Shown: positions 1 through 64,000 of the stretch, in pieces
Numbering within the stretch: the stretch's first letter is position 1
Layout of the letters: the number at the start of each line of letters is the position of its first letter
From: an uncultured Curtobacterium sp.
GTDB lineage: Bacteria; Actinomycetota; Actinomycetes; Actinomycetales; Microbacteriaceae
Length of the DNA stretch: 64,000 bases
Direction of reading: 5' to 3'
NCBI GenBank assembly: GCA_913778205.1
Contig: CAJYUW010000006.1
Location: 124,001-188,000 of the forward strand
Position numbers and translations under genes: made by a program
The notes under the pieces: generated by a model
Seen by the model: the letters and a program-made list of their open reading frames with translations, nothing else
Database searches by the model: none
What the model was told of the DNA's origin: nothing

Positions 1-804
1 ATCGCGATGCTCGCGGTCGGGGTGGTCTGCGGCGTCGCCTTCGTCCGCCGGCAGCTGCGCTCCCGCACGCCGATGCTCGACCTGACGCTGTTCCGGAGCA
101 CGGCCTTCACGGGCAGCGTGCTCATGAACCTCGCGGCGATGTTCTCGCTCACCGGGTTCCTGTTCTTCATCGCGCAGCACCTGCAGCTCGTGGCCGGGCT
201 CGACCCGTTCACCTCGGGTGTCGTGCTCATCCCCGGCTCCGTGCTGACGATCGTCGCCGGCCTCGTCGTCGTGCCGATCGTCGCCCGCGTCGCACCGCGC
301 TGGGTCGTCGCCGTGGCGCTGCTGTTCTCGGCGTCGGCGTACGCCATGGTCGCGCTGCTCGGCCACCACGCCACCGTCGTCGCGCTCGGGTTCGCGTTCG
401 TGCTGCTCGGCATCGGGATCGGTGCGTCGGAGACCGTGACGAACGACCTCATCATCTCCACGGCCCCCGCGGACAAGGCCGGCGCCGCGTCCGCGCTGTC
501 GGAGACGGCCTACGAGATCGGAGCCGTCCTCGGGACGGCCGTGCTCGGGACGATCCTGGCGACCGCGTACCGGACGCACGTGGTGGTGCCCGACGGGCTG
601 TCCTCGTCCGCGCACACCGCGGCGCAGGAGACACTCGGCGGTGCGGTCTCGGCGGCCCAGGACCTCGGCGGCTCCGCGGGGCAGGCGCTGCTCGATTCCG
701 CGCGGGCGGCGTTCGACTCCGGCGTGACGATCACGGGTGCCGTCGCAGCGGTCCTCATGGTCGTCGCCGCCTCCGGTGCCGTCGTGATGCTGCGTCGTCG
801 GTAG
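1..804 (+). CDS. MFS drug efflux transporter, C-terminal part
   Basis: The reading frame is already open at base 1, so only the last 267 codons are present. The fragment is strongly hydrophobic, with about seven membrane segments and a long extracytoplasmic loop near residues 185-230 of the fragment. The phrase TPMLDLTLFRSTAFTGS and the loop-helix pattern resemble the second half of 14-helix DHA2 (QacA/SmvA-type) proton antiporters that export cationic drugs. Substrate cannot be told. The SoxR-type box lies 132 bp downstream of its stop, so that box does not control it. Confidence 0.85.
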   Translation: MAMLAVGVVCGVAFVRRQLRSRTPMLDLTLFRSTAFTGSVLMNLAAMFSLTGFLFFIAQHLQLVAGLDPFTSGVVLIPGSVLTIVAGLVVVPIVARVAPRWVVAVALLFSASAYAMVALLGHHATVVALGFAFVLLGIGIGASETVTNDLIISTAPADKAGAASALSETAYEIGAVLGTAVLGTILATAYRTHVVVPDGLSSSAHTAAQETLGGAVSAAQDLGGSAGQALLDSARAAFDSGVTITGAVAAVLMVVAASGAVVMLRRR

Positions 805-936
805 TCGCGGAACCCGGGCGCGTGGCGGCTCCCGCGTCCGTCGCAGCGGTGCGCGGCGCGGCGGTGCGCGGCGCGGGCAGCTCCGCGTCGTGCAGCGTCG
901 TGCGGCGCGCCCGAGATCGGACGAACCTGTGAATCG

Positions 937-967
937 TTGACCTCAACCATGGTTCAGGTCCTACGTT
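937..967 (+). promoter_or_regulatory. SoxR/MerR-type promoter-operator
   Basis: A -35 box TTGACC (937-942) and a -10 box TACGTT (962-967) are separated by 19 bp, the overlong spacer typical of MerR-family promoters. The spacer lies in a 22-bp near-perfect dyad (939-960) with half-sites CCTCAA and TTCAGG around CCATGG. This is one base from the SoxR pattern CCTCAA-N6-TTGAGG. It precedes flavin reductase and sodA. The controlling regulator is not in this window. Confidence 0.72.
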
Positions 968-1026
968 GGGACCTGGCCGTGATGCACGCGGCCGGACCCA
1001 CAGGGACAGGAACGATCACGACCACG

Positions 1027-1533
1027 ATGCCCGACGCGCCCGCGAACCTCGCCGAGGCCTACAAGTCCGCCTTCCGAGGCCACCCGGCCGGGGTCGCCGT
1101 GATCACCGCGGAGGGCCCGGACGGCCCGACCGGGCTCACCGCGTCGAGCGTCGCGAGCGTCGCCGTCGACCCGCCGGTCCTCGTCTTCTCCCTGTCGACG
1201 AACTCGGGGTCCGCGGGCGTCGTGCTCGGCGCACCGGTGTTCGTCGTGCACCTCGTCGACTCGCACGGCGTCGCACTCGCGAAGCGGTTCGCGAGCACCG
1301 GGAGCCCGGCCGCCGACGACCCGGTCTGGGGAACGCTCCCGTCGGGTGACCGCTACCTGCCGGGCGCCGCGACCGCCCTCCGCTGCCGGCCGCTCTCGAC
1401 GACGCCGATCGGTTCGTCGACCGTCGTCGTCGCCGAGGTGCTCGACATCGTCGTCGGTCTCGGGCACGGCGAGCCGCTCGTCTACCACAACCGGGAGTTC
1501 CACTCCCTCACCGACCGTTCCCGGCTCTCCTGA
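1027..1533 (+). CDS. Flavin reductase domain protein
   Basis: The 168-residue protein matches the FMN-binding split-barrel flavin reductase family: [15 protein letters not shown] at the start, [15 protein letters not shown] in the middle, and a C-terminal YHNREFHSL stretch. Such enzymes reduce FMN or FAD with NAD(P)H for a partner oxygenase. I chose ATG 1027 because it sits just before the conserved domain; GTG 979 and ATG 982 are in frame and nearer the promoter. No partner oxygenase is adjacent. sodA follows after 44 bp, so cotranscription under the SoxR-type promoter is plausible and fits a redox-stress role. Confidence 0.85.
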
Positions 1534-1577
1534 GCCGCGAGCACCGTTCCGCCAACCACCGATCGAAAGGACCTCAC

Positions 1578-2192
1578 ATGGCTGAGTACACCCTGCCGGA
1601 GCTGCCGTACGACTACGCGGCGCTCGAGCCGCACATCAGCGGCAAGATCATGCAGCTGCACCACGACAAGCACCACCAGACCTACGTGACGGGCGCCAAC
1701 ACCGCGCTCGAGCAGCTCGCGGAGGCCCGCGAGTCCGGGAACCTGGCGAACGTGAACAAGCTCGAGAAGGACCTCGCGTTCAACCTCGGCGGTCACGTCA
1801 ACCACTCGATCTTCTGGACCAACCTCGGCCCGGACACGAAGGTCCCGGAGGGCGAGCTCGCCGCCGCGATCGACGAGTTCTTCGGTTCGTTCGAGAAGTT
1901 CCAGGCGCAGTTCACGGCCGTCGCCACGGGCATCCAGGGCTCCGGCTGGTCGGTGCTCGCCTGGGACCAGGTCGGCCAGAAGCTGACGACGTTCCAGCTC
2001 TTCGACCAGCAGGCCAACGTGCCGCTGGGCGTCGTGCCGATCTTCATGCTCGACATGTGGGAGCACGCGTTCTACCTCGACTACCTCAACGTCAAGGCGG
2101 ACTACGTCAAGGCCGTGTGGAACATCGTCGACTGGGAGAACGTCGCCGCGCGCTTCGCGAACGCGAAGTCGCAGAGCTTCGTCACGCTCTGA
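1578..2192 (+). CDS. sodA: Superoxide dismutase, Mn/Fe family
   Basis: This 204-residue protein converts superoxide to hydrogen peroxide and oxygen in the cytosol. Full family length is present: [17 protein letters not shown] at the start, metal ligands in the [10 protein letters not shown] helix, NHSIFW and [11 protein letters not shown]. The last motif carries the Asp and His ligands. Mn versus Fe preference cannot be decided from sequence alone. A GAAAGGA ribosome site precedes the ATG. It follows the flavin reductase gene and ends at a strong hairpin. Confidence 0.97.
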
Positions 2193-2225
2193 GTCGCGAC
2201 GCACGCGTCGCGTGACGCGACGGAC

Positions 2226-2257
2226 GGAGGCGCGGTGCCGGCTGGCACCGCGCCTCC
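2226..2257. terminator. Bidirectional hairpin between sodA and tetR-like gene
   Basis: A perfect 14-bp stem (GGAGGCGCGGTGCC with its complement) closes a 4-nt loop between convergent genes. There is no T tract. It is one copy of the GGGAGGCGCGG palindrome family that recurs in the window. Confidence 0.75.
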
Positions 2258-2274
2258 CGTCCGTCTCGGTGGGA

Positions 2275-2883
2275 CTACGCGACCGACAGTCGCGCGAGGC
2301 GGTCGGCGATCGTCCCCAGCGCCGCGTCGACGTCGTTCTCGTCCGGGTCGACGAGGGTGGCCCACTGCGCGCCACGGGCGGCGCGGATCGCGTCGACCGC
2401 GGCGTCCTGTGCGTCCCCGGCGTCGTACCCGTGCGCCGTACACCACGCCGCGACCGAGGCGACGTGCCCGCGCTGCACGAGTCGTTCCCGTTCCCGTCCG
2501 TCCAGCGACTCGACCGCGCCGAGTTCGAACGTGAGCCGCGCTGCCAGGAGGCGGTCCCGGTGGCCGAGGCCGCCGAACACCGCCGTCAGCCAGGCCCGGA
2601 GCGCCCCGACGTCGGCGCCGGGGTCGAGGGAGTCCTGGGCGATCCCGCGGTCGAGGTGCTCGACGACGGCGTCGATCAGGGCGTCCCGTGAGCCGAAGTG
2701 GTAGACGATCGGGTACGCGCTCGTCCCGAGGACGCGACCGAGGCTCCGGACCGAGACCGCCTCGAGCTTGGTCTCGTGGAGGTGCTCGGCGACCTTCTCG
2801 ATGATGGCTGGCTTGAGCGTTGGGTCGGGCTTCCTGGGCACGGGTTCCTCCGGGGCGGCTTGCGGGCCGCGGGGTGCGACCAT
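2275..2883 (-). CDS. TetR/AcrR-family transcriptional regulator
   Basis: The protein has 202 residues. Residues 20-70 form a TetR helix-turn-helix: IIEKVAEHLHETKLEAVSVRSLGR, then SAYPIVYHFGSRDALIDAV, where the recognition helix normally carries YYHFxxK. The rest is an all-helical ligand domain of unknown specificity. The start is an ATG at 2883. The gene is divergent from the PfkB kinase gene with about 100 bp between starts, so it probably represses its own and the kinase promoter. That target is inferred. Confidence 0.85.
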   Translation of the reverse strand: MVAPRGPQAAPEEPVPRKPDPTLKPAIIEKVAEHLHETKLEAVSVRSLGRVLGTSAYPIVYHFGSRDALIDAVVEHLDRGIAQDSLDPGADVGALRAWLTAVFGGLGHRDRLLAARLTFELGAVESLDGRERERLVQRGHVASVAAWCTAHGYDAGDAQDAAVDAIRAARGAQWATLVDPDENDVDAALGTIADRLARLSVA

Positions 2884-2982
2884 GAGAAATATTACCGGAT
2901 GAGTCCGGCATCCGCAGGAACGGCACCTGTGGGAGTCTGCAGAAAAGCGGAGTATTGCTCGGTTACACGTAGGATGGTCCGG

Positions 2983-3957
2983 ATGTCCACGTCCCACGAG
3001 CACGGTGTGCCACCCGGAGCGAACGGAAGGGGTCGGGCTCCGTCCACGGGTCGTGGTCGTCGTCGCGGTGCCGGGAAACGCTTCCTGGTCGTCGGCGACG
3101 TGCTCGACGGGATCCTCGTCGAGACGTCCGCGAGCGCGACGGGGGTGCACGACCCGGCCGCCTCCATCCGGCACCGGTCGGTCGGCGCCGGGGGCAACAC
3201 GGCGACCTGGTTGGGATGGCTCGGCGTGCACGTCGACCTCGTCGCCCGGACCGGCGTCGACGACGTCCACCGTCACGAGCGGGGGCTGGCGGACGCCGGC
3301 GTCCGCGCCCACATCCGCTACGACGCGCTGTCGAGCACGGGGTCCGAGGTCTCCGTCCGGACCCTCGACGGCCGGACCTCGATGTCGGACCCGGCGGCGG
3401 CCGGGGTGCTCTCCGCCGCCGACGTCCCGGCAGACCTCGTCGACCGCGCGGACATCGTCCACCTGACCGGCACCGGTCTGCTCACGGGTGGTGGAGCACA
3501 GCGCGTCGCCGAGCTCGTCGCGCGGGTCCGCGGCGGGCGAGCCCGGGTGTCGCTCGACCCGTCCTCCGTCGCGGTCGTGCAGTCCCTCGGCGCACGGGAC
3601 CTCCTCGAAGCCCTGGCCGGCGTCGACGTGATCTTCCCCGGGCGGGCGGAGGCGCTGGCGCTGAGCGGCGCCTCCGACCTCCGCGAGGCCGTCCGCCGCC
3701 TCACCGAGCACGTGCCGCTGGTCGTCGCGACGGACGGGGCGGAGGGCTCCGTCGTGGGCCGACCCGGTCGGACGCCGCAGCGTGTGGCGGCGACACCCGC
3801 CACCGTCGTCGACACGATCGGGGCGGGCGACGCCTTCGCGGCCGGCTTCCTCCGTGCCTGGGCGACCGATCCGGTGCGCATCGGGTCCGCGGCGCACGAG
3901 GGCAGCAGGGTCGCGGCGCGGGCGCTCGGGTTCGTCGGGGGTCGGCCGCCGGCATGA
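2983..3957 (+). CDS. PfkB-family carbohydrate kinase
   Basis: This ribokinase-like protein of 324 residues phosphorylates a sugar or nucleoside with ATP. The N-terminal substrate motif GAGGNTATWLGWLGV and the C-terminal signature DTIGAGDAFAAGFL, with the catalytic Asp, are intact. The first 30 residues are basic and disordered. A -10 box TAGGAT at 2970-2975 lies 7 nt before ATG 2983, so the mRNA is probably leaderless; ATG 2974 is an alternative start. The sugar is not predictable; sequence and length fit 2-keto-3-deoxygluconate kinase or ribokinase-like enzymes. Confidence 0.85.
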   Translation: MSTSHEHGVPPGANGRGRAPSTGRGRRRGAGKRFLVVGDVLDGILVETSASATGVHDPAASIRHRSVGAGGNTATWLGWLGVHVDLVARTGVDDVHRHERGLADAGVRAHIRYDALSSTGSEVSVRTLDGRTSMSDPAAAGVLSAADVPADLVDRADIVHLTGTGLLTGGGAQRVAELVARVRGGRARVSLDPSSVAVVQSLGARDLLEALAGVDVIFPGRAEALALSGASDLREAVRRLTEHVPLVVATDGAEGSVVGRPGRTPQRVAATPATVVDTIGAGDAFAAGFLRAWATDPVRIGSAAHEGSRVAARALGFVGGRPPA

Positions 3958-3977
3958 CGCGGACGACGCCCCGGGGA

Positions 3978-5384
3978 TCAGACCGTGTTCGGCTCGGCGG
4001 CGACCGTGAGGGTCTGGACGAGGCCGGCGGCGAGGGGCGCGAGCCGGATCTCGACGCGCAGCCGCCCCGTCGTCCCGGGCAACCACCACCGGAGGTGCGT
4101 CGGCGCGACCGAGGACTCCTCGACCGGTGCCGCGTGCAGGTCCGCCCCGACGGCGGCCGCTGCCTCGGCAACCCGTCGGCGTCGCCGCTCGTACGGCTCG
4201 TCGAGTGCCACGTTCGGTGTGCACACCGCGTCCGCCAGGTCGTCGTCCCACCCGGCGAGCAGTGCCGACACCCGCCGTTGCGCCGCACGGGTCTCCGGGA
4301 GCACCTGGACGCCGGGGTCGGGGACGGTGGCGTCGAGCACGAGGTCGAGCGCCTCGGTCGCGGCCGTCGCCACCTTCGCCTGCGTGGCGTTCTCGAAGGC
4401 GACCACCCCGATGCCGTCCCGCGTCGACCAGCGCATGTGCGCGGAGAAGCCCGGGTACCCGCCGGAGTGCGACGCGATGGGGCCCCATCGGTCGTCCTGC
4501 TCGACGAACAGCCCGAACCCGTAGGCGGTCGGGCGCGTCGAACCCGGGACGACCACCGGGGGGACCACGCGCATCGCCTGCTGCATGAGTCGGCGGTCCA
4601 CTGCGGAGACGGGACCGGGCTCCGGTGTGACGGCGAACGCCGAGGCGAGGTGCCGACCCCACCGTGCGAGGTCGGACACCGTCGAGAACAGGCCGCCGAT
4701 CGACGAGAACGCGCCGGGTCCGGTCAACGGCAGCGGCTCCCACGACCCCGCGAACGCTCGGACCCCGGTGACGACGAAGCCGTCGGACTCCGCCGCTGAG
4801 AACACGGTGTCCGCGAGGCCGAGCGGACGCAGGACCCGCTCCGACACCGCGTCGGTGTACGTCGTGCCGGACACGGCGGCGACGACCCGCCCGAGCAGGG
4901 CGTAGCCGAGGTTCGAGTAGGCGAAGCGCGTGCCGGGCACGCTGTCGAACAGCAGCCCGTCGGCGAGCACCGCGTCGAGGTCGCGATCGCTGATGGACTC
5001 CTGGCGGTCCGCCCACGGGTCGTCGGTCGGGAGACCGGCGGACATCGTCAACAGCATGCGGACCGTCGGGACCGGGGAGTCCGGGGTCGGGAGGCGCACG
5101 CCGCGGAAGGCCGGGACGAAGTCGGTGACGAGGGCGTCGAGGTCGAGGCGACCCTCGGCCACGAGGGTCAGGAGTGCTGCGGCCGTCGTGCTCTTCGTGC
5201 ACGACGCGATCCGGTAGACCGTCCGGGCGTCCGGAGCGGCGCCGTCGCCGCGGTCGCCGTGTCCGCCCGACGCGACGAGTCCGGTGCGGTCGAAGACCCC
5301 CCACGCAGAACTCGGCGCGACCCCGCGTGCGACACGGTCGGCGAAGACCGACTCGACCCGGCCGAGCGTCGACGGATCCGTCAC
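3978..5384 (-). CDS. Serine hydrolase of the beta-lactamase/class C family
   Basis: The 468-residue protein carries the penicillin-binding fold signature: SCTKST (catalytic Ser and Lys of SxxK) near residue 68, YSNLG (YxN), and SHSGGYPG in place of KTG. Such proteins act as esterases, D-aminopeptidases or peptidases more often than as lactamases. No signal peptide is visible, so it may be cytoplasmic. The start is GTG 5384, overlapping the phrB stop as GTGA, so it is last in a marR-phrB-hydrolase operon and translationally coupled. Substrate unknown. Confidence 0.85.
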   Translation of the reverse strand: MTDPSTLGRVESVFADRVARGVAPSSAWGVFDRTGLVASGGHGDRGDGAAPDARTVYRIASCTKSTTAAALLTLVAEGRLDLDALVTDFVPAFRGVRLPTPDSPVPTVRMLLTMSAGLPTDDPWADRQESISDRDLDAVLADGLLFDSVPGTRFAYSNLGYALLGRVVAAVSGTTYTDAVSERVLRPLGLADTVFSAAESDGFVVTGVRAFAGSWEPLPLTGPGAFSSIGGLFSTVSDLARWGRHLASAFAVTPEPGPVSAVDRRLMQQAMRVVPPVVVPGSTRPTAYGFGLFVEQDDRWGPIASHSGGYPGFSAHMRWSTRDGIGVVAFENATQAKVATAATEALDLVLDATVPDPGVQVLPETRAAQRRVSALLAGWDDDLADAVCTPNVALDEPYERRRRRVAEAAAAVGADLHAAPVEESSVAPTHLRWWLPGTTGRLRVEIRLAPLAAGLVQTLTVAAEPNTV

Positions 5385-6730
5385 GAGCGACGCATCCGGT
5401 CGTAGGCCTCGAGCGCGCGCTGCCGGCTCTCCTTGAGGTCGACGACGGGGTCGGGGCGCTCTTCGTCCGCGGGGACCCACCGGCGCACGTACTCGCGGTG
5501 CGGGTCGAAGCGCTCGAGTTGCCGTTCCGGGTTGAAGATGCGGAAGTACGGGGCGGCGTCGAACCCGGATCCGGCGACCCACTGCCAGTTGCCCGGGTTG
5601 TTCGCGGCGTCGGCGTCGACGAGGGTGTCCCAGAACCACTGTTCACCGACCCGCCAGTCGACGAGCAGGTTCTTCACGAGGAAGCTGCCCGTGGCGAGCC
5701 GCACGCGGTTGTGCATCGCACCGGTGTGCCAGAGCTCGCGCATGCCGGCGTCGACGAGGTCGAACCCGGTCGTGCCGGTCCGCCACGCCGCGATCTCGGC
5801 GTCCGCGGGCTCGCGCCACGGGAAGGCGTCGAACTCGCGACGGACGTTGACCGTCGCGATGTCCTCGCAGTGGTAGTGCTCGTTCCAGTTGAACTCGCGC
5901 CAGGCGAGCTGCCGGAGGAACGCCGGCGCCTGCTGTCGTCGCGACGCATCGAGCTGCCCGTGCAGGCGGTGCCACACCTGGTACGGGCTGATCTCGCCCC
6001 ACCGGAGGTGCGGCGAGAGGCCACTGGTTGCGTCCACCGCGGGCTCGTCGCGCTGGTCGTAGTCCGCGAGCGCGTGCTCGACGAAGTGCTCGAGGCGGCG
6101 GTGTGCGCCGAGCTCGCCCGGCGTCCACGCGTCGCGGAGGCCGCCGGCCCAGTCGGGCGCCGTGGGGAGGAGGCCCCAGTCGTCGAGGTCGTCGCCGGCG
6201 ACGTCGGCCGGCGCCGGGAGGTCGCGCGGCTTCGGCAGCGGGTGCCGCGGCTCGGGCATCGCCTGCGCTGCCCGCCAGAACGGCGTGAAGACCTTGTAGG
6301 GCGCACCCTGCCCGGTCGTGACGGTCCAGGGCTCCCAGAGCAGGTTCGCGGCGAAGCTGTGGGCGTCGACGCCCCGGTCGTGCAGGGCGGACTTGATGCC
6401 GGCGTCGACGTCGCGTTCCGCACGCCCGTACCGGCGGTTCCAGTAGACCGCGTCGGCCCCGGTCTCCGCGACGAGGGCGTCGACGACGTCGGCCGCCGCG
6501 CCCCGGCGGAGCACCAGTCGGGAGCCGCGGTCGCGCAGTGCCGCGTCGAGCGCGGTCAGGGAGCCGTGCAACCACCAACGGGCGGCTGCGCCGACGGGCC
6601 GGATCCCCGCCGACTCGTCGTCGAGGACGTACACGACCGTGAGGGCGCCCCCGTGGTCGATGCCCGCCCGCAGTGCCGGGTTGTCCGCGAGCCGGAGGTC
6701 GTCGCGGAGCCAGACGATCGCGCCGCTCAC
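5381..6730 (-). CDS. phrB: Deoxyribodipyrimidine photolyase (cryptochrome/photolyase class I)
   Basis: The 449-residue flavoprotein reverses UV-induced pyrimidine dimers using blue light. It opens with IVWLRDDLRLADNPAL (antenna Rossmann domain). The FAD domain shows APAFLRQLAWREFNW, MRELWHTGAMHNRVR and NPGNWQWVAGSG, all in register with CPD photolyases. Length is normal. The start is GTG 6730, overlapping the marR stop as GTGA. Light and oxidative-damage functions sit close together here: sodA is 3.2 kb away. Confidence 0.95.
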   Translation of the reverse strand: MSGAIVWLRDDLRLADNPALRAGIDHGGALTVVYVLDDESAGIRPVGAAARWWLHGSLTALDAALRDRGSRLVLRRGAAADVVDALVAETGADAVYWNRRYGRAERDVDAGIKSALHDRGVDAHSFAANLLWEPWTVTTGQGAPYKVFTPFWRAAQAMPEPRHPLPKPRDLPAPADVAGDDLDDWGLLPTAPDWAGGLRDAWTPGELGAHRRLEHFVEHALADYDQRDEPAVDATSGLSPHLRWGEISPYQVWHRLHGQLDASRRQQAPAFLRQLAWREFNWNEHYHCEDIATVNVRREFDAFPWREPADAEIAAWRTGTTGFDLVDAGMRELWHTGAMHNRVRLATGSFLVKNLLVDWRVGEQWFWDTLVDADAANNPGNWQWVAGSGFDAAPYFRIFNPERQLERFDPHREYVRRWVPADEERPDPVVDLKESRQRALEAYDRMRRS

Positions 6731-7209
6731 ACGGAGGCCGTGTCGGGAGCGGGGCGACGGCCCGCGGAGCCGCTGCCGGCCGCACGGCGGACCTTCGTGC
6801 ACAGCTCGGTGAGCGTGCGGAGCTCGGCGTCGGTGAGCCCGGCGCCGAGCTGGCTGGCGATGCTCGCGGCGTGCTGCACCGCCACGGACCGGTACACGTC
6901 GAAGCCGTGCGGGGTGAGCGCCACGTACACGCCGCGGGCGTCCGTCGGGTCCGGCTGCTTCTCGACGATGCCGCGGGACGCGAGCCGGTCGACGAGGCGA
7001 CTGACGCTCGGCTGGGTGAGGAGCAGGTGTCCGGTGAGGTCGCGCATGCGGGAACGGCGACCGGGTTGGGTCGAGAGGTTGAAGCAGACGTCGTACTCGT
7101 TGAACGAGATCGCGCCGCCGGGGAACTCGGCGTTGAGGTTCCGCATCACCTGCACCTGCGCACGGAACAGGGACTCCCATGCCGTGACCGCAGTGGCCTT
7201 GTCACTCAC
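6727..7209 (-). CDS. MarR-family transcriptional regulator
   Basis: This 160-residue winged-helix protein has LTQPSVSRLVDRLASRGIVEK as recognition helix, followed by a DPTDARGVYVALT wing, both diagnostic of MarR. Its own start is GTG 7209 with GGAGG upstream. It heads the marR-phrB-hydrolase operon through a GTGA overlap and so probably autoregulates all three genes. The long 5' region contains a hairpin at 7299-7330 and a GTTAC-type direct repeat. Ligand unknown. Confidence 0.9.
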   Translation of the reverse strand: MSDKATAVTAWESLFRAQVQVMRNLNAEFPGGAISFNEYDVCFNLSTQPGRRSRMRDLTGHLLLTQPSVSRLVDRLASRGIVEKQPDPTDARGVYVALTPHGFDVYRSVAVQHAASIASQLGAGLTDAELRTLTELCTKVRRAAGSGSAGRRPAPDTASV

Positions 7210-7298
7210 CTTGCGTGCTCCCTCCGCATCGTCGCCCAACCCTACCGACGACACCCGACAGACGGACGGGGAGGGACGGGCGGCCGCGGCGGACGCAC

Positions 7299-7423
7299 GA
7301 GGGCCGGCCGTCCGAAGACGACCGGCCCTCTCCCTTGCACCAAGAGTGTCCTGCAATCACATTCCACAGGCGGTGCCACAGCAAACACTGCCTGCAGACA
7401 CGACTGTATAACGAAGCGGTAAC
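7299..7423. promoter_or_regulatory. Structured gap upstream of marR with MtrA-like direct repeat
   Basis: The 286-bp gap 7210-7495 has no gene. It holds a 9-bp stem hairpin (7299-7330, GAGGGCCGG arm) and an imperfect hairpin near 7370-7397 (CAGGCGGTG arm). At 7408-7423 there is ATAAC-N6-GTAAC, an 11-bp-period direct repeat like the one before the M23 gene. The region is less GC-rich than its surroundings. Confidence 0.45.
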
Positions 7424-7495
7424 GGCGCGCTAGACCGGGAATGCCGTGTTCGCTGCGAGTTCACCCACAGCGGTCGATGAGCCCGCCCAGGACCG

Positions 7496-8263
7496 TCAGA
7501 ACAGGTCGGGCGAGGGCGTCGACGCGTACCGCACGGCCACGTCGGCGTGACGGTCGAACCGGTAGCCGACGCCGCGCACCGTACGGACGATCTCCTCGAA
7601 CGCGCCGAGCTTCGACCGGAGCCGCCGGACGTGCACGTCGATCGTGCGCTCGTTCGGGGTCTCGTCCTCACCGTCCGACCACAGGCCGTCGATGATCGCG
7701 GAGCGGTCGACCGTGCGGCCCTCGCGGAGCACGAGGAACTGCAGCAACTCGAACTCCTTGTAGGTCAGGGGCGCGGGCTCGCCGTCGAGCGTCACGCGCT
7801 TGCGGGAGATGTCGATGACGACGCCGGTCTCCTCGGGCTCAGGCTTCTCGGCCTGCTTCCGCGCGGCCACGGCGGAGCGGTCCTGCAGAGCGAGCCGGAC
7901 CACGTCGACGTCGCGCCCGCCCGACCCCTCGGCGGCCACGGCGACCGCTGCGTACGTCTCCGACGTCGGGACGAGCTGCGCGGTCAGGGCCTTGAGCTGC
8001 TCGACGACCGCCGCGAGCGTGGTCCCGGCGGCAGCGGCCTTCGCCTCGTCGATCCCGACGTAGAGGGCGAACCCGCGGGCCTCGGTGCCCTCCGGCAGGG
8101 CACGGTTGCGCTGCGGTGCGACGACCGGGCTGGTCGGGACCGGGCTGGCCTGCGGGGTGACCGGCTGGCGGCGGGGGCGCAGCGGGGTCACGGTGCCGAG
8201 GTCGGTCGGCACGGGCGCCGAGGCGCGGAGCGGGGTGCGGGGCTGGGCGATGGTGAGCGACAT
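7496..8263 (-). CDS. OmpR/PhoB-type winged-helix protein lacking a receiver domain
   Basis: The 255-residue protein has a Pro-rich N-terminal tail (about 1-60) and an unrecognised middle domain (about 60-150). The C-terminal OmpR/PhoB DNA-binding wing (150-240) shows LTYKEFELLQFLVLREG, NERTIDVHVRRLRSKL and VRTVRGVGYRF. There is no phospho-acceptor receiver domain, so it is not a classical response regulator. The ATG has a GGAG site. Its mRNA probably begins 340 nt upstream at a leader-peptide gene, suggesting leader-controlled expression. Target genes unknown. Confidence 0.8.
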   Translation of the reverse strand: MSLTIAQPRTPLRASAPVPTDLGTVTPLRPRRQPVTPQASPVPTSPVVAPQRNRALPEGTEARGFALYVGIDEAKAAAAGTTLAAVVEQLKALTAQLVPTSETYAAVAVAAEGSGGRDVDVVRLALQDRSAVAARKQAEKPEPEETGVVIDISRKRVTLDGEPAPLTYKEFELLQFLVLREGRTVDRSAIIDGLWSDGEDETPNERTIDVHVRRLRSKLGAFEEIVRTVRGVGYRFDRHADVAVRYASTPSPDLF

Positions 8264-8503
8264 GGCTGGTTCTCCGGGAGGAAGGTCGCGGTGCTGCTGA
8301 CGGTGCGACCGGTGTCGGATGCGTCGGCCCGGGTACGGCGGTCGGCCGAGGAGTCCCTGCGGTCCTGCTGCGGACCGGGGAGCCCGGGGGTGCGGGGCGC
8401 GCGACGTCGGACGGCTCGCGTCGTCGACGTGCGGGTCACCCCGGGGATCACGCCTGCGCGACGGGGGTGGGGTCGCGGGGGATCCGGCTGGAACGGGTGC
8501 CGA
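8264..8503 (-). other. Long untranslated leader of the winged-helix gene
   Basis: Between the small peptide stop (8504) and the winged-helix ATG (8263) lie 240 nt with no credible gene on either strand. The stretch is very GC-rich with several possible stems and no clear terminator T tract. If the upstream promoter serves the regulator gene, this is leader RNA where attenuation or translational control could act. Confidence 0.5.
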
Positions 8504-8605
8504 TCAGGCACACATTCGACAACGCATGACCGACATCGCCGGCATCATCATGCCGGCGGTCCCCTGTGCCTCGATGAGGACGCGGGTGGACACGGTTGCA
8601 GTCAT
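8504..8605 (-). CDS. Leaderless Met/Cys-rich small peptide (possible leader peptide)
   Basis: This is a 33-codon gene starting at ATG 8605, six nt after a -10 box CATACT that is 18 bp from a consensus -35 TTGACA, so translation should be leaderless. The peptide starts MTATVSTRVLIEAQ and ends MMMPAMSVMRCRMCA: six of the last fifteen residues are Met and two are Cys. The codons for AGMMMPA form an 8-bp-stem hairpin (8538-8557). The shape suits an attenuator or sensing leader for the downstream winged-helix gene. I do not recognise it as a described family. Confidence 0.6.
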   Translation of the reverse strand: MTATVSTRVLIEAQGTAGMMMPAMSVMRCRMCA

Positions 8606-8611
8606 GGCACG

Positions 8612-8658
8612 AGTATGGGTGGGATACCAATGCGGTGTCAACCGTCCGCGCGGACGGT
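8612..8658 (-). promoter_or_regulatory. Promoter with 18-bp palindromic operator for the small peptide
   Basis: On the minus strand, TTGACA (8641-8636), an 18-bp spacer and CATACT (8617-8612) form a strong housekeeping promoter. A perfect 18-bp palindrome with arm ACCGTCCGC covers 8641-8658 and shares one base with the -35 box. That placement fits a repressor site. Confidence 0.65.
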
Positions 8659-8680
8659 GCGTTCCGCGTACCGGCGGGAC

Positions 8681-8752
8681 GACGGACGGGAGGCCCGTGG
8701 CGGATCCGCCACGGGCCACCCGTCCGTCCGGTGGTCGCGGAGCGACCGCCGG
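8681..8752 (-). terminator. Hairpins after upp
   Basis: A perfect 22-bp palindrome (8694-8715, arm CCCGTGGCGGA) is flanked by inverted GGACGGG/CCCGTCC. It is followed by a second stem at about 8728-8752 (arm CCGGTGGTCGC, one mismatch). It lies just past the upp stop and insulates upp from the small-peptide promoter. It is a variant of the GGGAGGC palindrome family. Confidence 0.7.
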
Positions 8753-8755
8753 TGC

Positions 8756-9391
8756 CTACTCGGCGAGGCCGTACAGGCGGTCGCCCGCGTCGCCGAGACC
8801 GGGGACGATGTAGCCGTTCTCGTCGAGCTTCTCGTCGAGGGCGCCGAGCACGATCGACACGTTGCGGTCGCCCACCGCCTGCTCGACGGCGTCGAGGCCC
8901 TCCGGTGCGCCGAGGATGCACACGCAGGTGACCTCCTCCGCGCCGCGGTCGAACAGGAAGTCGATGGCGGCGGCCAGGGTGCCCCCGGTCGCGAGCATCG
9001 GGTCGAGCACGAAGCACTGCCGGCCGGAGAGGTCGTCCGGGAGGCGCTCCGCGTACGTCTGCGGCTCGAGGGTCTGCTCGTTGCGGGCCATGCCGAGGAA
9101 CCCGACCTCGGCCGTGGGGACGAGCTTGACCATCCCCTCGAGCATGCCGAGGCCCGCGCGGAGGATCGGGACGACGAGCGGACGCGGCTTGGCGATGGCG
9201 ACGCCCATGGTGTGGGCGACCGGCGTGTCGATCGGCGTCGCGGTGACGCGGACGTTCCGGGTGGCCTCGTACGCCAGGAGCGTCACGAGCTCCTCGGTCA
9301 GGGCGCGGAACGTCGGCGAAGGGGTCGTCCGGTCGCGGAGCACCGAGAGCTTGTGCGTGATGAGCGGGTGGTCGGCGACGTGGACTCGCAT
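8756..9391 (-). CDS. upp: Uracil phosphoribosyltransferase
   Basis: The 211-residue enzyme makes UMP from uracil and PRPP in pyrimidine salvage. It starts [20 protein letters not shown], has [13 protein letters not shown], and carries the PRPP loop [12 protein letters not shown] with uracil-binding [14 protein letters not shown] at the C-terminus. Length is normal. A -10 box TAGGCT (9399-9404) sits 7 nt before ATG 9391, so the message is probably leaderless. It diverges from tadA with only 40 bp between starts. Confidence 0.97.
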
Positions 9392-9431
9392 AGGGTCGAG
9401 CCTACCGTCAGTCGAGCGCCAGGAGAGACCC

Positions 9432-9899
9432 GTGGAAGCACCAGCCGCCCGCCCCTGGACCGCAGCCATGGAGGCCGCCCTCGTCGAGGCACGGGCCTGC
9501 CGCGCCACGGGCGACGTCCCGGTCGGCGCGGTCGTCGTCGACGCCTCCGGGAGGGTCGTCGCGACGGGGCGGAACGAGCGCGAGGCCCGTCAGGACCCCA
9601 CCGCCCACGCCGAGGTGCTCGCGCTCCGAGCCGCGGCGGCGGTCACGGGGGACTGGCACCTCGCGGAGCACACGCTCGTGGTCACGCTGGAGCCCTGCGT
9701 CATGTGCGCCGGGGCGATCCTCGCGGCGCGGGTGCCCCGGGTCGTGTTCGGGGCGTGGGACCCGAAGGCGGGCGCGACGGGCAGCGTGTACGACGTCGCC
9801 AGGGACCGTCGGCTGCCGCACCGCTCGGAGGTCGTCGGCGGCGTGCTCGAGGCGCCGTGCGCGGCGGTCCTCGACGAGTTCTTCGCCGCGCGTCGCTGA
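9432..9899 (+). CDS. tadA: tRNA adenosine(34) deaminase
   Basis: The 155-residue zinc deaminase converts A34 of tRNA-Arg(ACG) to inosine. Zinc and catalytic motifs are intact: TAHAEVLAL (His and the proton-shuttle Glu) and [10 protein letters not shown] (two Cys). The start is GTG 9432 with AGGAGAG upstream. A role in nucleobase deamination cannot be excluded for this family, but length and motifs favour TadA. It ends at a strong hairpin shared with the convergent membrane-protein gene. Confidence 0.92.
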
Positions 9900-9935
9900 C
9901 CGAGGCCGGCGAGCGGTCGGTCACCCGGTGCGACG

Positions 9936-9975
9936 GACGGGAGGCGCGGTGCCCACCGGCCCCGCGCCTCCCGTC
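9936..9975. terminator. Bidirectional hairpin after tadA
   Basis: A perfect 14-bp stem, GACGGGAGGCGCGG with its complement, closes a 12-nt loop between convergent genes. It is the clearest full copy of the dispersed GGGAGGCGCGG palindrome. Confidence 0.8.
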
Positions 9976-10001
9976 TGCCTGCCGGCGGTGGCGTCAGGTC
10001 G

Positions 10002-10376
10002 TCACCAGATGACGGCGATGAGCACGTTGACGATCGCGAGTGCACCCGCCGAGTGGAAGAACGGCAGGGCGGCCTTGCTCTTCGCCTGTCCCGCGTCCGC
10101 TCGCTTCTGACGAGCACGCGCGACGAACGCGAGCACGAGCGCGACGAGGGCGATGACGAGCTTGACGCCGAGCTTGGCGTGGTTCGCGCCGCCGTCCGTC
10201 GTCGCGTCGATGAGCCCCATCAGGCCGAGGCCGGTGACGAGCTGCACGACCAGCCCGATCACGATCCAGTTCGTCTCGAAGCCGCCCTTCCGCCGCACCT
10301 GGAACAGGAACGAACCGATCACCGCCGCGAGGCCGATGAAGTGGAGGATGAGCAGGACGTCCTTCAGCGCGGTCAT
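10002..10376 (-). CDS. Small four-helix membrane protein, function unknown
   Basis: The 124-residue protein has four predicted membrane helices at about 5-25, 36-58, 66-85 and 103-123. A basic loop (RARQKRADAGQAKSK) lies before the last helix. No motif points to a function. It is convergent with tadA. The short gap to the next upstream gene, transcribed in the same direction (the CDF transporter, stop at 10471), allows cotranscription. Confidence 0.75.
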   Translation of the reverse strand: MTALKDVLLILHFIGLAAVIGSFLFQVRRKGGFETNWIVIGLVVQLVTGLGLMGLIDATTDGGANHAKLGVKLVIALVALVLAFVARARQKRADAGQAKSKAALPFFHSAGALAIVNVLIAVIW

Positions 10377-10470
10377 GCCGTCATCATCCCGGGTCCGACG
10401 AACCCGACGCCAGCAAGGTCACCCTCACTCGGACGACGGCACTCGGCCCGGGGCGCTCGGCCCGCGGCGC

Positions 10471-11427
10471 TCAGTCGGCGGCGCGGAGGACGATCGCCTC
10501 GGTCGGCGGCCGGGGCCCGGTGCGGAGCACGTCCGGCTCGACGTAGATCACCCGGGCGATCGGCACCGCCTGACGCACCCGGTGCTCGACGGTGTCGATG
10601 CCCGCCGCGACGTCCCCGAGCCGACGGTCGCCGTCGACGGCGACCTTCACGCCCACCATGAGCTCGTCCGGCCCGAGGTAGAGCGTCTTGATGTGGATGA
10701 TCGCGTCGACCTCGGGTCCGTCGAGCACGGCCTCCTTGATCTTCGCGACGTCGGCGGCGGTCGCACCCTCGCCGACGAGCAGGCTCTTCGTCTCGACGCC
10801 GAGGACGAGCGCGACGGCGATGAGCAGTGCCGCGATGAGGATCGTCCCGATCGCGTCGAAGACCCCGTTGCCGGTGATCGCCGTCAGGCCGACGCCGAAC
10901 AGGGCGAGGACGAGACCGGTGAGCGCGGCGGTGTCCTCGAGCATGACGACCGGGAGCTCCGGCGCCTTCGCACGTCGCACGTACTGCACCCAGGACAGGG
11001 AGCCCTTGTTCGGTCGTGCCTCGCGCAGCGCCGTCCGGAGCGAGAAGCCCTCGAGGCCGATCGCGATGACGAGCACCAGGAGGGGGAGCCACCAGCTCTC
11101 GAGCGGGTGCGGGTTCCGCAGCTTCTCGATGCCCTCGTACAGCGAGAACACGCCGCCGACCGAGAACAGGACGATCGACACGACGAAGGCGTACACGTAG
11201 CGCTCCCGGCCGTAGCCGAACGGGTGCTCCTCGTCGGCGGCCTTCCGTGCCCGACGACCGCCGAGCAGCAGGAGCAGCTGGTTCGCGGAGTCGGCGAGGG
11301 AGTGCACGCCCTCGGCGAGCATCGAGGCGGATCCGCTGATCGCCGCCGCGACGAACTTCACGATCGCGATGCCGACGTTCGCACCGAGTGCGGCGAGGAT
11401 CGCCTTCGTGCCTCCGGAAGCGCTCAC
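10471..11427 (-). CDS. Cation diffusion facilitator (metal exporter)
   Basis: The 318-residue CDF transporter probably exports Zn2+ or a related divalent cation in exchange for protons. Six membrane helices are followed by a cytoplasmic ferredoxin-like domain from about residue 215. The metal motif EGVHSLADSANQ (HxxxD) in helix 2 is intact. The helix 5 site reads LEDTAALTG instead of the usual HxxxD or DxxxD, so metal choice is uncertain. The start is GTG 11427 with GAAGGGG upstream. It diverges from proC with interlocking promoters. Confidence 0.9.
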   Translation of the reverse strand: MSASGGTKAILAALGANVGIAIVKFVAAAISGSASMLAEGVHSLADSANQLLLLLGGRRARKAADEEHPFGYGRERYVYAFVVSIVLFSVGGVFSLYEGIEKLRNPHPLESWWLPLLVLVIAIGLEGFSLRTALREARPNKGSLSWVQYVRRAKAPELPVVMLEDTAALTGLVLALFGVGLTAITGNGVFDAIGTILIAALLIAVALVLGVETKSLLVGEGATAADVAKIKEAVLDGPEVDAIIHIKTLYLGPDELMVGVKVAVDGDRRLGDVAAGIDTVEHRVRQAVPIARVIYVEPDVLRTGPRPPTEAIVLRAAD

Positions 11428-11487
11428 GGGTACCCCTTCAGTCCTGGCCTGACTGATGATCCTAGGCCGTCGGTAGGGTCGGGGGTC

Positions 11488-12318
11488 ATGACCATCGAAC
11501 TGCCCCGCACCGCCATGCTCGGCGTCGGCTCCATGTCCGGCGCGGTCCTCGACGGACTCCTCGCCGCCGGCCTCGACCCGTCGACCGTCGTCCTCACGAC
11601 GAAGTCCGAGCAGTCCGCCGCGGCCCACCGTGCACGCGGACTCGACGCGCACGCGAGCGACACCGAACCCGGCGCGAACCGCGCCGCGGTCCGGGGCGCC
11701 GGCCTCGTGGTCGTCGGGGTGAAGCCGTACATGATCGCCGACCTCCTCGCGGACGTCGCTGGCGACCTCGCGCCGGGCACGGTGCTCGTCAGCGTCGCGG
11801 TCGGCACCACGACCGCGAGCATGGAGGCCGCCGTGCCGGACGGCGTCCGCGTCGTGCGGGCCCTCCCGAACACGCCGATCGGCGTCGGGCGCGGCGTCAC
11901 CGGGATCAGTGCGGGGGCGTCCGCCGACGAGGACGCCGTCGCGCTGGCCTCCTCGGTGTTCTCCATGTCCGGGTCCGTGATCGAGGTCCCCGAGCAGCAG
12001 CTCGACGCGCTGTCCGCCGTGTCGGGCTCGGGCCCTGCCTACGTCTTCCTGCTCGTCGAGCAGTGGCAGCGCGCGGCCGAGGAGCTCGGCTTCACGCCCG
12101 AGCAGGCGGCGACCATGGTGCAGGGGACCGTCAGCGGGGCGGTCGCGTTGCTCGGGTCGTCCGACCGCTCGCCGGCGGAGCTCCGACGTGCGGTGACGAG
12201 CCCGAAGGGCACGACGGAGCGGGCCGTCGCCGTCCTGCAGGACGCCGACCTCGCCGGCACCCTGCTGCGCGCGTCGCGCGCCGCGATCGCGCGCGCCGAG
12301 GAGATCGCCGCGGGCTGA
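11488..12318 (+). CDS. proC: Pyrroline-5-carboxylate reductase
   Basis: This 276-residue enzyme reduces pyrroline-5-carboxylate to proline with NAD(P)H, the last step of proline synthesis. An N-terminal Rossmann motif LGVGSMSG is followed by VVVGVKPYMI. The conserved C-terminal signature covers SAVSGSGPAYVF and the helix carrying VTSPKGTT. Length is normal. A TAGGGT -10 box at 11474-11479 lies 8 nt before ATG 11488, consistent with leaderless expression. Confidence 0.96.
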   Translation: MTIELPRTAMLGVGSMSGAVLDGLLAAGLDPSTVVLTTKSEQSAAAHRARGLDAHASDTEPGANRAAVRGAGLVVVGVKPYMIADLLADVAGDLAPGTVLVSVAVGTTTASMEAAVPDGVRVVRALPNTPIGVGRGVTGISAGASADEDAVALASSVFSMSGSVIEVPEQQLDALSAVSGSGPAYVFLLVEQWQRAAEELGFTPEQAATMVQGTVSGAVALLGSSDRSPAELRRAVTSPKGTTERAVAVLQDADLAGTLLRASRAAIARAEEIAAG

Positions 12319-12324
12319 GACGGG

Positions 12325-12346
12325 TGGGGTGGTCGCGACCACCCCA
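12325..12346. terminator. Palindromic hairpin between proC and ktrA
   Basis: A perfect 22-bp palindrome with arm TGGGGTGGTCG lies just after proC and is followed by a GGGAGGCGCGG repeat copy to about 12390. A near twin (GGGTGGTCACGACCACCC) occurs near 41702-41719. Confidence 0.6.
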
Positions 12347-12394
12347 CGGCCGGGAGGCGCGGTGCGGACCCGCCACGGGCCTCCAGGCCGACCC

Positions 12395-12426
12395 GCGGTG
12401 GCGCCGTGCTGCGGTGGCGCCGTGCT
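12395..12426. repeat. 16-bp perfect tandem duplication
   Basis: Two identical copies of GCGGTGGCGCCGTGCT lie end to end just before the ktrA stop codon (12431-12433). Confidence 0.9.
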
Positions 12427-12430
12427 GCGC

Positions 12431-13141
12431 TCACTCGAGCGCTGCGAAGCGCTCCAGGTCGGCGGTCGCGCCGGAGACGATGATGACGTCCTCCTCGCCG
12501 ATCACGCTCTCGGGCGTGGCCGGGACGAAGGCCTGGCCTGGTGCCTTGATGCCGAGCACCGTGAGGCCGAACCGGGTGCGGATGACGGTCGTGGCGAGGT
12601 CCTTGCCGCGCACGGCGCGCGGCGGGAACATCTTGACGACCGCGAAGTCCTCGTCGAACTGGATGAAGTCGAGCATGCGGCCGGACACCAGGTGCGCCGT
12701 CCGCTCACCGGCCTCGCGCTCGGGGTAGACGACGTGGTTGGCGCCGATGCGCGACAGGATGACCCCGTGCGAACGGCTGATCGCCTTCGCCCAGATCTGC
12801 GGGATGCCGAGGTCGACGAGGTTCGCCGTGATGAGGACGCTCGACTCCAGGTCCGAGCCGACGCCGACGACCGCGATGGCGAAGTCCTGCGCGCCGATCT
12901 GGCGGAGGGCGTCCATGTCGGTGGCGTCCGCCTGCACGGCGTGGGTCACCCGGTCCGACCACTTCTGCACGAGCCCGGCGTCGGTGTCGACCACGAGCAC
13001 CTCGCGGTGCTGCCGTTCGAGCTGCCCGGCCGTCGCCGCGCCGAAGCGGCCGAGCCCGATGACCAGGACCGGTGCGTCGTGGCTGACGGCGCCGGCGAGC
13101 GGGTGGGTGGGCGGCAACGGCGAGCGGGTGCGGTCAGCCAA
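12431..13141 (-). CDS. ktrA: Potassium uptake regulatory subunit KtrA/TrkA
   Basis: The 236-residue cytosolic RCK protein gates the KtrB channel in response to nucleotides. The N-terminal Rossmann domain carries LVIGLGRFGAATAGQL and the acidic strand end VVDTD. A C-terminal RCK_C domain follows (about 155-236). The likely start is TTG 13141, overlapping the ktrB stop by 8 nt (TTGGCTGA); no ATG or GTG precedes the fold. The pair is one operon. Confidence 0.92.
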   Translation of the reverse strand: MADRTRSPLPPTHPLAGAVSHDAPVLVIGLGRFGAATAGQLERQHREVLVVDTDAGLVQKWSDRVTHAVQADATDMDALRQIGAQDFAIAVVGVGSDLESSVLITANLVDLGIPQIWAKAISRSHGVILSRIGANHVVYPEREAGERTAHLVSGRMLDFIQFDEDFAVVKMFPPRAVRGKDLATTVIRTRFGLTVLGIKAPGQAFVPATPESVIGEEDVIIVSGATADLERFAALE

Positions 13142-14567
13142 CGATCGGCCTCTCCTCGGGACGGCGGAACAGCTGCCGGCTCTGGCTCGCGGCCAGCGCT
13201 GCGGCGATCGTCACTGTACCGACCCTGCCGAGGAACATCGTGGCCGCGAGCACGTACTTGCCCGCCTCCGGCAGTTCGGCGGAGATGCCGGAGGACAGCC
13301 CGCACGTGGCGAACGCCGAGATGACCTCGAACAGCACCCGGTCGAGCGAGTCCCGCGTGATCTGCAGCAGGGTGATCGTGGCGACGGCGACGATCGTCGC
13401 GCCCCACAGCACGACCGCGACGGCGACACGGAGCACGTCGCTCGGGATGCGCCGGCCGAACGCCTCCATGCTCCGGCGGCCGCGGGCCTCGGCGACGGCG
13501 GCGAGGAAGAGGACCGCGAGCGTGGTCACCTTGATGCCGCCGGCGGTCGACGCGGAGCCGCCGCCGATGAACATGAGCATGTCCGTCACCAGGAGGCTGG
13601 CGCCGTGCATCTGCTCGACGTCGATCGTCGCGAAGCCACCCGATCGCGTCATGGTCGAGAAGAACAGCGCCTGGAACGCGGTGTGTCCGGCGCCGGCCTC
13701 GCCGAGCGTCGCGGCGTTGGACGCCTCGAGCCCGGTGTAGACGATCGCGCCGACGAGGAGCAGGACGGCGCTCGTGACGAGCGTGAGCTTGACGTGCAGC
13801 GACCACCTGCGCGGCGTCCGGAACTGCTTCGTGATCGTGCGGATGACCGGGAAGCCGATCGAGCCCGCCACGACGGCGACCATGAGGAGCGAGAGGAACC
13901 AGTAGTCGTTCGCGAACGGGGTGAGTCCCTCGGCGTTCGGCGAGAAGCCCGTGTTCGTGAACGCCATAGCGGCGTAGTAGAACGCGTCGCCGACCGCCGT
14001 CCAGAACGGGTACCCGGCGACGAGCACGGACGGCAGGAGCAGCAGCCCGACGGCGATCTCGATCGTCAGTGTGCTGACCGCGACGGTCGCGAGGAGGGTC
14101 CCGACCTCGCCGAGCCGCACCGCCTGGCCCTCTGGCACGGCGCCGTGGTGGGTGCGGAGCGGGTTCGAGTCGCCCGCGGCCATGAGCTTCGCCCGGAGCC
14201 CGAGTCGTCGCGTGACCACGAGACCGAGGATCGACGCGAACGTGAGGACGCCGACCGCGCCGATCTGGGTGCCGATGACGATGACGACCTTGCCGAACAC
14301 CGACCAGTGCGTCGCCATGTCGACGGTCGCGAGTCCGGTGACGCACACGACGGACGCCGCGGTGAACAGTGCGTCGGAGAACTGCGTCGGCCGGCCGTCC
14401 GCCGCTGCCCACGGGGTCGTGAACAGCGTCGTGAAGACGAGGATCAGCGCGAGGAACACCAGGATCGCCAGCCGGGAGGGGGACGACCGCAGCACCGCGG
14501 AGACCTGCGCCAGGCGACGACGCGACGCGCTGGGCCCGACGCGCAGCGCTTCCGTGTGGTCCAGCAT
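13134..14567 (-). CDS. ktrB: Potassium uptake channel subunit KtrB/TrkH
   Basis: The 477-residue membrane protein has four M1-P-M2 repeats. The four selectivity-filter loops are visible: VVCVTGLATVD, FTNTGFSPN, TRSGGFATID and FATCGLSSGIS, each with the central Gly. The length fits KtrB rather than the longer TrkH. The start is ATG 14567, nine nt after GGAGG. With ktrA it forms a Na+-coupled or proton-coupled K+ uptake system. Confidence 0.94.
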   Translation of the reverse strand: MLDHTEALRVGPSASRRRLAQVSAVLRSSPSRLAILVFLALILVFTTLFTTPWAAADGRPTQFSDALFTAASVVCVTGLATVDMATHWSVFGKVVIVIGTQIGAVGVLTFASILGLVVTRRLGLRAKLMAAGDSNPLRTHHGAVPEGQAVRLGEVGTLLATVAVSTLTIEIAVGLLLLPSVLVAGYPFWTAVGDAFYYAAMAFTNTGFSPNAEGLTPFANDYWFLSLLMVAVVAGSIGFPVIRTITKQFRTPRRWSLHVKLTLVTSAVLLLVGAIVYTGLEASNAATLGEAGAGHTAFQALFFSTMTRSGGFATIDVEQMHGASLLVTDMLMFIGGGSASTAGGIKVTTLAVLFLAAVAEARGRRSMEAFGRRIPSDVLRVAVAVVLWGATIVAVATITLLQITRDSLDRVLFEVISAFATCGLSSGISAELPEAGKYVLAATMFLGRVGTVTIAAALAASQSRQLFRRPEERPIVG

Positions 14568-14641
14568 CGTCGTATGCCTCCGGGGACATGGGCGGTTCGG
14601 TTCGCATGGTACATCCGCGGCGGGCCGGTTAGCCTTGGCCC

Positions 14642-15157
14642 ATGGCCGACATCTTCACCGTCGTGGCGGACCCGACCCGACGCGAACTGCTCGGAGCGCT
14701 CCTCGCCGCGTACGGCTCCGACGTCACCGGTGGTGAGCTCAGCGTCGGTCAGCTCGTCGAGAAGCTCGGCGTCAGCCAGCCCACCGTGTCCAAGCACCTG
14801 CGCGTGCTGCGGGACATCGGACTCGTCTCCAGTCGGGAGGAGGGGCAGCACCGCTACTACCGCCTCGACCCGGAGCCGCTCCTGCCCGTGGAGGAGTGGG
14901 TCCTGTCGTTCACGGGAGCGGTCGACGCCGACGGCACCCCAGCCACGACGGCCTGGACGCCCGACGGGCAGCCGGTCTCGGTCCGGCGCAACGGCGCGGC
15001 GGGCAAGGCCACGGTCGAGGTCGGCACGGAGCTCGGGCGCGTGATGGCCGAGGCGTCCTACCGGGCCTCGGCGGCGCTCACGGGCGCGCAGCAGGGCTGG
15101 GAGCGGGTCGTCGACCGAGGCCGCAAGCGGTTCACCCGACGGGCCGACGAGGACTGA
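14642..15157 (+). CDS. ArsR-family winged-helix regulator
   Basis: The 171-residue protein opens with ADIFTVVADPTRRELLGALL, typical of ArsR. The recognition helix is LGVSQPTVSKHLRVLRDIGL and the wing is EEGQHRYYRL. No metal-binding Cys is present, so it is unlikely to sense metals. Residues 110-171 form an extra helical tail of unknown role. TAGCCT at 14630-14635 sits 6 nt before the ATG (leaderless). It is divergent from ktrB, 74 bp apart, and might regulate K+ uptake; that is inference. Confidence 0.88.
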   Translation: MADIFTVVADPTRRELLGALLAAYGSDVTGGELSVGQLVEKLGVSQPTVSKHLRVLRDIGLVSSREEGQHRYYRLDPEPLLPVEEWVLSFTGAVDADGTPATTAWTPDGQPVSVRRNGAAGKATVEVGTELGRVMAEASYRASAALTGAQQGWERVVDRGRKRFTRRADED

Positions 15158-15304
15158 CCGCCGGTCCCGCGGCGCCGCGGTCGCCGAGGCCTGCGCGACG
15201 CGACGGTCACCGATGCCGGTGCCGTCCATCGTCCGGTGTCGACGCTGGCGCCTCGTGGCCGCGCCCAGCGCGGCAGCGCCGTGGCCGAGTCGTGACCGAG
15301 CGCC

Positions 15305-15334
15305 TGGACACGACTTCCCACCGGCCTCTACAGT
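15305..15334 (+). promoter_or_regulatory. Promoter upstream of HTH gene
   Basis: TGGACA (15305-15310), an 18-bp spacer and TACAGT (15329-15334) lie in the otherwise gene-free stretch 15158-15411. This gives a leader of about 70 nt before ATG 15412. Confidence 0.5.
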
Positions 15335-15411
15335 GATCAGGGACCACACAGGTCACACCGAACCCGCGCGTCCGGCGGCCGATGCCGAGCGCGAGCCCCC
15401 GAAGGCGGACC

Positions 15412-15606
15412 ATGACCGGCAGTTTCGACGACGTGCGCTTCCTCACCGTGGCCGAGGTCGCGGAGATGATGCGCGTCTCGAAGATGACCGTCTACCGCAT
15501 GGTGCACGCTGGGGAACTCCCGGCGATCCGCTTCGGTCGCTCGTTCCGCGTCCCGGAGTCGGCGGTCGCCGACGTCCTGCGCGGGGGCGTCGCCGACGTC
15601 GGCTGA
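15412..15606 (+). CDS. Excisionase-like HTH DNA-binding protein (BldC-like)
   Basis: This 64-residue protein is essentially one MerR-like winged helix-turn-helix. FLTVAEVAEMMRVSKMTVYR is followed by HAGELPAIRFGRSFRVPESAV, the HTH_17/excisionase pattern shared with the developmental regulator BldC. Phage excisionase is unlikely, as no integrase is nearby. Such small regulators are found widely beside the bS22 gene in actinobacteria. GAAGG precedes the ATG. Confidence 0.85.
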   Translation: MTGSFDDVRFLTVAEVAEMMRVSKMTVYRMVHAGELPAIRFGRSFRVPESAVADVLRGGVADVG

Positions 15607-15637
15607 CCGCCCGCACCCGCCCGGTCCGAGTGCCGTG

Positions 15638-15667
15638 TTCGACAGGACCGGCGCGCTCCGCTAGACT
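15638..15667 (+). promoter_or_regulatory. Promoter for bS22
   Basis: TTCGAC (15638-15643), an 18-bp spacer and TAGACT (15662-15667) predict a leader of about 68 nt before the bS22 ATG. The leader carries an AT-rich patch (GTTGATTTTCC), rare in this genome. Confidence 0.6.
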
Positions 15668-15741
15668 CGGCCGGGTTGATTTTCCGCGGTCCCGACGGGC
15701 GCGGTGTCCACACATCAGCATCGTTCCGAGCGAGGTCCACT

Positions 15742-15840
15742 ATGGGTTCTGTCATCAAGAAGCGCCGCAAGCGCATGGCGAAGAAGAAGCACCGCAAGCT
15801 CCTTCGCAAGACGCGTCACCAGCGTCGCAACAAGAAGTAG
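15742..15840 (+). CDS. Ribosomal protein bS22 (AURKAIP1/COX24-domain protein)
   Basis: The 32-residue polycation starts MGSVIKKRRKRMAKKKH and has 20 Lys/Arg out of 32. The sequence matches the short AURKAIP1/COX24-domain protein of Actinobacteria, described as bS22 bound near the decoding site of the mycobacterial 30S subunit. It has its own promoter and a classic terminator, so it is a highly expressed monocistronic gene. Confidence 0.92.
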   Translation: MGSVIKKRRKRMAKKKHRKLLRKTRHQRRNKK

Positions 15841-15858
15841 ATCGCCTACTTGCACCCG

Positions 15859-15880
15859 AAGCCCCGGTCCGCCGGGGCTT
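15859..15880 (+). terminator. Terminator of bS22 gene
   Basis: A 9-bp perfect stem AAGCCCCGG/CCGGGGCTT with a TCCG loop is followed by TCGTGTT. It starts 19 nt after the stop codon. Confidence 0.85.
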
Positions 15881-15923
15881 TCGTGTTCCCGGGGGACGTC
15901 GGGCCGCGGGCTAGGGTGGTCGC

Positions 15924-16178
15924 ATGCCCGCAGTGACGTTCCTGACGAAGCCCGGATGCCACCTCTGCGACGACGCCCGACCCATCGTCGAGCAGGTCGT
16001 CGCCGAGTACCCCGGCGTGGAGCTCCGGGAACGGTCGATCCTCGACGACGACGCCCTCCGGCAGGAGTACGCGGAGGACATCCCGGTCGTCCTGGTCGAC
16101 GGGCGCGTCCACAGCAATTGGCACGTCGACGCCGACCGGCTGCGCCGCGCCCTCGAGAAGGCAGAGGCCTCCGCATGA
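15924..16178 (+). CDS. Glutaredoxin-like thiol protein
   Basis: The 84-residue thioredoxin-fold protein has the redox motif KPGCHLCDDA (CxxC) at residues 9-18 and the cis-Pro signature EDIPVVLVDG. This places it in the DUF836/glutaredoxin-like group. TAGGGT (15912-15917) lies 6 nt before the ATG, so it is leaderless. Its stop overlaps the next start as ATGA. The natural electron donor and target are unknown. Confidence 0.88.
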   Translation: MPAVTFLTKPGCHLCDDARPIVEQVVAEYPGVELRERSILDDDALRQEYAEDIPVVLVDGRVHSNWHVDADRLRRALEKAEASA

Positions 16179-16468
16179 TCCACCACGTCGTCGCCTGGAC
16201 CCTCCGCGAAGACGTCGACCGCGACGCCTCGATCGCCCGGGTCCGCGAGCTGCTGACCGGCCTGGTCGGCACCGTGTCGTCGATCCGCTCGCTCGAGGTC
16301 GTCGAGAACGTCGCCTACCCGGACAAGAACAGCGACCTGGCCGTCGTCGCGACGTTCGACGACCTCGAGGGGCTCGACGCCTACCAGGTGCACCCGGACC
16401 ACCAGGCTGCCGCCGCGGAGATCCGCGGACTGGTGTCGGGGCGGGCGGCCATCGACTGGCAGAGCTGA
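16175..16468 (+). CDS. Dabb (stress-responsive alpha/beta barrel) domain protein
   Basis: The 97-residue protein is a single ferredoxin-like Dabb domain: MIHHVVAWTLREDV, LEVVENVAYPDKNSDLAVVATFDD and YQVHPDHQAAA. Family members form dimeric barrels with varied roles. It is translationally coupled to the glutaredoxin-like gene by ATGA, hinting at a shared redox-stress function. Confidence 0.88.
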   Translation: MIHHVVAWTLREDVDRDASIARVRELLTGLVGTVSSIRSLEVVENVAYPDKNSDLAVVATFDDLEGLDAYQVHPDHQAAAAEIRGLVSGRAAIDWQS

Positions 16469-16488
16469 GCCGAGCCTCCCGGCTTGCA

Positions 16489-16532
16489 CGTGACGACGGC
16501 CACCCTCCTGTCGGAGAGTGGCCGTCGTCACG
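16489..16532. terminator. Bidirectional hairpin between Dabb gene and aspS
   Basis: A perfect 15-bp stem (arm CGTGACGACGGCCAC) with a 14-nt loop lies between convergent genes. It has no T tract. Confidence 0.8.
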
Positions 16533-16546
16533 TCGATGGGGCCTGT

Positions 16547-17887
16547 TCAGGGGGTGAGGCGCGTCGGGCCGCGGAAGAGGTACGTGACCTCGCGGATCGA
16601 CGGCTCGTGGAGCGCGAGCATGAGCACGCGCGCGAGGCCCATGCCGAAGCCGCCGTGCGGCGGGACCCCGTAGCGGAAGAAGTCGAGGTACCAGTCGATC
16701 TCGGCGGTGTCGAGACCCTTCTCCTCGGCCTGGGCCGCGAGCCGGTCGACCCGGTGCTCGCGCTGGGCGCCCGTCGAGATCTCGGCACCGTTGAACAGCA
16801 GGTCGTAGCTGTTGGTGAGCGTCGGGTCGTCCTCGTGGCGCATGTGGTAGTACGGCCGGATCGAGGCGTCGTAGTCGGTCACGAACACGAACTCGGAGCC
16901 GTGCGTCTCCTTCGCCCAGGCGCTCACGCGGCGCTCGCCCTCGGGGTCGAGGTCGCCGTCGGCACGCACGACGTCGTAGCCGCTGTCGGCCACGATCTTC
17001 CGGGCCTCCGCCAGGGTCACGCGCGGGAACGGCGCGGTCGGCACGACGAACTCGAAGCCGAAGACGTCCTCGATCTCCTTGCCGTACTTCTCCTTGACGG
17101 CCGTGAACCCGGCGACGAGGACCTCCTCGTGCATGGCCATGACGTCCTGGTGCGACTCGACCCAGGAGATCTCGGCGTCGACGCTCGTGAACTCGGTCGC
17201 GTGTCGGCTCGTGAACGACGGGTCGGCGCGGAAGGCGTCCGCGATCTCGAACACCGCGCCGAACCCGGCTGGCTGCGCCATCTGCTTGAAGTTCTGCGGC
17301 GACTGAGCGAGGTACGCGGTCGTCTCGAAGTACTCGAGCTGGAAGAGCTCGGCGCGCGACTCGGACGCCGACGCCATGAGCTTCGGCGTGTGGATCTCGA
17401 TGTAGTCGCGGTCGACCCAGTACGAGCGGAACGCGTGCTCCATGGTCGTCTGGATGCGGAAGATGAGGTTCTGCTTGCGGTTGCGGAGGTCGAGGAACCG
17501 CCAGTCGAGGCGCTTGTCGAGCGACGAGTCGTCGGCGATCGGCGTCTCCGGGATCGCGGCGCTGACCACCTCGAGCGAGCCGACCTTGACCTCGAGGCCA
17601 CCGAGCTTGACCCGCTCGTCGTGCTTGAGCGTGCCCTGGACGTGCACGAACGTCCCCTTGGCCAGGCCCGAGATCTCGTTCGTGGTCGCGAGGGCGGCGC
17701 GGGCGGCGTCGTCGCCGTCCTCGGCCTCGCGCGTGGCGGGGTTCACGAGCTGTGCGGCGCCGGTCTCGTCGCGGAGCACGACGAACTGCACCTTCTTCTG
17801 GTCTCGGACGGTCTCCACCCATCCGGCGACGGAGACGGGTCCGTCGGGGAGCGCGGCGAGGTCGGCGATGCGGGTGCGTTCGATCAC
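16547..17887 (-). CDS. aspS: Aspartyl-tRNA synthetase, short non-bacterial-insert type
   Basis: The 446-residue class II synthetase charges tRNA-Asp. An OB-fold anticodon domain (1-105; SVAGWVETVRDQKKVQFVVLRD) is followed by motif 1, motif 2 (FRADPSFTSRHATEFTSVD) and motif 3 (GFGMGLARVLMLAL). It lacks the GAD insertion of typical bacterial AspRS, so it is the archaeal-like form, often non-discriminating with tRNA-Asn. The start is GTG 17887; TAGACT (17896-17901) lies 8 nt upstream, so it is probably leaderless. Confidence 0.95.
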   Translation of the reverse strand: MIERTRIADLAALPDGPVSVAGWVETVRDQKKVQFVVLRDETGAAQLVNPATREAEDGDDAARAALATTNEISGLAKGTFVHVQGTLKHDERVKLGGLEVKVGSLEVVSAAIPETPIADDSSLDKRLDWRFLDLRNRKQNLIFRIQTTMEHAFRSYWVDRDYIEIHTPKLMASASESRAELFQLEYFETTAYLAQSPQNFKQMAQPAGFGAVFEIADAFRADPSFTSRHATEFTSVDAEISWVESHQDVMAMHEEVLVAGFTAVKEKYGKEIEDVFGFEFVVPTAPFPRVTLAEARKIVADSGYDVVRADGDLDPEGERRVSAWAKETHGSEFVFVTDYDASIRPYYHMRHEDDPTLTNSYDLLFNGAEISTGAQREHRVDRLAAQAEEKGLDTAEIDWYLDFFRYGVPPHGGFGMGLARVLMLALHEPSIREVTYLFRGPTRLTP

Positions 17888-18041
17888 GGGGGTCGAGTCT
17901 AACCGGGTCGGTCCGGGGCCGCTCCTCCACATCGGACGCGTCGGGTCGGACCGTTCACAGGTCTGCCTGGAGGCGCGGGTCGCCGCGTCCCGGTCCGTAG
18001 CGTCGTCGACGTGGCCGGGTCGCGAGTTCGGGGGAGGTCCC

Positions 18042-18380
18042 ATGACGGCAGGGACGGAGGGGCTCGCGGCCTGGCCGCCTGCGGCGGTGGCGGTCGTCGT
18101 GGCCGCAGTGTGCACGGCCGCGTTCACGCTGCTCGTGGCGTTCGTCGGGGGCGTGTGGGCCGTGATCCGGTGGCGACGGGACGTCGCTCGTGAGGAACGT
18201 GATCGGGCGTGGTCGAGGTTCGTCTGGATCGTCGACCAAGCCTGCGATGCGGACACCGGGCGAACGGAGATCGGGACCATCGGCGCCGATGCGATGTACG
18301 ACATGCAGATGCTTCGCGAAGACGACGCCGTACTCGGCACCATCGTGCTGGGCCTCATCACGGGGAAGGAAGAAGGATGA
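18042..18380 (+). CDS. Single-pass membrane protein, function unknown
   Basis: The 112-residue protein has one long hydrophobic helix (about 9-43), then a charged helix WRRDVAREERDRAWSRFVW and a soluble tail of about 60 residues. A strong GGGGGAGG site precedes the ATG. Its stop overlaps the next start as ATGA. No homology recognised. The tail runs QACDADTGRTEIG and later LREDDAVLGTIVLGL. Confidence 0.7.
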   Translation: MTAGTEGLAAWPPAAVAVVVAAVCTAAFTLLVAFVGGVWAVIRWRRDVAREERDRAWSRFVWIVDQACDADTGRTEIGTIGADAMYDMQMLREDDAVLGTIVLGLITGKEEG

Positions 18381-18598
18381 CGACGGAAGACCCGGTCCTG
18401 GCGCTGGTCCGGCAGCGACAGGAGGAGTGGCGGCAGCGGATCCGCCGGAAGTACCGACTACGACCGTGGAAAGCACGACGGCTCATCTGGGAACACGACG
18501 AGCTCATCCGACGGCAGGCCGAGTGGAGGGCGGCGCGGAAGGAACGCCGACGGCTGATCGAGGCTGGCGAGCTGTCAGGGGAGCGAAGCGCGGAGTGA
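18377..18598 (+). CDS. Small Arg-rich protein, function unknown
   Basis: The 73-residue protein is highly charged and probably helical throughout: RQRQEEWRQRIRRKYRLR, then RRQAEWRAARKERRRLIEAG. No motif recognised. It is coupled to the membrane-protein gene by ATGA. Its last 24 bp overlap the end of the convergent merR-like gene, so the two stops lie inside each other's coding sequence. Confidence 0.65.
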   Translation: MTTEDPVLALVRQRQEEWRQRIRRKYRLRPWKARRLIWEHDELIRRQAEWRAARKERRRLIEAGELSGERSAE

Positions 18599-18958
18599 GC
18601 CGAGCGTGCCGAGGAACTCCTCCGCCATGCCGGCGCGCTCGACGAGCTTCGCGTGCCGGGCCCTGGCGTCCTCGAGGAACTCGTCCAGCCGAGCTGCCAG
18701 GGCCGGTTCGTCGGCGGCGGCCCGGGTGCGGAGCGCATCGACGACCCGCAGCAACTCCGCCATCTCGTCGAGCGTGAACCCGAGGGGCTTCATGCGACGG
18801 ATCACCAGCAGACGCTCGAGGTCCTGCTCGGTGTAGACCCGGAAGCCGCCCGTCGTACGCGCACTCGGGACGAGCAGGCCGACCTCGTCGTAGTGCCGGA
18901 TCGTGCGCAGCGACATCCCGGCCCGGTCGGCCAGTTCGCCGATGTGCATGGTGTCCAC
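18575..18958 (-). CDS. MerR-family transcriptional regulator
   Basis: The 127-residue protein has an N-terminal MerR helix-turn-helix (IGELADRAGMSLRTIRHYDEVGLL), the wing GGFRVYTEQDLERL, then IRRMKPLGFTLDEMAELL and a coiled dimer helix. There is no Cys, so it is neither SoxR nor a metal or redox MerR. The start is GTG 18958, 7 nt after TACACT, so it is leaderless. It is divergent from the SulP gene across a shared palindrome, which it presumably binds. Confidence 0.92.
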   Translation of the reverse strand: MDTMHIGELADRAGMSLRTIRHYDEVGLLVPSARTTGGFRVYTEQDLERLLVIRRMKPLGFTLDEMAELLRVVDALRTRAAADEPALAARLDEFLEDARARHAKLVERAGMAEEFLGTLGSLRASLP

Positions 18959-18965
18959 GGGGACG

Positions 18966-19000
18966 AGTGTACTGACCCTACCCTCACGTGAGGGTAGGGT
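18966..19000. promoter_or_regulatory. Divergent MerR operator, 26-bp perfect palindrome
   Basis: A 26-bp perfect palindrome with arm ACCCTACCCTCAC spans 18975-19000. Leftward, TACACT (18966-18971) serves merR. Rightward, TAGGGT (18995-19000) serves the SulP gene, with CTGACC (18972-18977) 17 bp before it as -35. Both messages would begin at their start codons. Confidence 0.8.
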
Positions 19001-19008
19001 TGCCGGCG

Positions 19009-20499
19009 ATGTCAGTGATCACGCACGCCCCGACGCCCGCCACCGTCCTCGGGGCCCTCCGCTCCCCGCGTCTGCTCACCCGCGAGGTCCTCGCCGGCGT
19101 GGTGACGGCGCTCGCCCTGATCCCGGAGGCGATCTCGTTCTCGGTCGTGGCCGGCGTCGACCCCGCCGTCGGCCTGTTCTCGAGCGTCGTCATCGCCGTG
19201 GTGATCGCGATCGTGGGCGGACGCCCCGCGATGGTGTCCGCCGCGGCCGGTTCGGTCGCGCTCGTGATCGCCCCGCTCGTGCGTGACCACGGCGTCGCCT
19301 ACCTGGTGCCCGCGGTGCTGCTCGGCGGGGTGGTGCAGATCGTCCTCGGCCTGCTCGGGGTCGCCCGGCTCATGCGGTTCATCCCGCGGAGCGTGAACGT
19401 CGCGTTCGTCAACGCCCTCGCGATCCTCATCTTCACGGCGCAGCTCCCGAACCTGTTCGGGCCGGACGTGCCGTTCGTGGTGTGGCCGCTGACGGTGCTC
19501 GGCATCGCGGTCATCGTCGGGTTCCCGTTCGTCACGAAGGCCGTGCCGGCGCCGCTCGTGGCCGTGGTCGTCATCACCGCGATCACGATCGTGTTCGGGG
19601 TCGCCGTGCCGACGGTGGGGGACGAGGGCGAACTCCCGACGGCTCTGCCCGGGTTCACCGGCGTCACCGTGCCGTTCACGTTCGAGACCCTGCGGATCAT
19701 CGCGCCGTACGCGTTCGGGATGGCCGTGGTCGGGCTCATCGAGACGCTGCTCACGGCGCAGCTGGTCGACGCGATCACCGAGACGGGCTCCAGCAAGTGG
19801 CGGGAGTCGTGGGGGCAGGGCGTCGCGAACATCGCCTCGGCGTTCTTCGGCGGCACGGGTGGCTGCGCCATGATCGGCCAGACCGTCATCAACGTGAAGA
19901 CCGCCGGGGCCCGCACCCGCGTCTCGACCTTCGTCGCCGGTGCGTCCGTCCTCGTCCTGACCATCGTCCTGCACGACCTCGTGGCGCAGATCCCGATGGC
20001 GGCGCTCACCGCGGTGATGGTGATGGTCTGCGTCGCCACGTTCGACTGGCACAGCGTCCGGCCGAACACCCTCCGCCGGATGCCGCTCGGCGAGACCATC
20101 GTGATGGTGCTGACCGTGGTGGTCGTCGTCGCCACGGACAACCTCGCGACCGGCGTGCTCGTCGGGGTCGTGGCGGCGGCGCTGGTCTTCGCCCGCCGCG
20201 CCGCACACGTGGTGACGGTCGTCCGCGAGCCCGTGGACGAGCGCACGGTCCGGTACCGGGTCCGGGGAGCGCTCTTCTTCGCCAGCTCGAACGACCTCGT
20301 CACCAGGTTCTCGTACGCCGAGGACCCGGAGCACGTCGTCGTCGACATGACGGACGCGCACGTGTTCGACGCGAGCACGGTGGCCGCGCTGGACGGCGTC
20401 GAGCAGCGGTACGCGCAGCACGGGTCGACCGTGCGGGTCGAGAACCTCAACACCGGATCGGTGGCTCTCCACGGGCGGCTGTCCGGCCACCTCGGCTGA
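19009..20499 (+). CDS. SulP-family anion transporter with STAS domain
   Basis: The 496-residue protein has about 11-14 hydrophobic helices. ALALIPEAISFSVVAGVDPAVGLF is the conserved SulP helix 1-2 region, and GGTGGCAMIGQTVINVKTAG the helix 8-9 motif. A C-terminal STAS domain (about 395-496) contains VVVDMTDAHVFDAS. SulP proteins move sulfate, bicarbonate or dicarboxylates; the substrate here is open. I chose ATG 19009, 8 nt past the -10 box. The divergent MerR gene probably controls it. Confidence 0.92.
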   Translation: MSVITHAPTPATVLGALRSPRLLTREVLAGVVTALALIPEAISFSVVAGVDPAVGLFSSVVIAVVIAIVGGRPAMVSAAAGSVALVIAPLVRDHGVAYLVPAVLLGGVVQIVLGLLGVARLMRFIPRSVNVAFVNALAILIFTAQLPNLFGPDVPFVVWPLTVLGIAVIVGFPFVTKAVPAPLVAVVVITAITIVFGVAVPTVGDEGELPTALPGFTGVTVPFTFETLRIIAPYAFGMAVVGLIETLLTAQLVDAITETGSSKWRESWGQGVANIASAFFGGTGGCAMIGQTVINVKTAGARTRVSTFVAGASVLVLTIVLHDLVAQIPMAALTAVMVMVCVATFDWHSVRPNTLRRMPLGETIVMVLTVVVVVATDNLATGVLVGVVAAALVFARRAAHVVTVVREPVDERTVRYRVRGALFFASSNDLVTRFSYAEDPEHVVVDMTDAHVFDASTVAALDGVEQRYAQHGSTVRVENLNTGSVALHGRLSGHLG

Positions 20500-20578
20500 G
20501 CGTCCGGCTGAGCGTCTCTGCAGCCGTGAATCCCCTGGGCGGGGGGTGGGAGCGTCGACGCGATCTAGACTGGAGGCC

Positions 20579-21235
20579 ATGCCCGCGACCCGAGTCCACC
20601 TCGTCCGTCACGGCGAGGTGCACAACCCCGACCGTGTCCTCTACGGTCGGCTCCCGGGCTTCGGGCTCAGCGACCTCGGCAAGCAGATGGCCGAGGCCTC
20701 GGCGACCGCGTGGCACGACGCCGGCGTCGACGTCCGCCGCATCGTCGCATCGCCACTCCAGCGCACGCAGGAGTCCGCGGCACCGTGGGCCGCGGCGTAC
20801 GGCCTCGAGGTCGCTCTCGACGAGCGCCTGATCGAACCGACGAACCGGTACGAGGGACAGCCCCCGGGGTTCACCAAGCGGTCGCTCGGCCGTCCGGCCC
20901 AGTGGCCCTGGATCGCGAACCCGTTCCGCCCGAGCTGGGGCGAGGCCTACGAGTCGATCGCCAACCGGATGCTCGCGGCCGTGGCGACGGCGTGGGAGAG
21001 CGTGGACGACGGCGACGTGGTCCTCGTCAGTCACCAGTTGCCGATCTGGATGGTGCACCGCCGACTCGCCGGGGAACACCTCTGGCACGACCCGCGCCAG
21101 CGCCGGTGCGACCTCTCCAGCATCACGACCCTCGAGCGTGTTCCCGCCACGCCGGCGGGTCGCTTCACCGAGGTCGGGTACACGGACCCGGCCGAGCGGC
21201 TGCGCGAGTCCGCGATCGACGAAGGAGCAGTGTGA
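20579..21235 (+). CDS. Histidine phosphatase family protein
   Basis: The 218-residue protein has the phosphoglycerate mutase-like catalytic motif VHLVRHGEVHNPDR with the phospho-His in RHGE, then SPLQRTQESA and the second catalytic His in VVLVSHQLP. It is a phosphatase of unknown substrate rather than a glycolytic mutase. TAGACT (20566-20571) lies 7 nt before the ATG. It heads the resA-ccdA-resB-resC operon through a GTGA overlap, a conserved neighbour in actinobacterial cytochrome c maturation loci. Confidence 0.92.
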   Translation: MPATRVHLVRHGEVHNPDRVLYGRLPGFGLSDLGKQMAEASATAWHDAGVDVRRIVASPLQRTQESAAPWAAAYGLEVALDERLIEPTNRYEGQPPGFTKRSLGRPAQWPWIANPFRPSWGEAYESIANRMLAAVATAWESVDDGDVVLVSHQLPIWMVHRRLAGEHLWHDPRQRRCDLSSITTLERVPATPAGRFTEVGYTDPAERLRESAIDEGAV

Positions 21236-21852
21236 GCACCACCAGCAAGCGACTCGCGACGGTGGCGGCGACGGTGGTCGTCGCCGCTCTCGCCCTCACC
21301 GGGTGCTCGTCGAGCAACGACGCGCTCTCGAAGCAGTACGGCAACGGGACGACGCAGAACTACATCTCCGGCAACGGCGCGGTGACCGAGGTCGCCGTCG
21401 ACGAGCGCACCGACCCGGTCTCCTTCGACGTGGAGAGCACCACCGGGGAACGGCTGTCGTCGAAGGCCCTCGCGGGCAAGGTCGTCGTCGTCAACTTCTG
21501 GTACGCGAGCTGCCCGCCGTGCCGGGCCGAGGCGAAGTACCTCAACAAGGTCGAGGCGAAGTACTCCACCGACCAGGTGCAGTTCATCGGCGTGAACGTC
21601 CGCGACGAGCAGGGCACCGCCGAGGCGTTCGAGCGGACCTTCGGCACCGACTACCCGACGGTGCTCGACGCCGGGACCGGCGCCATGCAGCTCGCGATGT
21701 CCGGCCAGGTCGCGCCGAACGCCGTCCCCGCGACGATCGTCCTCGACAAGGAGGGCCGGGTCGCCGCACGCGTCCTCGGCGCGGTCGACGGTCCGGGGAT
21801 CCTCGACACCCTGGTCAGCGACGAGCTCTCCGGGAAGGCCAAGGCCTCCTGA
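21232..21852 (+). CDS. resA: Thiol-disulfide lipoprotein, ResA/TlpA-like
   Basis: The 206-residue lipoprotein has a signal peptide ending in the lipobox LTGCSS (Cys about residue 23). The thioredoxin-fold domain carries NFWYASCPPCRAEAKYL (CPPC) and cis-Pro NAVPATIVLD. It should keep apocytochrome c cysteines reduced outside the membrane, with electrons from CcdA downstream. The start is GTG 21232, overlapping the phosphatase stop. Confidence 0.93.
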   Translation: MSTTSKRLATVAATVVVAALALTGCSSSNDALSKQYGNGTTQNYISGNGAVTEVAVDERTDPVSFDVESTTGERLSSKALAGKVVVVNFWYASCPPCRAEAKYLNKVEAKYSTDQVQFIGVNVRDEQGTAEAFERTFGTDYPTVLDAGTGAMQLAMSGQVAPNAVPATIVLDKEGRVAARVLGAVDGPGILDTLVSDELSGKAKAS

Positions 21853-21854
21853 CC

Positions 21855-22595
21855 GTGGCCAGCAACCCCTTCGCCGACGCGATCCTCAGCGGGCAGATGG
21901 CCGTGGCGCTGCCCGTGGCCGCGCTCGCCGGGCTCGTGTCCTTCCTGTCGCCGTGCGTGCTGCCGCTCGTCCCGGGCTACCTCGGGTACGTCGGCGGCGT
22001 CGCGGAGGGCGGGCAGCGCAAGGGGCGCGTGGTCCTCGGGGTGCTCCTGTTCATCCTCGGGTTCACGGCGGTCTTCGTCGCGTACACCACGGTCTTCGGG
22101 GCGCTGGGCTTCTGGCTCGTGCGGTGGCGTGACCTCATCACGCAGGTGCTCGGCGTCGTGGTCGTCCTCATGGGGCTCGTGTTCGTCGGGCGGTTCACCT
22201 TCATGCAGCGCACGATCAAGCCGAGCTGGACGCCCGCGACCGGTCTCGTCGGCGCGCCGCTGCTCGGGATCGTGTTCGGTCTCGGGTGGACGCCGTGCCT
22301 CGGCCCGACCCTCGCCGCGATCAACCTGCTCAGCGTCCAGGCCGGGAGCGCCTGGCAGGGCATGTGGCTCGGCGTCGCGTACTGCCTCGGGCTCGGCATC
22401 CCCTTCGTGCTCGTCGCGCTCGGCGCCGGCTGGGCCACCGGGGCGATCCGTGCCGTCAAGCGGCACATGCGCACCGTCAACATCATCGGAGGAGCGATCC
22501 TGATCGTCATCGGTCTGCTCATGGTCACCGGCGTCTGGTCGGCCGTCATGTCGAACCTCGGGGCGGTGATCCAGAGCTTTGTCCCGGCAGTCTGA
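21855..22595 (+). CDS. ccdA: Cytochrome c biogenesis protein CcdA
   Basis: The 246-residue protein has six membrane helices and carries electrons from cytosolic thioredoxin to ResA. Both active cysteines are visible: LVSFLSPCVLPLVPGYLGYV in helix 1 and GLGWTPCLGPTLAAI in helix 4. GTG 21855 starts 2 nt after the resA stop. Its 3' end overlaps the resB start region by 17 nt. Confidence 0.95.
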   Translation: MASNPFADAILSGQMAVALPVAALAGLVSFLSPCVLPLVPGYLGYVGGVAEGGQRKGRVVLGVLLFILGFTAVFVAYTTVFGALGFWLVRWRDLITQVLGVVVVLMGLVFVGRFTFMQRTIKPSWTPATGLVGAPLLGIVFGLGWTPCLGPTLAAINLLSVQAGSAWQGMWLGVAYCLGLGIPFVLVALGAGWATGAIRAVKRHMRTVNIIGGAILIVIGLLMVTGVWSAVMSNLGAVIQSFVPAV

Positions 22596-24375
22596 CCAGG
22601 AGGCACAGGAGATCCGGGAGACCGGCGCGGGCTCGGTCGAGCCCCGGGAGACCGGCGCGGGATCGGTCGAGCCCCAGGAGGGCACCGACCTCGTCTCGGA
22701 CCCGCAGCGGCCGTCCGACCACGTCGACGCCGCCCCGGACCGGCGGGCGTCGTCCGACCGCGGCGGTCCCGACATCGCGCAGCCGAAGCTCGGCCTCGTC
22801 GGGTACCTGCGGTTCTTCTGGCGCCAGCTGACGAGCATGCGCACGGCGCTGTTCCTGCTCATGCTGCTCGCGCTCGCCGCGATCCCGGGCTCCCTCGTCC
22901 CGCAGCGCACCGCCGACCCGAACGGCGTCGTGCAGTACAAGGCGGACCACCCCGCGCTCTACCCGGTGCTCGACAAGCTCCAGGTCTTCGACACCTACAC
23001 GTCCGTGTGGTTCTCGGCGATCTACCTGCTGCTCTTCGTGTCGCTGATCGGCTGCATCGTCCCGCGGACGAAGCACCACTGGCAGGCCCTGCGCACCCGC
23101 CCGCCGAAGACCCCCGTCCGACTCGGCCGCCTCGCGGGCTTCCGGTCGGTGCCGGTGGACGCGACCAGCGTCACCGCCGGGGCCGACCGGACGGGCGCCG
23201 CCACGGGCCTCCCGTCCGTCGACCACGCGGTGACGCGCGCCATGGCGATCCTGAAGCGCTCGGGGTACCGCGTGGAGCGGTTCGGCGACTCGGTGAGCGC
23301 GGAGCGCGGGTACCTGCGCGAGACCGGCAACCTCGTCTTCCACGCCGCGCTCGTCGGGGTGCTCCTCGCCGTCGGCGTCGGCGGCGGCTTCGGCTTCACC
23401 GGTCAGCGTCTCCTCGTCGAGGGGCAGACCTTCTCGAACAGCCTCGTTGCGTACGACTCGTTCAACCCCGGCCGCTGGTTCCGGCAGGGCGACCTGCAGG
23501 GCTACAACCTGAAGCTCGACAAGTTCGTGACGAAGTACGAGGAGACGAACCTCAACGCGCTCGGTCAGGCGCTCGACTACGACGCCACCGTCACGACGAC
23601 CACGAAGGGCGGCGAGTCGAAGACCCAGCGGCTCGGCGTGAACGACCCGGTCTCGATCGGCGGGACGAACGTCTACCTGCTCGGCAACGGCTACGCGATG
23701 CAGGTGACCGTCCGCGACGGCAAGGGCAACGTGGCGTTCAAGGACGTCGTGCCGTTCCTGCCGCAGGACGCGAACTACACCTCGGTCGGCGTCATCAAGG
23801 TGCCGGACGCGGAACCGGACCAGCTCGGCATCCAGGGCTTCTTCTACCCGACGGCGCAGGAGATGTCGACGGGCGCGTTCACCAGCACCTACCCGGACAC
23901 CGAGAACCCGCTGCTGAGCCTGCAGGTCTACACGGGCAACCTCGGTCTCGACGACGGTGTCCCGCAGAGCGTCTACACGCTCGACACGAGCGGCCTCACG
24001 GAGATCGCCGGCACGCGTGCCGAGACGGCCTCGGTCCAGTTGAAGCCCGGGCAGACGAAGCAGCTGCCCGACGGCGCCGGCTCGATCACGTTCGACGGGG
24101 TGAAGCGCTACGTCTCGCTCGACGTGCACCACGACCCGTCGCAGCTCTGGGTCGGCGGCTTCGCGCTGCTCTCGACCCTCGGACTGCTCACGTCGCTGTT
24201 CGTCCCGCGCCGGCGCGTGTGGGTGAAGGTCGTCCCGCGCACGGGCGCTGGGCACGGCGAGTACGACCTCGAGTACGCGGGGCTCGCCCGCGGCGAGGAC
24301 CCCAACCTGGAACGAGCCGTCGCGGACATCGCACAGCGGCACACGTCAGACCTCGGAGTTAGGATGACCCGGTGA
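22579..24375 (+). CDS. resB: Cytochrome c biogenesis protein ResB
   Basis: The 598-residue heme-handling protein has an acidic, disordered N-terminal 70 residues and then membrane helices (SMRTALFLLMLLALAAIPGSLVPQ and others). A large outer domain and a last helix near 530-550 follow. The start appears to be TTG 22579; no ATG or GTG occurs before the first helix. The N-terminal tail contains a tandem ETGAGSVEP duplication. Codons near 205-215 carry a copy of the palindromic GGGCCTCCCGTCC element, encoding ATGLPSVD. Confidence 0.92.
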   Translation: MSRQSDQEAQEIRETGAGSVEPRETGAGSVEPQEGTDLVSDPQRPSDHVDAAPDRRASSDRGGPDIAQPKLGLVGYLRFFWRQLTSMRTALFLLMLLALAAIPGSLVPQRTADPNGVVQYKADHPALYPVLDKLQVFDTYTSVWFSAIYLLLFVSLIGCIVPRTKHHWQALRTRPPKTPVRLGRLAGFRSVPVDATSVTAGADRTGAATGLPSVDHAVTRAMAILKRSGYRVERFGDSVSAERGYLRETGNLVFHAALVGVLLAVGVGGGFGFTGQRLLVEGQTFSNSLVAYDSFNPGRWFRQGDLQGYNLKLDKFVTKYEETNLNALGQALDYDATVTTTTKGGESKTQRLGVNDPVSIGGTNVYLLGNGYAMQVTVRDGKGNVAFKDVVPFLPQDANYTSVGVIKVPDAEPDQLGIQGFFYPTAQEMSTGAFTSTYPDTENPLLSLQVYTGNLGLDDGVPQSVYTLDTSGLTEIAGTRAETASVQLKPGQTKQLPDGAGSITFDGVKRYVSLDVHHDPSQLWVGGFALLSTLGLLTSLFVPRRRVWVKVVPRTGAGHGEYDLEYAGLARGEDPNLERAVADIAQRHTSDLGVRMTR

Positions 24376-25370
24376 ACATGACCGCGACTCTGGCCAGCTA
24401 CTCGGTCGTCCTGACCTACTCGGCGATGGCCGTCTACGTCATCGCGTTCATCGCATTCGCGCTCGACATGGCGAAGCGTGCCGGCAACGTCGCGGCGGGC
24501 GAGTCCGCCGCTGCTGCCCCGGCGGTCGCAGCCACCGCCGAGACCGTCGCGACGGTCCGCGGTGGGACGGTCGTGCTCGAGAAGGTGGACACCGGCGCCC
24601 CGGCCGACCCGACGAAGCGCGGGACGAAGTTCGAGCGCGTCGGCATGGCGATGATGATCCTCGGGGTGATCCTGCACATCGGTGCGGTGGTCCTCCGCGG
24701 CATCGCTGCCGACCGCGTGCCGTGGGGCAACATGTTCGAGTTCTCCCTGACGGGGACGGCACTCATCGTGCTGATCTTCCTGGGGGTGCAGCTCTGGCAG
24801 AACCTCAAGTTCCTCGGCGTCTTCATCTCCGGCCTCACGCTCATCCTGCTCGGCGTCGCGACGGTGAACTACTACGTCCCGGTCGTGCCGCTCGTGGCGG
24901 CGCTCCAGTCGTACTGGCTCGTCATCCACGTCTTCGTCGCCATCGCGGGCACCGGGTTCTTCGCGCTCGGTGCGGGCCTCGCGGTGTCGCAGCTCGTCCA
25001 GACGTACCGCCAGGGCCGCCCGGCCTCGGGGAAGCTCCGGTTCATGGAGACCCTGCCGGACGCCGACCGGCTCGAGGTCCTGAGCTACCGCGTCATCCTC
25101 GTCGGCTTCGTCCTCTGGACCTTCACGCTCATCGCCGGCGCGATCTGGGCCGAGCGCGCCTGGGGACGCTACTGGGGCTGGGACACGAAAGAGGTCTGGA
25201 CCTTCATCATCTGGACGCTCTACGCGGGGTACATCCACGCACGTGCGACCCGCGGGTGGCGCGGAGCGCGCTCGTCGTGGCTGGCGCTCATCGGCTTCGG
25301 TGCGGTGATGTTCAACTTCTCGGTCGTGAACGTCTTCTTCAAGGGCCTGCACAGCTACTCGGGCCTGTGA
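24372..25370 (+). CDS. resC: Cytochrome c biogenesis protein ResC/CcsA
   Basis: The 332-residue protein has about eight helices. The WWD-like heme motif WAERAWGRYWGWDTKEVW is intact, and the flanking His residues (VIHVFVAIAG, GYIHARAT) are present. With ResB it ligates heme to apocytochrome c (system II). It contains an extra Ala-rich cytoplasmic loop at about 35-80. The start is GTG 24372, overlapping the resB stop. It is last in the operon; the gap 25371-25546 holds only a CCGAAATTTCGG palindrome and no gene. Confidence 0.96.
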   Translation: MNMTATLASYSVVLTYSAMAVYVIAFIAFALDMAKRAGNVAAGESAAAAPAVAATAETVATVRGGTVVLEKVDTGAPADPTKRGTKFERVGMAMMILGVILHIGAVVLRGIAADRVPWGNMFEFSLTGTALIVLIFLGVQLWQNLKFLGVFISGLTLILLGVATVNYYVPVVPLVAALQSYWLVIHVFVAIAGTGFFALGAGLAVSQLVQTYRQGRPASGKLRFMETLPDADRLEVLSYRVILVGFVLWTFTLIAGAIWAERAWGRYWGWDTKEVWTFIIWTLYAGYIHARATRGWRGARSSWLALIGFGAVMFNFSVVNVFFKGLHSYSGL

Positions 25371-25546
25371 CCCCCGGGCGCTGACGCGCCGAGCCCGGTG
25401 CGGCGCGGCGCGGCGCGGTGCGGTTCCGAAATTTCGGCATCTGATTCGCGCGACGTGCTCACCGTGGAACCTCGGTGGACGTGAGCGGCGAGTCGCGGAA
25501 CCTCGCCCGGCCCCATGGCGACCGACGGCGGGTCCGGCAGGCCCGC

Positions 25547-26524
25547 TCAGGCTGCGAGCGCGGCGTGCACGCGTCGCACGCGGTCGAGCCACCACGCGGT
25601 GCGGTCGGGCGACGCAGCGTGCCGTTCGAGCCGGTCGTGGTCGACGTCGACACGGCGGACGGGGATCCGCCCGCCCACGGGGAACAGCGGGTCGGCCGTC
25701 ACGTCCGCCGCGAACATCGCCGCCGTCCCGAGTCCGGCAGCGAACCCGCTCGCCATCGAGCGTGCCGCGAGGAACGCGCCCATCCCGAGGCCGACCGAGG
25801 TGTCGAGCGCGCTCGACACGACGCACGGGAGCCCGGCCTCGGCGACGATCGCGGCAGCGGCGGTCATCCCGCCGAGCGGCTGTGCCTTCACCACGAGGAC
25901 GTCCGCTGCGCCGGCTCGGGCGACGGCGAGCGGGTCGGAGGCCTTGCGGACGCTCTCGTCCGCCGCGATCCGCACACCGAGGCCGTCGGTGCGCGACCGC
26001 AGCTCGGCGAGCTCCGGGATGCTCGCGACCGGCTGTTCGGCGTACTGCAGGTCGAACGCCGCGAGCCGCTCCAGCGCGACGACGGCCTCGTCGACCGACC
26101 AGAGGCCGTTGGCGTCCACCCGGACGGCGGCGTCGGGGCCCATCACCCGTCGGACCTCCGCGACGCGTGCGACGTCGTCGTCCACGGTCGTCCCGGGCTC
26201 GGCGACCTTCACCTTCGCGGTCGTGCAGCCGGGGTACCGCCCGAGCAGCTCGGCGACCCGCGATGGCTCGACCGCCGGGACGGTGGCGTTGACCGGCACG
26301 GACTCGGCGGCGGGTTCGTGCGCGACCCAGCCGAAGTCGATGGTCGCCCGGAGCCACGCGGCGGCCTCGGCGTCGTCGTACTCGACGAAGGGCGAGAACT
26401 CGGTCCACCCCCGGGGGCCGCGGAGGACCACTGCCTCGCGGGCGGTGATCCCGCGGAACCGGACGCGCATCGGCAGGGACACGACGTGGGCGTCGGCGAG
26501 GAGTTCAGCGAGGTCGGGGCGCAC
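25547..26524 (-). CDS. menC: o-Succinylbenzoate synthase
   Basis: The 325-residue enolase-superfamily enzyme dehydrates SHCHC to o-succinylbenzoate in menaquinone synthesis. Catalytic Lys (TAKVKVAE), metal ligands (RVDANGLWS, YAEQPV, IAADES) and second Lys (VVKAQPLGG) are all present. I chose GTG 26524 because GGGAGG lies 9 nt before it; the upstream ATG 26533 directly abuts that site. It is divergent from the Gln-rich protein gene. Confidence 0.94.
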   Translation of the reverse strand: MRPDLAELLADAHVVSLPMRVRFRGITAREAVVLRGPRGWTEFSPFVEYDDAEAAAWLRATIDFGWVAHEPAAESVPVNATVPAVEPSRVAELLGRYPGCTTAKVKVAEPGTTVDDDVARVAEVRRVMGPDAAVRVDANGLWSVDEAVVALERLAAFDLQYAEQPVASIPELAELRSRTDGLGVRIAADESVRKASDPLAVARAGAADVLVVKAQPLGGMTAAAAIVAEAGLPCVVSSALDTSVGLGMGAFLAARSMASGFAAGLGTAAMFAADVTADPLFPVGGRIPVRRVDVDHDRLERHAASPDRTAWWLDRVRRVHAALAA

Positions 26525-26676
26525 GATGACCATCCTCCCAGGCGCGTCCAGGGTGCCTCACGGTTGTTCGGAGGGGACCGCCAGCGCGGGGCATTAGCAT
26601 GCGACGGTCGACCTCGGTCGGCGCATCCATCGGACGGGCCCCGAACCCGCCGAACGCATCGGAAGAGGGAGGCTCG

Positions 26677-27417
26677 GTGTCGCCGGACCCGCAGCGAGGA
26701 GCAGCACCACGTGGTGCGACTCCACAGCCGCGTTCCGCAGCGCAGCAGCAGCGAGCCACGGCGCAGCAGCGCGACGCAACGCAGCGAGCTGCGCAGCAGC
26801 GCGAAGCGGCCCATCAACAGCGAGCCGCGCAGCAGCGGGCGGCGCAGCAACAGCGGGCCACGCAACAGGCCGGTCAGACCCCACAGCGGGCGGCGGCGCG
26901 CTCCTCCGTGCAACAGCGACCGGGCCAGCAGCGCTCCGGGCAAACGCGGTCGGGACAGCAGCGGTCCGAACAACAGCGACCGGCAGCATCCGGAGTGCAG
27001 CGACCCGCGACGGCCGATGCCCGTGCAGCCCGGCAGACGGACGAGTTCGCCCGCCTCATGCAGAAGAACACGGTCGACGTCCGGAACCCGCGGGGCGCGA
27101 CCCGGCGTCGGCGCAGCCCGCTCGTGGGCAAGATCGCGCTCGGGCTCGCCGTGGTCTGCGCCGCCGTCGACGCCAGTGCCTTCGCGGTCTTCGTCGGCGG
27201 TGACACCACCTTCGCGTTCGGCATCTGCTTCGTGACCGTGTTCCTGACGCTCGTCGCCGCGGTGCTCGGCTTCATCGCCGCGGTGGGCTCCCTCGGCCGC
27301 TGGTACGGCGCCATCGGGGTCGTGGTCGCGTTCCTGGCGAACCCGGTGATCCTCATCGTGCTCATCGTGATCGTGGCACCCGAGCTGCTCACCGACATGG
27401 GCGGCAGCGGCGGCTGA
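26677..27417 (+). CDS. Gln/Arg/Ala-rich disordered protein with C-terminal membrane domain
   Basis: The 246-residue protein has a low-complexity half (about 10-115) of degenerate RAAQQQRA-type repeats, then the segment TDEFARLMQKNTVDVRNP. The C-terminal 90 residues form about three membrane helices. The start is GTG 26677 after GGGAGG; ATG 26599 is in frame upstream, but lies at a probable -10 box (TAGCAT). No family recognised. The CAG-rich DNA is itself repetitive and may vary between strains. Confidence 0.75.
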   Translation: MSPDPQRGAAPRGATPQPRSAAQQQRATAQQRDATQRAAQQREAAHQQRAAQQRAAQQQRATQQAGQTPQRAAARSSVQQRPGQQRSGQTRSGQQRSEQQRPAASGVQRPATADARAARQTDEFARLMQKNTVDVRNPRGATRRRRSPLVGKIALGLAVVCAAVDASAFAVFVGGDTTFAFGICFVTVFLTLVAAVLGFIAAVGSLGRWYGAIGVVVAFLANPVILIVLIVIVAPELLTDMGGSGG

Positions 27418-27443
27418 CCCGCGTCGATCACCCCGCACACGAA

Positions 27444-27556
27444 GGCCCGCGAAGCACGGCCCGCGTCGGTCGCCCGGTACACGGACGGTCCGCGCCGGAC
27501 GGCCCGTGCCGGACGGCCCGCGAAGCACGGCCCGCGTCGGTCGCCCGGTACACGGA
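27444..27556. repeat. 42-bp perfect direct repeat pair in gene-free gap
   Basis: Two identical 42-bp copies (27444-27485 and 27515-27556, beginning GGCCCGCGAAGCACGG) start 71 bp apart in the gap 27418-27750, with related GGACGGCCCG fragments between them. No gene is evident. Confidence 0.92.
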
Positions 27557-27642
27557 GGCCCACGCCGCATGGCCCGCTCCGAACGGCCCCAGCGGAGAGC
27601 CCGCGCGGGGACCGCGCACGCGACCGGCCCGCGCAAGAGCGC

Positions 27643-27705
27643 GCAGACCGCAGACCACAGATCCCAGACCGCAGACCGCAGACCGCAGACCGCAGACCGC
27701 AGACC
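27643..27705. repeat. Heptanucleotide tandem array
   Basis: Nine consecutive 7-bp units, seven of them exactly GCAGACC and two diverged, occupy 27643-27705. They end 33 bp upstream of the menB -10 box. The array could vary in copy number and shift promoter-upstream spacing. Confidence 0.92.
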
Positions 27706-27750
27706 CGTGGTCGGGCCGCCCCCCCCGGCCACCGGCGGTACGTTGGAGCC

Positions 27751-28677
27751 ATGGCTCCCGTCTCCGACCTGTTCGACCCCGACGTCTGGAACGAGGCTCC
27801 GATCGCGGAGCACTTCACCGACATCACGTACCACAAGCACGTCTCGCAGGGGATCGTCCGGGTCGCGTTCGACCGGCCCGAGGTCCGCAACGCGTTCCGT
27901 CCCCGCACGGTGGACGAGCTGTACCGAGCACTCGACGACGCACGGCAGGACCCCCGGGTCGGCGTGGTCCTGCTCACCGGCAACGGACCGAGCCCGAAGG
28001 ACGGCGGGTGGGCGTTCTGCTCCGGTGGTGACCAGCGCATCCGCGGTCGGAGCGGCTACCAGTACGTCGGCGACGAGGGCGCCCCGCCCGAGGGCGTGGA
28101 CCCGGCGGCCGCACAGGCCTCGATGGGGCGGCTGCACATCCTCGAGGTGCAGCGCCTGATCCGGATGATGCCGAAGGTCGTCATCGCGGTCGTGCCGGGG
28201 TGGGCCGCGGGCGGTGGGCACTCCCTCCACGCCATCTGCGACCTCACGATCGCGAGCGCGGAGCACGGCCGGTTCAAGCAGACCGACGCCGACGTCGGGT
28301 CGTTCGACGGCGGGTACGGCAGCGCCTACTACGCCCGGCAGATCGGGCAGAAGTTCGCGCGCGAGGTGTTCTTCCTCGCGCAGGAGTACTCGTCGCAGCG
28401 CGCCCACGAGATGGGCGCCGTGAACGCGGTCGTCCCGCACGCGGAGCTCGAGCGCGAGGCCGTCCGCTGGGGCGAGATCATCCTGGGCAAGTCGCCGACG
28501 GCGATCCGGATGCTCAAGTACGCCTTCAACGCGGTCGACGACGGCATGGTCGGCCAGCAGGTCTTCGCCGGCGAGGCGACCCGGCTCGCGTACGGCACGG
28601 ACGAGGCCGTCGAGGGGCGCGACTCCTTCCTCGAGAAGCGGAAGCCGGAGTGGACGTCCTTCCCGTGGCACTACTGA
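27751..28677 (+). CDS. menB: 1,4-Dihydroxy-2-naphthoyl-CoA synthase
   Basis: The 308-residue crotonase-fold enzyme cyclises o-succinylbenzoyl-CoA. Oxyanion-hole and active-site motifs are present: WAFCSGGDQRIRG, VVPGWAAGGGHSLHAICDLTIAS and DVGSFDGGYGSAYYARQ. The C-terminus ends in the diagnostic FLEKRKPEWTSFPWHY. TACGTT (27739-27744) lies 6 nt before the ATG, so it is leaderless. menE follows 13 nt downstream. Confidence 0.97.
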   Translation: MAPVSDLFDPDVWNEAPIAEHFTDITYHKHVSQGIVRVAFDRPEVRNAFRPRTVDELYRALDDARQDPRVGVVLLTGNGPSPKDGGWAFCSGGDQRIRGRSGYQYVGDEGAPPEGVDPAAAQASMGRLHILEVQRLIRMMPKVVIAVVPGWAAGGGHSLHAICDLTIASAEHGRFKQTDADVGSFDGGYGSAYYARQIGQKFAREVFFLAQEYSSQRAHEMGAVNAVVPHAELEREAVRWGEIILGKSPTAIRMLKYAFNAVDDGMVGQQVFAGEATRLAYGTDEAVEGRDSFLEKRKPEWTSFPWHY

Positions 28678-28690
28678 CGGTGCGACGTTG

Positions 28691-29827
28691 ATGCCCCGTC
28701 GGCTGGTCGCGACCGGTACGTCCGACCCGTCCGCCGTGCTGCGCGGCCTGGAGGCGGCGCTCGCCGGCGGCCCCGCGCTGCTCCCGGTCGCCGAGGGGGC
28801 TCCGGCGCTGCCGACGCCGCCTCCGGCCGACGTCCCGCAGCGGGTCGCCCTCGTGGTGGAGACGAGCGGCTCCACGGGGACCGGCAAGCGGGTGGCGCTG
28901 TCCTCGGAGGCGCTCCTCGCCGGTGCCGCCGCCGCTGACGCGGCGCTCGGCGGACCGGGACGCTGGGTGCTCGCGCTGCCCACGCACTACATCGCCGGAC
29001 TGAACGTCCTGACGCGGTCGATCGCCGCGGGGACGACACCGGTCGCCGTCCCTCCGGGGCACTTCGATCCGAGGGTGTTCGCGGACGCCGCCGACCGGCT
29101 CGTCACCGACCGGGCGGCGCCGCACCGGTACACCTCCCTCGTGCCGGTGCAGCTGGCCCGCGTCCTCGACGACGAGCGGGCGACGGCAGCCCTCGCGGGC
29201 CTCGACGCGGTGCTGGTCGGCGGGCAGGCGACGCCGACGGCGCTGCGCGAGCGGGCGAGGTCGGCCGGCGTGCGCATCGTGACGACGTACGGTGCGAGCG
29301 AGACCAGCGGGGGCTGCGTGTACGACGGCGTCCCGCTCGGCCCCGTGCGCGCGTCCGTCGACGACGGCGAGCTGCTCCTCGCCGGCCCCGTGCTCGCCGA
29401 GGGCTACCTCGGCGACGACGAGCGCACCGCCCGGACGTTCACGGAGGTCGACGGGCAGCGGTGGTACCGGACGGGCGATGCGGGCGAGGTCGTCGACGGC
29501 CGGGTCCGGGTGACCGGTCGCCTCGACGACGTCGTGATCTCCGGCGGGGAGAAGGTGCCGCTCGGCGCCGTCGAACGGATCGTCCGCGGGTTCCCCGGGC
29601 AGGAGGGCGCCGCGGTCACCCATCGGGCGTCGGGGGAGTGGGGTGAGGTGCCGGTCGTCGTCACCGATCGCCCGCTCGACCTCGACGCCGTGCGCGAAGC
29701 CGTCGGCGCGGCGCTCGGCCGTGCGGCACGGCCGGCGGACGTCGTCGTCGTCGACCGCCTGCCGATGCTCGCCACCGGCAAGCCGGACCGCCGGGCGATC
29801 CGCGCGCTCGCCGACCCGGCCACCTGA
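28691..29827 (+). CDS. menE: o-Succinylbenzoate-CoA ligase
   Basis: The 378-residue ANL-superfamily ligase activates o-succinylbenzoate with ATP and CoA. The P-loop VETSGSTGTGKRVALS, TTYGASETSGGCVYDG, WYRTGDAGEV and GRLDDVVISGGEKV are intact, and a C-terminal LATGKPDR supplies the catalytic Lys. It is shorter than usual because the N-terminal region is trimmed, a common actinobacterial form. A TTG precedes ATG 28691 directly. Confidence 0.94.
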   Translation: MPRRLVATGTSDPSAVLRGLEAALAGGPALLPVAEGAPALPTPPPADVPQRVALVVETSGSTGTGKRVALSSEALLAGAAAADAALGGPGRWVLALPTHYIAGLNVLTRSIAAGTTPVAVPPGHFDPRVFADAADRLVTDRAAPHRYTSLVPVQLARVLDDERATAALAGLDAVLVGGQATPTALRERARSAGVRIVTTYGASETSGGCVYDGVPLGPVRASVDDGELLLAGPVLAEGYLGDDERTARTFTEVDGQRWYRTGDAGEVVDGRVRVTGRLDDVVISGGEKVPLGAVERIVRGFPGQEGAAVTHRASGEWGEVPVVVTDRPLDLDAVREAVGAALGRAARPADVVVVDRLPMLATGKPDRRAIRALADPAT

Positions 29828-29928
29828 CGGGGTCGGGGCCGTCCAGGGCGGCGATCCGCGCCTCCCGGCCGAGCGTCCGGTGACCCCGGTCGCCGTCCGC
29901 ACCGGCGACGCGGATACGATGGTGCGCC

Positions 29929-30924
29929 GTGGCACGAACGAAGCAGCAGAGCCGGTCCAAGGGCCGGAGTGGCAACCCGGCGAAGGCCGCATCCGGACAG
30001 CAGACCCGGCGGAAGGCGACTGCCCGCGACTGGATCGGCGGCGCGCGGCTGCGCACGCTGACGCTCGGCGTGGTCCCGGTGGTGCTCGGCACCGCCGTCG
30101 CCTTCGTCGACAGCGGGAACCCGGGCGGCTTCGGCGACTACCTCGCGAAGGACGGGCACCTCGCGCTCGCCCTGCTCGCCCTCGCGGTGGCGCTGTTCCT
30201 GCAGATCGGCGTGAACTACAGCAACGACTACTCCGACGGCGTCCGGGGGACGGACGAGTACCGGGTCGGGCCCGCGCGGCTCACCGGTGCCGGCATCGCG
30301 GCGCCACGGACCGTGCTCACGGTCGCGCTGACGTTCTTCGGACTCGCGGCCCTGGCCGGCATCGCCATCGTGGTGCTGACGGGGCTCTGGTGGATCCTCC
30401 TCGTCGGGGCCGCCGCGATCGTGGCCGCCTGGTACTACACCGGCGGCAAGCGGCCGTACGGGTACAACGCCCTCGGCGAGGTGTTCGTGTTCGTGTTCTT
30501 CGGCCTCGTCGCTGTCCTCGGCACCCAGTACACGCAGATCCAGCAGGTGACCGCGAGCGGGTGGGCGGCAGCCGTCGCCGCCGGGTTCTTCGCCTGTGCG
30601 GTGCTCATGGTCAACAACATCCGTGACATCGACGAGGACCGGGCCGCGGGCAAGCGGACGCTCGCGGTGGTGCTCGGACGGCCCGTCGCACGGACCCTCT
30701 TCGGCCTGTTCCTGATGCTCCCGTACGTGGTGCTGCTCTGGTTCGTGCTGCTGTACTTCCGGACCGGCTTCGCGTACTTCTCGCTGCTGCTCGCGCTGCC
30801 GGCGCTCGTGATCGGCGTCTCCACGAGGAAGCCGCGCGAGCTCATCACGGCCCTGCAGCTGTCGTCGTTCGCGTCGCTGGCGTACGGCGTCGTGCTCGGC
30901 ATCACCCTCGCCGTCCAGCCGTAG
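29929..30924 (+). CDS. menA: 1,4-Dihydroxy-2-naphthoate polyprenyltransferase
   Basis: The 331-residue UbiA-family enzyme attaches the prenyl tail to DHNA in the membrane. Both Asp-rich motifs are visible, NYSNDYSDGVRGTD and NNIRDIDEDRAAGKRT. About nine helices follow a basic, disordered 30-residue N-terminus. GTG 29929 lies 8 nt after TACGAT (29915-29920), so it is probably leaderless. Confidence 0.95.
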   Translation: MARTKQQSRSKGRSGNPAKAASGQQTRRKATARDWIGGARLRTLTLGVVPVVLGTAVAFVDSGNPGGFGDYLAKDGHLALALLALAVALFLQIGVNYSNDYSDGVRGTDEYRVGPARLTGAGIAAPRTVLTVALTFFGLAALAGIAIVVLTGLWWILLVGAAAIVAAWYYTGGKRPYGYNALGEVFVFVFFGLVAVLGTQYTQIQQVTASGWAAAVAAGFFACAVLMVNNIRDIDEDRAAGKRTLAVVLGRPVARTLFGLFLMLPYVVLLWFVLLYFRTGFAYFSLLLALPALVIGVSTRKPRELITALQLSSFASLAYGVVLGITLAVQP

Positions 30925-30937
30925 CGGGACGCGCGGA

Positions 30938-30994
30938 GCCGTCCGCACGCGTGCGCGGCGTGCGGGGCCGTCCGCACGCGTGCGCGACGTGCGG
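30938..30994. repeat. 28-bp tandem duplication after menA
   Basis: Two 28-bp copies (30938-30965, 30967-30994; start GCCGTCCGCACGCGTGCGCG) differ at one base. Each contains a GCACGCGTGC palindrome, so the pair can also fold as hairpins after menA. Confidence 0.85.
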
Positions 30995-31044
30995 CGGTTG
31001 TGCGAGCAGCGGCGCGGCGCCGCCGGCGTCAGGCGCCGCTGATG

Positions 31045-31365
31045 TCAGGCGTCGTCGCGCCGGGTGGTGTGCCGATCGGCGTCGGAGACCGGGTGCTCGT
31101 GCGCGGCCTCACCGTCGGCAGCGTCGACGAAGTCGTCCTCGAAGTCGGTGTCCGCGTCGTGCGCCGGCCCGGGCCGACGCTCGGCGAGGCTCGACGCGAC
31201 GCGGTGTCGGAGCTTCCCGAGGGCGATGTACGACACGAGCAGCCCGACGAGTGCGGCGATGATCGTGGCCCAGTACCAGGGCATCGGCGTCAGGACGAGC
31301 AGCAGCACGAGGGCGGCCGCGAAGACGCCGAGACGGGCCAGGGTGTACAGGAGCCACGCTTTCAC
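31045..31365 (-). CDS. DUF4229-like small membrane protein
   Basis: The 106-residue protein has two helices (about 4-23 and 28-48; LLYTLARLGVFAAALVLLL and WYWATIIAALVGLLVSYIALG) and a charged C-terminal tail. The pattern matches the actinobacterial DUF4229 family often found inside menaquinone loci. GTG 31365 lies 6 nt after TACACT (31372-31377). It is divergent from the next gene with about 60 bp between starts. Function unknown. Confidence 0.8.
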   Translation of the reverse strand: MKAWLLYTLARLGVFAAALVLLLVLTPMPWYWATIIAALVGLLVSYIALGKLRHRVASSLAERRPGPAHDADTDFEDDFVDAADGEAAHEHPVSDADRHTTRRDDA

Positions 31366-31428
31366 CCGACAAGTGTACGAAGCGCTGGATGGCAGCCGCT
31401 GTACAGGCGTCCTGCCTAGACTCCGTGC

Positions 31429-31788
31429 ATGGTCCGACTGTGGCTGATCGTCGTCGTCGCCGCCGTGGCGTTCACGGTGTGGACGGCGATCGACTGCGCC
31501 ACGATGCCCCGACAGCGCATCCGCTCGCTGAGCCGCGGGGTGTGGGTGCTGCTCGCGGTCGTCCTGCCGGTCGTCGGCGGCGTGCTCTGGCTGCTCCTCG
31601 GTCGCGCGCCCGCGGGCCCGGCTCCGACGCAGCGGTACCGTGGACCCGAAGACGACCCGGATTTCCTCGGCGGCGGTCCCACGCCGCCGGGACGGTCCCG
31701 CACGGACAAGGACCAGGACGACGCAACCCTCCGAGACCTCGAAGACCAGTTCCACGACCGCGACGACGACGGGCGCCCGAACGGCTGA
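31429..31788 (+). CDS. PLDc_N-domain membrane protein
   Basis: The 119-residue protein has two helices (about 3-23 and 38-58). The WVLLAVVLPVVGGVLWLLLGR signature is that of the phospholipase-D nuclease N-terminal domain, and no catalytic domain follows. The Asp-rich tail is disordered. ATG 31429 lies 6 nt after TAGACT (31417-31422). Its stop is about 30 nt before the conserved part of MenD, in another frame, suggesting translational coupling. Confidence 0.82.
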   Translation: MVRLWLIVVVAAVAFTVWTAIDCATMPRQRIRSLSRGVWVLLAVVLPVVGGVLWLLLGRAPAGPAPTQRYRGPEDDPDFLGGGPTPPGRSRTDKDQDDATLRDLEDQFHDRDDDGRPNG

Positions 31789-33523
31789 CCCCGACGGCCG
31801 ACGGAGCCCCGCGACCGACTTCGCCGTCGAACTCCTGCGGGAACTCGCCCGCGCTGGCGTCACCGACGTCGTGGTCAGCCCGGGCTCCCGGTCGCAGGCC
31901 CTGGCGCTGGCAGCCGTCGCCCTCGAACGCGCGGGCGGGATCACCGTGCACGTCAGGCTCGACGAGCGGACCGCCGGCTTCTTCGCGCTCGGGCTCGCCG
32001 TCGAGACCGGACGTCCCGCCGCGGTCGTCACCACGAGCGGCACGGCTGTCGCAAACCTCCACCCCGCGGTCCTCGAGGCGCATCACTCCGGCGTGCCGAT
32101 GATCGTGCTCAGTGCCGACCGTCCGGTCGAACTGCGCGGCATCGGCAGCAACCAGACGACCGTCCAGCCCGGGATCTTCGGCCCCGCCGTGACGTTCGTC
32201 CGCGACGTCGAGGCCCCGGTCGCCGAGACCACGGCGGACGACCTCCGACGCTCGGCACGGGAGCACGCGCGGCAGGCGGTCGCCGCGGCCGCCGGGCACG
32301 AGGGACAGCCCGGTCCGGTGCAGCTCAACGTCGCACTCCGCGAGCCGCTGTCCGCCGGACTCCCGGACGGAGCGGTCGCGTCGGTGCCCGACGACGAGGT
32401 CGACACCGCGTACGCCACACGACGGCAGCACACCGGGCTGCCGGTCGCCGAGCTCGCACCCGACGACGAGCCCGCGACCGTGGTGATCGCCGGGCACGAC
32501 GCGGGCGAGGACGCCGAACGGATCGCCTGGGAACTCGGCGCACCGCTCATCGCCGAGGTGTCCAGCGGGGCGCACTTCGGTCGCCACCTCGTCGTGGCGT
32601 ACCGCCGGCTCCTGCGGGACCCCGACCTGGGCGGTGCGGTCCGTCGCGCCGTCGTGCTCGGCCACCCGACGCTCAGCCGGGAGGTCCCCGCGCTCCTGCA
32701 GCGCGCCGACGTCGAGACGGTCGTGGTCCGCGCACCGGGAGCCGACGTCTACGACCCGGCCCGTGCCTCCCGTCCGGACGCGACGACCACCGTCGTCTCC
32801 GGGGTCCGCGTCGTCGGCCGCACCGGCGCCGCGCACCGCGCGTGGGTCGGTCGCTGGGTCGTCGCGAGCCGCGCGCTGCTCGGCGAGGGCGACGCGGCAC
32901 CCGACCTCGCCGCGAAACGGTCGCCGGACCGCGCCGAGCGGAACCGGTTCCTCCGAGACGAACTGGCGTTGCGTCGCCGGCCGGTCGACCGCGCGATGCT
33001 GACCGAGGCCGTCTGGGGAGCGACCTGGCCGCACGACCGGCTCGTGCTCGGGGCCTCGCAGCTCATCCGCGTCGCCGACGGCCGCGTGCCCGGCAAGAAG
33101 CTGCGCGTGCACGCCAACCGGGGCCTCGCCGGCATCGACGGCACGGTCTCGACGGCGCTCGGCATCGCCGCCGCCCTGGAGCGCTCGCCGTCGATCGGCA
33201 CGACCCGGGTACTCGTCGGCGACCTGACGTTCCTGCACGACCTCGGTGCACTCGTCACCGGCACGGCCGAGCGGACGCACCGGGTCCAGGTGGTCGTGGG
33301 CAACGACGGCGGGGGAGCGATCTTCCGCGGCCTCGAGGTCGCCGCGACGACGCCCGAGGCGGACATGACGCGGATGATGACCACGCCGCAGCACGTCGAC
33401 GTCGAACGGGTCGTCACCGGGCTCGGGTGGGAGTACCGGCGTGCGGCCACGTGGGGCGACCTCGAGCAGGTGCTGACGGACCCGGCCGAGCGGCTCGTCG
33501 TCGAGGTGCCGCTGGCCGACTGA
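31640..33523 (+). CDS. menD: SEPHCHC synthase (menaquinone synthesis)
   Basis: The ThDP enzyme adds 2-oxoglutarate to isochorismate. Recognisable parts are TDVVVSPGSRSQALALA, LDERTAGFFALGLA, VTTSGTAVANLHPAV and the ThDP-binding VLVGDLTFLHDLGAL with VGNDGGGAIF. The conserved domain begins near 31810, but the only standard in-frame start is GTG 31640. That start would add about 57 low-quality residues and overlap the upstream gene by 149 nt, giving 627 residues where 550-590 is usual. Start uncertain; function clear. Convergent with menF. Confidence 0.9.
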   Translation: MDPKTTRISSAAVPRRRDGPARTRTRTTQPSETSKTSSTTATTTGARTADPDGRRSPATDFAVELLRELARAGVTDVVVSPGSRSQALALAAVALERAGGITVHVRLDERTAGFFALGLAVETGRPAAVVTTSGTAVANLHPAVLEAHHSGVPMIVLSADRPVELRGIGSNQTTVQPGIFGPAVTFVRDVEAPVAETTADDLRRSAREHARQAVAAAAGHEGQPGPVQLNVALREPLSAGLPDGAVASVPDDEVDTAYATRRQHTGLPVAELAPDDEPATVVIAGHDAGEDAERIAWELGAPLIAEVSSGAHFGRHLVVAYRRLLRDPDLGGAVRRAVVLGHPTLSREVPALLQRADVETVVVRAPGADVYDPARASRPDATTTVVSGVRVVGRTGAAHRAWVGRWVVASRALLGEGDAAPDLAAKRSPDRAERNRFLRDELALRRRPVDRAMLTEAVWGATWPHDRLVLGASQLIRVADGRVPGKKLRVHANRGLAGIDGTVSTALGIAAALERSPSIGTTRVLVGDLTFLHDLGALVTGTAERTHRVQVVVGNDGGGAIFRGLEVAATTPEADMTRMMTTPQHVDVERVVTGLGWEYRRAATWGDLEQVLTDPAERLVVEVPLAD

Positions 33524-33572
33524 GGGACCCGTCCGGGCGGGGTGCGCCGGTGGTCGGCGGCCCGACCGCGCG

Positions 33573-34832
33573 TCAGGCCAGGGCGTCCGTGATCGGCCGG
33601 AACTTCAGCGCGGTCTCGGCGACCTCCCGCTCCGGCACCGAGCCCGCGACGATGCCCGCACCGGCCCAGGCACGGACGGTGCCGTCCGGCGTGACACGGG
33701 CACTGCGGAGCGCGAGCATCCACTCGCCGTCCCCGTTCGCGCCGAGCCACCCGACCGGTCCCGCGTAGCGACCGCGGTCCACGCCCTCGAGCTCGGACAC
33801 GAGCCGGACGGCGACGTCGGTCGGGGTGCCGGCGACCGCCGCGGTGGGGTGCAGGGCATCGGCGACGTCGAGCGAGGTGGTGCCGCGGGGGAGCGTCGCC
33901 TGCACGTCGGTGGCGAGGTGCCAGACGTTCGGGAGCTGCAGGCGGAACGGCTCGGGGTCGGCGCGCACGTCGGTCGCGAGCGGGCCGAGCGCGGCGAGCA
34001 GGCTCTCGACCGCGAACGCGTGCTCCTCGACGTCCTTCCGGCTCGAGGCGAGGGCCTCGGCTGCCGTTCGGTCGGACGCCGGGTCGTCACCGCGCGCGGC
34101 GCTCCCGGCGAGCACCCGCGCCGAGACCCGCGTGCCGTCGGTCCGGGCGAGGGTCTCCGGGGTCGCGCCGAGGATGCCGTCGACGGCGAAGGTCACGCAC
34201 TGCGGGTAGGCCTCGGCGAGGTCGAGGAGCACCGCGCGCAGGTCGGCACCCTCGGGCAGCGTGCCGACCAGGTCGCGTGCGAGCACCACCTTGCGGGCTT
34301 CGCCGGCACCGATGCGACGGACGGCCTCGGCGACACCGCGCGCGTAGGCGTCCTCGTCGATGCGTCCGGGACGCAGCGGGACGGAGACGTGGCCGCCGAC
34401 GCGCGGGACCGGCACCGAGGTCCGGCGGAACGTGAGCGGCGCAGGGTCCGGCGTCGTGTCGACCGCGGTCAGCCAGGCCTTGCCGCGTCGGCGGCCGACC
34501 ACCACCCGGGGGACGATGAGGACACTGGTGTCCGCGGACTCGTCCGCGAACGCGAACGACCCGAACGCGACGAGCCCCGAGCCGCGGAGCTGCACGGGGT
34601 CGTCGACCTCGGCCGTCGCCACGACGCGCCGCCACGCTGCGGCGGCGTCGCGCATCCGGGAGGCGCCGGAGAACTCGAAGCGCAGCGCCTCCCCGATCCC
34701 GACGATGCCGTCACCACCGCGGACGAAGGCCAGCGGGGCGTCGTGCAGCGTGTGGCGGAGGACGGCACCCGGGTCGTCGAGGATCCGGGTCGAGACCGTC
34801 AGCGGCGGGGCGGCCGTGGTGGTTCGGGACAC
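33573..34832 (-). CDS. menF: Isochorismate synthase
   Basis: The 419-residue chorismate-binding enzyme makes isochorismate, the entry to menaquinone. The core carries GEARKVVLARDLVG, GATPETLARTDG, VSARVLAGSAARG, EHAFAVESL and LHPTAAVAGTPTDVA. GTG 34832 lies 6 nt after TACGAT (34839-34844). A siderophore EntC role is possible, but the locus is all menaquinone. It is divergent from menG, 97 bp apart. Confidence 0.93.
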   Translation of the reverse strand: MSRTTTAAPPLTVSTRILDDPGAVLRHTLHDAPLAFVRGGDGIVGIGEALRFEFSGASRMRDAAAAWRRVVATAEVDDPVQLRGSGLVAFGSFAFADESADTSVLIVPRVVVGRRRGKAWLTAVDTTPDPAPLTFRRTSVPVPRVGGHVSVPLRPGRIDEDAYARGVAEAVRRIGAGEARKVVLARDLVGTLPEGADLRAVLLDLAEAYPQCVTFAVDGILGATPETLARTDGTRVSARVLAGSAARGDDPASDRTAAEALASSRKDVEEHAFAVESLLAALGPLATDVRADPEPFRLQLPNVWHLATDVQATLPRGTTSLDVADALHPTAAVAGTPTDVAVRLVSELEGVDRGRYAGPVGWLGANGDGEWMLALRSARVTPDGTVRAWAGAGIVAGSVPEREVAETALKFRPITDALA

Positions 34833-34929
34833 GGCTCGATCGTACGCGCCGCTCCCGCACGGACGTGCTCGGGGGCACGCGCCGGCGGCTCACGGGAACG
34901 CTCGGGTGCGGACCTCTAGGATTGGTCGG

Positions 34930-35739
34930 GTGAGCAGAGCGGACCTGAACAAGCGCCCGGACGAGGTGGCGGCCATGTTCGACGACGTCGCGGCGAAGTA
35001 CGACCTCACCAACGACATCCTCTCGGCGGGCAACGCCCCGCTGTGGCGCGTCGCGACGGTCCGTGCGGTCGACCCGCAGCCGGGCGAGCGGGTGCTCGAC
35101 ATCGCGGCCGGCACCGGCACGAGCTCCGCGGCGTTCGCGAAGAAGGGCGCCGAGGTCACCGCGCTCGACCTCTCCGCGGGCATGATCGCCGTCGGCCGCG
35201 AGCGTCACCCCGAGATCACCTTCGTCGAGGGCGACGCCGAGCACCTGCCCTTCGACGACGACACGTTCGACGCGGTCTCGATCTCGTTCGGCCTCCGCAA
35301 CGTCAACGACCCGCAGCAGGCCCTCGTCGAGATGCTCCGCGTCCTCAAGCCCGGCGGTCGCGTCGTCATCTGCGAGTTCTCGACGCCGCCGCTCGCGCTC
35401 CTGCGCTTCGGCTACGGCACGTACCTCAAGCGGGTGCTCCCCGGGGTGGCGAAGCTCTCCTCGAGCAACCCCGCCGCCTACCGGTACCTCGCCGAGTCGA
35501 TCGACGCGTGGCCGGAGCAGCAGGTGCTCAGCCAGTGGCTCCGCGGCGTCGGCTTCACCATGGTGGCCTACCGGAACCTCACGGCCGGTATCGTCGCACT
35601 GCACCGCGGCCGCAAGCCGGTCGCCGGCACCGTCCGCGAGTCCGTCGCACGGCGAGCCAAGGCCCGCCGCGACCACCAGGCCACCGGCGAGCAGCCGCGG
35701 GTGCAGCCGGGCACCGACGCCGCCGACCACGACGGCTGA
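34930..35739 (+). CDS. menG: Demethylmenaquinone methyltransferase
   Basis: The 269-residue SAM methyltransferase (UbiE family) performs the last step of menaquinone synthesis. MFDDVAAKYDLTNDILSAG is the UbiE signature, then VLDIAAGTGTSSAAF (SAM loop) and SISFGLRNVNDPQQAL. The C-terminal 40 residues are charged and disordered. GTG 34930 lies 7 nt after TAGGAT (34917-34922). The prenyl synthase gene follows by 30 nt. Confidence 0.95.
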   Translation: MSRADLNKRPDEVAAMFDDVAAKYDLTNDILSAGNAPLWRVATVRAVDPQPGERVLDIAAGTGTSSAAFAKKGAEVTALDLSAGMIAVGRERHPEITFVEGDAEHLPFDDDTFDAVSISFGLRNVNDPQQALVEMLRVLKPGGRVVICEFSTPPLALLRFGYGTYLKRVLPGVAKLSSSNPAAYRYLAESIDAWPEQQVLSQWLRGVGFTMVAYRNLTAGIVALHRGRKPVAGTVRESVARRAKARRDHQATGEQPRVQPGTDAADHDG

Positions 35740-35769
35740 ACCATCCCCTCCCCGAGTACGGAGCAGCAC

Positions 35770-36846
35770 TTGAACCCGAGCGTCCCGGTCGCACGTCGTG
35801 CACCGAGTCTCCGCGCCTCGCTGGGCATCGGCGAACGGCTGTTCGCGTCCCCCGCTGACCGCCGGTTCATCACCGCGGTGGACGACGGGCTCGAGGTGGT
35901 CGAGGCCGCCCTCGAAGCCGCCATGCACTCGGCCGACACCCTCGCCGACACGACGAGCCGCTACCTGCTCGCCGCGGGTGGCAAGCGCATCCGGCCGACG
36001 CTGACGCTGCTCATCGCGCAGCTCGGCCGCGGCGTCACGGACGAGGTCGTCAAGGCGGCGGTGAGCATCGAGACGACCCACCTCGCGTCGCTCTACCACG
36101 ACGACGTCATGGACGAGGCGCCCGTCCGCCGCGGGGTCCCGGCAGCGCACGTGACCTACGGCAACAACGTCGCGATCCTCACGGGCGACCTGCTGTTCGC
36201 CCGTGCGAGCCTCATCACCGCCGATCTCGGGGTCGAGGGCATCCGCATGCAGGCCGAGACGTTCCAACGGCTCTGCCTCGGGCAGCTCCACGAGACGACC
36301 GGCCCGCGTGAGGGCCAGGACGCCGTCGAGCACTACATCCAGGTGCTCAGCGACAAGACCGGTTCGCTCATCGCGACGGCCGCCCGCGCCGGTGTGCTCT
36401 TCTCCGGGGCGGACCGGGCGTACCTCGAGCCGGTGGCCGTGTTCGGCGAGAAGGTCGGCGTCGCGTTCCAGCTCGTGGACGACGTGATCGACCTCGCCCC
36501 GGCGGGCGACCGTACGGGCAAGATCGCCGGGAACGACCTCCGTGCCGGGGTCGACACCCTGCCCCTGCTCCACCTGCGCGCCCTCGCGGCGACGGACGCC
36601 GACGCCGCCGCGCTGCTCCGACGCATCGAGCACGACGTGAAGGACGCGCCGGACGACGCCGTCGACTCCGAGCCCTACCAGTCCGCGGTCGCCGCGCTCC
36701 GCGAGCACGAGGCCACGGCGCAGACCCGGGCCGTCGCCTTGCGGTGGGCCGAGGAAGCCGTGGACGCCCTGCGACCACTGCCCGACGGCACCGTCAAGAA
36801 GGCCCTCACCCGGTTCGCGGAGTCCGTCGTCGACCGCAGCCGCTGA
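35770..36846 (+). CDS. Long-chain polyprenyl diphosphate synthase
   Basis: The 358-residue trans-isoprenyl synthase builds the menaquinone side chain. Both Asp-rich motifs are present, LYHDDVMDEAPVRRG and FQLVDDVIDLA, with GGKRIRPTL upstream. Residues before the first DDxxD are small, consistent with a long product, but exact length is not predictable. The start is TTG 35770 after CGGAG. It is downstream of menG in the same transcript. Confidence 0.93.
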   Translation: MNPSVPVARRAPSLRASLGIGERLFASPADRRFITAVDDGLEVVEAALEAAMHSADTLADTTSRYLLAAGGKRIRPTLTLLIAQLGRGVTDEVVKAAVSIETTHLASLYHDDVMDEAPVRRGVPAAHVTYGNNVAILTGDLLFARASLITADLGVEGIRMQAETFQRLCLGQLHETTGPREGQDAVEHYIQVLSDKTGSLIATAARAGVLFSGADRAYLEPVAVFGEKVGVAFQLVDDVIDLAPAGDRTGKIAGNDLRAGVDTLPLLHLRALAATDADAAALLRRIEHDVKDAPDDAVDSEPYQSAVAALREHEATAQTRAVALRWAEEAVDALRPLPDGTVKKALTRFAESVVDRSR

Positions 36847-36925
36847 CCCGCTCGACGGCTCCCACCTGCGCCGCCGAGCCGTAGAACCCCGGGAGCACCC
36901 CACCCGAACGAACTGGAGACGATCA

Positions 36926-38299
36926 GTGCCCACCCTCCGACTCGCCATCGTCGGCGCCGGCCCGGCCGGCATCTACGCCGCGGACATCCTCCTCCGCGAG
37001 GCGCACGGCCACGACGTGTCGATCGACCTGTTCGAACAGCTCCCCGCGCCGTACGGGCTCGTCCGTTACGGCGTCGCGCCGGACCACCCCCGGATCAAGG
37101 GCATCATCAACGCGCTCCGCGACGTCCTCGACCGCGGTGTCGTCCGACTCTTCGGCAACGTCCGCTTCGGCGAGGACATCACGCTCGAGGACCTCGAGCA
37201 GCACTACAACGCGGTCGTGTTCTCGACGGGCGCGATCAAGGACGCCGACCTCGACGTCCCCGGCATCGACCTCGAGGGTTCCTACGGTGCCGCCGACTTC
37301 GTGAGCTGGTTCGACGGCCACCCGGACGTCCCGCGCACCTGGCCGCTCACCGCTGAGAGCGTCGCGGTGATCGGCAACGGCAACGTCGCGCTCGACGTCT
37401 CGCGCATCCTCGCGAAGCACGCCGACGACCTGCTCCCGACCGAGATCCCGGACAACGTGTACGAGGGTCTCAAGGCGAGTCCCGTCACTGACGTGCACGT
37501 CTTCGGCCGCCGCGGGCCGGCGCAGGTGAAGTTCACCCCGCTCGAGCTCCGCGAGCTCGGCGAGGTCCGCGACGTCGACATGGTCGTGTACGACGAGGAC
37601 TTCGACCACGACGAGGCCTCGCTCACCGCGATCCGCACGAACAAGCAGGTCATGGTCATCAACCGCGTGCTGGAGCAGTGGCGCGGACGCGAGGTCGGGC
37701 AGGCCAGTCGCCGCCTGCACCTGCACTTCTACGCGAAGCCGCTCGAGCTCGTCGGCGACGCGGACGGCCACGTCGCCGCCATCCGCTACGAGCGCACCCG
37801 TCCGGACGGGCAGGGCGGGGTCGAGGGCACCGGCGAGGTGCGCGAGGTCCCGATCCAGGCCGCCTACCGCGCGGTCGGCTACTTCGGTTCGCCGCTCCCC
37901 GGCCTGCCCTTCGACGAGCGCCGGGGCATCATCCCGAACCGGGAGGGCCAGGTCGTCGATGCGGACGGCCACCGCATCCCCGGGGTCTACGCCACCGGGT
38001 GGATCAAGCGCGGGCCGGTCGGCCTCATCGGGCACACGAAGTCCGACGCGATGGAGACCGTGCAGCACATCATCGAGGACGAGGCCTCGTGGTGGACGCC
38101 GGCAGACCCCTCGCCGGACGCCGTGCCGAACCTGCTCCGCGAGCGCGGCATCGCGTACACGGACCTCGACGGCTGGCACAACCTCGACGAGCACGAGCTC
38201 GCCCTCGGTGCCGCCGCCGGCCGTGAGCGCATCAAGGTCGTCCCGCGCGAGGAGATGATCGACGTCTCCCTCGGCCGGACCGCCACCCGGACGAGCTGA
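36926..38299 (+). CDS. Ferredoxin/adrenodoxin-type NADP+ reductase
   Basis: The 457-residue flavoprotein has an FAD motif IVGAGPAGIYAADILL, the family signature LFEQLPAPYGLVRYGVAPDHP and the NADP motif VIGNGNVALDVSRIL. ATGWIKRGPVGLIGHTKSDA follows near the end. This is the FprA (adrenodoxin reductase) group that feeds electrons to ferredoxins. GTG 36926 has GGAG 8 nt upstream. The redox partner is not in the window. Confidence 0.95.
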   Translation: MPTLRLAIVGAGPAGIYAADILLREAHGHDVSIDLFEQLPAPYGLVRYGVAPDHPRIKGIINALRDVLDRGVVRLFGNVRFGEDITLEDLEQHYNAVVFSTGAIKDADLDVPGIDLEGSYGAADFVSWFDGHPDVPRTWPLTAESVAVIGNGNVALDVSRILAKHADDLLPTEIPDNVYEGLKASPVTDVHVFGRRGPAQVKFTPLELRELGEVRDVDMVVYDEDFDHDEASLTAIRTNKQVMVINRVLEQWRGREVGQASRRLHLHFYAKPLELVGDADGHVAAIRYERTRPDGQGGVEGTGEVREVPIQAAYRAVGYFGSPLPGLPFDERRGIIPNREGQVVDADGHRIPGVYATGWIKRGPVGLIGHTKSDAMETVQHIIEDEASWWTPADPSPDAVPNLLRERGIAYTDLDGWHNLDEHELALGAAAGRERIKVVPREEMIDVSLGRTATRTS

Positions 38300-38312
38300 C
38301 GGCGGACCCGTC

Positions 38313-39440
38313 GTGACCGTCCCCGCACGCCCTGCACCGTCCGACGCGGTGCGGGGCGTGCCCGCGTCGGGGCCGCGGCTGGAGGGCGTCGACGTCGCCC
38401 GCGCGATCGCGCTGCTCGGCATGATCGCCACCCACGTCGGCGCCGTCCCGGACGCCGTGGACTGGGCGGATCCGTCCACCTGGGCGGCCGTCGCGCACGG
38501 CCGGTCCTCGTCGTTGTTCGCCGTGCTCGCGGGGGTGTCCATCGGCCTCACGAGCGGTCGGACCCGGCCACCCGGACCACCGGCCAGCGGCGTGCTCCGC
38601 GCCCGGCTGGCCGTCCGTGCGGTGGTGCTCGTCGGGGTCGGGCTGCTCCTCATGGCGCTCGACACCCCCGTCTACGTCATCCTGCCGACGTACGGGGTGC
38701 TGTTCCTCCTCGCGATCCCCGTCCTGCGGATGCGTGCACGCTGGCTCCTCGCGCTCGCGGGCGCGTGCGCCGTCGCCTCGCCCGTCGTCGCGCTCGCGTC
38801 GGCGCCCTGGTACGCGGGCGCGGGGACGTGGGAGGTGCAGCTCGGCCTGGTCTACCCCGTGGTCACCTTCTTCGCGTACGTGCTGGTCGGCATGGCGGTC
38901 GCGCGGGTGGGCGGCCTGGAGGCTCGGGGCGGGCAGTGCGCCCTCCTCGCGTCGGGCGCACTGGTCGCCGTCGTCGCCTACGTGGTCGGGAACCTCGCCG
39001 CGCCGGTGCCCGCCGACGCCGCGTGGGCGGCCTTCCCCGGGGTCCCGTACGCGCCGGGGGACAGCACGCCCGCGCAGGCCCTCGCGCAGGAGTTCCTCTC
39101 GCCCCGGGACCACTCGTCCTCGGTCGTCGACGTCGTCGGGACCGCGGGGGTGGCGGTCGCGCTCACCGCGCTCTGCTGCCTGCTCGTCGACGGTCGTGGC
39201 GCCCGGGTACGACGGGTCGCGTTCCCGCTCGTCGCCGTCGGCGCGATGCCGCTCACGGTGTACGCGTTCCACATCGTGGTGATCGCGCTCCTGCCGGAGT
39301 ACCCGCAGAGCGCCGTGGCGTGGGGGTGGTTCGCCGTCGGGTCGGTGCTCTTCGCGATGCTCTGGCGCACCGTCCTCGGGCGAGGGCCCCTTGAACGGCT
39401 GCTCGCCCGCCTGACCGCCCTGGTCCGGCGCACCGCCTGA
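38313..39440 (+). CDS. Acyltransferase-like membrane protein (HGSNAT/DUF418 type)
   Basis: The 375-residue protein has about ten helices. EGVDVARAIALLGMIATHVG near the N-terminus and HGRSSSLFAVLAGVSIGL match the heparan-alpha-glucosaminide N-acetyltransferase-like and DUF418 families. A late VGAMPLTVYAFHIVVIALL supports this. It would transfer an acyl group across the membrane to an unknown envelope acceptor. It begins 14 nt after the reductase gene and is probably cotranscribed. Confidence 0.85.
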   Translation: MTVPARPAPSDAVRGVPASGPRLEGVDVARAIALLGMIATHVGAVPDAVDWADPSTWAAVAHGRSSSLFAVLAGVSIGLTSGRTRPPGPPASGVLRARLAVRAVVLVGVGLLLMALDTPVYVILPTYGVLFLLAIPVLRMRARWLLALAGACAVASPVVALASAPWYAGAGTWEVQLGLVYPVVTFFAYVLVGMAVARVGGLEARGGQCALLASGALVAVVAYVVGNLAAPVPADAAWAAFPGVPYAPGDSTPAQALAQEFLSPRDHSSSVVDVVGTAGVAVALTALCCLLVDGRGARVRRVAFPLVAVGAMPLTVYAFHIVVIALLPEYPQSAVAWGWFAVGSVLFAMLWRTVLGRGPLERLLARLTALVRRTA

Positions 39441-39445
39441 CGCCT

Positions 39446-39560
39446 CGGTCGCGCCGCCGCCCGGTCGCGCCGCCGCCCGGTCCGCCGACGCCCGGTCCGC
39501 CGACGCCCGGTCCGCCGACGCCCGATCCGCCGACGCCCGGTCCGCCGACGCCCGACCCGT
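39446..39560. repeat. 15/16-bp tandem repeat array
   Basis: Two 16-bp units (GGTCGCGCCGCCGCCC) lead into about six 15-bp units (CCGGTCCGCCGACGC, two with single changes). The array fills the start of the gap 39441-39653 between convergent genes. The rest of the gap holds a GGGCCTCCCGGCCGTCC element (39635-39652) and no gene. Confidence 0.92.
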
Positions 39561-39653
39561 CGAGACGCGCGGCGCACGCCGCGCCGCCCAGCGCGACCGC
39601 GCGTGGTGGCCGGACCGTCCCGTCGGGGCCGACCCGGGCCTCCCGGCCGTCCG

Positions 39654-41114
39654 CTACTGCAGCGCCGCCGTGAGCCGCGCGACGTTGTCGAGGACCTTCG
39701 ACCGACGCGGCCGGTCCACCCACGCGTCCAACGTCAGCTCGAAGCTGTGCTCCTTGTAGGCCTGCTGGACCTCGCGCAGTGCGTCGACGAAGCGGCCGCC
39801 GCGGACCATGACGGACACCTCGAGGTTGAGACTGAACGAGCGCATGTCCATGTTGCTCGACCCGATGACCGCGACCTCGTCGTCGATCGTGAAGTGCTTC
39901 GCGTGCAGGATCGTCGGGGCCCGGTAGAGCCAGATCTTCACCCCGGCGCGGAGCAGCCCCTCGTAGTAGGAGCGCTGCGCGTGCCAGGTCATCGCGTGGT
40001 CGCCCATCTCGCCGACGAAGAGCTCGACCTCGACCCCGCGCTGCGCCGTCGTCGTGATGGCGTAGAGCATCGAGTCGTCGGGGACGAAGTACGGCGATGT
40101 GATCGACACCTTCCGCTGCGCCGAGTAGAGCAGCGCGTTGAAGAGGCGCAGGTTGTTCTCGCCGTCGAAGCCCGGCCCGGACGGGACGACCTGGCAGTCG
40201 AGGGCGTCGCCGCGGTCGGCGCGCTGCACCGGATCGCTCTCCCGGAGGAGCAGCTCGTCGGTCTCGCTGTACCAGTCGGTGACGAAGAGGGCGTTGAGGC
40301 CGGCGACGACCGGGCCCTCGAACCGGGCGAAGAGGTCCTTGTACGCCATGTGCCGCTTCTTGTGCGATTCGAGGTCGTAGGACTTGTCGATGAGGTTCTG
40401 CGACCCGGTGAACGCGACCGAGCCGTCGATCACCATGATCTTCCGGTGGTTCCGGAGGTCCGGGCGCTGGAACTTCCCCTGCAGCGGCTTGAGCGGCAGC
40501 ATCAGGTGCCACTCGATGCCGGCGCGGTCGAGGAACGCGAGGGTGTCCTTGTAGCCGGGGTACCCGCGGCTCGCCCAGTGGTCGAGCAGGAACCGCACCG
40601 TCACGCCGCGGGACTGGGCGCGGGCGAGCGCCTCGAAGTACGGACGGGTGGTGTCGTCGAGGGTCGCGATGTAGAACTCGACGTGGACGAAGCGGCGCGC
40701 CTGGTCGATCGCGCGCGTCATCTCGGCGTAGGACTCCTCGTAGTCCGGGTACAGCTCGGCCGAGTTGCCGCCGACCAGCGGCATCGACCCCAGTCCGCGG
40801 TTCAGCGTGACGATGCTCTCGAGCCACGGCGGCCACGGGTGGTCCTTGCGGACGCGGTCCATGCCCTCGGTCTGGTCGAGGATGTACTGGTTGATCTCCG
40901 CCTGCTTCTCCCGGCGGTCACGCGGGAGCTTGGTCGACCCGATGGCCAGGAACACGATGAACCCGACGTACGGGATCAGGAAGATGGCGAGCAGCCACGC
41001 CGTCGCGGTCTGCGGCTTCCGGTTGATCGGGACGTAGATGATCGAGAAGACACGGATCGCGAGGTCGAGGACGACCAGCAGGATCGTGATCGTGACGGAG
41101 AGCCAGTGCTCCAC
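39654..41114 (-). CDS. cls: Cardiolipin synthase (phospholipase D family)
   Basis: The 486-residue enzyme has two N-terminal membrane helices with the PLDc_N domain, then two HKD sites: HRKIMVIDGSVAFTGSQN at about 220 and HAKHFTIDDEVAVIGSSN at about 400. It joins two phosphatidylglycerols, or a CDP-diacylglycerol with one, into cardiolipin. The start is GTG 41114. Downstream of it lies a repeat array rather than a clear terminator. Confidence 0.93.
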   Translation of the reverse strand: MEHWLSVTITILLVVLDLAIRVFSIIYVPINRKPQTATAWLLAIFLIPYVGFIVFLAIGSTKLPRDRREKQAEINQYILDQTEGMDRVRKDHPWPPWLESIVTLNRGLGSMPLVGGNSAELYPDYEESYAEMTRAIDQARRFVHVEFYIATLDDTTRPYFEALARAQSRGVTVRFLLDHWASRGYPGYKDTLAFLDRAGIEWHLMLPLKPLQGKFQRPDLRNHRKIMVIDGSVAFTGSQNLIDKSYDLESHKKRHMAYKDLFARFEGPVVAGLNALFVTDWYSETDELLLRESDPVQRADRGDALDCQVVPSGPGFDGENNLRLFNALLYSAQRKVSITSPYFVPDDSMLYAITTTAQRGVEVELFVGEMGDHAMTWHAQRSYYEGLLRAGVKIWLYRAPTILHAKHFTIDDEVAVIGSSNMDMRSFSLNLEVSVMVRGGRFVDALREVQQAYKEHSFELTLDAWVDRPRRSKVLDNVARLTAALQ

Positions 41115-41149
41115 GGTGTCGGCGGTGTCGGGTCAGGCGGACGCGGGCG

Positions 41150-41638
41150 TCAGCGGAAGTTCACGAACTGCAGCGGGACGTCGAACTCTTCGCCCTTGAG
41201 CAGCTGGATGGTGTTCTGGAGGTCGTCGCGGCTCTTCGAGGAGACCCGGAGCTCGTCGCCCTGGATCTGGCTCTTCACGCTCTTCGGCGCCTGTGCCCGG
41301 AGGAACGCGCCGATCTTCTTCGCGACGTCCTGCTCGATGCCGTTCTTGAACGACACCTCGATGCGGAACTCCTTGCCCGAGGGGTACGGGTCGCCGGCGT
41401 CGAGGCTCTTCAGGCTGATGCTGCGCTTGATCGCCTTCGACTGCAGGACGTCGAGCACCGCGCGGGCCCGCTCCTCGGAGTTGGCCTTGATGAGGACGTC
41501 CTCACCGCTGAACGCGATCGATGCGCCGGCGCCCTTGAAGTCGTAGCGCTGCTCGATCTCCTTGGCCGCCTGGTTGACGGCGTTCTCCGCCTCCATCTTG
41601 TCGACCTTGCTCACCACGTCGAAGGAACTGTCTGCCAT
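41150..41638 (-). CDS. yajQ: YajQ family nucleotide-binding protein
   Basis: The 162-residue protein has two ferredoxin-like domains. [20 protein letters not shown] at the start and [20 protein letters not shown] at the end are diagnostic. YajQ proteins bind nucleotides, and some bind cyclic di-GMP. ATG 41638 lies 7 nt after TAGGCT (41646-41651), so it is leaderless. Upstream (41654-41671) is another GGGAGGCGCGG element. Confidence 0.94.
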
Positions 41639-41784
41639 GCGGGACAGCCTATCGACGGCCGGGAGGCGCGGTTCCAGGAGCGCGGACCGGCTGCCGTCGC
41701 GGGGGTGGTCACGACCACCCTCGCGCATCGGCTATGCTGTTCTGCGCGCCTCCGGTTGGTGATCACACGGGTCGGGTGCGCGAC

Positions 41785-41866
41785 GGCAAGTTACCCAAGC
41801 GGCCAAAGGGATCTGACTGTAAATCAGCCGGCGTAGCCTTCGGGGGTTCGAATCCCTCACTTGCCA
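41785..41866 (+). tRNA. tRNA-Tyr (anticodon GTA)
   Basis: The acceptor pair GGCAAGT/ACTTGCC, an anticodon arm CTGACTGTAAATCAG with GTA in the loop, a long variable arm (type II) and a T arm GGGGGTTCGAATCCC are present. The 3' CCA is not encoded (ACAC follows). Confidence 0.96.
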
Positions 41867-41874
41867 CACGGTGC

Positions 41875-41898
41875 AGACCCCCTCCTCGGAGGGGGTCT
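41875..41898 (+). terminator. Terminator after tRNA-Tyr
   Basis: A perfect 11-bp stem AGACCCCCTCC/GGAGGGGGTCT with a 2-nt loop lies 9 nt past the tRNA, followed by CGTCGTT. Confidence 0.85.
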
Positions 41899-41911
41899 CG
41901 TCGTTCCGCGG

Positions 41912-41983
41912 GTCTGTCCTGGTCGAGGTCAGGGGTCTGTCCTGGTCGAGGGCAGGGAGCCGTCCGTCCTGGTCGAGGGCAGG
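41912..41983 (+). repeat. Three 23-bp repeats in the promoter of the inositol phosphatase gene
   Basis: Two adjacent 23-bp units (41912-41934, 41935-41957; GTCTGTCCTGGTCGAGG plus TCAGGG or GCAGGG) are followed by a partial third at 41966-41983. The last ends 8 nt before ATG 41992 and may form part of the promoter or a regulator site. Confidence 0.85.
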
Positions 41984-41991
41984 ATGGGGTC

Positions 41992-42822
41992 ATGTCCACC
42001 GCACCCACGCCCGCCGAGTTCGCCGACCTCGCCGAGGCCATCGCCCGGGAGGCCGCCGCCCTCGCCGCTCGCCGACGCGCCGAGGGCGTCGAGGTCGCCG
42101 ACCGGAAGTCGAGCGTCGTCGACGTCGTCACGGCCGCCGACCGCGAGGTCGAGGACCTGGTCCGCGCCCGGATCGCCGAGGCCCGTCCGGACGACGCGGT
42201 CCTCGGGGAGGAGGGCGGCGGGACCGTCGGCACGAGCGGCGTCACGTGGGTGGTCGACCCGATCGACGGCACCGTGAACTACCTCTACGGTCGCCCGGAC
42301 TACGCGGTGAGCATCGGCGTCGTCCGCGGTGCGCCCGATCCCGCGACGTGGGAGCCGGTCGCCGGCGTGGTCGTCGCACCCGCCACCGGCTCGGTCTTCC
42401 GGGCCGTCGCCGGTGGGACGGCGACCCGGGACGGGCTGCCGATCACCGCGTCGGCGCCCGAGTCGCTCGCCGAGACCCTGCTGTCGACGGGCTTCGCGTA
42501 CACGGCCGAGCGTCGGCGCGGGCAGGTCGCGGTGCTCGCCGAGCTGATCGGGAGCGTCCGGGACATCCGTCGCGGGGGATCGGCGGCCCTGGACTGCTGC
42601 GCGGTCGGTGCGGGAGAGGTCGACGCGTACTACGAGCGCGGGATCAACCCGTGGGACATGGCCGCCGGGTCGATCGTGGCCGCTGCCGCGGGGGCGGCGG
42701 TGCGGTCCTGGCAGGTGGGGGACACACGGTCCTTCCTGTTCGCGAGTCCGACCGTCGTCGACGAGCTCGAGGCCCTGCTGCACCGCGCCGAGGACGTCGG
42801 ACCGGGGGCGGCGCCGGCCTGA
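41992..42822 (+). CDS. Inositol monophosphatase family protein
   Basis: The 276-residue Mg2+-dependent phosphatase shows GEEGGG, WVVDPIDGTVNYLYG (metal-binding DPIDGT) and NPWDMAAGSIVAAAAG, all conserved. It probably acts on inositol-1-phosphate or a related sugar phosphate; histidinol phosphatase and SuhB-like roles cannot be excluded. The upstream repeats and a near -10 box CAGGAT 6 nt before ATG 41992 are odd. Confidence 0.92.
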   Translation: MSTAPTPAEFADLAEAIAREAAALAARRRAEGVEVADRKSSVVDVVTAADREVEDLVRARIAEARPDDAVLGEEGGGTVGTSGVTWVVDPIDGTVNYLYGRPDYAVSIGVVRGAPDPATWEPVAGVVVAPATGSVFRAVAGGTATRDGLPITASAPESLAETLLSTGFAYTAERRRGQVAVLAELIGSVRDIRRGGSAALDCCAVGAGEVDAYYERGINPWDMAAGSIVAAAAGAAVRSWQVGDTRSFLFASPTVVDELEALLHRAEDVGPGAAPA

Positions 42823-42913
42823 CGGGCTGTCGTCCGACCCCGGGCCGGGGTACCGCGCCGCGGGGGACACGAGTGGCGAGCGGTGGTGTCCTTTGCTACC
42901 GTTCAGGGGTTCC

Positions 42914-42929
42914 GTTACCGGCTCGTTAC
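42914..42929 (+). promoter_or_regulatory. Candidate MtrA box before M23 peptidase gene
   Basis: GTTAC-N6-GTTAC (42914-42918 and 42925-42929) is an 11-bp-period direct repeat about 45 bp before the start. MtrA, the actinobacterial cell-wall response regulator, binds direct repeats of the complementary GTAAC type and controls M23/NlpC hydrolases. A second example lies at 7408-7423. Confidence 0.55.
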
Positions 42930-42973
42930 CAAGAGTCGCTCCTCCTTCCCCGATCAGGACCAGCACCGAACGC

Positions 42974-44140
42974 ATGCCAGACGCCTCCACCACGCCCGCA
43001 CCGACCGACGTCACCGTCGACGCACCGACCCCGGTCGTCCACCTGACCCGACGAGCGCGCATCGAGGCCGAACGAGCCGCTGCACGGGGCGCCGTCCCGG
43101 CCGGCACGACCGACGAGTTCGCCGCGATCGTGGGCGCTCCGGTGCGTGCGGCGGCACCGGCGTCCCCGGTCGACCTCGCGCCCACGTCGCCCGCACTGCC
43201 GGCCGCCGGCGGCGGCGCGGTCACGCCGCCCGCGCCGACGTCCCCGGTCGTCGCCCCGTCGGCCCCGGCGCGCACGCCCCGCGTCGAGCGGCCGGCCCGT
43301 GCCGGCCGCGGCGTTGCGGCCACCGCCCCTCGTCGCGCGACCGCACCCGCCGTCCGCCGGTCGCCGGCACCGTCCCCCGTCCGCCGTTCCCAGCCGACGG
43401 TGCAGCGGACCGCCACTCCGGCCGTAGCCCGTCCCGCGCCGACCGGCACCGCGTTCCGTCGCACCGCGTCCCGGGTCACCGCGGTCGGCGCGCTGCTCTT
43501 CGTCGCCGGCCTCGTCGTCTCGACCTCGCTCCCGGCGCAGGCGCTCTACACGCCCGGGGCCGGCTCCACGGCCGCGCGCACGACGGCGTCGGGCTCGGCG
43601 CAGTCGCTCAGCGTCGGGCAGGCCGCGGACGGCTCCACCACCCGCGACCAGTACACCGTCTCCGACGCCACGCAGTACGCGAACACCGACTCGTCGGCGT
43701 TCACGAACGACGCGGCCGGCACGATCCAGTGGCCCTTCCTCACCGGCGTCCCGATCACCTCCGGCTTCGGCGGACGACAGGTCGCGGGCTGCTCCTTCTG
43801 CTCGACGAACCACATGGGCGTCGACTTCGCCCCGGGTGAGGGCACCCCGATCCGGGTGATCGCCGACGGCGTCGTGACCAAGGTCCAGGCGAACGACGGC
43901 GGCTTCGGCAACGACGTCTGGGTGACGCACGACGTCGACGGCAAGCAGTTCGTCAGCGTCTACGGGCACATGAAGGACAACACCTTCAAGGTGGTCACCG
44001 GGCAGCAGGTCTCGGTGGGTGACGAACTCGGCGAGGTGGGCAGCACGGGCAACTCCACCGGGCCCCACCTGCACCTCGAGATCCACGTCGACGGCGTGCC
44101 CGTCGATCCCCTGACCTGGCTCGAGCAGAACGCGGACTAG
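42974..44140 (+). CDS. M23-family peptidoglycan endopeptidase
   Basis: The 388-residue protein has a long cytoplasmic Pro/Ala/Arg-rich tail (1-160), one membrane helix (about 163-185, VGALLFVAGLVVSTSLPAQA), a linker and a LytM/M23 domain (about 250-385). Zinc and catalytic motifs are NHMGVDFAPGEGTPI (HxxxD), VYGHMKDN and GPHLHLEIH (HxH). It should cut peptide cross-bridges outside the cell. The unusually long cytoplasmic tail may receive a regulatory signal. Confidence 0.93.
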   Translation: MPDASTTPAPTDVTVDAPTPVVHLTRRARIEAERAAARGAVPAGTTDEFAAIVGAPVRAAAPASPVDLAPTSPALPAAGGGAVTPPAPTSPVVAPSAPARTPRVERPARAGRGVAATAPRRATAPAVRRSPAPSPVRRSQPTVQRTATPAVARPAPTGTAFRRTASRVTAVGALLFVAGLVVSTSLPAQALYTPGAGSTAARTTASGSAQSLSVGQAADGSTTRDQYTVSDATQYANTDSSAFTNDAAGTIQWPFLTGVPITSGFGGRQVAGCSFCSTNHMGVDFAPGEGTPIRVIADGVVTKVQANDGGFGNDVWVTHDVDGKQFVSVYGHMKDNTFKVVTGQQVSVGDELGEVGSTGNSTGPHLHLEIHVDGVPVDPLTWLEQNAD

Positions 44141-44233
44141 CGGGCTCCGCGACGGCACGCCCGGGCGTCGGGCCCGGTTCCGGAACACCGTCGCGAGTCT
44201 GCTACTCTCGTGTGGTGCCGTTCGCGGCACATC

Positions 44234-44305
<72 letters not shown>

Positions 44306-44338
44306 CCGACCCGGAGCGCGTGTCGCATCCGGATCTCC

Positions 44339-44412
44339 GGCGGGGTAGCTCAGTTGGTTAGAGCACACGGCTCATAATCGTGGTGTCGCGGGTTCAAGTC
44401 CCGCCCTCGCTA
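44339..44412 (+). tRNA. tRNA-Met (anticodon CAT, elongator type)
   Basis: The anticodon arm CACGGCTCATAATCGTG has loop CTCATAA (CAT). The T arm GCGGGTTCAAGTCCCGC and acceptor GGCGGGG/CCTCGCT (two G-T pairs) are present. The T-arm and mismatch pattern do not show initiator features, so I call it an elongator. Confidence 0.9.
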
Positions 44413-44417
44413 CACAG

Positions 44418-44444
44418 CCCCCGGGACCGCAACGGTTCCGGGGG
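44418..44444 (+). terminator. Terminator after tRNA-Thr/tRNA-Met
   Basis: A 12-bp stem (CCCCCGGGACCG with CGGTTCCGGGGG) and CAA loop are followed by ATTTCT, the best T-rich tail in the window. Confidence 0.88.
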
Positions 44445-44493
44445 ATTTCTCGTCTGTGGGGGAGTCGTCCCCTGCGTGTCCCGCGTCTCTGGT

Positions 44494-44602
44494 GGCTTCC
44501 GCGTCATCTGTGGCTTCCGGGTCTCCGGGGGCTTCCGCGTCATCTGTGGCTTTCCGGGTCACCGGGGGCTTCCGCGTCATCTGTGGCTTGCGTGTCACCG
44601 GA
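44494..44602. repeat. Three 36-37-bp tandem repeats
   Basis: Units at 44494-44529, 44530-44566 and 44567-44602 each begin GGCTTCCGCGTCATCTGTGG. They sit in the 400-bp gap 44413-44813 after tRNA-Met. The remainder of that gap is GC-rich with no convincing gene. Confidence 0.92.
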
Positions 44603-44813
44603 GCGGCGGCGCCGCGCGTGGACGCGGTGGGTGCACGAGTGGTGCGCGGGCCGAGGCGGTCGCCGCCGTCAGGTGTGGCGAGCAGCCCGACGGTCGCTGT
44701 CCGGTCCGGCGCAGCCGGGCCGGCCGCTGCCCGTTCCGTTCGACCGGAGCAGGAGCGGCCCGGCACGGTCGGGGAGGGATCCCTTCGACCGGGCCGGGCG
44801 TCCCGCGGCCGGC

Positions 44814-47024
44814 TCAGTCGACGAGGACCTCGATCCACTCGACCGGCGACCCGCCGTCCCCGACCGTCACCGGGCTGAAGCGGAATCCCTGCGCCGTCCG
44901 CTCGACGGGCAGCTCGGTCCGGCTGCCGTCCGCGGCGTGCGCCACGGCGACGACGCGCCGGGCGTCCGGACGCAGGAGCTCGACCGGTTCGGGGTCGAGC
45001 GCGACGAGCCCGAGGGTGGCGGTCGTGTCGAGGGAGTCGTCGGTGCGGCTGAGGACCGCGACCCGCGCTCTCGTCCGGACGACGTGCTGTCGGCGGGCGA
45101 CGCCGCTGCCGTCGAGGCGTTCCGGGCGGGAGACCAGCGCGGTGAGAGCGTCGCCCTCGTAGCGGGCCCACGAGGACGAACGCGCCCCGGTCGACCCGCC
45201 GAGGTACGCGGGCGTCAGCGGTCGCACGGTGAAGGTCGGCGTCGGCCGCGTGAGGGCCGCGAGCCCGTTGTAGCGAGCGATGTCGATCCCGGTCGGGGCC
45301 GAGTCGCGAGGATCGCCGTGGAAAGCGCCGAGCGACCCGACGGGGCCGAAGACGGCGGTGTCGAGCCAGATGTCGCCCATCTCGAGCCAGTCGTACCCGC
45401 CGCTGCCGTAGCTCGGCACGCCGAGCTCCCCGAGGATCGAGCTGAAGAAGAGTCGCCGGTTGGCCTCGGCGTGGTACTCGTCCGCGTTCAGGTACATGTC
45501 GTCGGTCGAGTGCAGGTCGATGTGGTCGGTGAGCAGCGGTGACAGGTTGTAGTACATGACCACGATGTCGGGGTCGACCTCCCGCATCGCGCCGATCACG
45601 AGCTCGAGCGCCCGGACGAGGAGGACCTCGCCTCCCCACGACCGGTCTGCCGGAGCGGCGTTGACGAGCGCCGGCAGCTCGTACCCGAAGTCGAACTTCA
45701 CGACGCTCGGCCGGTACCGGGCGACGAACGCCCGAGCCCGCGCCGCGAGCCGCTCCCGCACCGGCTCCTGGGACACGTCGAACAGGAAGTACGAGTGGTC
45801 GTGGTTGCCGCGGCGCACCGGGACCCCGTCGGCGTCGCAGAGCATGTGCTCCGGGAGCAGCCCGTGCGATGCCGGGTCGTCACACCGGAGGAACGCGGCC
45901 CAGAGACCGACCTCGAGTCCGTCCGCGCGGACGCGGTCGAGGAAGCGCTCGAAGTGCGGGAACCGCTCGGGATCGTGCTCGAGCAGGCCGTACTCGCCCT
46001 CCCACTTGTCGTCGATGACGAAGACCCCCGGGCGCATCCCGCTGTCCCGGACGTCGTCGTAGATCGACTCGAGGGCAGCCTGGTCGAACCGGTCGAGGGC
46101 GGTGCCCGCGGCGCACTGGGCACCCCACGTGTTGAACTGCGACCGGGCGAGCGTCGCGAGCTGTCGGGCGGAGCGCTCCCTCGGCCGCACGATCCCGCGG
46201 TCCCGGAGCACCCGGTAGTAGTCGCGCACCGCGTCGTCGTAGGTGTCGGCGACGGTCAGGACCCAGGATGCCCCGACCTCCAACGCCGGCCCGCCGGTCG
46301 TGGCCTGGTGCCAGAGGTCGGAGTGCGTCCGCAGCCAGGGGCTGGTGCGACCACGGCGGTGACGGAGCAGCAGGTCCCCGGCGGGCACCGCGGTCAGCCC
46401 GAGGCACCACGACGCCGACAGGCCGCGGGTGAGCGCGCCCCGCTCGCACATCGATCCCTCGATGCTGAACCCGGCGACGTAGTGCACGGGCAGGCCCCAC
46501 TGCGCGGCCACGATGTCGTCGCAGTCGTTCGACCCGCGCCCGAGCCAGGTCGTGACGTCGAGCCGGAGCTGCGCCGGGATCACCGGTCCGAACGCAGAGG
46601 ACTCGCTGGCACCCGGGTGCACGATCGAGTCGCTCTGCACGCCGGGGGAGGGGACGCCGTCGGTCCACTCGGCGAACGCCAGGACCGACACCACCTCGGC
46701 CTCCCGGTCGGACCGGTACCGGGGCGCGTCGAACCAGACGCCGTCGTCCGCGAGCCGGACCCGGACGGTCAGGAGATCGGCGCCGTTCACGCCCGCGTAC
46801 TCGACCGTCAGGACGTCGCCGTCCTCCCCGGCGGACGGCTCCAGGGCGGCGCTGCGGACCGACCCGGGTGCGGTCTCTCCCCGGTCGAGCAGGACGGCGG
46901 GCTGCAGCGGGGCCTCGAGGACGAGGAGCCCGCGCCGGTCGTGGAGCGTGAAGCGGTCGGTGTTGGGTCGCCACTCCCAGCGGTAGTCGAGGCGGGTGGT
47001 GGTGCAGGGCTGTGCGGTGGACAT
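44814..47024 (-). CDS. GH36-like alpha-galactosidase (melibiase family)
   Basis: The 736-residue glycosidase has an N-terminal beta-sandwich (about 1-300) and a TIM barrel. VFVIDDKWEGEYGLLEHDPERF and VVKFDFGYELPAL supply the likely nucleophile Asp of the KxDxG strand, and a C-terminal beta domain follows. No signal peptide, so it acts on imported alpha-galactosides. TAGCGT (47032-47037) lies 7 nt before ATG 47024. It is divergent from an AraC regulator. Exact substrate uncertain. Confidence 0.85.
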   Translation of the reverse strand: MSTAQPCTTTRLDYRWEWRPNTDRFTLHDRRGLLVLEAPLQPAVLLDRGETAPGSVRSAALEPSAGEDGDVLTVEYAGVNGADLLTVRVRLADDGVWFDAPRYRSDREAEVVSVLAFAEWTDGVPSPGVQSDSIVHPGASESSAFGPVIPAQLRLDVTTWLGRGSNDCDDIVAAQWGLPVHYVAGFSIEGSMCERGALTRGLSASWCLGLTAVPAGDLLLRHRRGRTSPWLRTHSDLWHQATTGGPALEVGASWVLTVADTYDDAVRDYYRVLRDRGIVRPRERSARQLATLARSQFNTWGAQCAAGTALDRFDQAALESIYDDVRDSGMRPGVFVIDDKWEGEYGLLEHDPERFPHFERFLDRVRADGLEVGLWAAFLRCDDPASHGLLPEHMLCDADGVPVRRGNHDHSYFLFDVSQEPVRERLAARARAFVARYRPSVVKFDFGYELPALVNAAPADRSWGGEVLLVRALELVIGAMREVDPDIVVMYYNLSPLLTDHIDLHSTDDMYLNADEYHAEANRRLFFSSILGELGVPSYGSGGYDWLEMGDIWLDTAVFGPVGSLGAFHGDPRDSAPTGIDIARYNGLAALTRPTPTFTVRPLTPAYLGGSTGARSSSWARYEGDALTALVSRPERLDGSGVARRQHVVRTRARVAVLSRTDDSLDTTATLGLVALDPEPVELLRPDARRVVAVAHAADGSRTELPVERTAQGFRFSPVTVGDGGSPVEWIEVLVD

Positions 47025-47097
47025 GTCGTCCACGCTACGAACGACCTGGCCGGACGTCTTCCCGTCGGATCAGCGATGTGTCTGGGATCCTACGGTC

Positions 47098-47943
47098 GTG
47101 ACCGTCGCACAGCACTCGTTCGGCTTCGCCGCCGAAGTGGACGAACCCGGACCGATGACCGCCGCCCACCGGCACGACGACGTCGAGCTCAACGTCGGCG
47201 ACGCGGACGTGACCTACCTGCTGAGCGGCACCAGGACCAGGATCCCGGCGGACCGTGTCGCCGTCTTCTGGGCGGCGCGACCTCACCAGCTCATCGACGT
47301 CACCCCCGGGACCCACGTCTCCTGGCTGACGGTGCCGCTGCCGGTGTTCCTGGCCTGGGGGCTGCCGGACCGGTTCGTCTCGTCGCTCCTCGGCGGTCGG
47401 CTCGTGGTCCCGCACGCCCTGGACGACGACGGAGCGGGGGACCTCGCCGTCCGCTTCGCACGGTGGTCCCGCGAGCTCGGTGGCACGTCCGCGTTCGCCG
47501 ACCGCACCGCCCGGATCGAGGTGGAGGCGCTCGTCCGGCGCATCTCGGTGTCCGAGGACCTCGGTCGGACGACCGCGCCGGCGGTCCCGGCGACGACGGA
47601 GCGGGTGGCGGCGATGGCCGCGTTCGTGGCGGGGCACTTCGCCGAGCCGGTCGGCGTCGCAGAGGTTGCCGCGCACGTGCACCTCCACCCAGGGCACGCG
47701 ATGGCCCTGTTCAAGCGGGTCACCGGGACGAGCATCGGCGGGTACCTCGCCCAGTGCCGGTTGGCGGAGGCACAGCGCCTGCTGGTGTCGAGCACGATGC
47801 CGGTCACCGACGTCGCACTCGCCGCGGGCTTCGGGTCGACCAGCCAGTTCTACGCGCGGTTCCGCGCTGCCGTCGGGACCACCCCGTCCGCGTACCGCCG
47901 CCGGATCGCGTCGGTCGACGACCGTGAGGCGGCCGGGGCCTGA
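47098..47943 (+). CDS. AraC-family regulator of the glycosidase gene
   Basis: The 281-residue protein has an N-terminal cupin sensor (about 10-110; HRHDDVELNV and FWAARPHQLIDVTPG) and a C-terminal AraC double helix-turn-helix (about 185-270; VAEVAAHVHLHPGHAMALFKR and VTDVALAAGFGSTSQFYARF). GTG 47098 is the likely start. It diverges from the GH36-like gene, 73 bp apart, and presumably activates it. It is clearly paralogous to the second AraC gene at 49975. Confidence 0.92.
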   Translation: MTVAQHSFGFAAEVDEPGPMTAAHRHDDVELNVGDADVTYLLSGTRTRIPADRVAVFWAARPHQLIDVTPGTHVSWLTVPLPVFLAWGLPDRFVSSLLGGRLVVPHALDDDGAGDLAVRFARWSRELGGTSAFADRTARIEVEALVRRISVSEDLGRTTAPAVPATTERVAAMAAFVAGHFAEPVGVAEVAAHVHLHPGHAMALFKRVTGTSIGGYLAQCRLAEAQRLLVSSTMPVTDVALAAGFGSTSQFYARFRAAVGTTPSAYRRRIASVDDREAAGA

Positions 47944-48018
47944 GCGGACACGACGGAACGGCCCCGACCACGCGGTCCCGCGGGGACACCCCTGCCGGGC
48001 CGTCCCCGCGGGGCCGGT

Positions 48019-48891
48019 TCAGGGGGTCCGGTCTGCCGGTCCGGTCCGGCGGCGGGCCTCCGCGAACGCGGCGGTGGCGACCGTGCAGAGGGCCTCGGCC
48101 TGGGCCCAGCGGTCACCCTCCTCGACGCGCTGTCCGTCCGGCTGCCGGACGGTCCTGGCGTAGCCGTTCCCGGGCGGGAGCAGCTCGGGGAGGAACGCGA
48201 TCGCCCCGTCCCGGTCCTCGCTCCGCAGGAACCCGGCGAAGCACCTCGTCCACATCTCGTGGAAGTGCCCGACCGACCCGTCGTGCGCACCGTCCGTGAC
48301 GTCGACCTGGATGCACCCGGGGGAGCCGATCCGGCCGTGGACCGCCCGCACCCGGTCGAACACCGGGCCGAGGGCGTCGAGCTTGGCGTCGAGGTCCCCG
48401 TAGACGAGCTCGACGCCCGTGTACCAGTGCGAGAGGTCCGCGGTGAAGCGGAGGTCGGGGAACGCCTCGACCAGACGGAGGGTGCGTCACGGGTCCTGGG
48501 TCACGGTCGCACGGTGGGTCTCCACGAACAGCCCGATGCCGGTGTCCGCCGCGGTCGTGACGACGTCGCCGATGAGCGCCGCCGCCGCGTCGTCGTCCTC
48601 GAAGCCGGTGCCGACGTGGAGGGTCACGGACCCGTGCCCCCGCACGAGTGCGTCGCGGGCGATCCGTCCGGCATCGCCGACCGCGAGCACCCGACCCGAG
48701 CCGCTCCGCCGCAGCCCGGCGGCCTCGGCGAGGGTGTCGTCACCGTCCTGGACGACGACGTAGCCGGCATCGCGGACCGCCGAGTACAGGGCCGTGCCGT
48801 CCAGTCCCGCCACCGCGCTCGTCACCGGGAGGTCGCGGACGGTCCCGAGGTGCAGACCGAGGGCGAGGCGGCCGGTCGCGCGGTCGGTCAC
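48019..48891 (-). pseudogene. Sugar phosphate isomerase/epimerase gene with in-frame TGA
   Basis: A single TIM-barrel frame of 290 codons starts at GTG 48891 and ends at 48019, but codon 135 is TGA (48487-48489). Before it reads IGLFVETHRATVTQDP; after it, in the same frame, RTLRLVEAFPDLRFTADLSHWY. The family expects an uninterrupted chain, so a TGG-to-TGA change is the simplest cause. Both halves look conserved, implying recent loss, a sequencing error or readthrough. It is coupled to the PhyH gene by GTGA. Confidence 0.85.
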
Positions 48892-49853
48892 ACCGGACGT
48901 CCGTTCGGGCGGGTCGCGACGCTGCCGGCGCTGCAGTACGAGCCGGGCGAGTGGACGCCGTGCGCCACGCGGAGCTCCGCCTCGACGTCGGTGCCGGTCA
49001 CGGGAGCGAGCGCGGGGTCGACGTTCCACACGAACCCGTCGTCGTCCGGGTGGCTCCGGCGCCACTCGTCGAGACCGAGCGACACGAGCCGGAGTCGCTC
49101 GTCGACGAACGAGCCGTCCCACGGCCCCTCGGTCAGGATCTGCTGCGCCGAGCGGAACTCGTAGTAGACGGTCCGCCGGAGCGCGTTCGCCAGGGTGGCC
49201 TCGGAACCGTGCACCAGCATGACGTCGTGCACGAGGACGTCCCCGGGCGCGAGTTCCGTCTGCACGACGCCGGGCGCGTCCCAGCCGTACTCCTCCTGCA
49301 ACTGGCACACGTCGACGACCTGCTTCTGCGAGCCGGGCGCCACCCGGAGCGAACCGGCGCCCTTGCGGCTCGCGTCGAGGTAGACGTCGACGTTGAAGAT
49401 CCGGTCCGACCGGGGGTGGACGGCGTCCTGGTGCCAGTCGATCGGTGCACCGTCGCCGGTGTTCTTGAAGACCAGCGACTCGTAGGTCGGGACGAAGTCC
49501 GGACCGGCCAGGCTCTCGGCGATCCCGAGCATCTCCGGGCTCCCGAGCAGTTCCAGCGACGCGGGTTCCTGCTTGTCGTGCAGGTAGTTGATGCGGAACA
49601 GCACGCGACCGGACGGGCGGGTCGCGAAGTTGTAGTCACCGTTGCCGTCCTGCTCGTCCTCGAGGGCGTGGCCGTCGGCGATCCAGCGGGTGCTCGCGGC
49701 CTGCAGTCTCGCGAGCAGCTCGCCGCCGATCCGATCGCGCAGGATCACGTAGCCGTGCTCGTCGAAGTGCGCGACCTCCTCCGGCGTCAGGTGGTAGTCC
49801 CGTCGCTGCAGGGGTCGGGTCCGGTCGGGGACCGGGGCGGTCGTGGTGGTCAT
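48888..49853 (-). CDS. Phytanoyl-CoA dioxygenase (PhyH) family oxygenase
   Basis: The 321-residue Fe(II)/2-oxoglutarate-dependent enzyme has a jelly-roll core. The iron triad is visible as IDWHQDAVHPRSD (HxD) and HDVMLVHGSEATLANAL (distal His), with the 2-oxoglutarate Arg in LRRTVYYEFRS. The hydroxylated substrate is unknown; neighbours suggest a sugar or polyol derivative. Start ATG 49853. It is divergent from AraC at 49975 and first of a two-gene operon with the interrupted isomerase gene. Confidence 0.9.
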   Translation of the reverse strand: MTTTTAPVPDRTRPLQRRDYHLTPEEVAHFDEHGYVILRDRIGGELLARLQAASTRWIADGHALEDEQDGNGDYNFATRPSGRVLFRINYLHDKQEPASLELLGSPEMLGIAESLAGPDFVPTYESLVFKNTGDGAPIDWHQDAVHPRSDRIFNVDVYLDASRKGAGSLRVAPGSQKQVVDVCQLQEEYGWDAPGVVQTELAPGDVLVHDVMLVHGSEATLANALRRTVYYEFRSAQQILTEGPWDGSFVDERLRLVSLGLDEWRRSHPDDDGFVWNVDPALAPVTGTDVEAELRVAHGVHSPGSYCSAGSVATRPNGRPV

Positions 49854-49974
49854 GCGGCACCTCGTTCGGTGGGTGTCCCGCCGGCCGGGCGACCGACGGT
49901 GGTGGTTCCGACGCTAGGGTGGGCGTGACCGGAATCGTTCCGCTTTCAACGCCGACTCCTCCAGGAATCCACCC

Positions 49975-50817
49975 ATGTCCGTGTTCCCGCCCGAACCCCG
50001 GCAGCGGGGCAACTCCTTCGGCTTCTCCGCCTGGCGCGGTGCCTCGAGCACCATGTCCGCCCCGCACGCGCACAACGACGTCGAGGTCAACTTCTGTCGC
50101 TCGCCGCTGACCTACGACGCCGGTGGGCGCGTGTCGACCCTGCCGGCGGGCGTACCCTCGGCGTTCTGGGGAGCGCGGCCCCACCAGCTCGTGGACCTCG
50201 ACGACCGGTTCCCGCTCGCCTTCGTGACCGTGCCGTTCGCGCGGTTCGCCACGTGGGGCGTGTCGGCCGACGTGCGCGGGCGACTGCTCGACGGCGGGGT
50301 GCTCACGGGCCGTGCGGACGAGGACCACGCATGGCTCGACGCGGCGTTCGACCGGTGGGCGCTCGACGTGCACTCGGGTGAGCCGGCACGGCTGCGGGCG
50401 GCCGAGCTCGAGGTGCAGGCGCTCGTCCTCCGGATGGCGCGCGGGGACTGGGCTGCGCGCCGGGTCCTCGACCCGGGGGGCTCGACCGCGCTGCGCCGGG
50501 CCGCGACGATGGCGACGTTCATCGCCGACCACGCCGCGACGGACATCCGCGTCGGTGACGTCGCCGCGGCCGTGCACCTGCACCCGAACCGTGCCGCAGA
50601 GGTCTTCCGTGCGGTGTTCGGGACCACGATCACCGCGTCGGTCGCGCAGCACCGGGTGGCGGAGGCGCAACGGCTGCTGCTGACGACGGACCTCGGGTCC
50701 GCCGAGGTCGCCGCGCGGGCGGGCTTCGGCTCGCTCAGCGCCTACCACCAGACGTTCCTCGACGTCGTCGGGACGTCGCCCCGACGCTGGCAGCGGGAGC
50801 ACCAGGTCGCCCGGTGA
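49975..50817 (+). CDS. AraC-family regulator of the PhyH operon
   Basis: The 280-residue cupin plus AraC helix-turn-helix protein parallels the regulator at 47098 along its length. PHAHNDVEVNFC and FWGARPHQLVDLDD sit in the sensor; VGDVAAAVHLHPNRAAEVFR and EVAARAGFGSLSAYHQTF in the DNA-binding part. A TAGGGT -10 box (49915-49920) gives a leader of about 48 nt with AGGA. A GGAATCGTTCC palindrome lies just downstream of that box and is a plausible operator. It probably controls the divergent PhyH operon. Confidence 0.9.
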   Translation: MSVFPPEPRQRGNSFGFSAWRGASSTMSAPHAHNDVEVNFCRSPLTYDAGGRVSTLPAGVPSAFWGARPHQLVDLDDRFPLAFVTVPFARFATWGVSADVRGRLLDGGVLTGRADEDHAWLDAAFDRWALDVHSGEPARLRAAELEVQALVLRMARGDWAARRVLDPGGSTALRRAATMATFIADHAATDIRVGDVAAAVHLHPNRAAEVFRAVFGTTITASVAQHRVAEAQRLLLTTDLGSAEVAARAGFGSLSAYHQTFLDVVGTSPRRWQREHQVAR

Positions 50818-50909
50818 CACCGGCGGATCCGGTGACGCAGCCGGTACGGACGCCGGACGTGCGGCACCCCGGGTCCGGCCCCCGTCAGGAGGCCACACGG
50901 CCACGACCC

Positions 50910-50950
50910 CGAGGCCGCAAGGCCACGAGGCCGCAAGGCCGCGAGGCCAC
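50910..50950. repeat. 16-bp tandem repeat
   Basis: Two and a half units of CGAGGCCGCAAGGCC(A/G) lie between the AraC gene and the convergent small hypothetical gene, with no terminator-like stem beside them. Confidence 0.85.
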
Positions 50951-50962
50951 GCAATCCCGTGC

Positions 50963-51352
50963 TCAGTGGTGCCCGAGATCGGTCCGACCGACCAGCACCC
51001 CCGCCGCCCGGAGCGCCGTCTCCACGTTCGCGGTGACCTGGCGCCACGCGGAACGTCGACGCTCGGCGCCGATCGGCCCCCCGGCGACCGCGGTGCCGTG
51101 CGCGACCGCCCGCATGGACAGGGTCGTCGACGTCCCGGACACGGTCGTCGAGAGCTCGTAGCGGCGGAACTGCCGGGACGGGTGCACCAGCGCCCCGAGC
51201 AGGGTCGTCAGGAACCGGCTCCCGCTCGTCGCCGTGATCGTCCCGCCGGTCGAGGTGACCTCGTGGCCGCTGCGCCGGAGGGCCGCCCCCGCGACCTCCA
51301 TCGCCGTCTTCCGGTCCCCGGTGTGGACCGCGTACTCCGTCCGTGCCTCCAT
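50963..51352 (-). CDS. Small alpha/beta protein, function unknown
   Basis: The 129-residue soluble protein begins MEARTEYAVHTGDRKTAMEVAGAALRR only in part recognisable: alternating strands (GGTITATSGS, RRYELSTTVSG, TTLSMRAVAHG) and two terminal helices. This could be a SRPBCC- or DUF-type steroidogenic-like fold, but no signature confirms it. A GGGGAGGGAG site precedes ATG 51352. It is divergent from hadA, 111 bp apart. Confidence 0.7.
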   Translation of the reverse strand: MEARTEYAVHTGDRKTAMEVAGAALRRSGHEVTSTGGTITATSGSRFLTTLLGALVHPSRQFRRYELSTTVSGTSTTLSMRAVAHGTAVAGGPIGAERRRSAWRQVTANVETALRAAGVLVGRTDLGHH

Positions 51353-51463
51353 CGCTGCTCCCTCCCCGAGCCCGTGCGACGACCCCCGACGTCGCTCGTG
51401 CAGCATAGCCGATGCATCCTCATGGACGTCCGGTGTCGGACCGCGCTCGGTAGACTGCCGGAC

Positions 51464-51913
51464 GTGTCTGTGAACCCCGAGCTCGTCGGCAGGACGTTCC
51501 CGCCGGCCCAGCCCTACCTGGTCGGTCGTGAGAAGGTGCGCGAGTTCTCCCGCGCCGTGTTCGCCACGAACCCGATCCACCACGAGCCCGAGGCCGCGCG
51601 CGCGGCCGGCTACGCGGACGTCGTCGCTCCGGCCACGTTCGCCGTCGTCGTGCAGGAGGCCACGCTCGCCCAGCTCCTCGCCGAGCCGGACGCCGGCATC
51701 GACTTCTCGCGCGTGGTGCACGGCGAGCAGGCGTTCACGTACGACCGCCCGATCGTCGCGGGCGACGAGCTGACCGCGACCCTGACGGTGACCAGCGTGA
51801 AGACCCTCGGCGGCAACGCCATGGTCACCGCCGAGAGCACGATGAACGACGCCGCGGGGGAGCACGTCGTCACGGCGACCTCCACCCTCGTGGTCCGAGG
51901 AGACGACGCATGA
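51464..51913 (+). CDS. hadA: FAS1-like dehydratase, HadA type
   Basis: The 149-residue N-terminal MaoC-like hotdog protein shows VGRTFPPAQPYLVGREKVREF and NPIHHEPEAARAAGYADVVAP. In mycobacteria the HadA subunit pairs with HadB to dehydrate beta-hydroxyacyl-ACP; a mycolic role is not expected here, so general fatty-acid dehydration is inferred. GTG 51464 lies 7 nt after TAGACT (51451-51456). It overlaps hadB as ATGA. Confidence 0.9.
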   Translation: MSVNPELVGRTFPPAQPYLVGREKVREFSRAVFATNPIHHEPEAARAAGYADVVAPATFAVVVQEATLAQLLAEPDAGIDFSRVVHGEQAFTYDRPIVAGDELTATLTVTSVKTLGGNAMVTAESTMNDAAGEHVVTATSTLVVRGDDA

Positions 51914-52335
51914 CCACCGCACCCGTGACCGCGCTCGAGGTCGGCACCGTCGTGGCCGAGCGAGAGGTCCACCTCACCCGTGACTCGCTCGTCCGGTACG
52001 CCGGCGCCAGCGGTGACTTCAACCCGATCCACTACCGGGACGACGTCGCCACGTCGGTCGGGCTCCCCGGCGTCCTCGCGCACGGCATGCTCACGATGGG
52101 CCTCGCCGTGCAGCCCGTGTCCGAGTGGCTCGGTGACCGCGGCTGGGTGACGCGCTACGGCGTGCGGTTCACCCGCCCCGTGGTCGTCGACCCGCAGGAG
52201 GGCGCGACCGTCGGCGTCGTCGCGAAGGTCGGCACCGTCGACGACGACGGCCGTCCGCAGCGCATCGACCTCACCGTGACCGCCGCCGGGCAGACTGTGC
52301 TCGGCAAGGCGCAGGTCACGGTGGCGTTCCGCTGA
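51910..52335 (+). CDS. hadB: MaoC-family dehydratase, HadB type
   Basis: The 141-residue hotdog enzyme has the hydratase 2 catalytic motif YAGASGDFNPIHYRDD (Asp and His) and GLPGVLAHGMLTMG. It is the catalytic partner of HadA. It is coupled by ATGA to hadA and followed 2 nt later by murB, so the three genes form one operon. Confidence 0.93.
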   Translation: MTTAPVTALEVGTVVAEREVHLTRDSLVRYAGASGDFNPIHYRDDVATSVGLPGVLAHGMLTMGLAVQPVSEWLGDRGWVTRYGVRFTRPVVVDPQEGATVGVVAKVGTVDDDGRPQRIDLTVTAAGQTVLGKAQVTVAFR

Positions 52336-52337
52336 CC

Positions 52338-53372
52338 GTGACGGACACCGTCCTCGCCGACCTCACGACGCTCCGCGTCGGCGGTCCTGCGAGCACGCTG
52401 CTGACGGCGTCGACCACCGACGAGCTGGTGGAGCACGCGCGCACCGCGTGGGCCGACGACGACTGGCTGGTCGTGGGCGGCGGGAGCAACCTGCTCGTCG
52501 CCGACGCCGGCTTCGACGGCACGGTCGTGCTCGTCCGCACGCGTGGTGTCGAGGCGGTGCCGTCGTCGGACGGCGTCACCGTCCGCGTCGCGGCCGGTGA
52601 GCCGTGGGACGACTTCGTCGCGCAGACGGTCGCGCACGGCTGGACCGGCCTGGAGGCACTCAGCGGCATCCCGGGCACGGTCGGTGCCGCCCCCGTGCAG
52701 AACATCGGCGCCTACGGGGTCGAGCTCGCCGACGTGCTCACCCGGATCGAGTTCCTCGACGCGTCGACGGGGGAGCGCGCGTGGGTGCCGGCGTCCGAGC
52801 TGGCGCTCGGCTACCGCTCGTCGACCCTGAAGCACGGGCGGCGGGGGGTGGTCCTTACGGTCGAGTTCCTGCTGGGCACCGCGTCCGACGACGGCGTCCC
52901 GGTCCGCTACGCTCAGCTCGCGGGGTCCCTCGGGGTGAAGCTCGGTGCCCGGGTCGCTCCGGCGACCGTGCGCGACGAGGTGCTCCGCCTCCGTGCATCG
53001 AAGGGCATGGTGCTCGACGACGGCGACCACGACACGTGGAGCGCAGGGTCGTTCTTCACGAACCCGATCATCTCGCCCGCCTTCGCCGAGACGCTCCCGG
53101 CCGACGCTCCGCGCTGGCCCGCCGGCGACGACGTCAAGCTCAGCGCCGCGTGGCTCATCGAGCACGCGGGTGTCCACCGCGGGTACGCGGTGGCGGGGTC
53201 GAGCGCGTCGATCTCGACGAAGCACACCTTGGCGCTGACGAACCGCGGCGGCGCGACGGCGGCGCAGGTCGCCGAACTCGCCCGGTACGTCCAGGTGACC
53301 GTGCTCAACCGGTTCGGTGTCGCACTGGTGCCCGAGCCCGTCGTGGTGGGCGACCTGCTCGCAACCCACTGA
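52338..53372 (+). CDS. murB: UDP-N-acetylenolpyruvoylglucosamine reductase
   Basis: The 344-residue flavoenzyme makes UDP-MurNAc for peptidoglycan. FAD and active-site motifs are present: VVGGGSNLLVADAGFDG, LSGIPGTVGAAPVQNIGAYG, LGYRSSTLK, WSAGSFFTNPI (catalytic Ser) and VPEPVVVGD (catalytic Glu). GTG 52338 starts 2 nt after the hadB stop. Length is normal for type I MurB. Confidence 0.96.
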   Translation: MTDTVLADLTTLRVGGPASTLLTASTTDELVEHARTAWADDDWLVVGGGSNLLVADAGFDGTVVLVRTRGVEAVPSSDGVTVRVAAGEPWDDFVAQTVAHGWTGLEALSGIPGTVGAAPVQNIGAYGVELADVLTRIEFLDASTGERAWVPASELALGYRSSTLKHGRRGVVLTVEFLLGTASDDGVPVRYAQLAGSLGVKLGARVAPATVRDEVLRLRASKGMVLDDGDHDTWSAGSFFTNPIISPAFAETLPADAPRWPAGDDVKLSAAWLIEHAGVHRGYAVAGSSASISTKHTLALTNRGGATAAQVAELARYVQVTVLNRFGVALVPEPVVVGDLLATH

Positions 53373-53405
53373 CCGCCCGCGCGGCCGACCGCCCGCGCGC
53401 CCGAC

Positions 53406-53590
53406 CGTGTGTGCCGACCGATCGACCGGGCTGGCCGACGGACCGGGCCGGCCGACCGATCGGGCTGGCCGACCACGTGTGCTGGCCGACCGATCGGGCT
53501 GGCCGACTGCGTGCGTTGGCCGACCGATCGGGCTGGCCGACTGCGTGCGCTGGCTGACCGCGTGCGCTGGCTGACCGCCTGCGCTAGCCG
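53406..53590. repeat. 17/34-bp tandem repeat array
   Basis: Alternating 17-bp units GCTGGCCGACCGATCGG and GCTGGCCGACTGCGTGC form near-perfect 34-bp doublets, degrading to GCTGGCTGACCGCGTGC units at the right. They fill the gap 53373-53671 after murB. No gene is visible. Confidence 0.9.
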
Positions 53591-53671
53591 ACCGCCCCGG
53601 CCGAACCGTGCCTCCCGGCCGGCGCGCCGACGTGCCCGTCGTCCGGAAGCGACGGCGCGCCCCCGAACGCG

Positions 53672-53701
53672 CATCGCGCCCCGTCGTGACGGGGCGCGAT
53701 G
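53672..53701. terminator. Bidirectional terminator between murB and aminotransferase
   Basis: A perfect 14-bp stem (CATCGCGCCCCGTC arm) with a 2-nt loop lies 21 bp past the aminotransferase stop in that gene's direction. Confidence 0.8.
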
Positions 53702-53722
53702 TGCGGTGCGGGACCCGGGGCG

Positions 53723-54964
53723 TTAGCCGAAGAGCTTCGCCAGCCGGGAGACACCCTCGGCGATGTCGTCGTCACCGAGCGCGTAGGACAGGCGCAGGTA
53801 GCCGGAGGGACCGAACGCCTCACCTGGGACGACCGCGACCTCCGCGTGCTCGAGGATGAGGTCCGCAAGCTCGAGGGTCGTCGTCGGGGTCGAACCCGCC
53901 CACTCGCGGCCGAGCAGCGCGGTGACGTCGGGGTAGACGTAGAAGGCCCCCTTCGGCGTCGGCGTCACGAATCCAGGGATGGCGTTGAGCCCGTCGACGA
54001 TCGCGCGTCGGCGGCGGTCGAAGGCCTCACGCATGGCGGTCACGGGTTCCTGCGGGCCGGTCAGCGCGGCGATCGCGGCGCGCTGGGACACGTTCGAGAC
54101 GTTGCTCGACAGGTGTGACTGCAGGTTCGAGGCGGCCTTGACGGCGTCGACCGGGCCGATGAACCAGCCGACGCGCCAGCCGGTCATCGCGTAGGTCTTG
54201 GCGACGCCGTTGACGAGGATCGTGGTGTCGGCGAGGGCCGGGACCGCGTCGAGGATGCCCGTGAACCGCACGCCGTCGTACACGAGGTCCTGGTAGATCT
54301 CGTCGCTGATCACCCAGATGCCGTGCTCGAGGGCCCACTCGCCGATCGCCTTCGTCTGCTCCGCGCTGTACACGGAGCCGGTCGGGTTGGACGGCGAGCA
54401 GAACAGCAGGGCCTTGGTCTTCGGGGTGCGGGCGGCCTCGAGCTGCTCGACGGTCACGAGGTAGTCCTGGTCGCTCCCGGCGAAGACGTCGACGGGGACG
54501 CCCCCCGCGAGGCGGATGGCCTCCGGGTAGGTGGTCCAGTACGGCGCCGGGAGCAGGACCTCGTCGCCGTCGTCGACGATCGTCTGGAACGCCTGGTAGA
54601 CGGCCTGCTTGCCGCCGTTCGTGACGATCACCTGCGACGGGTCGACCGACACGCCCGACTCGCGTGCCGTCTTGTCGGCGATCGCCTGCTTCAGCTCCGG
54701 CAGGCCCGTCGCGGGCGTGTACCGGTGGTTCCGCGGGTCCTGCGCGGCGGCGACCGCAGCGTCCACGACGTGCTGCGGCGTGGCGAAGTCGGGCTCGCCG
54801 GCGGCGAACGAGATGACCGGCCGACCCGCGGCCTTGAGGGCCTTCGCCTTCGCATCGACCTTGAGCGTGGCGGACTCGGCGATCGCCGCGATGCGCGACG
54901 CGATGCGCTGCTGCCCGGCGACAGGGTTCGTGGTGGACTCGGGGCCTTCGGCTGCGGTGCTCAC
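53723..54964 (-). CDS. Class I pyridoxal-phosphate aminotransferase (aspartate type)
   Basis: The 413-residue fold-type I enzyme starts with [21 protein letters not shown]. It has [36 protein letters not shown] and [16 protein letters not shown], where the Lys binds PLP, plus [10 protein letters not shown] near the end. It matches the AspC subgroup-Ib (aspartate or prephenate aminotransferase); aromatic activity is possible. GTG 54964 lies 7 nt after TAGGCT (54972-54977). It is divergent from tRNA-Trp. Confidence 0.93.
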
Positions 54965-55077
54965 GCTGCCAAGCCTAGCGGCGCGGCACGCCGGAGCATC
55001 CGTCAAGTGGACACCGTGTGACGGACTCCCGTACACTCGACCACCGGAACGCGGAACGGTGACGAACCGTGATCCGA

Positions 55078-55150
55078 AGGGCGGTGGCTCAATTGGTAGA
55101 GCAGCGGTCTCCAAAACCGCAGGTTGCAGGTTCGAGTCCTGTCCGCCCTG
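55078..55150 (+). tRNA. tRNA-Trp (anticodon CCA)
   Basis: The acceptor AGGGCGG/CCGCCCT, D arm GCTCAATTGGTAGAGC and anticodon arm GCGGTCTCCAAAACCGC (CCA) are clear. It lies 20 bp before secE, the order conserved in many actinobacteria. Confidence 0.96.
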
Positions 55151-55170
55151 CAAATCTGGAAGGGTAGAAG

Positions 55171-55449
55171 TTGGCGAGCAAAGACGTGGAAGCGACGGCG
55201 GACGACGTCGTCGCCAAGGCGAAGCAGGACCGTGCATCACGCCGCGGCCCGTTCGCTGCCATCGCCCTGTTCATCCGTCAGGTGCTCGGCGAGCTGCGCA
55301 AGGTCGTCACGCCGACCCGCAAGGAACTCTTCAGCTACACCGGCGTCGTCCTGGTCTTCGTGATCGTGATGATGGTCCTGGTGTCGGTCCTCGACTTCGT
55401 GTTCGGACTCGGCGTCGGCTACGTCTTCGGCAACGGGCCGACCGCCTGA
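55171..55449 (+). CDS. secE: Preprotein translocase subunit SecE
   Basis: The 92-residue single-pass protein has [21 protein letters not shown], the conserved amphipathic helix, then one membrane helix (about 55-82). It clamps SecY in the translocon. The start is TTG 55171 with GGAAGGG upstream. It is followed by nusG in the usual order. Confidence 0.95.
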
Positions 55450-55524
55450 TCCGGTCCGACCGACCGCAGGCCGGGCACAGCGCTCGTAAACCCGATCCGC
55501 ACCACCGAACGGAAAGAATCGACA

Positions 55525-56562
55525 TTGTCTGACAACTCCCGCGACGACATCGACCTCGCGACGGCTGCCGAGCAGTCCTCCGAGGTCGAGGAGAACCAGG
55601 AAGGCGACGTCGAGACCGGCGAGCAGCTCGCTGCCGAGTCCGCCGAAGAGCGTGCGATCTCCGTCGAGGACGCCGACGACGAGTCCCTCGGGCTGAGCGA
55701 CGAGCCGGACGACGGCACCGTCGACGCCGGCCTCGACGAGGCACTGACCGCCCTGCAGGAGTCGCGGGACCCCGAGGCCGACGCGGTCGTCGACGATGCG
55801 CTCGAGATCGACTCCGCGGACGAGGCCGAGGCCGCCGTCGAGGCTGTCGAGGACGAGGAAGAAGTCGAGCTCGAGACCGAGTCCGCCGAGCAGGCGAACG
55901 AGACGCTCGCTGCCGACGAGGCCCTCGACGAGGAGCCCGCCGAGGTCGACCCGTACGAGTCCTTCAAGGCCGAGCTCCGGATGAAGCCGGGCAAGTGGTA
56001 CGTCATCCACTCCTACGCGGGCTTCGAGCGCCGCGTGAAGTCGAACATCGAGAACCGCATGGTCTCGATGTCGATGGAGGACTACATCTACCAGGTCGAG
56101 GTCCCGATGGAGGACGTCGTCGAGATCAAGAACGGGCAGCGCAAGCTGGTCACCCGCGTCCGGATCCCCTCGTACGTGCTCGTCCGCATGGACCTCAACG
56201 AGGACTCGTGGTCGGTCGTCCGCCACACGCCGGGCGTCACCGGGTTCGTGGGGAACGCCCACAACCCGACCCCGCTCCGCTTCGACGAGGCCTTCGGCAT
56301 GCTGAAGTCGCTCGTGCAGGTCGCGGAGTCCGCGCCCGCCAAGGGTGGCGCGAAGTCCGGCGGCGCCGCGCAGGCACAGCCGCAGGCCGAGGTCGACTTC
56401 GAGATCGGCGAGACCATCACGATCAAGGAAGGCTCGTTCGCGGGCCTGCCGGGTTCGATCTCCGAGATCAAGCCGGAGAGCGGCAAGCTCACCGTCCTCG
56501 TCTCGCTGTTCGAGCGCGAGACCCCGGTCGAGCTCAGCTTCGACCAGGTCACCAAGCTGTAG
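55525..56562 (+). CDS. nusG: Transcription elongation/termination factor NusG with acidic N-terminal extension
   Basis: The 345-residue protein has about 150 N-terminal residues rich in Glu and Asp, probably disordered. The NGN domain follows (KWYVIHSYAGFERRVKSNIE, SYVLVRMDLNEDSWSVVRHTPGVTGFVG). A KOW domain closes it (IGETITIKEGSFAGLPGSI). Typical NusG has about 180 residues. NusG binds RNA polymerase and links it to Rho or ribosomes. The start is TTG 55525. Confidence 0.95.
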   Translation: MSDNSRDDIDLATAAEQSSEVEENQEGDVETGEQLAAESAEERAISVEDADDESLGLSDEPDDGTVDAGLDEALTALQESRDPEADAVVDDALEIDSADEAEAAVEAVEDEEEVELETESAEQANETLAADEALDEEPAEVDPYESFKAELRMKPGKWYVIHSYAGFERRVKSNIENRMVSMSMEDYIYQVEVPMEDVVEIKNGQRKLVTRVRIPSYVLVRMDLNEDSWSVVRHTPGVTGFVGNAHNPTPLRFDEAFGMLKSLVQVAESAPAKGGAKSGGAAQAQPQAEVDFEIGETITIKEGSFAGLPGSISEIKPESGKLTVLVSLFERETPVELSFDQVTKL

Positions 56563-56579
56563 TAAGCTACCGAGGTTTG

Positions 56580-56604
56580 GCCCCGCACGCTGAGCGTGTG
56601 GGGC
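56580..56604 (+). terminator. Hairpin between nusG and rplK
   Basis: An 11-bp stem GCCCCGCACGC/GCGTGTGGGGC (one G-T pair) with TGA loop lies 17 nt after nusG. A second GCACGGGATCCCGTGC palindrome is at 56642-56657. They may tune read-through into rplKA. Confidence 0.65.
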
Positions 56605-56683
56605 TTCACCGCGGTCCGGACCGGCCGGACCAGCGGGAGAGTGCACGGGATCCCGTGCGTTCGTTTCCAGGAGGAAGAAACAC

Positions 56684-57115
56684 ATGGCACCGAAGAAGAA
56701 GGTCACGGGCCTGATCAAGCTGCAGATCAACGCGGGCGCCGCCAACCCGGCCCCGCCGATCGGTCCTGCGCTCGGTCAGCACGGCGTGAACATCATGGAG
56801 TTCTGCAAGGCGTACAACGCCGCGACCGAGTCGCAGCGCGGCAACGTCGTCCCGGTCGAGATCACCGTCTACGAGGACCGTTCGTTCACGTTCATCCTCA
56901 AGACGCCGCCGGCCGCGGAGCTCATCAAGAAGGCTGCGGGTGTGCAGAAGGGGTCCTCGACCCCGCACACGGTCAAGGTCGCCAAGATCTCGATGGACCA
57001 GGTCCGTCAGATCGCCGAGACCAAGCAGGCCGACCTGAACGCCAACGACATCGAGCAGGCCGCGAAGATCATCGCCGGCACCGCGCGCTCGATGGGCATC
57101 ACGGTCGAGGCCTGA
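56684..57115 (+). CDS. rplK: Ribosomal protein uL11
   Basis: The 143-residue protein of the 50S stalk base begins [29 protein letters not shown], conserved throughout its first 30 residues, and ends with [19 protein letters not shown]. It contacts 23S rRNA and elongation factors. A strong AGGAGGAAG site precedes the ATG. It is followed by rplA in the standard pair. Confidence 0.98.
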
Positions 57116-57188
57116 TCCACACCCCCAACACCTTTCCGTGGGAGAGCCTCGCCGGCTCGTCAACCACGTAGCTCCCGAGGAGAACACC

Positions 57189-57878
57189 ATGGCGAAGAAG
57201 TCCAAGGCCTACCAGGCCGCGGCCGCGAAGATCGAGGCCGACAAGTTCTACACCCCGACCGAGGCCGTGGCCCTCGCGAAGGAGACCGGCTCCGCGAAGA
57301 CCGACTCCACCGTCGAGGTCGCGCTCAAGCTCGGCGTCGACCCGCGCAAGGCCGACCAGATGGTCCGTGGCACCGTCATCCTGCCGCACGGCACGGGCAA
57401 GACCGCCCGCGTGATCGTGTTCGCGGTCGGCGCTGCTGCTGAGGCCGCCATCGCCGCCGGTGCCGACGAGGTCGGTGGCGACGAGCTCATCCAGAAGGTC
57501 GCCGACGGCTACACCGCCTTCGACTCGGCCGTCGCGACCCCGGACCTCATGGGCAAGGTCGGTCGTCTGGGCAAGGTGCTCGGCCCGCGTGGCCTCATGC
57601 CGAACCCGAAGACCGGCACCGTGACGCCGAACGTGGCGCAGGCCGTGAACGACATCAAGGGCGGCAAGATCGAGTTCCGCGTCGACAAGCACGCCAACGT
57701 GCACTTCGTCGTCGGCAAGGCCTCGTTCACGCCGGAGCAGCTCGACGAGAACATCTCGGCCGCGCTCGAGGAGATCGTGCGCCTCAAGCCGAGCTCGTCG
57801 AAGGGCCGCTACATCACGAAGGGTTCGGTCGCGACCACCTTCGGACCCGGCATCCCGCTGGACGTCAACAGCATCTGA
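57189..57878 (+). CDS. rplA: Ribosomal protein uL1
   Basis: The 229-residue protein of the L1 stalk contains [21 protein letters not shown] and [11 protein letters not shown], diagnostic of uL1. It binds 23S rRNA and often its own operon leader for feedback; the 73-nt spacer 57116-57188 could fold into such a site, which is inference. CGAGGAGA precedes ATG 57189. Confidence 0.98.
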
Positions 57879-57893
57879 TCTGCTGATCAGTCC

Positions 57894-57929
57894 GAGGAGA
57901 CCCGCACCGGTTCCGGTGCGGGTCTCCTC
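57894..57929 (+). terminator. Terminator of rplKA
   Basis: A perfect 17-bp stem (GAGGAGACCCGCACCGG arm) with a TT loop lies 16 nt after rplA and is followed by GTCGTT. Confidence 0.9.
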
Positions 57930-57963
57930 GTCGTTCGGGGCGATGTCCCGATAGCGTGGCGGC

Positions 57964-58572
57964 GTGCGCACCCTCGTCAACGCCCTCCGGCTCATCGCGG
58001 TCATCGCCACCGTGTCCGCGATCCTCGCGCAGTGGCTCGTGAGCTCGCGGTCCCCGGTGTACAACCCGTTCAACTTCTTCGGGTACTTCACGATCCAGTC
58101 GAACATCTTCATCGCGTTCGCGCTGGCCCTGACGCTCGTCGTGGCGTTCCGCTCGAAGCGTGAGCCGCTCCGGTTGTCGGTGTTCCGCGGCGCCGCAACG
58201 GTGTACATCGCCACGACCGGGGTGGTGTACAACACGCTGCTCACGGGGGCGGCCGTCGAGAACACCGTGCCGTGGTCGAACGACGTCCTCCACAAGTGGA
58301 TCCCGCTCTACGCGGTGGTCGACTGGCTGCTCTTCTCCGACCGCGGCCGGTTGTGGCTCCGTCACGTGTGGTGGTTCCTGATCTACCCGGCCGTCTGGCT
58401 CGTGGTCGTCCTGGTCCGGGGTGCGACCGACGGCTGGGTCCCCTACCCGTTCCTGAACCCGTCGCTCGGGTACGGCGTCGTCGCCCTGTACTGCCTCGGG
58501 GTCGCGGTGTTCATCGCGCTGATGGGGATGCTCGTGGTCGGGATGAGCCGGCTCCGGCTCGTGAAGGTCTAG
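57964..58572 (+). CDS. Pr6Pr-family six-helix membrane protein
   Basis: The 202-residue protein has six helices with the motifs NPFNFFGYFTIQSNIF, GVVYNTLLTG, NDVLHKWIPLYAVVDWLLF and YPFLNPSLGYGVV. These match the Pr6Pr group, a widespread actinobacterial membrane family of unknown function. GTG 57964 lies 6 nt after TAGCGT (57952-57957), so it is leaderless. After it, 58573-58694 holds duplicated GCCGACCGGCCCC fragments and no gene. Confidence 0.88.
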   Translation: MRTLVNALRLIAVIATVSAILAQWLVSSRSPVYNPFNFFGYFTIQSNIFIAFALALTLVVAFRSKREPLRLSVFRGAATVYIATTGVVYNTLLTGAAVENTVPWSNDVLHKWIPLYAVVDWLLFSDRGRLWLRHVWWFLIYPAVWLVVVLVRGATDGWVPYPFLNPSLGYGVVALYCLGVAVFIALMGMLVVGMSRLRLVKV

Positions 58573-58694
58573 GAGCTCGGCGCGGTCGCCCGGTGCCGAC
58601 CGGCCCCGGTCGCGCGAGCGCCGACCGGCCCCCGTCGCGGGACCGCCAAGCGGTCGCGGTCGCGGACCGCCGGTGCAGCCGTGCCCCGTGCCGG

Positions 58695-59465
58695 TCAGAC
58701 CCGGTCGCGGCGGAGCGTGTCGAGCACCCGGTCGGCGAGGTCGACGAGGACCCGGATCTGGTCGTCGTCACGGTCCACCCAGCGGCACTCCGGCTCGTCG
58801 TGCGCGGGGACGAAGTCGTCGTGGCGCTCCCACACGAACAGCGTGCGGTCCGCGCCGAGGACGTACTGCTGCCACCAGATCTGCCGGAGGTAGTGACGCG
58901 GGATGCTCCGCCAGCCCTTGGCGGTCGTCTTGATCTCGGCGAGCACGAGCCGGCCGTCGCCGTCGTGTCCGACGCCGTCCGGCGTCGCGAGGTGCGCCCG
59001 GTTGGCGGCCGCGTGGAAGAGGTGCGCGGACGGTTCGATGCCGTGCGTCGCCGCGACCCACGCCGCGATGACCGGCTCCCGCTCCTTGCCGTGCTCGGTG
59101 TAGACGTTGCCGCTGAACCGGGAGCCGTAGCGCTTGTCGGCGACCACGGCCTGGACGGCCCGCAGTGATGCGAGCCGCGCGACGTCGGTCGCGGTGATGC
59201 CCATCGCACGCGCGCGGAGCCAGGCGACGCGGTCGGAGGAGTGCGCGACGATCCGCTCGGTGTGCCCGCGGAGCACGGTGAACGTGTCGGGGCGGGCGGA
59301 TGCCGCCCGGGACGGCGGGACCGGACCGCTGCCGGACCGGGCCGGCGGGATCGCAGCGTTGCCGGGGCGGGACGAACGTACTCCCGACACCGGCGTGGCG
59401 GAGGCGGGCTGCGCCTCCAGGCCGGGGTCCAGGTCGCCCCACAGGGTGGGCTGCACGATCGTCAC
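58695..59465 (-). CDS. YqaJ-type exonuclease-like protein
   Basis: The 256-residue protein has a disordered N-terminal half (1-85), then a lambda-exonuclease/YqaJ fold of the PD-(D/E)xK superfamily. GITATDVARLASL, VYTEHGKEREPVIAAWV, HLATPDGVG and VLAEIKTTAK provide the Asp and ExK metal site. Phage versions resect DNA for recombination. Here there are no phage neighbours and no Bet/RecT partner, so it is probably a chromosomal housekeeping or defence nuclease. Start at 59465. Confidence 0.85.
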   Translation of the reverse strand: MTIVQPTLWGDLDPGLEAQPASATPVSGVRSSRPGNAAIPPARSGSGPVPPSRAASARPDTFTVLRGHTERIVAHSSDRVAWLRARAMGITATDVARLASLRAVQAVVADKRYGSRFSGNVYTEHGKEREPVIAAWVAATHGIEPSAHLFHAAANRAHLATPDGVGHDGDGRLVLAEIKTTAKGWRSIPRHYLRQIWWQQYVLGADRTLFVWERHDDFVPAHDEPECRWVDRDDDQIRVLVDLADRVLDTLRRDRV

Positions 59466-59513
59466 CCGTCGATTGTCACCCCGTGCACCGACGGGACGGA
59501 AACCGACGCGCGG

Positions 59514-60740
59514 TCAGGACACCAGCGGCCGGGACGCCAGCGCCCGGCCCTCGGCGAACGCGACGAGTTCGTCCACACCGGCGGGGGAGAGCGCGTAGTC
59601 GATCGCGAGTGCCGCAGCCCCGTGCAACGCCGCGTGCGACCCCGCGCGGGACTGCGCGATCACGAGGTGCTCGGTCGCGAGCGGCATCGACCGGGCGTAC
59701 ACGACCTCGCGCACGCCGGCGAGGAGGTGCTCGCCGGCACGGGTCACGGAGCCGCCGAGCACGATCACGGACGGGTTCATGAGCGACACGCAGGTGGCGA
59801 GCACCTCGCCGATGTCCCGGCCGGCCTGACGGACTGCGGCGATGGCGTCCAGGTCCGCCCGGGAGACCAGCTCGACGACGTCCCCGCTCGTCGCGACGTC
59901 GTGCCCCTTGGCGCGGAGGGCGCGTGCGATGGCGGGGCCGGACGCGACGGCCTCGAGGCAGCCGGTGTTCCCGCAGTGGCAGGGGACGTCCCCGGCGCGG
60001 CCGACGCGGACGTGCCCGATGTCGCCGGCCGTGCCCTGCGCCCCGCGCTGCAGGACACCGTCGGACACGATGCCGGAGCCGATGCCGGTGGCGACCTTCA
60101 CGAAGAGGAGGTGGTCGACGTCGTTCCAGCCGCGCTGCCGTTCGCCGAGCGCCGCGATGTTGACGTCGTTGTCGAGCAGCACGTGCGCGCTGACGTGCTG
60201 GCGGAGCCACGCGGGCACGTCGAAGCCGTCCCAGCCGGGCATGATGGGCGGGTTGGCCGGGCGTCCGGTGGAGAACTCCACGGGACCGGGGACGCCGATG
60301 CCGATCGCGATGACGTCGTCGCGGGCCCGGTCGACCTCGGCGAGGAGCTCGTCGACGACCGACACGAGCCACGAGAGCGTGGGGACGGGGCCGGCGGCGA
60401 TGTCGATCCGGGCCTCCCGGGTGGCGAGGGGCGTGCCGGTGAGGTCGGTCACGGCGACGCGTCCGTGCGAGGCGCCGAGGTCGGCCGCGATCACGAGCCG
60501 GGCCCGGGGGACGAGTGCGACCTGCGCGGGCGGGCGGCCTCCGGTCGAGGCCGCGGTCTGCACCGGTCCGACGAGCCCGACGTCCAGCAGGGCATCGAGG
60601 CGCACGGCGATCGTCGAGCGTGCCAACCCGGTCAGGGCGGCGAGCTCGGCCCGGGTCCGTGGCACACCGTCACGGAGGATCTGGAAGAGCTCGCTCGTCC
60701 CGACCGGCGGCGACGCTGCCGTCCGAGTCAAGTCGACCAT
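59514..60740 (-). CDS. ROK-family transcriptional regulator
   Basis: The 408-residue protein has a winged helix (about 15-75; TRAELAALTGLARSTIAVRLDAL) and a ROK sugar-kinase-like domain with IAADLGASHGRVAVTDL. VLLDNDVNIAALGE and the zinc motif CHCGNTGCLEAVASG follow. It is likely a repressor released by a sugar or sugar phosphate. ATG 60740 lies 6 nt after a possible -10 TCTACT. It is divergent from the sugar locus it presumably controls. Confidence 0.92.
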   Translation of the reverse strand: MVDLTRTAASPPVGTSELFQILRDGVPRTRAELAALTGLARSTIAVRLDALLDVGLVGPVQTAASTGGRPPAQVALVPRARLVIAADLGASHGRVAVTDLTGTPLATREARIDIAAGPVPTLSWLVSVVDELLAEVDRARDDVIAIGIGVPGPVEFSTGRPANPPIMPGWDGFDVPAWLRQHVSAHVLLDNDVNIAALGERQRGWNDVDHLLFVKVATGIGSGIVSDGVLQRGAQGTAGDIGHVRVGRAGDVPCHCGNTGCLEAVASGPAIARALRAKGHDVATSGDVVELVSRADLDAIAAVRQAGRDIGEVLATCVSLMNPSVIVLGGSVTRAGEHLLAGVREVVYARSMPLATEHLVIAQSRAGSHAALHGAAALAIDYALSPAGVDELVAFAEGRALASRPLVS

Positions 60741-60754
60741 GCCGTGAGTAGAGC

Positions 60755-60836
60755 ACACATCGAACAGGACGCGCAACGAAGTACGTCGATGTGTTCGCAC
60801 CTTTTGCTTGACCGCCGTCAGAAGTGGTCATAGTGT
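60755..60836 (+). promoter_or_regulatory. ROK operator candidate and promoter of the sugar operon
   Basis: The inverted repeat ACACATCGA (60755-60763) / TCGATGTGT (60786-60794) has centres 31 bp apart, about three helical turns. It lies just upstream of TTGACC (60808-60813), a 17-bp spacer and TAGTGT (60831-60836), a near-consensus promoter with a leader of about 40 nt. Confidence 0.7.
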
Positions 60837-60884
60837 GACGCTCGGTCAGCGACGACCACGCCGTCTCGACGAGGAGAACCCCTG

Positions 60885-61631
60885 GTGACACAACCGCTCT
60901 CGGTCCAGCTCTACACCGTCCGCGACGCCCTCTCGGCCGATCTGCCCGGCACGCTGCAGCGCATCGCCGACATCGGCTACCGGAACGTCGAGCTCTTCGG
61001 CTACGTCGACCGTGCTGCCGAGCTGCACGACGCACTCGACGCAGCGGGGCTCGCCGCGCCGAGCGGACACGCGCGACTGCTCGCCGCCGGGGAGCAGGAC
61101 CTCGAGGCGATCTTCCACGCGAGCGTCACGGCCGGCATCACGACGCTCATCGACCCGCACATCGACGAGGCGCGCTGGACCACCCGTGCGGACGTCGAGG
61201 CGATCGCCCGCGAGCTGAGCGAGCTGGCCCCCCGCGCCGCGGACCACGGCCTGACCGTCGGCTACCACAACCACGCGTTCGAGTTCTCGAACCGCGTCGA
61301 CGGCGTCTCCGCCTACGAGGTCTTCGCCGACGCGCTGTCCGACGACGTCGTCCTCGAGCTCGACACCTACTGGGTGACGGTCGGTGGGGACGACCCGGTC
61401 GCGATCATCGGCAAGTACGGCGAGAAGGTGCAGTTCCTGCACGTCAAGGACGGCGACGGCTCGCACGACGACGAGAAGCAGGTCGCGGTCGGCGACGGGA
61501 TCATGCCCGTCCGCGAGATCCTCGCGGCCGCGCCCGACGCGCTGCACGTCGTCGAGCTCGACGGCCACGACGGCGACGTCTTCCAGGCGGTCGCCGACTC
61601 GTACACGTTCCTCGAGGGGGTCCGCGCGTGA
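60885..61631 (+). CDS. Sugar phosphate isomerase/epimerase (AP endonuclease 2 fold)
   Basis: The 248-residue TIM barrel opens with SVQLYTVRDALSADLPGTLQRIADIGY. Metal-site segments include PSGHARLL, YHNHAFEF, LELDTYWVTVGG and FLHVKDGDG. The family isomerises or epimerises sugars or inositols. GTG 60885 has GAGGAG upstream. Its end overlaps the dehydrogenase start by 4 nt. Paired with Gfo/Idh it resembles 3-keto-sugar or inositol catabolic modules. Confidence 0.9.
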   Translation: MTQPLSVQLYTVRDALSADLPGTLQRIADIGYRNVELFGYVDRAAELHDALDAAGLAAPSGHARLLAAGEQDLEAIFHASVTAGITTLIDPHIDEARWTTRADVEAIARELSELAPRAADHGLTVGYHNHAFEFSNRVDGVSAYEVFADALSDDVVLELDTYWVTVGGDDPVAIIGKYGEKVQFLHVKDGDGSHDDEKQVAVGDGIMPVREILAAAPDALHVVELDGHDGDVFQAVADSYTFLEGVRA

Positions 61632-62785
61632 CCGACACCACGACGGGCACCGCGAACCACGGCACGACCGACCACGCGCGCCGGACGGGCCCCGTCGGCG
61701 TCGGCGTGATCGGTGCCGGGGTCATCTCGGACCAGTACCTCTCCAACCTCACGGTGTTCCCCGACGTCCGCGTCCTGTTCGTCGCCGACATCGACCTGCC
61801 GCGCGCAGCCGCCCAGGCGGAGAAGTGGGGCGTCCCGGGATCCGGCACGGTCGAGGAGCTGCTGGCGCACGACGACATCGAGATCGTGGTGAACCTGACC
61901 ATCCCGGCCGCCCACGTCGAGGTCGCCCTGCAGGTCCTCGCCGCAGGCAAGCACGTGTGGGGCGAGAAGCCCTACGCCCTCGACCGGACGAGTGCCGCCC
62001 AGCTCCGTGATGCAGCGGTCGCCGCCGGCACGACGGTCTCCGTCGCTCCCGACACCTTCCTCGGCGCGGGACTCCAGACCGCGTTGCGCGCCGTGCGCGA
62101 GGGCCGCATCGGCACCCCGCTCAACGGCCTCACACTGTTCCAGAGCCCCGGCCCCGAGTCCTGGCACCCGAGCCCCGAGTTCCTCTTCGCGGTCGGCGCC
62201 GGCCCGCTGTTCGACATCGGCCCGTACTACCTCACGACCCTCGTGCAGGTGTTCGGCCCCGTGTCGAAGGTCACCGCGACCGCCTCGAAGGCCCGTACGA
62301 CCCGCGTCATCGGCTCCGGCCCGAAGGCGGGCACGGAGTTCCCGGTCGAGGTGCCGACGAACCACTCGGCGCTCATCGAGTTCGAGGGCGGCGGCAGCGC
62401 GCAGAGCGTGTTCTCGTTCGAGTCGACCCGCGGGCGCACCGGCTTCGTGGAGATCGCGGGGGAGACCGGCACGCTCGTCTTCCCGGACCCGAACAACTTC
62501 GACGGCGACACCGAGCTGTACACGGCCGGCGCCGAGGGACCTGAGACGATCCCCGCGGTCGGCTCCACGTACTCCCGCGGCACGGGCGTGGTCGACCTCG
62601 CCCGCTCGGTCCGCGCCGGCGTCGGCAACCGGGTCCCCGGTGCCCTCGCCTTCCACGTCCTCGACGTGATGGTCTCCATCGCCGAGAGCGGCGAACGCGG
62701 TGAGACCGTGCTCGTCGAGAGCACGGTCGAGCCCTCCCCGACCCTCCCCGAGGGCTGGGACCCCGCGGAGTCGACCCTGGCCTGA
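61628..62785 (+). CDS. Gfo/Idh/MocA-family oxidoreductase
   Basis: The 385-residue NAD(P) dehydrogenase has a Rossmann motif VGVIGAGVISDQYLSNL and the family signature GKHVWGEKPYALD, with catalytic Lys in EKP. A C-terminal alpha/beta domain follows (GPLFDIGPYYLTTLVQVFG). It would oxidise a sugar or inositol hydroxyl. It overlaps the isomerase gene and precedes the binding-protein gene, suggesting one catabolic operon. Confidence 0.92.
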   Translation: MTDTTTGTANHGTTDHARRTGPVGVGVIGAGVISDQYLSNLTVFPDVRVLFVADIDLPRAAAQAEKWGVPGSGTVEELLAHDDIEIVVNLTIPAAHVEVALQVLAAGKHVWGEKPYALDRTSAAQLRDAAVAAGTTVSVAPDTFLGAGLQTALRAVREGRIGTPLNGLTLFQSPGPESWHPSPEFLFAVGAGPLFDIGPYYLTTLVQVFGPVSKVTATASKARTTRVIGSGPKAGTEFPVEVPTNHSALIEFEGGGSAQSVFSFESTRGRTGFVEIAGETGTLVFPDPNNFDGDTELYTAGAEGPETIPAVGSTYSRGTGVVDLARSVRAGVGNRVPGALAFHVLDVMVSIAESGERGETVLVESTVEPSPTLPEGWDPAESTLA

Positions 62786-62822
62786 CGGCCCGGGCGACCC
62801 CGCAGCGGACCGCAGCCGCGGG

Positions 62823-62905
62823 CCGCACGGCGGCCGGGCACCGCAGCCCGATCGACCGGCGGACAGCACCAGCGGACCGCACGGCGGCCGGGCACCGCAG
62901 CCCGA
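62823..62905. repeat. 29-bp perfect direct repeat before the binding-protein gene
   Basis: Two identical 29-bp copies (62823-62851 and 62877-62905; start CCGCACGGCGGCCGGGCACC) lie in the 189-bp gap between the dehydrogenase and binding-protein genes. The gap has no clear promoter or terminator. Confidence 0.92.
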
Positions 62906-62974
62906 CCGCCGACACAGCAGCACCCGACACGCACCATCCGAAGCACCATCTCAACGACGAGAAAGTAGAGAGTC

Positions 62975-64000
62975 ATGCGCACTGCCATCCGCGCACTGGC
63001 CATCACCGCGGCCGCGGCACTCACCGTGACCGGCCTCGCGGCCTGCTCCTCCGGAGGGTCCGGTTCGTCCGGCGACTCCAAGACGCTCACGTACTGGGCG
63101 TCGAACCAGGGGACGTCCCTCCAGAACGACAAGGAGGTGCTCACCCCGGTCCTCGAGAAGTTCACCAAGGAGACCGGGATCAAGGTGAACCTCCAGGTCA
63201 TCGGGTGGAACGACCTGCAGACGAAGATCACCACCGCCGTCACCTCGGGTCAGGGCCCGGACGTCGTGAACATCGGCAACACCTGGGCGACCTCGCTCCA
63301 GGCCACCGGCGCCTTCCAGGAGTTCGGTGACTCGGAGATGCAGGCGATCGGCGGTGCCGACAAGTTCGGCAAGGTCGCGCTCTCCACCGGTGGCGCCCCG
63401 GGCAAGACCGTCACGAGCGTCCCGCTCTACGGCCTCGCGTACGGCCTCTACTACAACAAGCAGATGTTCAAGGACGCCGGCATCGAGGCGCCGACGACCT
63501 GGGAGCAGCTCGTCACGGACGCGAAGAAGCTCACCACGGGCGGCAAGTACGGCTTCACCATCGCCGGTGGCTCGTACACCGAGAACTCGCACTTCGCCTT
63601 CATCAACTCGGCGCAGAACGGCGGCGAGTGGTTCGACAAGGACGGCAAGCCGACCTTCACGCAGAAGGCGAACGTCGACGGCATCAAGCGCTACCTCGAC
63701 CTCATGCAGAGCGACAAGGTCGTCAACACGTCCAACGCGCAGTACGACAACGGCACCCAGGCGGTCTCGGACTTCGCGAACAAGAAGGCCGCGATGATGC
63801 TGACGCAGAACAACGCGAACGCCACGATCACGTCGAACGGCATGACCACCGACGAGTTCGGCGTCGTGCCGTTCCCGGCCCCGCAGGGCGGCGAGGACAT
63901 CGCGTCGTTCCCGGCCGGCATCAACCTGTCCGTCTTCAAGAACACGAAGAACAAGGACGGCGCCCTGAAGTTCGTCAAGTACATGACGAGCGCGGACACG
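62975..64000 (+). CDS. Sugar ABC transporter substrate-binding lipoprotein (5' part)
   Basis: The first 342 codons of a type 1 extracellular solute-binding protein are present; the frame is open at the window end. The signal peptide has an Ala-rich core and lipobox LAACSS (Cys about 24). LTYWASNQGTSLQ, GPDVVNIGNTWA, VPLYGLAYGLYYNKQMFKDAG and KKAAMMLTQNNA are typical of sugar-binding members. It should deliver a sugar to permeases encoded beyond the window. The site before ATG is weak (AGAGAG). Confidence 0.93.
   Translation, partial: MRTAIRALAITAAAALTVTGLAACSSGGSGSSGDSKTLTYWASNQGTSLQNDKEVLTPVLEKFTKETGIKVNLQVIGWNDLQTKITTAVTSGQGPDVVNIGNTWATSLQATGAFQEFGDSEMQAIGGADKFGKVALSTGGAPGKTVTSVPLYGLAYGLYYNKQMFKDAGIEAPTTWEQLVTDAKKLTTGGKYGFTIAGGSYTENSHFAFINSAQNGGEWFDKDGKPTFTQKANVDGIKRYLDLMQSDKVVNTSNAQYDNGTQAVSDFANKKAAMMLTQNNANATITSNGMTTDEFGVVPFPAPQGGEDIASFPAGINLSVFKNTKNKDGALKFVKYMTSADT

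Follow-up and report, generated by a model that had tools for sequence, protein, structure and literature searches.

What does a very short reading frame, rich in methionine and cysteine codons and provided with its own promoter, do in front of the gene of a winged-helix regulator? This question is raised by a locus in the window, the 64,000-nucleotide stretch of an uncultured Curtobacterium contig. The initial annotation had described a promoter, an ATG at 8605, a 33-codon product, a hairpin, a palindrome, a 240-nt leader and a receiver-less winged-helix (wHTH) protein, all of which are present, and the locus is laid out as follows.

8756..9391, minus strand: upp, the gene upstream of the leader ORF, encoding UPRTase
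8681..8728, no strand assigned: inverted repeat of 24 nt, located between upp and the promoter at 8612..8641
8641..8658, no strand assigned: perfect 18-bp palindrome ACCGTCCGCGCGGACGGT, which shares one base with the -35
8612..8641, minus strand: sigma-70-type promoter TTGACA-N18-CATACT, which would start a leaderless transcript
8504..8605, minus strand: leader ORF of 33 codons, MTATVSTRVLIEAQGTAGMMMPAMSVMRCRMCA, leaderless by promoter geometry
8538..8557, minus strand: hairpin GCCGGC-ATGATGAT-GCCGGC with the ATGATGATG Met codons in its loop
8507..8521, minus strand: core TGT CGA ATG TGT GCC (Cys-Arg-Met-Cys-Ala), in the C-terminal part of the leader ORF
8264..8503, minus strand: 240-nt leader between the ORF and the wHTH gene (C 0.475, G 0.292, no T-run)
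8491..8501, minus strand: GGCACCCGTTC, the proximal partner that MFE folds predict for the core in Curtobacterium
8311..8325, minus strand: GACGCATCCGACACC, distal complement of the core, with the genus consensus GACGCATTCGACAC
8272..8275, minus strand: GGAG, which from its sequence is probably the wHTH ribosome binding site
7496..8263, minus strand: gene of the receiver-less wHTH regulator (255 aa), with a conserved N-terminal domain and a PhoB/GlnR-like DNA-binding domain

Between positions 7300 and 9500, TTGACA-N18-CATACT is the sole promoter-like site (one found, against a mean of 0.0 in shuffles), and the ATG at 8605 stands six bases past its -10. For comparison, contigs were scanned with the wHTH protein, and the best 80 of 196 loci, which by their titles we take to be Curtobacterium and other Microbacteriaceae genera, were kept as relatives; two of these (L076 and L102) end at a contig edge, leaving 78 testable. 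Promoters were parsed in the window and 75 relatives, with L080 and L088 left unparsed. In these 76 loci the spacer is 17-19 nt long and the ATG lies 6-7 nt past the -10, and the -35 reads TTGACA in 74 of them. The geometry in the 76 parsed loci predicts that the ORF starts at or near the transcription start, and the leaderless arrangement first proposed for the window alone would accordingly extend to its relatives.

In 74 of the 75 loci tested, the C-terminal motif of upp is found in the 1.5 kb that precede the leader ORF, and the inverted repeat at 8681..8728 is probably the upp terminator. No Rfam family matches the leader ORF; the search gave 16 matches, all below the gathering score: 15 are to miRNA models and lie at or close to the upp inverted repeat, and the remaining match is on upp. 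On the other side, upp is adjoined by a tadA-like gene (9432-9899, plus strand; 145.9 bits against a cut-off of 150 for NF008113), close to the leader with its CGA-dependent core described below.

The composition of the leader ORF is unusual. After the start, its 32 codons include 6 Met codons (P=6e-6) and 2 Cys codons (P=0.007), both values being computed against the codon usage of 37 predicted window genes. Conservation is stronger evidence for the ORF than this composition. The C-terminal core is found in all 78 testable relatives among the best 80 of 196 loci, and in 77 of them it is in frame with the start; the sole exception, L062, carries a 1-nt deletion. In this locus, from C. flaccumfaciens UCD-AKU, one base is missing from a G run and the leader ORF is broken, through either a sequencing error or a real loss. 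The ORFs vary in length from 81 to 120 nt, stop included, and the core stands two to four codons ahead of the stop. The most conserved part is Cys-Arg-Met with Arg encoded by CGA, present in 78/78 intact ORFs (the window and 77 loci) under a script that accepted any CGN-box Arg codon at that position, and the start ATG is likewise invariant in all 78. The Cys codons of the core alternate between TGT and TGC, and its last residue is variable. A repeated unit, MPVLMMPVLMMPV, is seen in the leader ORF of L179 and looks like a duplication of the Met segment.

The initial annotation had tied the ORF to the wHTH gene, which in the window lies 240 nt away on the same, minus strand, and this synteny extends through the family. 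A profile of the peptide matches 140 of 199 family genomes at E <=0.001, and 129 of the 141 matches lie 56-453 nt upstream of a wHTH gene on the same strand; the remainder comprise ten matches without a listed wHTH row, one at a contig edge and one weak second match. Twenty listed genomes have the wHTH gene and no profile match. In one of these, the wHTH gene starts 82 nt into its contig; the other 19 were read, and all have a shorter or diverged ORF with CGAATG, which was itself the search target in one of the scans, and 16 of the 19 show CGA in a search without a CGA requirement. The promoter was parsed automatically in 13 of the 19 diverged loci. Cys precedes CGA in 15/19 of the diverged ORFs and occurs near the end in 19/19, and a near-end Cys is present in each of the 97 Microbacteriaceae cores. 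Within its own genome, the leader-ORF peptide has one convincing match (the second has E 0.48), and the joint profile likewise has one.

The downstream gene is nearly universal in the family, the wHTH protein being found in 193 of the 199 Microbacteriaceae genomes searched (E <=1e-30), and the window protein is 98% identical to its C. luteum counterpart. Pfam detects only Trans_reg_C (residues 161-236) and no phospho-receiver domain of the OmpR/PhoB response regulators; the N-terminal domain, with the motif ARGF-LYVGIDE, has no Pfam match. The DNA-binding domain is nearest to 8hml, the best solved match (E 4.5e-21), and to 8hig; 8hml is listed as OmpR family, and we take it to be GlnR. The protein therefore has its C-terminal DNA-binding domain in common with GlnR/PhoB-type regulators, whereas it lacks their receiver and carries an N-terminal domain of its own. 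A MarR-type regulator gene (Pfam; 6727-7209, minus strand) lies shortly downstream of the wHTH gene, and a gene of this type is found there in 5 of 14 loci read by eye (L079, L080, L097, L105 and L107). No sulphur genes were seen among the downstream neighbours of the wHTH gene that were read by eye.

Is the peptide itself under selection? For the two Curtobacterium length classes, the in-frame pN/pS comes to 1.02 (21 distinct sequences) and 1.17 (12), values that most other frames do not exceed, some of these going down to 0.59; in two non-Curtobacterium classes it is 0.63 (13 sequences) and 0.82 (16), four small length classes (2, 1, 4 and 2 sequences) having been left out. Thus, in Curtobacterium, pN/pS gives no sign of amino-acid selection outside the core. 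The initial annotation had named a lack of synonymous bias as evidence against its reading, and this holds in part: the bias is missing from Curtobacterium, while ratios below one are found elsewhere and the frame is kept in 77 of 78 relatives. Since those 77 all combine the start, the open frame and the core, the ratio counts against a peptide product more than against the leader ORF itself. Because pN/pS is close to 1 in Curtobacterium and the hairpin arms co-vary (see below), the comparison points more to a regulatory leader than to a functional micro-peptide.

The hairpin over the Met codons, read off the window alone at the outset, withstood an arm-swap control. Across 82 distinct regions, the arms score 18.78 with their own partners and 17.49 (sd 0.23) with swapped ones, and the observed value is reached in 0/5000 permutations, as is also the case for the 62 unique arm pairs. 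By subset, it is reached in 89/5000 for Curtobacterium alone and in 1/5000 for the rest alone; it should be noted that this test can be inflated by sequence relatedness. The MMM run is missing from several genera. The element is possibly a pause or synchronising hairpin. The same control was applied to a hairpin at the stop codon, which looks convincing by eye in many loci and failed as a family-wide element: stems with their own downstream sequence score 12.04 and those with foreign sequence 12.30 (108 distinct regions), and permutations reach the observed value in 4142/5000 cases, or in 2031/5000 when Curtobacterium is left out (93 regions). A long-range pairing of the core with CATTCG was also considered. 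The distal copy in the window has one mismatch, and CATTCG occurs in the leader of 37/41 Curtobacterium, 9/19 Cryobacterium and 4/7 Agromyces loci, in 0/11 loci of a mixed other group and in 0/22 streptomycete-type stretches. As a general mechanism, this pairing was rejected on the last two counts; it is genus-level or patchy.

The core is made up of rare codons (TGY-CGA-ATG). Among the 37 predicted window genes, CGA makes up 5.5% of Arg codons, and TGT is used for 6 of the 50 Cys codons. In the genome, 46 tRNA genes were found, with the Arg anticodons ACG, CCG, CCT and TCT and the Cys anticodon GCA; a TCG anticodon is not among them, in a draft genome whose set may be incomplete. Since no TCG anticodon was found, inosine wobble should be the only way to read CGA. 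Such reading of CGA follows established decoding rules and requires inosine-34, the product of the enzyme TadA. Met and Cys both qualify as the sensed amino acid, the conserved codons of each being clustered near the stop, and on this sequence evidence conservation alone cannot separate the two.

The 240 nt between the ORF and the wHTH gene contain no promoter-like site in any of 78 leaders, in agreement with the initial annotation. Nor is there a terminator-like site between 7300 and 9500, where the competing intrinsic terminator of a trp-type attenuator was not found, or a run of five T in any of the 78 leaders. All 78 are C-rich and G-poor, with C minus G above 0.10, and for 76 of them the value belongs to the highest 5% within the respective locus. 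The window leader, at 0.183, is among the highest 0.2% of window stretches of equal length, and it has the highest value of the 27 regions examined upstream of window genes, which were predicted crudely. A bias of C over G is typical of Rho-loading regions and is only a correlate of Rho sites, and because of this bias the leader at 8264..8503 is regarded as a candidate Rho-loading region. C-rich, G-poor regions are also found upstream of 16547..18361 (minus strand, 0.150), 35878..36846 (plus strand, 0.138) and 12431..13000 (minus strand, 0.128), and these regions may likewise be Rho-attenuated leaders.

The palindrome had been presented as part of the system, and this could not be upheld beyond one genus: ACCGTCC-N-GGACGG is found in 37/41 Curtobacterium and 0/37 other loci. 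Its sole perfect copy in the genome is that at 8641-8658, and near-copies with at most 2 mismatches occur at 7 other places, of which two (L265 and L270) look intergenic and five lie inside predicted ORFs, by crude ORF calls. As a system part or regulon marker the palindrome was therefore rejected; it is possibly an operator in Curtobacterium only. One near-copy is at the 3' end of an ORF that, from its translation, is presumably nusB-like. Another, with two mismatches (G000:C39:102627-102644; L265 1028-1045), stands 25 bases upstream of the ATG of a gene that we take from its translation to be GlnR-like, so that two regulators with related DNA-binding domains share the palindrome in their own genome. 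In the -35/-10 spacer, at window positions 8621-8628, GGTATACC is found in 30/41 Curtobacterium loci and GGTATCCC in 10/41, including the window, and GGTATACC is found in 0/37 non-Curtobacterium loci; this motif is a possible second operator.

Outside the Microbacteriaceae, the wHTH N-terminal domain was found in six of the 296 genomes of the class (two in family f2, one in f6 and three in f26). In the two f2 genomes, which belong to the same order, the ORF, taken from GTG, ends in MRCCRMHA with TGT CGA ATG. In f26, the wHTH gene is preceded by the peptide VPRLLLTQRRAVDLMRVASQLCR, which, with Met for its GTG start, scores 29.7 against the cut-off of 27 of NF042934 ('putative leader peptide') and 32.8, below the cut-off of 45, against NF042933 (Ms5788A Cys-rich leaders); the same kind of regulator therefore follows a leader ORF of a recognised family in f26. 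In f6, the wHTH homologue (L220) was not seen to follow a CGA-AUG ORF, and the script listed none in front of six weaker wHTH matches (L254-L259). A second, diverged f26 regulator with a similar-looking N-terminal domain (L261; G251:C19) follows the short ORF MVGRVRTTVRFGCLVGDGCRPAACR, possibly another Cys leader. The window peptide itself matches none of the NCBIfam cysteine-leader models NF042933, NF042934 and NF042936 at E <=10; NF042934 has one match in the window's own genome, below its cut-off (E 0.09), and exceeds the cut-off once in the 12 genomes searched. Class-wide, the first peptide profile (A1) finds nothing below E 1e-4 outside the family (best 2.1e-4). Other groups were reached only with the joint profile (A6), which gives one match per matching genome among 292 genomes and E <1e-4 only in f1, f2 and f25.

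The initial annotation had known of no described system with this layout, and this does not hold. A leaderless leader, MetL (…ARCMCRRMCAF), is described upstream of metNIQ in Streptomyces lividans TK24 in PMC8079986, according to which a typical Rho-independent terminator was not found for metL; MetL itself is a predicted attenuator. Leaderless mycobacterial polycysteine sORFs, with Cys codons near the stop, are placed upstream of a gene under Cys-responsive attenuation in PMC4633059. Among the matches listed from the open-licence literature, no paper on the Microbacteriaceae leader ORF was found. Family f25 is taken to be streptomycetes, judged from MetL. Relatives of MetL were found in f25, and 32 loci in all gave 21 distinct leaders; the others are nine repeats, L290, which has no such ORF, and L307, which is an f2 genome. 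CGAATG encodes the last Arg-Met in 21/21 distinct MetL, and in all of them TTTACT lies a few bases before the ATG. Cys stands directly before CGA in 19/21, compared with 78/78 of the named ORFs. The leaders downstream of MetL are 163-265 nt long with C minus G of 0.127-0.23, and in the one locus tested the following gene is MetN-like (TIGR02314, E 1.3e-113; its 379.6 bits are below the cut-off of 499.7). When MetL and the Microbacteriaceae peptides were compared with hhalign, only the core aligned (probability 72, E 3.4e-5, 14 columns).

Based on the results presented above, the ORF is very probably a leaderless regulatory leader ORF. On balance, the whole would best be explained by Met- or Cys-sensing attenuation, through which the leader ORF would set the expression of the downstream wHTH gene. 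The signal is likely methionine or cysteine, and the early guess of a sulphur-amino-acid signal is strengthened by the position of streptomycete MetL before a methionine importer. Methionine is placed slightly ahead because metNIQ is the target of MetL and AUG never changes, while the Cys before CGA changes in 4/19 diverged ORFs and 2/21 MetL. In such a mechanism, the hairpin would let RNA polymerase wait for the ribosome. When charged Met-tRNA or Cys-tRNA is scarce, the ribosome would stall at the core just before the stop, shielding the stop codon together with the first part of the C-rich leader; Rho would be kept off and transcription would continue into the wHTH gene. With an ample supply of the amino acid, the ribosome would release, Rho would load and the transcript would end early. 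Rho is tentatively preferred as the output over pairing of the ribosome binding site, and in Curtobacterium a second layer may be added by pairing of the core with a segment past the stop or with another that in most cases lies 35-51 nt ahead of the wHTH gene. In this scheme, the wHTH protein would regulate sulphur amino acid metabolism or the response to shortage.

Four other readings have to be weighed. In the first of them, pairing of the core near the wHTH start would hide the ribosome binding site, and a stalled ribosome would open this pairing. Translational attenuation of this mode is proposed for mycobacterial cysteine leaders and genes in PMC13236596. Curtobacterium MFE folds pair the core with GGCACCCGTTC past the stop or with CGCATTCGACAC mostly 35-51 nt before the wHTH start, and two genomes of another family of the same order have GCATTCG in the leader and GCATTC directly next to the wHTH ATG. 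However, the core complement is missing in many genera and in all 22 streptomycete-type leaders, the distal element lies clear of the ribosome binding site and the swap control of the proximal hairpin was negative, so that this reading is considered unlikely. Alternatively, the product could be a trans-acting micro-peptide, for example one with Cu-binding or thiol-reactive Cys and Met residues that acts on the wHTH N-terminal domain. Such a product would fit the C-terminal CCRMC, which offers soft-metal ligands, the presence of one or more Cys close to the end of all 97 Microbacteriaceae cores and the partial amino-acid similarity across genera (e.g., RxLTSFEA-G), whereas an in-frame pN/pS of about 1 in Curtobacterium, single Cys positions that become Ser, His, Pro or Arg in some genera and an Arg codon that is always CGA, which a peptide cannot explain, make it improbable.

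That invariant CGA, found in each group with the core, might itself be the point: the core could sense the capacity for inosine-34 decoding, that is, TadA activity or the supply of tRNA-Arg ICG, rather than Met or Cys. The absence of a TCG anticodon from the 46 tRNA genes found and the tadA-like gene beyond upp agree with this, but AUG is equally invariant, MetL precedes a methionine importer and the tadA neighbourhood has no tie to function; sensing of this kind appears quite improbable. Finally, the hairpin support, the near-invariant TGYCGAATG and the Curtobacterium pN/pS near 1 could be read as the marks of a functional RNA or DNA structure in which the ORF is incidental. This is the most improbable reading of all, given that the promoter-placed start and the core stay in one frame in 77/78 relatives despite lengths of 81 to 120 nt, that the Cys codons vary synonymously between TGT and TGC and that the leader ORF has no Rfam match. 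Attenuation by a ribosome sensing Met or Cys in the leader ORF is therefore retained as the preferred reading.

If so, an orphan regulator present in 193 of 199 Microbacteriaceae genomes gains a testable input, namely, methionine or cysteine supply as read by the ribosome. Moreover, the predicted streptomycete MetL leaders and this regulator, so far separate, are now linked. The CGA-AUG signature is a handle for finding further members, as well as a way into how a slow, inosine-read codon sharpens amino-acid sensing. It is conceivable, as a tentative view, that the CGA-AUG leaders form a distinct, unnamed class of actinomycete attenuators, placed on the methionine importer in streptomycetes and on the orphan wHTH gene in the Microbacteriaceae. 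In this class, a rare wobble-read UGY and an inosine-read CGA would park the ribosome with AUG next, before the stop and the C-rich Rho-loading leader. The wHTH protein would then be the Microbacteriaceae master regulator of sulphur amino acid supply.

Among known systems, MetL is one of the closest in kind. It is described as leaderless, as is predicted for the Microbacteriaceae ORF, and like the latter it has a Met/Cys-rich end with C-R-M-C and CGA-AUG and is followed by a C-rich leader. It differs in that it has about 28 codons, compared with 33 in the window, usually has one codon more after the core, lacks the MMM run and has a methionine ABC transporter as its target, whereas that of the Microbacteriaceae ORF would be a wHTH regulator; the window ORF stands before the wHTH gene, not before metNIQ. 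Polycysteine leaderless sORFs of mycobacteria were reportedly described by Canestrari in 2020. These sORFs (NF042933 Ms5788A, NF042934 and NF042936 Ms4527A) resemble the window ORF in their leaderless start, which is predicted for the latter, and in their Cys codons near the stop, and we know of no CGA-AUG core among them. The published examples of mycobacterial Cys leaders precede cysteine-metabolic or hypothetical genes, in contrast to the regulator behind the window ORF. The proposed output is similar to that of tnaC of E. coli, where a ribosome that stalls close to the stop of the leader peptide shields the sequence behind it from Rho. There, free tryptophan is sensed through nascent-chain arrest, whereas sensing at the codon level is proposed for the Microbacteriaceae ORF, with a putative Rho step. 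By analogy, the Microbacteriaceae leader would work like MetL and the mycobacterial Cys leaders while falling outside the NCBIfam cysteine-leader models. This kind of leader peptide has already been described; what is new is its regulator target and the CGA-AUG signature.
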